Source: a virus
Virus record (IMG/VR): IMGVR_UViG_3300017987_000414
Coordinates: 1 to 21,245 of that record
Reading direction: 5' to 3' (one strand)
DNA: 21,245 nt
Shown: in pieces, positions 1 through 21,245 of the stretch
Layout of the letters: each line of letters opens with the position of its first letter
Position numbering within the stretch: position 1 is the stretch's first letter
Translations under genes and position numbers: made by a program
The notes under the pieces: generated by a model
Databases searched by the model: none
What the model was told of the DNA's origin: nothing
Seen by the model: only the letters and a program-made list of their open reading frames with translations

Positions 1-39
1 ATCGAGAAGTTGCACACAGTTTGTTTACAAGGAGACGTC

Positions 40-1554
40 GTGAAGATTGAGCAGCGTCGTGTCGAGAAAATCAGGCCGTATGAGAACAACCCGCGCGTGA
101 ACGATATGGCAGTGGACGCGGTGGCGCGCAGTATCGAGGAGTTCGGGTTTCGGCAGCCAGTCGTCATCGATAGCGAGAGCGTGATCGTTTGTGGCCATAC
201 ACGATGGAAGGCCGCGCAGAAACTCGGACTGAAGGCGGTACCGGTCCACGTGGCCACCGACCTTACTCCGGATCAGATCCGCGCCTATCGCATCGCAGAC
301 AACAAGCTGGCCGAACTGGCGACCTGGGACGTGGAGCTTCTGCAGATCGAGCTGGCCGACCTACAGGCCGCCGATATTGATCTCTCGATCATCGGTTTCT
401 CGGATGAGATGCTCGCGCAGCTCGCCCAGGAGAATGCCGCGCCCGGGCAGACCGATCCAGACAGCATTCCAGAACCGCCCGATGCCGCTACTACTAAGAG
501 AGGCAGGGTCTACGAGCTGGGGAACCACCGCCTCATGTGTGGTGATTCCGGGTCCGTTGCCGATGTTGACGTTCTGCTCCACGGCGTGTCGGTTTCACTT
601 GTGAACACGGATCCGCCCTATAATGTTAACGTTGAGCCGCGCAGCAACAACGCCATTGCGGCAGGCCTCAGCACGTTCAGGCAGGGAACCACGTCCGATT
701 TGAACCATCACCGACTTACGCATCACCAGGGTTTTGACCTGCGCCGAGGGAAGTCCAAGGCCCACGGAACAACAACAAAGATGCGTCCGAAGGACCGTCC
801 CTTGGAGAACGACTTCGTCTCTGGAGAAGAATTCGACCGGCTCTTAGCGGCGTGGTTCGGCAATATTGCCAGGACGTTGCAGCCTGGCGGGGTGTTTTAC
901 GTTTGGGGCGGATATGGGAATTTCATCAACTATCCTGTCGCGCTCAGGGCGGCGTCGCTCTATTTCAGTCAGGCGATTGTCTGGGTGAAAGAGCATCCCG
1001 TCTTGACGCGCAAGGACTTCATGGGCAACCACGAGTGGTGCTTCTACGGCTGGCGCGAGGGCGGCGGGCACAAGTTCTACGGGCCGAATAATGTCCGTGA
1101 TACCTGGCAGCTTTCACGGGCCCATCGCGGGAACGTGGCCATAGACAAGGGGGTGAATCTGACAGCCGCCGATGGTTCGCGTATTGCCGTTATGCCGCCC
1201 CAGGAAGATCTCCGCGCCGTTAGCGTTGGGGACGAGGTGCTCTTGCATGGTTTCAGTGAAGGAACGGACGTATGGCGTGTGAAGAAGATCAGCCCTCAGA
1301 ACATGGTCCACCTGACGGAAAAGCCGGTCGAACTAGCCGTTCGTGCGATTCGCTACTCGTCGAAGAAGGGGCAGAGCGTCCTCGACCTCTTCGGCGGGTC
1401 GGGATCGACGCTGATTGCCTGCGAGCAGCTCGCGCGAAAGGCCTTCCTGATGGAACTGGATCCGCCGTACTGTGACGTCATCCGGCAACGATGGGCGGAG
1501 TTTGTTCATGGCAAGGGATGTGATTGGCAGAAACTCGCCCCGGAGATTCAATGA
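40..1554 (+). CDS. ParB-like N-terminal domain fused to DNA (N4-cytosine/N6-adenine) methyltransferase
   Basis: Predicted 504-aa phage DNA-modification enzyme that would methylate an exocyclic amino group of adenine or cytosine in phage or host DNA. Residues about 1-125 form a ParB/Srx-like nuclease-fold domain (KIRPYENNPR near the start, GHTR at 52-55). The methyltransferase follows, with catalytic motif DPPY at 191-194 and the SAM-binding motif FGGSGST at 451-457, the motif order of beta-class enzymes. About 50 residues (roughly 365-412) form an insert just before the conserved VKKISPQNMVHLTEKP segment. I chose GTG at 40 because AAGGAG (29-34) lies 5 nt upstream; a TTG at 10 would add ten residues but has no such site. 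The stop overlaps the next ATG (ATGA). The fusion is common beside phage terminases. The methylated sequence cannot be predicted. Confidence 0.9.
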   Translation: MKIEQRRVEKIRPYENNPRVNDMAVDAVARSIEEFGFRQPVVIDSESVIVCGHTRWKAAQKLGLKAVPVHVATDLTPDQIRAYRIADNKLAELATWDVELLQIELADLQAADIDLSIIGFSDEMLAQLAQENAAPGQTDPDSIPEPPDAATTKRGRVYELGNHRLMCGDSGSVADVDVLLHGVSVSLVNTDPPYNVNVEPRSNNAIAAGLSTFRQGTTSDLNHHRLTHHQGFDLRRGKSKAHGTTTKMRPKDRPLENDFVSGEEFDRLLAAWFGNIARTLQPGGVFYVWGGYGNFINYPVALRAASLYFSQAIVWVKEHPVLTRKDFMGNHEWCFYGWREGGGHKFYGPNNVRDTWQLSRAHRGNVAIDKGVNLTAADGSRIAVMPPQEDLRAVSVGDEVLLHGFSEGTDVWRVKKISPQNMVHLTEKPVELAVRAIRYSSKKGQSVLDLFGGSGSTLIACEQLARKAFLMELDPPYCDVIRQRWAEFVHGKGCDWQKLAPEIQ

Positions 1555-1745
1555 CACAACCCGCCGCCGATCCAGGAGCACTCACGCCAGGGCAGATAGC
1601 TCAGTTACTTGCGGTTGGGGGCGCGAATGGCATAACCGAAGACATGATCCTCGAGGACATAAAGATGGGGGCGCCGGTCAAGGATGACGGCACGATGAGC
1701 CTGATCGATTATACCGCCTGGATGGTGAAGGAAAACCGGGCTTAG
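1551..1745 (+). CDS. 64-aa protein, candidate small terminase subunit or DNA-binding domain
   Basis: Small acidic protein starting at an ATG that overlaps the methyltransferase stop (ATGA), with GGAG at 1542-1545, 5 nt upstream. It ends in TAG. Its main visible feature is that residues from LTPGQIAQLL to the end (LIDYTAWMVKENRA) align with residues about 36-90 of the next gene, the large terminase (LSPGELLRLV ... IDLVRYAAWLANERH). The two proteins thus share one small helical domain. Its place directly before the large terminase, in the slot normally held by the small subunit, suggests DNA recognition during packaging, but I see no diagnostic helix-turn-helix motif and the role is inferred. 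It lies in the same frame as the terminase, separated by one TAG and 26 open codons. Confidence 0.7.
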   Translation: MTQPAADPGALTPGQIAQLLAVGGANGITEDMILEDIKMGAPVKDDGTMSLIDYTAWMVKENRA

Positions 1746-1823
1746 ACAGACGACAAAGCGGCCCAGTCAGACGCGTCAACGTCGTGGCCGGGCCTGACCA
1801 CAGCGGGTTATCAAGAACACGCC
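1746..1823 (+). other. 78-nt gap before the large terminase, open in frame
   Basis: No separate gene or convincing terminator. The stretch can form a weak GGCCC/GGGCC pairing but has no U-tract. It is open in the frame shared by the 64-aa protein and the terminase, so only the TAG at 1743-1745 separates the two. Confidence 0.4.
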
Positions 1824-4178
1824 ATGGCTAAGAAGAGTATCGGCAAGAAGAAACGTCGCCGAAGCCCACCGCCGCAACTACCCTTCAAGATAGACTGGAC
1901 CGTTTTGGACGTGATCGACCCGAGAAAACTAAGCCCCGGCGAACTTCTTCGCCTCGTCAATTCGACGCCGATCGGCGCCGTTCTCACGGAGACCGTTCTT
2001 CGCCGGCAGCGGAACCGGGCGGGTTATCGTATTGGGACGGCGCGCCAGATCGACCTGGTTCGTTACGCTGCATGGCTTGCAAACGAACGGCATCCAGCCC
2101 ATTCCCCACCAGCCAAACGATCGGATTATGATGCCCATCGCGACGCGATGGCGAAGGTCTCGCGCGAGCGGTCCGTGTCCGGGCGCGACATCGGCCTGTG
2201 TCCGGAGGTGAAGGACCCGGTCCGGTGGGCCGCGTGCGAGCGGGATTTCAAGCTCTTCTGCGAGACCTACTTCCCGGAGACGTTCAACCTCGAATGGTCG
2301 GGCGACCAACTGAAGGTCATCGCCAAGATCGAAAAGGCCGTCCTCGAGGGCGGCCTTTTCGCTATGGCCATGCCGCGCGGGTCCGGGAAGACAAGCCTTT
2401 GCGAGGCGGCCTGCCTCTGGGCAATCCTATATGGACACCGGTGCTTCATCGCCCTGGTCGGGTCCGACGAGGGGGCCGCGATCGAGATGATGGATTCGCT
2501 GAAGATGGAACTCGAAACCAACGAGTTGCTCCTGGAGGACTTCCCGAAGGTGGTATTCCCGATCCAGTGCCTGGACGGCATCGCGCAGCGCGCCAATGGC
2601 CAAACGAGCGACGGCGAACGCACTCATATGGAGTGGAAGGAGAAGGTCGTGGTTCTCCCGACGGTGCGTGGGAGCCAGGCCTCCGGGGCGATTATCCGCG
2701 TGGCCGGGATTACGGGGCGCATCCGCGGCATGAAGTACAAGCGGCGAGACGGCGTGGCAGCGCGTCCCGACCTGGTTATTCTCGATGATCCGCAGACCGA
2801 TGAATCGGCGAAATCCGATTCGCAGAACCATTTTCGCATGGGGGTGATCAAGGGGGCGGTCCTGGGCCTGGCCGGGCCGGGGAAGAAGATCGCCGGCTTC
2901 ATGCCCTGCACCGTCATCGCGCGGAATGACATGGTTGACCGCGTCATGGATCGCGACCAGAATCCGGAGTGGCAGGGCGAGCGGATGAAGATGATGTACT
3001 CGTTCCCGACGAATACGAAGCGCTGGGCCGAATATGAGAAGATCCGCGCGGAGGATTTGAAGGCCGAGAAAGGACTCAAGCGCGCGACCGCCTTCTACCG
3101 AAAACACCAGAAGGCCATGGACGTCGGCGCGATCGTGGCGTGGGCGGCGAGATACAACCCGGATGAGGCGTCGGCGATTCAGCACGCGATGAATCTGCGG
3201 TTTCGGGGCGAGGCGGCCTTTTACGCGGAATATCAGAACGAGCCGTTCGACCTCGTTCAGGACGAGGAGATGCTCACCGCCGATCAAATCGCCGCGAAGA
3301 TCAACCGTCTTGACCAGGGCATAATTCCAATCGGAAACGATCATCTGACCGCTTTTATCGACGTCCAGGGCAAATTGCTCTACTGGGTTGTCTGCGCGTG
3401 GGGAGACGATTTCACCGGGGCGGTCATCGATTACGGCGCCTATCCAGATCAAAAGTGCCACTATTTTACGCTGCTCGACGCGCGGCGATCCCTGGCGCAC
3501 GTGACGCCGCGCGCCGGTCTCGAGGGGCGCATCTTTGCCGGGCTTGAAAAGCTCACGGCGGAGATCCTCGGAAAGGAATGGAAACGGGATGACGGGGCGA
3601 TGATGCGGATCGAGCGGTGTCTGATCGACGCGAACTGGGGCCAATCGACCGACACGGTCTATCAGTTCTGCCGACAGAGCGAACATGCCGCGCAGGTCAT
3701 GCCTTCGCACGGCCGCTACGTCGGCGCCTCCTCGAAGCCGTTTTCCGAGTATCGCAAGCAGCGCGGCGAGCGTCTCGGGCACAACTGGCGTATTCCGTCC
3801 ATCAAGGGGCGGCGGGCGATTCGGCACGTGATCTATGACGCGAACTACTGGAAGTCATTCGTTCATGCGCGCCTGGCTGTGGCCATGGGCGACAAAGGAT
3901 GTTTGGCGTTGTTCGGGAAAAAGCCGGAACGGCATCGGCTCTTTTCCGAGCACCTGATGGCGGAATATCGCGTGAAGACCGAAGGCCGCGGCCGCACGGT
4001 GGACGAGTGGAAGCTGAAACCGAACAAGCCGGACAATCACTGGCTGGACGGGCTGGCCGGCGCGGCCGTGGCGGCCAGTATGCTGGGCGTGCATCTCGGC
4101 GAGCATCAGGCGGTGAAGGGCGCCGGCCGCAAGCGCGTCTCGTTCGCAGAAATGCAGAAAAACAGGAGAAGGGCGTGA
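1824..4178 (+). CDS. terL: Phage terminase large subunit (packaging ATPase/nuclease)
   Basis: 784-aa motor protein that pumps phage DNA into the prohead through the portal and cuts the concatemer. An extra N-terminal domain (about 34-90) matches the preceding 64-aa protein. The ATPase domain has Walker A GSGKT at 186-190 and Walker B LVILDDP at 318-323. The C-terminal RNase H-like nuclease has candidate metal-binding acidic residues at D513 (FIDV), D602 (LIDANWG) and D742 (WLDGLAG). It ends with a basic RKRVSFAEMQKNRRRA tail. At 784 residues it is longer than many large terminases, partly because of the N-terminal addition. The ATG at 1824 has only a weak upstream site (AAGA), but no better start exists for over 100 codons. 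The stop overlaps the GTG of the next gene (GTGA). Confidence 0.95.
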   Translation: MAKKSIGKKKRRRSPPPQLPFKIDWTVLDVIDPRKLSPGELLRLVNSTPIGAVLTETVLRRQRNRAGYRIGTARQIDLVRYAAWLANERHPAHSPPAKRSDYDAHRDAMAKVSRERSVSGRDIGLCPEVKDPVRWAACERDFKLFCETYFPETFNLEWSGDQLKVIAKIEKAVLEGGLFAMAMPRGSGKTSLCEAACLWAILYGHRCFIALVGSDEGAAIEMMDSLKMELETNELLLEDFPKVVFPIQCLDGIAQRANGQTSDGERTHMEWKEKVVVLPTVRGSQASGAIIRVAGITGRIRGMKYKRRDGVAARPDLVILDDPQTDESAKSDSQNHFRMGVIKGAVLGLAGPGKKIAGFMPCTVIARNDMVDRVMDRDQNPEWQGERMKMMYSFPTNTKRWAEYEKIRAEDLKAEKGLKRATAFYRKHQKAMDVGAIVAWAARYNPDEASAIQHAMNLRFRGEAAFYAEYQNEPFDLVQDEEMLTADQIAAKINRLDQGIIPIGNDHLTAFIDVQGKLLYWVVCAWGDDFTGAVIDYGAYPDQKCHYFTLLDARRSLAHVTPRAGLEGRIFAGLEKLTAEILGKEWKRDDGAMMRIERCLIDANWGQSTDTVYQFCRQSEHAAQVMPSHGRYVGASSKPFSEYRKQRGERLGHNWRIPSIKGRRAIRHVIYDANYWKSFVHARLAVAMGDKGCLALFGKKPERHRLFSEHLMAEYRVKTEGRGRTVDEWKLKPNKPDNHWLDGLAGAAVAASMLGVHLGEHQAVKGAGRKRVSFAEMQKNRRRA

Positions 4179-4375
4179 AATCACGGATAAGCGAACCCGG
4201 CCACGGCGATGGCCTCTGCTGCGCAAAATGCGGGTGCGCACACCTGCCGGTCCTGTATACTCGCCGGCATCCCGGCAACCGTATCAAGCGCGTGCGCGAG
4301 TGCCGGCATTGTGGGCACAGGCTGGTCACGTACGAATCGGCCTCTCCATTTGGCTCCAAAGCGAGCGATAACTAA
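4175..4375 (+). CDS. 66-aa zinc-ribbon protein (NrdR-like N-terminal fold)
   Basis: Short protein translated from a GTG overlapping the terminase stop (GTGA), with the strong site AGGAGAAGG at 4164-4172. It contains two paired-cysteine knuckles, CAKC near residues 16-19 and CRHC about 27 residues later, followed by GHRLVTYE. This spacing and the arginine-rich stretch between them (RRHPGNRIKRVREC) resemble the zinc ribbon at the N-terminus of the repressor NrdR (…RRRECPSCGKRFTTYE). The ATP-cone that follows in true NrdR is absent, so this is only the ribbon. It could be a phage transcription or nucleic-acid-binding factor. It is the last gene before the non-coding control region, a fitting place for a regulator, but no function is demonstrated. 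Confidence 0.75.
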   Translation: MKSRISEPGHGDGLCCAKCGCAHLPVLYTRRHPGNRIKRVRECRHCGHRLVTYESASPFGSKASDN

Positions 4376-4380
4376 AAAAA

Positions 4381-4394
4381 GTACAGATATGTAC
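4381..4394. repeat. 14-bp dyad GTACA-GATA-TGTAC
   Basis: A perfect 5-bp inverted repeat with a 4-nt spacer, 20 bp upstream of the -35 box. It is flanked by seven A residues at 4374-4380. Read on the minus strand it is a weak hairpin followed by seven T, so it could be an operator or a weak minus-strand terminator. Too short to be sure. Confidence 0.3.
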
Positions 4395-4413
4395 GCATTT
4401 TGTTAGCGCCCCC

Positions 4414-4443
4414 TTGACGTCCCTCATCATTCCCCCCCATAAT
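4414..4443 (+). promoter_or_regulatory. Sigma70-type promoter
   Basis: TTGACG at 4414-4419 and CATAAT at 4438-4443 are separated by 18 nt, each matching the consensus hexamer at five of six positions. Transcription would begin near 4450 and run into the structured leader, terminator and tRNA-like sequence. It lies in the longest non-coding stretch of the window, between the packaging and head operons, where a promoter is expected. Confidence 0.6.
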
Positions 4444-4449
4444 CAAGGC

Positions 4450-4552
4450 AACAAGAAAAAACTGCGGGCATAACGCGAGCCAGCTACTCGCGGAAGTCCC
4501 GAGACTGAGCCGGCCATGCAGGGCTGCATCCTTGCATGGCCGGTTTTCTTTT
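4450..4552 (+). ncRNA. Candidate structured leader or small RNA
   Basis: About 100 nt bounded by the promoter (start near 4450) and an intrinsic terminator. It holds a perfect hairpin, CGCGAG (4474-4479) / CTCGCG (4487-4492) with a 7-nt loop, which can be enclosed by CGGG (4465-4468) / CCCG (4498-4501), then the terminator stem. No open reading frame with a ribosome site was seen in it. It could be a free small RNA or an attenuator controlling the head genes. I could not match it to a named riboswitch class. Confidence 0.4.
4508..4552 (+). terminator. Strong Rho-independent terminator
   Basis: Stem CCGGCCATGCA (4510-4520) pairs perfectly with TGCATGGCCGG (4533-4543) across a 12-nt loop and is followed at once by TTTTCTTTT (4544-4552). 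It lies downstream of the promoter and upstream of the tRNA-like sequence and head genes, so it either ends a short RNA or acts as an attenuator. Confidence 0.85.
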
Positions 4553-4570
4553 GGGCGCACGCAGGCGAAT

Positions 4571-4643
4571 CGCGGGTGGCAGGGGCCGGTGCCCCGGCGG
4601 GCTTCATGGGCCCGCGACCGAGGTTCGACTCCTCGGCCCGCTA
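4571..4643 (+). tRNA. tRNA-like gene, anticodon CAT, resembling initiator tRNA-Met
   Basis: 73 nt folds as a cloverleaf. Acceptor 4571-4577 pairs with 4636-4642, with a C·T mismatch at 1:72 and a T·G at 7:66. The D region 4580-4596 has a 9-nt loop containing GG. The anticodon stem 4598-4602/4610-4614 has five of five pairs, with 7-nt loop TTCATGG (anticodon CAT 4605-4607, U33, purine 37). The variable loop is CGAC. The T stem 4619-4623/4631-4635 has five of five pairs with loop TTCGACT; discriminator A4643. The unpaired 1:72, purine11-pyrimidine24 (A·C) and G/C-rich anticodon stem are features of bacterial initiator tRNA. Against it: position 8 is G, not U, in this fold; the D stem has a mismatch; the next bases are CCG, not CCA. 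CAT could also be a lysidine-type Ile tRNA. Confidence 0.65.
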
Positions 4644-4667
4644 CCGTTTGGGAGAGGAAGCACTGAA

Positions 4668-4862
4668 ATGAGCGACAACTCAGCAGCCATCAATACGAAC
4701 GCGCAAAGTCCTGCCGAGGTCGAGCAGGACGGCACACGCGCGAAGGCGCATCCGATCAACGATCAGATCGCAGCGGATCGATACGCGGCAACGCGCGCTG
4801 CGCACGCCAGGAACTCGACGGGACTGCGATTCAATAAAATCGTACCGCCGGGGAGCGTCTGA
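4668..4862 (+). CDS. 64-aa small head protein in gpW position
   Basis: Small hydrophilic protein starting at ATG 4668, preceded by GGGAGAGGAAG ending 7 nt upstream. The N-terminal half is rich in Asn, Ala, Glu and Gln and looks disordered. The C-terminal half (HPINDQIAADRYAATRAAH) could form one helix, and the protein ends RFNKIVPPGSV. In lambda the comparably sized head-completion protein gpW lies between the terminase and the portal, which is exactly this position, but I see no clear sequence match to gpW. The stop at 4860-4862 abuts the portal ATG, and the portal ribosome site lies inside this gene, so translation is probably coupled. Confidence 0.65.
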   Translation: MSDNSAAINTNAQSPAEVEQDGTRAKAHPINDQIAADRYAATRAAHARNSTGLRFNKIVPPGSV

Positions 4863-6302
4863 ATGAAGAAATTTTTCCGCGCCGGCAAGAGACGCTTGAT
4901 GGCAATCAGGCGCGCGATTCGCGGCAAGTACGACGCCGCGCAGACGACGGCAGACAACAAAAAACATTGGGCGAACGCCGATGCGCTTTCGGCCGATGCT
5001 GCCAATTCATTCGCCGTTCGGCGGACGCTTCGGATGCGGGCACGCTATGAACTCGCCAACAACTGCTACGCGCGCGGGATCATCTCGACTTTGGCGAATG
5101 ACGCCATCGGCCGGGGCCCGCGATTGCAGCTGCTGACGGAGAGCGGCGATGACAATACGCACGTCGAGAAATCCTTTTCCGACTGGGCGGCGGAGATACG
5201 TCTCGCTCAAAAGCTTCGGACGGCGCGCATGGCCATGGCCAGCGACGGCGAGGCGTTTCTGCTTCTTTCCAACAATCCGAAATTGCATCATCCCGTCAAG
5301 CTCGACCTGGTTCTGATCGAGGCGGATCGCGTGACCACGCCGCTGTTTGCCCCCGAGAAAGGCGCGAAGGCGGTTGACGGGATTGTTTTCGATCAGAATG
5401 GAAACCCTGTCGAATACCACGTTTTGAAGCAGCACCCGGGCGACACGGGATGGCTCGGTTCAGGGCTGGAATATGACCCCGTTCCGGCCAGCCGGGTGAT
5501 TCATCTATTCCGCAAGGATCGGCCGGAGCAGCATCGGGGCATTCCGGAAATCACACCTGCCCTTCCGCTCTTCTCCCAACTGCGACGATTCACGCTGGCG
5601 ACGCTTGATGCGGCGGAGACGGCGGCAAACTTCTCCGGCGTCATCGAGTCCAACGGGGCTGCCGAGGAGGAGACAACCGAAGAGTCTGCGCCGTTCGAGG
5701 AAATTGAACTGGCGAGGAACCTCTTCACGACGCTTCCCTACGGCTACAAACTTGGCCAGATGCGGGCCGAACATCCGGAGACGACGTATGCGATGTTCAA
5801 GCGGGAACTTCTGAACGAAATGGCGCGGTGTTTCAACATGCCTTACAACATCGCCGCCTGCAACTCCTCCGACTACAACTACGCCTCCGGGCGCCTCGAC
5901 CACCAGACCTATGATCGCGCGATCTCCGTTGACCGAAGCGACATTGAAATCGTCGCGTTGGATCCGATTGCCGCGGCCTGGATGGCCGAGGCCGTTCTCA
6001 TCGAGAAGCTCCTGCCGCAATCATGGCGGCTCATGGGCGCCACGCTGCCTCCGCGTCACGCATGGTTCTGGACCAACCGTCCGCACGTGGATCCGTCCAA
6101 AGAGGCGAACGCCCAGGAAACCCGGCTGCGGAACAACAGCACCACCCTGGCGCACGAATACGCGCTGATGGGCAAGGACTGGGAACAGGAACTGCGCCAG
6201 CGCGCGAGGGAAATCGCGCTGGAACGCGAACTGGGCATTGAGGCAACGAAACAGACCCGAAATCCGGCGCGGAACCGCGCCGACAATTCAGAGGAGGACT
6301 GA
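4863..6302 (+). CDS. Phage portal protein, lambda family
   Basis: 479-aa portal subunit; a ring of twelve would form the DNA entry channel at one vertex of the prohead and dock the terminase. Family signatures visible are a basic N-terminus, NDAIGRGPRLQL near 79-90, IHLFRKDRPEQHRGIPEITP at 213-232, and SSDYNYASGRLDHQ at 335-348, all typical of the lambda gpB-type family. The C-terminus is charged and likely flexible (QTRNPARNRADNSEED). GGGGAG at 4850-4855 lies 7 nt upstream of the ATG. The gene directly follows the small gpW-position protein and is separated from the protease-capsid gene by 2 nt. Length is ordinary for the family. Confidence 0.95.
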   Translation: MKKFFRAGKRRLMAIRRAIRGKYDAAQTTADNKKHWANADALSADAANSFAVRRTLRMRARYELANNCYARGIISTLANDAIGRGPRLQLLTESGDDNTHVEKSFSDWAAEIRLAQKLRTARMAMASDGEAFLLLSNNPKLHHPVKLDLVLIEADRVTTPLFAPEKGAKAVDGIVFDQNGNPVEYHVLKQHPGDTGWLGSGLEYDPVPASRVIHLFRKDRPEQHRGIPEITPALPLFSQLRRFTLATLDAAETAANFSGVIESNGAAEEETTEESAPFEEIELARNLFTTLPYGYKLGQMRAEHPETTYAMFKRELLNEMARCFNMPYNIAACNSSDYNYASGRLDHQTYDRAISVDRSDIEIVALDPIAAAWMAEAVLIEKLLPQSWRLMGATLPPRHAWFWTNRPHVDPSKEANAQETRLRNNSTTLAHEYALMGKDWEQELRQRAREIALERELGIEATKQTRNPARNRADNSEED

Positions 6303-6304
6303 TC

Positions 6305-8401
6305 ATGTCCCGACGATCGAAACGCCGTATCCGCGCCGCCGCGACGGACTCCGACAAAAAGCAGATCTCGTTTCTGACGGACTTGGGCAACATCACCATT
6401 GAGGCGGCCGCCGACGAGGAAGGCAAGCCAAAGATCCCGCGTTTCTCGATGGTCGCTTACACGGGCGGCGCGATGCGTCTTGCGTACTGGCGCTATCCGG
6501 TCATTCTCGATATGGCCGGGGCGCAGATCCCGGCGCAGAGCGTGCCGATCCGCATGAATCACGACGCCGCGCACGGCGTCGGGCACACCGACAGCATCAA
6601 AATCGAAGACGCGCAGTTGCTTGCGTCCGGCGCGGTTTCGCGCGACACCGAAGCCGCGCGGGAAATTGTGGCGAGCGCGAAAAGGGGCTTCCCCTGGCAG
6701 GCATCCGTCGGCGCCAGCGTCGGCAAATACGAATTTGTCAAGGAGGGCACAACCGTTGCCGTCAACGGCCGGAACTTTGACGGGCCGGTCTACGTGGTAC
6801 GGCAATGGCCCTTGGGCGAAATATCTTTTGTGGATCGGGGCGCCGACGCGAACACCTCTGCGAGCGTGGCGGCGAGCGGCGTCCCCACAGGAAAGGAGAT
6901 GGATATGGACTTTGAAAAATGGCTCAAGGCAAAGGGCTTCGACCCCGCGTCTCTGAGCGACGAGAACCGCACGGCGCTCGAGGCCATGTGGAAGGCTGAC
7001 GTTCAGGCAAGCCAGCCGGCGCCGCCGGCATTCGGCAGTCTCGATGCGGAGATTGCCGCGCAGAAGCGCAAGCAGGACCTGGAGACGCTGGCCGTGAAGT
7101 ACGTCCGCGAGGCTCCCGCATCGGCGGAGACGATCCGCGAAATCGCCGCGCGAGCGACGGTCGATGACAAGGTCTCGATCAAGGACGCCGAGCTGCAGAT
7201 GCTCCGGGCGACTCGCGTGACGCCGCCGCACACATTCACGGGATTCGCACAGAGCGAGCACCAGGTGCAGGCGGTCCACTACGAGGCCGCACTGGCGGCA
7301 ACCGCAAAGCTGCCGAGCCTTGAGAAGTCCTATTCGGCCGACGTGCTGAATCGGGCGAGCGATGCCTTTCCGCGCGGGCTGTCCATCGGCGAGATGCTGC
7401 TGGCGGCCGCCGCTCAGAACGGCTACCGCGGGATCAGCCTCCGCAGCGGGCTCAAGACCGCCCTGCGCGCCGCGTTCGCCGAGCCGGACATCCAGGCGAG
7501 TGGGTTCTCGACATTGAGCCTGCCCGGCATCCTGGGCAACGTGGCAAACAAGTTCCTGCTCGACGGATTCATGTCGGTCGAACAGGCCTGGCGCGCCTGC
7601 TGCCGCACGCGGCCGGTCAAGGACTTCAAGCAGATCACCTCGTACCGCCTGAGCGGCGGATTCGAATACGACGAGGTTGGGCCGGACGGCGAACTGAAGC
7701 ACGGGACGGTGAGCGAGGATTCGTACACCAACCAGGCCAAGACGTATGGCCGCATGTTCGCCATCACGCGGCAGGACATCATCAACGACGATCTCGGCGC
7801 CCTGTCCGACGTGCCCCGTCGCATCGGTCGCGGCGGCGCGCTCAAGCTGAACACCGTGTTCTGGACGGCTTTCATGGACAACAGTTCGTTCTTCACCAAC
7901 GCTCGCGCGAACTACGCTACGGGCGCCGGCACGGCGCTGGCAGCCGCCGGACTGAAAGCGGCCGTGACCGCGTTCAGGAAGATCAAGGACCCCGACAGCA
8001 AGCCGAAGGGCGTCGCGCCGAAGGTCCTGCTCGTACCCGTGGATCTCGACATCGCGGCCCGGGAGCTGGTTCAGACGATCACCTGGAATTCGGGCGGCGC
8101 GGCCGACACTGCGCAGATTCCGAACTTCAACGTGCTCGGCACGCTCGGGCTGGTCCCGGTGGCGACCGAGTATCTGTCCGACACGGCCATCACGGGCTAC
8201 TCGACCACGGCCTGGTATCTCCTCGCCAACCCCAACGACATCCCCGTCATGGAGGTCGTGTTCCTCAACGGCCAGGAGAATCCCATTGTCGAATCGGCCG
8301 ACGCTGATTTTGACATGCTCGGAATTCAGTTCCGAGGGTACTACGACTTCGGCGCGGCCAAGCAGGACTGGCGCGGCGGGCTGAAGTACCGCGGCACGTA
8401 G
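6305..8401 (+). CDS. Prohead protease-major capsid protein fusion
   Basis: 698-aa precursor. Residues about 20-190 form a prohead serine protease: candidate catalytic His86 (RMNHD) and Ser134 (WQASVGASVG), with the conserved EISFVDRGAD at 172-181. Residues about 200-390 are charged and helical and probably act as scaffold. Residues about 393-698 are the major capsid protein of the Mu gpT-like/HK97 fold type (GILGNVANKFLLDGF, YGRMFAITRQDIINDDLGAL). Self-cleavage would free the capsid subunit. ATG 6305 has AGGAGG at 6292-6297, 7 nt away. A second strong ribosome site sits inside the gene, directly before the scaffold part (see separate entry), so capsid can be made in excess of protease. Confidence 0.92.
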   Translation: MSRRSKRRIRAAATDSDKKQISFLTDLGNITIEAAADEEGKPKIPRFSMVAYTGGAMRLAYWRYPVILDMAGAQIPAQSVPIRMNHDAAHGVGHTDSIKIEDAQLLASGAVSRDTEAAREIVASAKRGFPWQASVGASVGKYEFVKEGTTVAVNGRNFDGPVYVVRQWPLGEISFVDRGADANTSASVAASGVPTGKEMDMDFEKWLKAKGFDPASLSDENRTALEAMWKADVQASQPAPPAFGSLDAEIAAQKRKQDLETLAVKYVREAPASAETIREIAARATVDDKVSIKDAELQMLRATRVTPPHTFTGFAQSEHQVQAVHYEAALAATAKLPSLEKSYSADVLNRASDAFPRGLSIGEMLLAAAAQNGYRGISLRSGLKTALRAAFAEPDIQASGFSTLSLPGILGNVANKFLLDGFMSVEQAWRACCRTRPVKDFKQITSYRLSGGFEYDEVGPDGELKHGTVSEDSYTNQAKTYGRMFAITRQDIINDDLGALSDVPRRIGRGGALKLNTVFWTAFMDNSSFFTNARANYATGAGTALAAAGLKAAVTAFRKIKDPDSKPKGVAPKVLLVPVDLDIAARELVQTITWNSGGAADTAQIPNFNVLGTLGLVPVATEYLSDTAITGYSTTAWYLLANPNDIPVMEVVFLNGQENPIVESADADFDMLGIQFRGYYDFGAAKQDWRGGLKYRGT
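6892..8401 (+). CDS. Internal start giving scaffold-major capsid protein without protease
   Basis: AAAGGAG at 6892-6898 stands 6 nt before an in-frame ATG at 6905 (Met201 of the fusion); another ATG at 6899 is too close to the site to be used well. Initiation there gives a 497-498-aa protein holding only the scaffold and capsid portions. This falls precisely at the boundary between protease (ending VAASGVPTG) and scaffold. The arrangement parallels lambda C/Nu3, where the scaffold is translated from an internal start in the protease gene. The coordinate given begins at the ribosome site; the coding start is 6905. Translation from here is inferred, not shown. Confidence 0.55.
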
Positions 8402-8481
8402 GATCGCAACCCTCGGGGGGCGCGCATCCGATGAAACACGCGCCGACATGATCTTTCACTCGTAATCGGGAGGACTCAAAT
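8402..8481 (+). other. 80-nt gap with ribosome site for the decoration gene
   Basis: Non-coding. It contains a GGCGCG/CGCGCC pairing of modest strength without a U-tract, and GGGAGG at 8468-8473, 8 nt before the next ATG. No promoter match was seen. Confidence 0.35.
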
Positions 8482-8850
8482 ATGAGCGCAACCTACAGAG
8501 CAACCGGGGATCGCATCGATCATACCCCCGACGCGGCGGTGACGGCCGGCGACGTGGTCGTGCAGGAAACCCTGGTGGGCATCGCCACCAAGGACATCGC
8601 CGCCGAGGCCCTTGGCTCCCTGGCCGTCGAAGGGATCTTCGATGTGGACAAGGAAGAGGTGGCTTTCGCCGTCGGCGAGGACGTCTATTTTGACACCGAC
8701 TCCGAACTGGCCACCAAAGAGGAAGGCGCGTTCATGGGCAAGTGCGTCGCGGCCGCAGACGCCGACGACGACACGGTTCGCGTCAAGCTCGTGATCCTCG
8801 ATGCCGCCGCATCGAACACCGTAACGGGGACCGGCACAGGAGTTGCCTGA
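8482..8850 (+). CDS. DUF2190-type capsid decoration (cement) protein
   Basis: 122-aa small acidic, beta-rich protein. The sequence pattern (TAGDVVVQETLVGIATKDI, GIFDVDKEEVAFAVGEDVYFD, then VKLVILDAA) is that of the DUF2190 family, small capsid-surface proteins encoded next to the major capsid gene that stabilise the shell. It starts at ATG 8482 with GGGAGG 8 nt upstream. It ends with an appended Thr-Gly tail (TVTGTGTGVA) not needed for the fold. A similar tail ends the tail tube protein and the motif recurs in the fibre. A strong hairpin follows the stop, which may set this gene apart for high expression together with the capsid. Confidence 0.85.
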   Translation: MSATYRATGDRIDHTPDAAVTAGDVVVQETLVGIATKDIAAEALGSLAVEGIFDVDKEEVAFAVGEDVYFDTDSELATKEEGAFMGKCVAAADADDDTVRVKLVILDAAASNTVTGTGTGVA

Positions 8851-8874
8851 TCGTCAAGAATCCGCTCGATGACT

Positions 8875-8897
8875 GAGGGGGCCATGACGGCCCCCTC
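8875..8897 (+). terminator. Perfect 9-bp GC-rich hairpin after the decoration gene
   Basis: GAGGGGGCC (8875-8883) pairs with GGCCCCCTC (8889-8897) around a 5-nt loop. The first T-run (TTTT) is about 13 nt downstream, so this is not a classic intrinsic terminator. It may slow or partly stop transcription, or protect the 3' end of the capsid mRNA from decay. Confidence 0.5.
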
Positions 8898-8940
8898 GCG
8901 TCGAGTCGCGTTTTGCCTTTGGACGGAGACGAGAATTCTA

Positions 8941-9006
8941 ATGGCGACAATCATCCGACGCGAACACAAGGACTACGGCGGCGAGGAGTACGCGTATCGT
9001 GATTAG
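8941..9006 (+). CDS. Possible 21-aa peptide overlapping the next gene
   Basis: ATG 8941 opens a 21-codon frame (MATIIRREHKDYGGEEYAYRD) whose TAG lies 5 codons' width inside the next gene, whose GTG is at 8999. A GGAG at 8925-8928 is rather far (12 nt) upstream. The ribosome site of the next gene (GAGGAG 8983-8988) lies within this frame, so the peptide may serve to couple or regulate translation. No homologue is recognised; it may be chance. Confidence 0.35.
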   Translation: MATIIRREHKDYGGEEYAYRD

Positions 9007-10009
9007 CGCAAGCAATCTGGTCTATCCCCCGACCGTGACAGCGGACGCGGATCGCTACCGCTATCTCTATGCGGCCCTGGAACAACTCCGCCTCAAGCAC
9101 AATGAGCGCGCGGGCGACCTCACACCGCAAACGCTCTATTGGCGGCGTGAATGGCGGAAGCCTCACGATGGGATTATCCAAAACATACTGCCGCTGCGCG
9201 CGAGGTTGCGGACCCCTGACTGGCGCGTAAGCGATTCTGAGCCGGTCGATCCGGCGCTGGCTCTCTTGCGAGGCGAGGGCAAGGCGGATTATCGCAGTGC
9301 CGATTACAAGGTGCTGACCGGATTCGATCTGGACGGCGTTTCCGGCGCGATGAAGATCGAAGACCCGACGGCGGATTTCACTGCCTTTTCCAACACGAGC
9401 GACCCCGGCTCCGACATCATTGCCACCGCCTCTAAGCTGGACTTGAACGATGTTCGAGGGGACTCTGATACGTACTGGTGGGATGACCGTGGCGTCGACC
9501 ATTTTGGGGCGGCATTTGAACATCTGTTTGAGGCGACTCAATATGATTCCGGGTCCGACTACTATATCAGCCTGGTCATCTGGGGCGTTTCCAATGTCGC
9601 GGCGAACGAGGAATACCTTGACGACAATTCGTCTCAGGCGCTTTGCGTCTATTTGCGGACGCGCAACCCCACTACGTCCAGCGAGGTTTTCATCAAGGAT
9701 TACGAGGACGACAGCAGCGACAGCTATTCAGCCGTCTCAGCGGATATCAAGCATTATTACACGGCGGCGCGAACGAGCGAGACGGCGGTCCAGTGCATCA
9801 TCTACAGCGACGCAGGCAGGACATTGGACGAGGACACGATAGCGACCACGATCACGAGCGGCCGCCGCTACCGATATGGGGCTGGATGCGCCATCGAGAA
9901 CGACGGCGATTCGCGCGGCTTCACCGCCGACATCGAGAACCTCGATTGGCAGGAGGGGGGCGAGCCCCCAGCCACGAACCCACGGCGGAGGCTGCTCATA
10001 GGAGCATAG
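8999..10009 (+). CDS. Putative virion structural protein, unknown function
   Basis: 336-aa protein beginning at GTG 8999, with GAGGAG at 8983-8988. I do not recognise its family. The N-terminal third (YRYLYAALEQLRLKHNERAGDL) appears helical and arginine-rich. From about residue 120 the sequence alternates polar and aromatic residues with many Asp, Ser, Thr and Tyr (SGSDYYISLVIWGVSNVAANE, SDIIATASKLDLN), suggesting a beta-sandwich such as a lectin-like or jelly-roll domain. It ends in a basic RRRLLIGA tail. It lies between the decoration gene and the head-tail joining genes and overlaps a possible 21-aa leader. Likely a head- or tail-surface component; carbohydrate binding is a guess. Confidence 0.7.
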   Translation: MISASNLVYPPTVTADADRYRYLYAALEQLRLKHNERAGDLTPQTLYWRREWRKPHDGIIQNILPLRARLRTPDWRVSDSEPVDPALALLRGEGKADYRSADYKVLTGFDLDGVSGAMKIEDPTADFTAFSNTSDPGSDIIATASKLDLNDVRGDSDTYWWDDRGVDHFGAAFEHLFEATQYDSGSDYYISLVIWGVSNVAANEEYLDDNSSQALCVYLRTRNPTTSSEVFIKDYEDDSSDSYSAVSADIKHYYTAARTSETAVQCIIYSDAGRTLDEDTIATTITSGRRYRYGAGCAIENDGDSRGFTADIENLDWQEGGEPPATNPRRRLLIGA

Positions 10010-10010
10010 C

Positions 10011-11000
10011 ATGTACGCAAAACAGAGCACGGCGAAGAGCTTTCTGGTCGGGCCGATCCTCGATGCGGACGGCGCGGCGAAGACCGATGAAGTCGTCGCC
10101 TCCATCAAGGTCACGAAGAACGGCTCGGTCGGCGCCCCGAACGGCTCCTCGACGCTCACGCACAATCACACCGGCCACTACGTTTACGCGGCGAACGCGA
10201 ACGACTTCGACACGCTCGGCGAGGTCGTGTTTTCTCTAAACTCGGGCACGAACGCGATGTCGATCGTGCGCTTCCAGGTCCTGCCCGCGAACGTGTACGA
10301 CTCGCTCGTGAGCGGGTCGGATTATCTCGATGTGAACGCCGCCCAGGTTGAGGGCTCGGACGCGACGGATACGATTCAATCCTCGTGCGATGATGCGCTT
10401 GTCGCCAATCATCTCGACCATCTGCTCAAGACCGACTATGACCCATCCTCAAAGCCGGGCGTTGCGACGGCGCTGTTGAACGAGATCGTCGAAAACGACG
10501 GCGGCGTGTCGCGCTTCACGCAGAACGCCTTGGAACAGGCCCCGGACACCACCACGGGGATTGAGCTTGCCGACGACGCGATCACAGCGGCGAAGTTCGA
10601 CGAATCGACGGCCTATCCTGTCAAGAGCGCCGATACCGGCGCGACACAGATTGCGCGTGTGGGCGCTGACGGCGACACGCTTGAAGACCTCTCAGACGAG
10701 ATCGCGGCCATGCAGGACGATGTGACCACCATTGCCGGGGACGTGGAGAATATCGACGGTGACGCCATGCGTGGGACGGACGGCGCGGCCACGGCGGCGG
10801 AGGTCGTGACGGCGCTGCTGGCAAAGACAGGCTGGACTGAGGGGGGCACGACAACGATTGAAACGCTTTTGAAATCGCTGCTCGCCCTGACGCAGGGCAA
10901 AATCACGAAGGACGGCGATGACTACACGTTTTTTGACGATGACGGTCTAACGGAACTCTTCACGCTCACGATTGCGGCAGGATCGAGGACTCCAAGCTGA
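10011..11000 (+). CDS. Putative phage structural/fibre-like protein
   Basis: 329-aa acidic protein from ATG 10011, AGGAG at 10000-10004, one base after the previous stop. The N-terminal 105 residues (KQSTAKSFLVGPILDADGAA, TKNGSVGAPNGSSTLTHNHT, NAMSIVRFQVLPANVYDSLV) form a beta-rich module often seen in uncultured-phage proteins of unknown role. The middle is Asp/Ala/Thr-rich with helical heptad-like runs (DEIAAMQDDVTTIAGDVENI), consistent with a trimeric fibre shaft. The C-terminus (ITKDGDDYTFFDDDGLTELFTLTIA) looks like a small beta-domain of the kind that ends short fibres. The position amid head-tail genes suggests a head fibre or neck appendage. No enzyme motif is seen. Confidence 0.75.
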   Translation: MYAKQSTAKSFLVGPILDADGAAKTDEVVASIKVTKNGSVGAPNGSSTLTHNHTGHYVYAANANDFDTLGEVVFSLNSGTNAMSIVRFQVLPANVYDSLVSGSDYLDVNAAQVEGSDATDTIQSSCDDALVANHLDHLLKTDYDPSSKPGVATALLNEIVENDGGVSRFTQNALEQAPDTTTGIELADDAITAAKFDESTAYPVKSADTGATQIARVGADGDTLEDLSDEIAAMQDDVTTIAGDVENIDGDAMRGTDGAATAAEVVTALLAKTGWTEGGTTTIETLLKSLLALTQGKITKDGDDYTFFDDDGLTELFTLTIAAGSRTPS

Positions 11001-11728
11001 TGACGATCGCTATCGCTGACATGCAATCGGTCGGGACTCTCGGTTGGTGGTATACCGACCTGGGCGGGGCCTCTCCGCCCGACGCCCCGAGCCTGTCCAT
11101 CAGTGACGACGGCGACGGCGACGCGATCACGGCGACCGTGGCCGGAGCGGCCGGGGCGACCCACACGCTGTATTACATGGCCGCCGGCGCATCCGCATGG
11201 CGCGAGGGCAACTCGCGCGCGGGCGACGGCGTGATTCACCAGACCGGGTTGGCAACCGGGACGCTTTATTTCTTTGTCGTCGTCTCATCCGCCGCCGGCC
11301 TGGTCAGCCTGCCGTCCCCCACGATTCAGGTTCGGCTGTCGGCGGGGGAGAGCGCGGCCGCGAGCGACCTCCTCTCCTCCGGGAGTTCGTGGCTCGCCGC
11401 GCAGCGCCGCGCCCACATGACGCGCTCCGTCGTCTACCGGCGCGGCGCTGCCTCCGTCGCCCTTGCCGCGACCGTCGGCCGCACGCCGTTCTGGGTGGAC
11501 CGGGGCGAGGGACTGTTCGAGCGCATCGAAAGCCGTGATTATTTGGTAACGGCCGCCGATCTCAGTCTCGGCGGGATGACGGTCCTGCCGGAGCGGGGGG
11601 ATCAGATTATCGAATCCGCGAAGGTCTACGAGGTCATGGCGCCCGCCGACGAGCCGCCTTACCGCTATTCGGATCGCGGACGCTCGCAACTCCGCATCCA
11701 CACGAAATACATGGGAGATGATTCGTGA
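11000..11728 (+). CDS. Fibronectin-III-like domain fused to head-tail joining protein
   Basis: 242-aa protein starting at ATG 11000, which overlaps the preceding stop (TGATG); GAGGA at 10985-10989. Residues about 25-115 look like one Ig/fibronectin-III domain: PPDAPSLSISDDGDGDAITA opening, then HTLYYMAAG and a GTLYFFVVVSSAAGLVSLPS strand pair. Residues about 135-242 (VVYRRGAASVALAATVG, RIESRDYLVTAADLSLGGMT, LPERGDQIIESAKVYEVMAP) have the length and pattern of a head-tail joining/stopper protein of the lambda gpFII type. Its place before the terminator and completion genes supports this. Fibronectin-like domains are common decorations on phage proteins and often bind cell surfaces, but one fused to a neck protein is unusual. 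Confidence 0.75.
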   Translation: MTIAIADMQSVGTLGWWYTDLGGASPPDAPSLSISDDGDGDAITATVAGAAGATHTLYYMAAGASAWREGNSRAGDGVIHQTGLATGTLYFFVVVSSAAGLVSLPSPTIQVRLSAGESAAASDLLSSGSSWLAAQRRAHMTRSVVYRRGAASVALAATVGRTPFWVDRGEGLFERIESRDYLVTAADLSLGGMTVLPERGDQIIESAKVYEVMAPADEPPYRYSDRGRSQLRIHTKYMGDDS

Positions 11729-12153
11729 GTTCCGCCATCGCCACCATCGCCGAAGCGATCAAGGACGCCCTCAACGGCGAGGACTTTTCGATGGACTTCA
11801 CCGCCGCGCGCGTCTATCGCCCGAGTTATGACCTGAAGGACGTGAAGGACCTGACTGTTGTCGTCGCGCCTCGGGCCAACGAGATCACGCTCCTCAACCG
11901 GCGGGACGATCAATACGAGGTGACCGTTCAGATCGGCGTGCTCAAGAAACTTGACGACGAGGACAATGCCGAGATCGATCCCCTTATGGCGCTTGTCCAG
12001 GAGATCTGCGAGTTTCTCAGCCGCAAGGCGATGGGAACCGGCCTCTGGCTCAGCACGAAGAACGATCCCATTTATTTGGCCGAGCATCTCCACCAATACC
12101 GCCAGTTCACCAGCGTCATCACGGCGACCTATCGCGTCATGGAGGGGGGCTGA
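11725..12153 (+). CDS. Tail terminator-like protein (gpU position)
   Basis: 142-aa protein whose GTG start overlaps the previous stop (GTGA), with GGGAG at 11713-11717. The order of elements, an N-terminal helix (SSAIATIAEAIKDALN), a strand with the RVYRPSYDL stretch, VVVAPRA, alternating YEVTVQIGVLKK, a long helix, and a final TSVITATYRV strand, is that of the small alpha/beta proteins that cap the tail tube and set its final length (lambda gpU, HK97 gp10 neighbours). Sequence identity to a named family is not apparent to me, so the call relies on length, secondary-structure pattern and position. The stop overlaps the next ATG. Confidence 0.65.
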   Translation: MSSAIATIAEAIKDALNGEDFSMDFTAARVYRPSYDLKDVKDLTVVVAPRANEITLLNRRDDQYEVTVQIGVLKKLDDEDNAEIDPLMALVQEICEFLSRKAMGTGLWLSTKNDPIYLAEHLHQYRQFTSVITATYRVMEGG

Positions 12154-12572
12154 TGGTCGGATTCAAAGTCACGCAGAAGATGAACCCTGAGAAAGTGCTG
12201 CGCGCCAAGGCCCGCGCTCAGAGGCAAGTCCTCTACCAGCAGGGCGGCTATGTGCGCGCGGTCGCGCGCCGGAGCATCAAATTCCGGGCGGACCTGGACG
12301 CCAAGTCGCCCCCGGGATCTCCGCCTTACACGCACCGAGAGCACACGCTTCGCAACGCGATCATGTTCGCGGTCGAGCGGGTCAGCGCGGTGGTGGGCGG
12401 GACGCGATCGCGCATTGGCCGCATCGCGCACACGCATGAATTCGGCGGCGTCGAACCGGCCACGAGGAAAAAGCCGCGACGCCGATATCCGCCGCGTCCC
12501 ATCATGGGACCGGCTCTCATCAAGTCGCAGCCCCGCCTGAATGAGTTCTGGCGGAACGCCATCAAGGCCTGA
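12153..12572 (+). CDS. Tail completion protein, HK97 gp10 / lambda gpZ type
   Basis: 139-aa strongly basic protein. GGAGG at 12141-12145 lies 7 nt before the ATG, which overlaps the previous stop by one base. A helix with many Lys/Arg (NPEKVLRAKARAQRQVLYQQ) is followed by SPPGSPPYTH, IAHTHEFGG and PPRPIMGPAL. The HEFG and RPIMGPAL elements match those of minor tail/neck completion proteins (gp10 and gpZ type), where the RPF-like motif near the C-terminus is conserved. These proteins join the head connector to the tail. It sits between the tail terminator-like and tail tube genes, as expected. Confidence 0.8.
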   Translation: MVGFKVTQKMNPEKVLRAKARAQRQVLYQQGGYVRAVARRSIKFRADLDAKSPPGSPPYTHREHTLRNAIMFAVERVSAVVGGTRSRIGRIAHTHEFGGVEPATRKKPRRRYPPRPIMGPALIKSQPRLNEFWRNAIKA

Positions 12573-12589
12573 ACAGGAAGGAGCCTCCA

Positions 12590-13051
12590 ATGAGCGGCAA
12601 ACTCGGCATGGAAGCAAAGCTGTATTACAAGCGCGGCGGCGTGGCGGCCGCCGGCGACTGGAGCGAGTGCGAGAACGTCAAGGACAACAAGCTCAGCCTG
12701 AGCAAGGCGTTGGCCGACTTCAGCACGCGCGGGAATAACGGTTGGCGCGCGCAAAAGGGCGGACTCAAGGAAGCGTCTGTCGCGTTCCAGATGATCTGGG
12801 ACATCGACGACGCGGACTTCGACGCCTTCATCGACGCCTTCATCTCCGGAGACGTGATCGGCCTGGCCATCATGGACGGCCCGATCGCCACCGGGACCGG
12901 CCTCGTGGCCGACTTCGAGGTCTCGAAGATGGACCGCGACGAGGGGCTCGAAAATCCGATGACCGCCGACGTCGAGTGCGTCATCACCTATTCGGCCACC
13001 GCGCCGCAGTGGTACGAGGAAGGCGCGACCGGCACGGGGACCGCTCCCTGA
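12590..13051 (+). CDS. Major tail tube protein
   Basis: 153-aa protein with AAGGAG at 12578-12583, 6 nt before the ATG. It has the size and layout of a siphoviral tube subunit: KLYYKRGG and the N-terminal strands, a long loop (NVKDNKLSLSKALADFSTRG), KEASVAFQMIWD, a helix DADFDAFIDAFISGD, then VADFEVSKMDRDEGLENPMT and DVECVITYSA. Hexameric rings of this protein would stack to form the tail. It directly precedes the tail assembly chaperone, the canonical order. The last eight residues (GATGTGTAP) are a Thr-Gly tail like that of the decoration protein, presumably exposed on the tail surface. Confidence 0.88.
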   Translation: MSGKLGMEAKLYYKRGGVAAAGDWSECENVKDNKLSLSKALADFSTRGNNGWRAQKGGLKEASVAFQMIWDIDDADFDAFIDAFISGDVIGLAIMDGPIATGTGLVADFEVSKMDRDEGLENPMTADVECVITYSATAPQWYEEGATGTGTAP

Positions 13052-13081
13052 TAGCCCCGGACTTTAGGAGGAGAACCTGAC

Positions 13082-13567
13082 GTGAGCAAGTTTACCGACA
13101 TCAAAGGACGGGCCTGGCTGATCGAGATCACGGTCGACACCGTCAAGCGCGTGAAATCGCTTTGCGAGGTCGACCTGCTCGATATTGTGCAGGACCGGGG
13201 CAAACTGCTGAGCCAACTCACCGACGATCCCATCACCCTCTGCAACATCCTCTATGTCATCTGCAAAGACCAGGCGGATGAGCAGAAGGTTTCCGATGAG
13301 GACTTCGGACGCGGGCTCGGCGGCGATGCCCTCGAGCAGGCGACGGTTGCCTTCCTGGAGGCCCTCGTAAATTTTTTCCCCGGCCACAAGCGGCGGGTCC
13401 TGCAGAAGGTCCTCGATCGAAGCGCCGAGGTGCAGAGCATGGCGACCGATCTGATCATCGCGAAGCTGGACGATCCGGCGATCGAGGCCCATCTGAAGGC
13501 GAGGGTCGAAAAGATTCTTTTGACGCCTGGGGACTCATCTGGCGATGCGCCGGCATCCTCGGACTGA
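13082..13567 (+). CDS. Tail assembly chaperone (gpG-like)
   Basis: 161-aa, largely helical acidic protein from GTG 13082, with TAGGAGGAG ending 8 nt upstream. It lies between the tail tube and tape measure genes, as lambda G does. Pattern: VDTVKRVKSLCEVDLLDIVQ, a central helix VAFLEALVNFFP, ending in a Ser/Asp/Ala-rich tail (PGDSSGDAPASSD). Such chaperones bind the tape measure and bring in tail tube subunits, and are absent from the finished virion. The -1 frame near its 3' end encodes a typical downstream domain, so a minority product extended by frameshift is likely. The protein ends at TGA 13565-13567. Confidence 0.88.
   Translation: MSKFTDIKGRAWLIEITVDTVKRVKSLCEVDLLDIVQDRGKLLSQLTDDPITLCNILYVICKDQADEQKVSDEDFGRGLGGDALEQATVAFLEALVNFFPGHKRRVLQKVLDRSAEVQSMATDLIIAKLDDPAIEAHLKARVEKILLTPGDSSGDAPASSD
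13507..13553 (+). promoter_or_regulatory. Candidate -1 frameshift site
   Basis: Two imperfect slippery stretches sit where the chaperone frame hands over: CGAAAAG (13507-13513, codons GAA AAG) and TCTTTTG (13516-13522, codons CTT TTG). A hairpin, CTGGCG (13539-13544) / CGCCGG (13548-13553), lies downstream and could stimulate slipping, although its spacing is long. Which heptamer is used is undecided. Confidence 0.4.
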
Positions 13568-13827
13568 ACCCCGGGCCCTTCACCTTAGCCGAGCTTGTGG
13601 CGATGAGCACGGCCCGGGTGGATTCGGAATGGAATCATACCGCCGCGCTGCTCGCGCAGATCGCGAATGCGCACCGGGATCCGAAAAAGGGCCGCGCGCA
13701 CAAGCCGGATGATTATCACCCGCTGAGGGCCAGGCGGTCGAGCGGCGGGATTCCGATCACGAAAAAGAACATCGGCATGCTGAAGAAGATTTTCATCAGA
13801 GAGGATCGACATGGCAGGCGCCAGTGA
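13514..13827 (+). CDS. -1 frameshift extension of the tail assembly chaperone (gpGT-like T domain)
   Basis: In the -1 frame relative to the chaperone, an uninterrupted reading encodes WGLIWRCAGILGLNPGPFTL, then AELVAMSTARVDSEW, ALLAQIANAHRDPKKGRAHK and PDDYHP. This is the usual content of the downstream tail chaperone domain (Trp-rich start, AGxLGxxPG, EL..M, RDPKKG…PDDYHP). No ribosome site precedes the possible GTG 13597 or ATG 13603, supporting expression by frameshift rather than a new start. The start coordinate is approximate: the slip is expected at about 13507-13522. It ends at 13827, overlapping the tape measure start by 17 nt. The full G-T product would be about 245 residues. Confidence 0.75.
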
Positions 13828-16150
13828 CATCAAAGCCGGAGCGGCCTTCATCGAGCTCTACCTGAAGGATGCCGCGGTTATGAAAGGACTCGCGCGGACA
13901 CAGGCGCGGCTGAAGGCCTTCAGTGCGTCTCTGATGAGCTATGGCCGGAAGATGATCACCTTCGCCGCGGTGGCGGCTCTGCCCTTCGCCATTTCCCTCC
14001 GGACCTTCAGCCAATTTTCCGACAAGATGAGCGTGGTCCGGGCCGTCACGCAGGCCACCACCGATCAGTTCAAGGCACTGACCGAAGAGGCCAAGCGGCT
14101 CGGCCGCACCACGTCATTCACCGCCTCCCAGGTGGCCGAGGGCATGATCTCGCTCGGTCGAGCGGGATTCGGGTCGGATCAGATCCTCGCCGCGATTCCG
14201 GCCGTCCTCGATCTCGCGCGGGCCACGGATACCGAACTTGGCAACGCTGCCGAGATCGCCGCCGCCACCTTGCGCGGCTTCAAGATGGAGGCCACGGAGA
14301 CCACCCACGTGGCCGATGTGCTGACCGCCACGGCGAACGCCTCCGCCCAGACCCTGTCCGAACTCGGCGAGTCCATGAAATATGTCGCCCCGCTCGCAGC
14401 CGAGGCGAACGAATCCCTCGAGGACACCGCCGCCGCCCTGGGCCTCCTCGCCAACAATGGCATCAAGGGATCCATGGCCGGGACCGCGCTTGCGCGCGCC
14501 TTCAAAAATCTCACGCGCGAACCGGTTCAAAAGACCATCGCCGGGCTGGGCGTGGCAGCCGCCGACGTGGACGGTAATCTCCGTCCGGTCGCCGACATCC
14601 TGGGCGATATCGGACGCGCGACCGCGAAGATGGGGACCGCGAAACGGCTTTCGATCTTCGAGGCGGTCTTCGGACGCGGCCAGGCCGCCGCTTTGAAAAT
14701 GGCAAACGCCCAGGACTTTCAGGACATGCGCGCGGTCCTGACCGGCGTGGACGGCACTGCGCGCGAGACGGCCAAGACGATGGACGACAACCTGGGCGGA
14801 TCGTTCCGGCGCATGATGTCGGCCATCGAGGGCGTGCAGATCGCCATCGGCGAGGCGCTGACGCCGACCCTGCGCTCCTGGATGCAAGTCATCACCGGCG
14901 CGGCCGGCGCGGTGACGGCCCTGGTTGAGAAAAACCACGATCTCTTCGTGAGTGCGGTGAAGTGGATCGCCATCATTGGCGGGGCGGGCGCGGCGCTCCT
15001 CCTCCTGGGCACGCTGGCCGGCATCGCCTCCTTTGCACTGGGTGGGCTCCTTTCGATCATCTCCGCCATCGGGACCGGGCTGAGCATGCTGGTTTCGGCA
15101 ATCGGTTTTCTCCTCTCGCCGATAGGACTGATCATCGCGGCAGCCGGCGCGCTCGGCTATGCCATTTTCACCATGGCCGATCTCGGTGGGATCGCCCTTG
15201 GGTGGCTGGGCGATAAATGGGCCGAACTCAAGGGCGACGCTCAGGCGGCGATCGATGGGATCCGAGATGCCCTGATCGCCGGCGACCTCAGACTTGCGGC
15301 GCGCGTGCTCTGGGCCTTCCTGAAGCTCGAATGGACCAAGGGGACCTTCGCGCTGAAGGAGACCTGGTTTGCCGGGATGTCGGCCATGGAGAGTGGCATG
15401 ATCGAGGCGTTCTACGGGACACTGGCCGGCATGACCATCGTGTCGGACGGCCTCCGCTCCACCTGGGCCGTCGTGACAACCGAACTCGCGGACCTGTGGG
15501 GGAACTTCATCAACATGGTTCTCGTGGGATGGAACTCGGCATCCTCCTTCCTGCAGAAGGCGTGGACGCAGCTGAAGGGGTTCATCGATTCGGACATCGA
15601 TGTGGAGGCCGAGATCAAGCGCATCGAGGAGGAACGGGTTGCCAAAGAGACCCAGATCGACGTCGACTTCGCCCAGGAATCTCTCCGAAGGCGCGCGCAA
15701 CTCGATCGCGAGTTGGACAGAATCGAACGGGACAAGGTCGGGACCCTCGCCCAGATTGGGAGCGAGGCCGACAAGGCCCAGGCCGCGCGGCAGGCCGCCC
15801 AGGACAAGCAGGTCAAGGACCTCTATCGGCAACTCGCCCGGGCCAAGGCCGATCTTGCGGACGCCATCGCCGACGCAGCGGACGCGCGCGCGGGCGCCGA
15901 GGCCGAGGGGACGGACCTGCCGTCCCGAATCGAGGATTTAAAGGACCGCCTCAAAAACCTGATGGACGGCAGCCTCGGCGGCATCAGTGAAAAACTCGAA
16001 ACCCGCGGGACCTTCTCGGCGGTCGCGGCCTTCGGGATGGGCAAGGGGACTGAAGCCCTGGACGAGATGGCGGGCTATCTGAACAACATCGAACGCACGA
16101 ACCAGGACATCGCCGATGCGGCGCAAAACGGTTTGGCATTTGGACCCTGA
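13811..16150 (+). CDS. Tail tape measure protein
   Basis: 779-aa tape measure protein that fixes tail length, is packed inside the tube and is ejected with the DNA. Residues about 70-330 carry the TP901-type core (FSQFSDKMSVVRAVTQAT, GMISLGRAGFGSDQILAAIP, ALGLLANNGIKGSMAGTALA, AVFGRGQAAALK). Residues 380-465 are strongly hydrophobic and hold several candidate membrane segments (WIAIIGGAGAALLLLG, LLSPIGLIIAAAGALGYAI). Residues about 596-715 form a long charged coiled coil. The C-terminus has the common TRGTF…ERTNQDIADAAQNGLAF ending. If mostly helical at 1.5 Å per residue, the tail would be roughly 115 nm, a rough inference. AGAGGA lies 6 nt upstream of ATG 13811. Confidence 0.93.
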   Translation: MAGASDIKAGAAFIELYLKDAAVMKGLARTQARLKAFSASLMSYGRKMITFAAVAALPFAISLRTFSQFSDKMSVVRAVTQATTDQFKALTEEAKRLGRTTSFTASQVAEGMISLGRAGFGSDQILAAIPAVLDLARATDTELGNAAEIAAATLRGFKMEATETTHVADVLTATANASAQTLSELGESMKYVAPLAAEANESLEDTAAALGLLANNGIKGSMAGTALARAFKNLTREPVQKTIAGLGVAAADVDGNLRPVADILGDIGRATAKMGTAKRLSIFEAVFGRGQAAALKMANAQDFQDMRAVLTGVDGTARETAKTMDDNLGGSFRRMMSAIEGVQIAIGEALTPTLRSWMQVITGAAGAVTALVEKNHDLFVSAVKWIAIIGGAGAALLLLGTLAGIASFALGGLLSIISAIGTGLSMLVSAIGFLLSPIGLIIAAAGALGYAIFTMADLGGIALGWLGDKWAELKGDAQAAIDGIRDALIAGDLRLAARVLWAFLKLEWTKGTFALKETWFAGMSAMESGMIEAFYGTLAGMTIVSDGLRSTWAVVTTELADLWGNFINMVLVGWNSASSFLQKAWTQLKGFIDSDIDVEAEIKRIEEERVAKETQIDVDFAQESLRRRAQLDRELDRIERDKVGTLAQIGSEADKAQAARQAAQDKQVKDLYRQLARAKADLADAIADAADARAGAEAEGTDLPSRIEDLKDRLKNLMDGSLGGISEKLETRGTFSAVAAFGMGKGTEALDEMAGYLNNIERTNQDIADAAQNGLAFGP

Positions 16151-16152
16151 TC

Positions 16153-16977
16153 ATGGCAGCGGAAGTTACCGAACTTTTTGAAAATCGGCATGAGGTCATC
16201 GGCGAATCCGCCGAAATCCCTTATGGCGTCCTCGGCGCGGAGGACGAGGCCGCCGTGCGCGCGGCGGCCGAATCCGAGATCCCGGCCACGATGGACTCGA
16301 GCGGGGTCACGCTGGCGCTCAAAAGCGTCGAACTGGTCGAGCATCTCGACGTCACCACGTGGCGGCTGCGGGCGAAATATCGGAAGTCCTCATGGAATTG
16401 GTTCAGCCATCTGACGCCGCCCGACCCGCGTTTTTCCTTCGACACCTCGGGCGGGACGCAGCACATTACGCAATCGCGTGAGACGGTCAATTCCTACGGC
16501 CCGAAGAAGTCGGATGAACTCGGCGGGGCGATCGGCTTCGACGGCAAGACGGTCCAAGGGTGCGATATCGTCGTGCCGGTCTACAATTGGGCCGAGACGC
16601 ATTATTTCGAGGACGCGGATATCACCTCAGCCTATAAGCAGATCATCGCAGGCCTCACGGGCAAAACGAATAACGCATCCTTCAAGGGGTTTGATGAGGG
16701 CGAGGTCCTTTTCCTGGGGGCGACCGGGTCCCGCCAGGGCGACGATGACGACGATCTCTGGGAGATCACGTTCCGGTTTGCCGCGTCGCCGAACGAGACC
16801 GATTTGGAAGTCGGCGATATCGCCGGCATCGCCAAGTGGGGATGGGAATACCTCTGGGTGCAATACGGCGATACCGAAGACGCGGTCGCCAATCTTCTTG
16901 TGAAATCGCCCGTGGCGGTCTATATCGAGCGCGTCTATGACGCCGGCGACTTTTCGGACCTCAACATAGGAACATGA
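16153..16977 (+). CDS. Distal tail / baseplate-type protein, unknown family
   Basis: 274-aa protein following the tape measure by 2 nt. No good ribosome site is visible; translation is probably coupled to the tape measure. The sequence is beta-rich with recurrent aromatic and acidic positions: FSFDTSGGTQHITQSRETV, GGAIGFDGKTVQGCDIVVPV, GFDEGEVLFLGATGSRQGDD, LWEITFRFAASPNETDLEVG, GWEYLWVQYGD. I recall similar proteins next to tape measure genes in uncultured phages but cannot name a characterised family. By position (after tape measure, before fibre) it is the equivalent of the distal tail protein or baseplate hub. No enzymatic motif is visible. Its last four bases overlap the next gene (ATGA). 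Confidence 0.7.
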   Translation: MAAEVTELFENRHEVIGESAEIPYGVLGAEDEAAVRAAAESEIPATMDSSGVTLALKSVELVEHLDVTTWRLRAKYRKSSWNWFSHLTPPDPRFSFDTSGGTQHITQSRETVNSYGPKKSDELGGAIGFDGKTVQGCDIVVPVYNWAETHYFEDADITSAYKQIIAGLTGKTNNASFKGFDEGEVLFLGATGSRQGDDDDDLWEITFRFAASPNETDLEVGDIAGIAKWGWEYLWVQYGDTEDAVANLLVKSPVAVYIERVYDAGDFSDLNIGT

Positions 16978-18596
16978 CCACTGCTCTCGAAAAAGTTAGA
17001 ACAGGGCAATCCTTCAGGCCCAAGGCCGATACATGGAATGCCTTTGTCCACGCCGCGCAATATGTCCGCGATCGCGAGATTGGGGGCGGGGCGCGCATCG
17101 GAGACCTGGCGCGGGGCGAGACCGTCACGATCAAGAACTCGAGCGGCGCGGACCGCGCGCGCTTCAACGTCCTGGCCGTCTCGGACATCCTCATCGATCC
17201 GGACGCCAACGAATCCGAGTTCATCCGCACGATGGCGCTCGACTGTGACCTGGTCGAAAACGTCGCAGGCGAGAATGCGCTCCTCTACGTGATTTTGCAG
17301 GAGCCGATTGTGGGCGACGGCCTCGGCCAGGCCCTGCTCGACGGCATCACCCCCTGCAAAGTCTACGTCCACAACGAGGACCATCAATATGCCCTGCCGG
17401 GGGTCGATCCCGGTTATCTCGACTCGGCGGCTGCCGGCATTGCGAAGATCCTCTGGAAGGGCGCCGGCACAGGCGAACAGTGGGCTTTGGTGCGGATCCC
17501 CGCCGAGGACGGCCAGTCCATCCGGCTCTACAATGCTTCGGGCGGCATTCTGAGCGACGGGTACGTGTGCGGGATCGATGGGATGGAGACCGGCGGTCCG
17601 CCGTTCGCCTTTCGCGCGATAAAGCCGACATCAGATCATCAGATCAACATTCTCCCCATGGGCGGTCCCGACCTGGAGAATGATGCCGGGCGCTGGGTCC
17701 CGCTTGGTCCGGTCATGCGCTACCGGCTCAGGGGGAGGATCACTGTCGCGCCGGGCGAGTCAGTCGGCGCGGCTGCCGGATCCCATCTTCTGGAACTCGG
17801 CAACCTCGGCTACATCATCCTGGGTGAGGAGATCGTCTCGGTCGATGAGCGGTATGTTTACGTCGTGCATGGCGACGGAGCCACCCCCACGGGGACCGGC
17901 ACAATCACGAACCCGGAGACGCCAAGCGCCACCACGGAACCGGCCACGGGATCCGCCACCGAAGGCACGGGGAGCGAAACCGAACCCGAAGGGACAGAAT
18001 CCGACACCGGAACCGGAACGGAGGGAACAGGGACCGACACCGAGACCGGGAGCGAAGGCACTCCGTGGGAGGAGACCGACACCGAACCCGGCACAGACAC
18101 CGACACCGGGACCGGGACGGAGGGGACGGGGACCGACACCGAGACCGGGACGGATACGAGCGGAACCGGGACGGACACGACGGGAACGGCCAGCGATACG
18201 GAGACGCTGACGCCGTCTGCCGGCGGCAATGGGTGCAATGATTGCAACCCGGCGATCCCCGACAAGCTGTATGTGACGCTGTCGGGGCTGGGCGGAGATT
18301 TCGCAACCGACATCGGAGACGGCAAGCACACGGTCGCTCACCACGCCGGATGTGACTGGTATGAGAGCACGGACCCGTCGGTTCCCGCTGTGCCTTATAT
18401 ACATCTTTGGTGGGACACCGATCATTGGTACGTGCAGATCGTCGTGGGCGTCAACTGTACGCTCAAGTGGCAGGGACCAGCTGACGAATGCGAGCCGTGG
18501 GACGGATCATATGCGTGGCACACATGCACGGATATTACGTGCTCCGGCTCCTGTGCCGCGTCGTCCGGTGCGTCGTGCTCCGTCAGTTGGAACTAG
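16974..18596 (+). CDS. Fibre/adhesin-like tail protein with Thr-Gly-Glu-Asp repeat linker and Cys-rich C-terminal domain
   Basis: 540-aa protein, ATG 16974 overlapping the previous stop (ATGA), TAGGAA just upstream. Residues about 1-300 form a beta-rich body that likely mounts the protein on the tail tip (TGQSFRPKADTWNAFVHAAQ, GDLARGETVTIKN, RWVPLGPVMRYRLRGRITVA). Residues about 303-418 are a low-complexity linker of Thr, Gly, Glu, Ser and Asp; the 16-residue unit DTGTGTEGTGTDTETG occurs twice. The last 120 residues form a compact aromatic domain with nine cysteines (PDKLYVTLSGLGGDF, YIHLWWDTDHWYVQIVVGVN), probably a receptor-binding head. The linker resembles mucin-like glycosylated stretches. 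Host recognition is inferred from position and architecture, not from a family match. Confidence 0.72.
   Translation: MTTALEKVRTGQSFRPKADTWNAFVHAAQYVRDREIGGGARIGDLARGETVTIKNSSGADRARFNVLAVSDILIDPDANESEFIRTMALDCDLVENVAGENALLYVILQEPIVGDGLGQALLDGITPCKVYVHNEDHQYALPGVDPGYLDSAAAGIAKILWKGAGTGEQWALVRIPAEDGQSIRLYNASGGILSDGYVCGIDGMETGGPPFAFRAIKPTSDHQINILPMGGPDLENDAGRWVPLGPVMRYRLRGRITVAPGESVGAAAGSHLLELGNLGYIILGEEIVSVDERYVYVVHGDGATPTGTGTITNPETPSATTEPATGSATEGTGSETEPEGTESDTGTGTEGTGTDTETGSEGTPWEETDTEPGTDTDTGTGTEGTGTDTETGTDTSGTGTDTTGTASDTETLTPSAGGNGCNDCNPAIPDKLYVTLSGLGGDFATDIGDGKHTVAHHAGCDWYESTDPSVPAVPYIHLWWDTDHWYVQIVVGVNCTLKWQGPADECEPWDGSYAWHTCTDITCSGSCAASSGASCSVSWN
18003..18150 (+). repeat. Two 49-nt direct repeats in the fibre linker (18003-18051, 18102-18150)
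   Basis: Copies are 99 nt apart and identical at 45 of 49 positions. All four differences are A/G changes in third codon positions, so both copies encode the same 16 residues, DTGTGTEGTGTDTETG. This looks like selection for the peptide rather than a recent copying event. Confidence 0.85.
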
Positions 18597-18609
18597 CGAG
18601 GTTGAATAC

Positions 18610-19014
18610 ATGGCTGAAATGAGCAAGCATTTCCCTTGGCTCGATGCGACCGAGGACGCGAAATACCTCAAGGGCGAGCATGGGAAAACATCGGACCGCT
18701 GGTTGTCTGCGCCCAAATTGGACCCGTGCTGGCGGGGGGATTACCGGGAATGGCACATCGAGGACGGCAAGTGCTCCCAGGTGCAGTGCTATTGCAGGTT
18801 TTGGCGGCGGTGGATCAACGCGAGCGGCGCCGCGTGTGTGCGCTGCACGCAGAGGGCGTGGCCGGATGTCGAACTTTATCGCGCGCATTTCCTGCCCGGC
18901 CTTGACAAGGAGGCTCAGGAGGCGGCCGTTCTCAGAGCGGTGCAATCTGGGCAACTCACAGAGGCCGAGGCGGTTAAGTTGGGAGCGGAATTTGAGTTGG
19001 GAAGATCGAGTTAG
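18610..19014 (+). CDS. 134-aa Cys-rich protein, unknown function
   Basis: Starts at ATG 18610 with GAGG (18598-18601) 8 nt upstream, 13 nt after the fibre stop. I do not recognise the family. Six cysteines (C40, C55, C60, C62, C76, C79) are concentrated in the central part (CSQVQCYCRFWRRW, then CVRCTQRAW), suggesting a zinc site or disulphide-bonded fold. The C-terminal 40 residues form one or two helices (GLDKEAQEAAVLRAVQSGQL, TEAEAVKLGAEFEL). It stands between the Cys-rich fibre and the glycosyltransferase gene, whose start overlaps its 3' end by 23 nt. A fibre chaperone or a partner of the transferase is possible, with no direct support. Confidence 0.65.
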   Translation: MAEMSKHFPWLDATEDAKYLKGEHGKTSDRWLSAPKLDPCWRGDYREWHIEDGKCSQVQCYCRFWRRWINASGAACVRCTQRAWPDVELYRAHFLPGLDKEAQEAAVLRAVQSGQLTEAEAVKLGAEFELGRSS

Positions 19015-21245
19015 AGAGGCGGCGGCAGGTATCCGTCGTGCGATCGCGGTCCCGTGCAGGCCGTGTCGGCAGACGCCCGTTCATCAGCCGCTGATCTCCA
19101 TCTGCATCAACACGCACAATGAAGGCCCGCGCCTCCGGTTGACCGTGGCTGCCCTTCACAAGAATCTTCGCGGCTGGCCGCACGAATTTATCATCATCGC
19201 GGACGGTGTCACGGACGGATGCTGCGACGGTCTCGACTCGATTGCGTCGGATATCTCGATTCGCATCATCCGCAACGATCCGTGCAAAGGCTGCGGCCGC
19301 GCGAAGGGGCAGGCCGTCGAAGCGGCGAAAGGCGAGGTCCTTGTTTTTCTCGACGCGCACATGAATGTCATTGCGGGCCGCGTCTCGGCCATGGCGCTGC
19401 GCGCCGATGCTGAGGAGGCCATCTTCACGCCGGTTATTCGGAACATTAAATATACTTCGGACTGGGCGATTGAACCCGTCGGCTCCGGCGAGAACCAGAT
19501 CCCTTACGACAAGGGCATGCGATTCTGCAAGCATCAATACCGGAAGCGTCCGAATGGCTGGTTGAAGGAAAACCATCTCGCGGAGATCCGCATGGTGGGC
19601 GTCGGGTTCGCCATCAGCCGCAAGACGCTCGCGCGCATCGGCGGCTTCAACGCCTACCACGGGCGGCACGGCTCCCAGGAGCGCGGCATCAGCCTCCGCG
19701 CCTTCATGGCTCAGGTCCCGGTCAAGCTCGACACATCGGTTATCCTCGGTCACGAGTTCCGCGCCGGGCGCAAGCGGCCGAAAAACTGGAAGCGTGTCGG
19801 CGTCCGCGACCAGGCGAAGAACTTCTGGCACGCCTATTTCATTGTCGCCGGCGACGAGGCCTGGCCGGAGATCGCGCGCCTCCTGCCGGCCAAGGCGCGG
19901 CGCGGCGACGGCGTCCTGAAATGCAATGACGTGAAGTCCGAGCGCGACCGCTTTCAGCGCGATTGCAAGCGCCGGTCCGACGCCGAGCTGCTCAAGTTGC
20001 TCGGGATGGCCACGCCCGCCCTGGCTGAGGTCGACGAGATCGAGGGAATATCCACAAAGGGAATGCCGCCGGAGTTCGTGAAGCGCTGGCGGAAGGCCAG
20101 ATCGCTTGGCCTCATCATCATCCAGCATCCGGCCGAGATGGTCGAGGTCTGGAAGGCCGTCGCTCAGCAGCGGCCCGATTCCATGATCGAGATCGGCAGC
20201 GAGACCGGCGGCGCGCTCTACGTCTATGCCGGGGCCTGCGCGAAGGGCGCGCGCATCGTCTCGGTCGACCTGGGCGCGACCCTGCGCACCGTCCAGCACC
20301 TGCCGCGCACGATTCAGGAATTGGAGAATGAAGGGTTCGACGCGCATTGGCTCAAGGCCGACTCGAAGGACGCCCGCACGATCGGGCAGGCGCGGAAGCT
20401 CGCGGGCGATTCCATCGGCTTCCTGCACATTGACGGCAATCATTCGCGCGAGGGCGTGACCGCCGACGGGGAAAACTATTCGCCCCTGGTTCAGCCGGGC
20501 GGGATCATCGCCCTGCATGATGCCGCGAATCCCAGGACCGGCGTGCCGGGCTTCTGGGCGGCGCTGGACAAGACCGGCCATGAGGCCGCGCTCCATTGCG
20601 CGGGCAAGCTCGGCCAACATATCGAAATGGGCATCGGGATGATTCGGATAGGAGGAGCATCGAAAGTGCAAGCGGACAAGACCGTCAAGCCCGGCATTTC
20701 GGAACCCAAGATCGACGTCCATATCGCTTATGAGCCCGGCGGACGCATCGGCGCGGACTATAACCGCATCATGCGCGAGTCGCCGCACGAATGGGTTTTG
20801 CTCCTCGATCACGATGTCCTGATCCTCCATCCCTCATGGTATGAGGTCTGCCAGCGCGCGATCCGAGAACATCCGAAAGCCGGGATCCTGACCTGCTGGA
20901 CGAACAACATCGCCTGCAAACACCAGAAGGACCTCGACGCGCCCGCCGGCCACGACCTCATTGCGCACCGCGAGCGCGCGCGAGCGCTCTGGAACCAGCA
21001 TGGCTACCGCTGCTCCCGGAATCGGCGGTGGCTCATCGCCGGATTCTTCATGCTCACGAGCAAGGCCGCCTGGAAAGCGGCAAGGGGGTTCCCTGAGGAT
21101 TCCTTCTTCGGCGTGGACAATGAATACGATCGCCGGGTCCGCCGAGCCGGATTCGAGACCTGGCGCCTGGACGGCCTCTATTGCTATCACATCCGCGAGC
21201 GCAGGGATGGCGACTGGATCGAGGGCGTGGCCACGTCGGCCACCC
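18992..21245 (+). CDS. Glycosyltransferase-methyltransferase-glycosyltransferase fusion protein (3' incomplete)
   Basis: At least 751 residues, open to the window end. I chose TTG 18992, preceded by GGGAG (18981-18985) 6 nt away; the frame has no earlier good start. Domain 1 (about 34-245) is a GT-A glycosyltransferase: LISICINTHNEGPRLRLTVA, metal-binding-type DAH at 121-123, a later GGFNAYHGRHGSQERGISLR resembling the acceptor/metal region of polypeptide GalNAc- and GT2-type enzymes. Domain 2 (about 380-545) is a class I SAM methyltransferase of the cephalosporin-hydroxylase-like/Methyltransf_24 type: MIEIGSETGG (398-407), D426, HIDGNHS (479-485), HD 509-510. Domain 3 (from about 573) is a second GT-A domain with DHD at 606-608, FFGVDNEYDRRV and a late His733. 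Substrates cannot be predicted. It may modify virion proteins, host surface sugars or DNA. Confidence 0.85.
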   Translation, partial: MSWEDRVREAAAGIRRAIAVPCRPCRQTPVHQPLISICINTHNEGPRLRLTVAALHKNLRGWPHEFIIIADGVTDGCCDGLDSIASDISIRIIRNDPCKGCGRAKGQAVEAAKGEVLVFLDAHMNVIAGRVSAMALRADAEEAIFTPVIRNIKYTSDWAIEPVGSGENQIPYDKGMRFCKHQYRKRPNGWLKENHLAEIRMVGVGFAISRKTLARIGGFNAYHGRHGSQERGISLRAFMAQVPVKLDTSVILGHEFRAGRKRPKNWKRVGVRDQAKNFWHAYFIVAGDEAWPEIARLLPAKARRGDGVLKCNDVKSERDRFQRDCKRRSDAELLKLLGMATPALAEVDEIEGISTKGMPPEFVKRWRKARSLGLIIIQHPAEMVEVWKAVAQQRPDSMIEIGSETGGALYVYAGACAKGARIVSVDLGATLRTVQHLPRTIQELENEGFDAHWLKADSKDARTIGQARKLAGDSIGFLHIDGNHSREGVTADGENYSPLVQPGGIIALHDAANPRTGVPGFWAALDKTGHEAALHCAGKLGQHIEMGIGMIRIGGASKVQADKTVKPGISEPKIDVHIAYEPGGRIGADYNRIMRESPHEWVLLLDHDVLILHPSWYEVCQRAIREHPKAGILTCWTNNIACKHQKDLDAPAGHDLIAHRERARALWNQHGYRCSRNRRWLIAGFFMLTSKAAWKAARGFPEDSFFGVDNEYDRRVRRAGFETWRLDGLYCYHIRERRDGDWIEGVATSAT
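20650..20668 (+). promoter_or_regulatory. Internal ribosome site before the second glycosyltransferase domain
   Basis: AGGAGGAG (20650-20657) is followed 8 nt later by an in-frame GTG (20666). Initiation there would give a protein holding only the third, glycosyltransferase, domain. It falls exactly in the linker between methyltransferase and second transferase. The bases also encode Gly-Gly-Ala of the linker, so chance is possible. Confidence 0.45.

Follow-up and report, generated by a model that had tools for sequence, protein, structure and literature searches.

A predicted glycosyltransferase-methyltransferase-glycosyltransferase fusion with a GalNAc-transferase-like head domain behind the tail genes of a phage related to Planctomycetota prophages

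Introduction

To our knowledge, glycosylated phage virions have rarely been documented, three-domain glycan builders that combine glycosyltransferase (GT) and methyltransferase (MT) domains are known from few systems, and few phages of Planctomycetota have been characterised. Two described enzymes carry two GT domains and one methyltransferase domain on a single polypeptide. The chlorovirus protein A064R of PBCV-1 assembles the outer portion of the capsid N-glycan and caps it by methylation (PMC9614988). WsaE of Geobacillus stearothermophilus is trifunctional, with two GT domains and one O-methyltransferase, and terminates S-layer glycan chains (PMC2943079). For bacterial viruses, PMC11256854 describes virion proteins of mycobacteriophages (Che8, Rita) that are reported or proposed to be glycosylated by phage-encoded GTs (citing Freeman et al. 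2023). The same paper places the GT genes of phage Maravista near the 3' end of the genome, with the capsid protein as the proposed acceptor.

The gene analysed here lies at the 3' end of a 21,245-bp IMG/VR contig, the whole of which is referred to as the window. Like A064R and WsaE, its product is a single polypeptide that contains two GT domains and a SAM methyltransferase, but the domain order is GT-MT-GT. A064R has the order GT-GT-MT and a different GT-A type in its first domain, and it extends an existing N-glycan in a eukaryotic host, whereas the window belongs to a tailed phage and its first domain resembles polypeptide GalNAc-transferases. WsaE is arranged MT-GT-GT and serves a cellular S-layer glycan rather than being a phage enzyme. 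Maravista differs in the location of its GT genes, and no three-domain fusion is described in PMC11256854. Thermobifida phage P1312 likewise has, behind its tail genes, a similar MT domain (28% identity) next to a gene for a glycosyl/glycerophosphate transferase, but its O-methyltransferase and transferase are separate genes; no match to the first domain was found in this phage. GT and MT fusions also occur among annotated viral proteins: one from Catovirus, for example, is labelled 'glycosyltransferase and methyltransferase domain protein', and another, from an uncultured Caudovirales, is an FkbM protein that has a GT fold. No published account of a phage GalNAc-transferase-like fusion family was found in the literature searched, outside which most subscription journals lie. 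A GT-MT-GT phage enzyme with a GalNAc-transferase-like initiating domain thus appears to be new, while multi-domain GT/MT enzymes as such are already known.

Results and Discussion

Gene order and host group

The linear contig shows the structural gene order terminase, portal, protease-capsid fusion, tape measure and further tail genes. The tail region preceding the fusion contains:

13811..16150, + strand, tape measure protein (PF10145, E 7.4e-50; PHROG tape measure)
16153..16977, + strand, synteny marker, a conserved protein of the tail region (248 viral and 132 genome stretches have homologs)
16974..18596, + strand, putative tail/fibre protein and candidate acceptor (N-terminus conserved; C-terminal half of Thr/Ser-rich tandem repeats)
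17889..18248, + strand, Thr/Ser/Gly/Asp/Glu repeat tract within it (TGTGTDTETGTDTSGTG; up to 47% Ser+Thr in any 60 aa; tandem repeats at 18001-18187)

Genomes with homologs of the marker gene are mostly Planctomycetota, complete chromosomes among them. Judged by sequence, the phage belongs to a large group that occurs as Planctomycetota prophages, and planctomycete bacteria are most likely its host. The tail block at loci L182-L261 is present in many Planctomycetota genomes, sometimes twice per genome (for example in CP054186.1), so that it may represent either a very common prophage or a domesticated element.

Other parts of the window were also inspected. A ParB-like nuclease domain fused to a DNA methyltransferase domain (PHROG) is encoded 5' of the terminase (1-1554). 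In the phages nearest to the window by terminase, portal and capsid, another GT fusion occupies the capsid-tail interval (L021:8553-10289, likewise L002, L003, L114 and L116); it is PF04488-like with a second half that looks GT-B-like by eye. At this position the window has two unrelated genes of 336 and 329 aa (8999-11000), neither with a PHROG match and the former also without a Pfam match.

One open frame with three catalytic domains

The 3' end of the window was resolved into two overlapping genes:

18610..19014, + strand, 134-aa gene whose 3' end overlaps the start of the fusion (codon-position GC, sequence)
18992..21245, + strand, GT-MT-GT fusion with a TTG start and a 3' end that lies outside the contig, 751 aa read (open frame, codon-position GC, Pfam and PHROG domains)

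The frame 18992-21244 comprises 751 codons without a stop and runs off the contig end. GC content by codon position supports a single coding frame from about 19000 to the contig end, unbroken across both inter-domain junctions, while the coding signal 5' of about 19000 lies in a different frame. The ATG at 18644, from which the mechanical open reading frame starts, was rejected because the stretch from there to about 19000 is coded in that other frame. The true start is likely to be the TTG at 18992. The 134-aa gene had no homologs among the fetched loci. Its presence corrects the first-pass annotation, which had put the fusion directly behind a fibre gene: the fusion does follow a Ser/Thr-rich gene, but the 134-aa gene intervenes. 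The same annotation regarded this placement as non-standard. In Planctomycetota prophages, GT genes recur in the slot behind these tail genes; the placement in the window is therefore one instance of a pattern seen in the group.

Within the fusion, four segments were delineated:

19088..19846, + strand, domain 1, GT-A, polypeptide-GalNAc-transferase-like (PF00535; PDB, profile and Foldseek matches)
19847..20062, + strand, helical linker whose conservation accompanies that of domain 1 (CKRRSDAELLKLLG; alignment to L301 and L329; AF2 helix)
20105..20665, + strand, domain 2, class I SAM O-methyltransferase of Methyltransf_24/CmcI type (Pfam; profile of 15 homologs)
20687..21244, + strand, domain 3, short GT-A glycosyltransferase whose C-terminal end is cut by the contig end (PHROG 14179; AF2; L328)

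The claim of three catalytic domains in one frame was borne out by Pfam, PHROG and, for the GT domains, fold prediction, and the motif residues given for them (DAH 121, MIEIGSETGG 398, HIDGNHS 479, HD 509 and DHD 606) proved exact.

Domain 1 resembles polypeptide GalNAc-transferases

Domain 1 matches Pfam Glycos_transf_2 (PF00535) above the curated cut-off (E 7.9e-20). It carries the DxH motif as DAH (19352-19360), followed by GSQERGISLR from 19670 (residue 227) and GHEFR from 19748 (residue 253). When the whole protein was compared with solved structures as a single sequence, the top matches were mainly polypeptide GalNAc-transferases (best E 6.3e-8). A profile of six domain 1 homologs matched a GalNAc-transferase over the full catalytic domain (E 1.6e-32), pairing DxH with DAH, HGSQERGISLR with WGGENIEMSFR and GHEFR with GHVFR. 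An AF2 model of moderate confidence (mean pLDDT 66, core blocks mostly above 85) returned GalNAc-T2 as the best Foldseek match (E 2e-14). The linker is modelled with low confidence except for one long helix (model residues 286-311). An unrelated planctomycete GT2 domain, run as a control, matched other GT2 enzymes and not GalNAc-transferases. The corresponding domain of a relative (L328, 50% identity) matched GalNAc-transferases only; that of a further relative (L329) gave no PDB matches on its own. By sequence and model, domain 1 is thus predicted to be specifically polypeptide GalNAc-transferase-like.

With the GT27 polypeptide GalNAc-transferases, domain 1 shares a GT-A catalytic domain, the DxH metal motif and the GxxE, GxExxxxSxR and GHxFR segments. 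It differs from them in its low identity (about 20%), its fusion to MT and GT domains, its origin in a bacterial virus and the absence of a C-terminal ricin-type lectin domain in a Pfam scan, a methyltransferase standing in its place. Without the lectin domain, domain 1 is called GT27-like and not filed as a GT27 member.

Domains 2 and 3 complete the fusion

Domain 2 retains intact methyltransferase motifs (MIEIGSETGG at 20183-20212, HIDGNHS from 20426 and HD from 20516). It scored above the Pfam cut-offs for Methyltransf_24 (E 3.3e-12; 47.7 bits versus 26.3) and RMNT_CmcI (E 4.2e-10; 40.1 bits versus 23.2). Domain 3 contains a DHD motif at 20807-20815. Against Pfam PF00535 and PF13712 it stayed below the gathering score (PF13712 E 0.11; 12.7 bits versus 27) and was therefore assigned by PHROG and predicted fold: it corresponds to the glycosyltransferases PHROG 14179 and 26101 (E 8.8e-7 and 6.1e-6), and its AF2 model, again of moderate confidence (mean pLDDT 70), is a GT-A fold nearest to chondroitin polymerase and beta-1,4-galactosyltransferase 7 (beta4GalT7). 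The MT domain and domain 3 were aligned separately, as a joint alignment of the fragments was misaligned. The first-pass annotation had left its reading dependent on the folds; both GT domains were modelled as GT-A, and the 15-homolog profile of domain 2 matched solved class I O-methyltransferases (E 1.6e-12).

These fold families also bear on the substrate. Phages use GTs on DNA, as the T-even glucosyltransferases exemplify, and PHROG 2675 labels a similar methyltransferase 'DNA methyltransferase'. Sugar hypermodification of phage DNA bases is nevertheless a very improbable role for this enzyme, given an MT domain of the small-molecule/sugar O-methyltransferase type and GT folds of the GalNAc-transferase and chondroitin polymerase types.

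The head domain recurs in differently assembled enzymes

Direct tblastn of phage records and a first viral scan recovered no second fusion. Patterns made from single sequences proved too strict; L328 and L329 emerged once patterns were built from alignments. Nor was the fusion found in 15 relatives picked by capsid protein, many of whose contigs end too early to show it. Two chromosomal GT fusions with TPR repeats and another domain order (L302, L306) were set aside.

Three relatives share the head domain. L328, whose marker gene is 52% identical to that of the window, joins domain 1 straight to domain 3 without a methyltransferase and ends within domain 3 at its own contig end. L301 is a prophage piece from a Planctomycetota genome with the same marker gene; two genes past the marker's neighbour it encodes an 891-aa protein in the order GT1-GT9-MT (Glyco_transf_9 5.7e-25; Methyltransf_24 1.2e-12), in which GT1 plus linker is 25% identical to the window over 356 columns. 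L329 derives from a different phage without the marker gene, and its 62-kb contig contains a complete 477-aa GT1-Methyltransf_24 enzyme. The fusions of the window, L328 and L301 lie behind the same tail genes. Domain 1 of all four enzymes forms one clade (support 95/98), and by sequence the GalNAc-transferase-like head domain occurs in at least four different combinations with methyltransferase, GT-A and GT9 modules. Domain order in the window is supported by L329 (GT1 to MT, direct) and L301 (with GT9 between), and by L328 for GT1 to GT3; the MT-to-GT3 junction is seen solely in the window.

Could the fusion be an assembly chimera, or a decaying or non-expressed gene? It lies where the contig ends; L026, a contig 99.9% identical to the window, breaks off at 18482, leaving the window's fusion without an independent assembly; and an exact search of viral contigs found no second one with its 3' part. 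Against this stand the continuous coding signal, the intact motifs and the single-frame GT1-MT, GT1-GT3 and GT1-GT9-MT enzymes of the relatives. Since four domain 1 enzymes fall into one supported clade, they are better explained as a family of shuffling modules, and a chimeric frame, which the first-pass annotation had raised against itself, is very improbable, as is a decaying or non-expressed gene.

Conservation between the window and L328 is far higher in domain 3 than in domain 1 (50%): window 20702-20811 and L328:8943-9052 are 84% identical over 38 aa and 80% over 110 nt, and L328 ends there. This shared stretch is possibly a recombination hot spot that also breaks assemblies.

Ser/Thr-rich tail proteins adjoin GT genes

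The N-terminus of the 16974-18596 product is conserved as the gene after the marker in about 60 loci, while its C-terminus is highly variable and often repeat-rich. Related arrangements were found elsewhere. A PTPTPTPT tract, with Thr at 30 and Pro at 36 of 78 residues, makes up the second half of a 133-aa open reading frame that the L329 fusion overlaps by 4 nt; by its sequence, the product of this frame would resemble a classical mucin-like acceptor. L328 encodes an 863-aa ASPSPSEQS-repeat protein three genes upstream of its fusion; a 778-aa protein with a C-terminal methyltransferase domain lies between the two. A PTPTPT tract is present in the same-slot gene of L116, which is among the nearest relatives by terminase, portal and capsid. 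In the window, L328 and L329, a GT gene is thus located in the structural block beside a putative acceptor.

The association was counted with near-copies taken once, the window added and at least 1 kb required beyond the tail protein; L301 was not counted, since it had been fetched through a GT match. GT genes followed Ser/Thr-rich non-Hint tail proteins in 7/7 cases, compared with 1/33 loci without such a protein (Fisher p 4e-7), although the loci are related and the background count may be too low, since GTs were detected by profiles seeded from Ser/Thr-rich loci and by Pfam tallies among the 25 families listed. The GT genes behind Ser/Thr-rich proteins include:

L102, GT4-type and GT2-GT-B fusion
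L133, GT2 whose C-terminus looks MT-like by eye
L168 and L082, mannosyltransferase family, L168 also with an FkbM methyltransferase
L230, GT25-sulfotransferase fusion
L242/L243, GT2-GT-B

A rule that a GT adjoins every Ser/Thr-rich tail protein was rejected, as Hint-bearing SG-rich tail proteins had an adjoining GT in 9/26 cases, mostly PF04488.

A proposed role in tail glycosylation

It is proposed, with a probability of about 0.55, that the fusion is a modular phage glycan-assembly enzyme that O-glycosylates the adjacent Ser/Thr-rich tail protein and extends and methyl-caps the resulting glycan. The enzyme would be expressed with the tail genes. Domain 1 would transfer a first sugar onto Ser/Thr of the repeat-rich tail protein, most likely the 16974-18596 product; domain 3, the second GT-A domain, would add one or more further sugars; and domain 2 would O-methylate a sugar, whereupon growth would end, a scheme for which A064R and WsaE are precedents. 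The benefit may be virion protection or an altered surface, or altered adsorption. Computed support is provided by the three in-frame domains, their fold families and intact motifs, the head domain shared by four enzymes and the association of GT genes with Ser/Thr-rich proteins, while we infer activity, step order, sugar identity, acceptor and benefit. The building and capping of a short glycan appears to be the best-supported reading of the domain content. Weighing against the proposal are the absence of the lectin domain that animal GalNAc-transferases carry and the composition of the window's repeat tract, in which Asp, Glu and Gly abound besides Thr.

The choice of acceptor is where other explanations compete. 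Phage GTs serve in serotype conversion, and the same enzyme type could remodel a host surface glycan or glycolipid (superinfection exclusion, serotype conversion) and not a virion protein. Many GT-A homologs sit in bacterial chromosomes, those related to domain 1 in planctomycete ones, and the tail protein next to the L301 fusion is not Ser/Thr-rich; both observations count against a tail-protein acceptor. Remodelling of the host is still judged somewhat unlikely, because the fusion gene follows the tail genes and shares their strand, domain 1 has its nearest matches among protein-modifying GalNAc-transferases and the L329 fusion overlaps a PT-repeat open reading frame. Alternatively, the virion may be glycosylated on another structural protein, such as the major capsid or tail tube protein, with the Ser/Thr-rich neighbour being incidental. 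The glycosylated mycobacteriophage protein reported in PMC11256854 is indeed the major capsid protein, but GT genes consistently adjoin Ser/Thr-rich tail proteins, which makes this option improbable.

Modification of the neighbouring tail protein, the favoured reading, could be part of something broader. Tentatively, planctomycete phages might possess a mucin-type O-glycosylation system composed of a lectin-less GalNAc-transferase-like domain, shuffled GT/MT modules and PT-, SG- or TG-repeat tail proteins next door. If such a system existed, tailed phages would be making and methyl-capping their own tail mucin. A recurrent shuffling enzyme beside mucin-like tail proteins would offer a simple enzyme-acceptor pair for O-glycosylation in bacterial viruses, and the family would hint at how Planctomycetota phages present or mask their tails.

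Further GT genes behind tail proteins

Several loci (L034, L046, L047, L057, L190, L194, L220, L228 and others) encode, 3' of the marker, SG-rich proteins with an embedded Hint-like (self-processing) domain, often with a small PF04488 glycosyltransferase behind them. In L133:16147-18186, a GT2 protein follows a tail protein with a Thr/Ser run of about 60 residues; its C-terminus looks methyltransferase-like (IVLHDTARN) and has no Pfam matches. In L102:12650-16671 and L242:14212-17409, poly-Ser/Gly tail proteins are followed by GT genes among which a radical SAM gene or domain is interspersed. Two planctomycete prophages carry GT25-sulfotransferase fusions directly or closely 3' of Ser/Thr-rich tail proteins (L230:14125-15447 and L252:13116-14849), which suggests sulfated tail-protein glycans.
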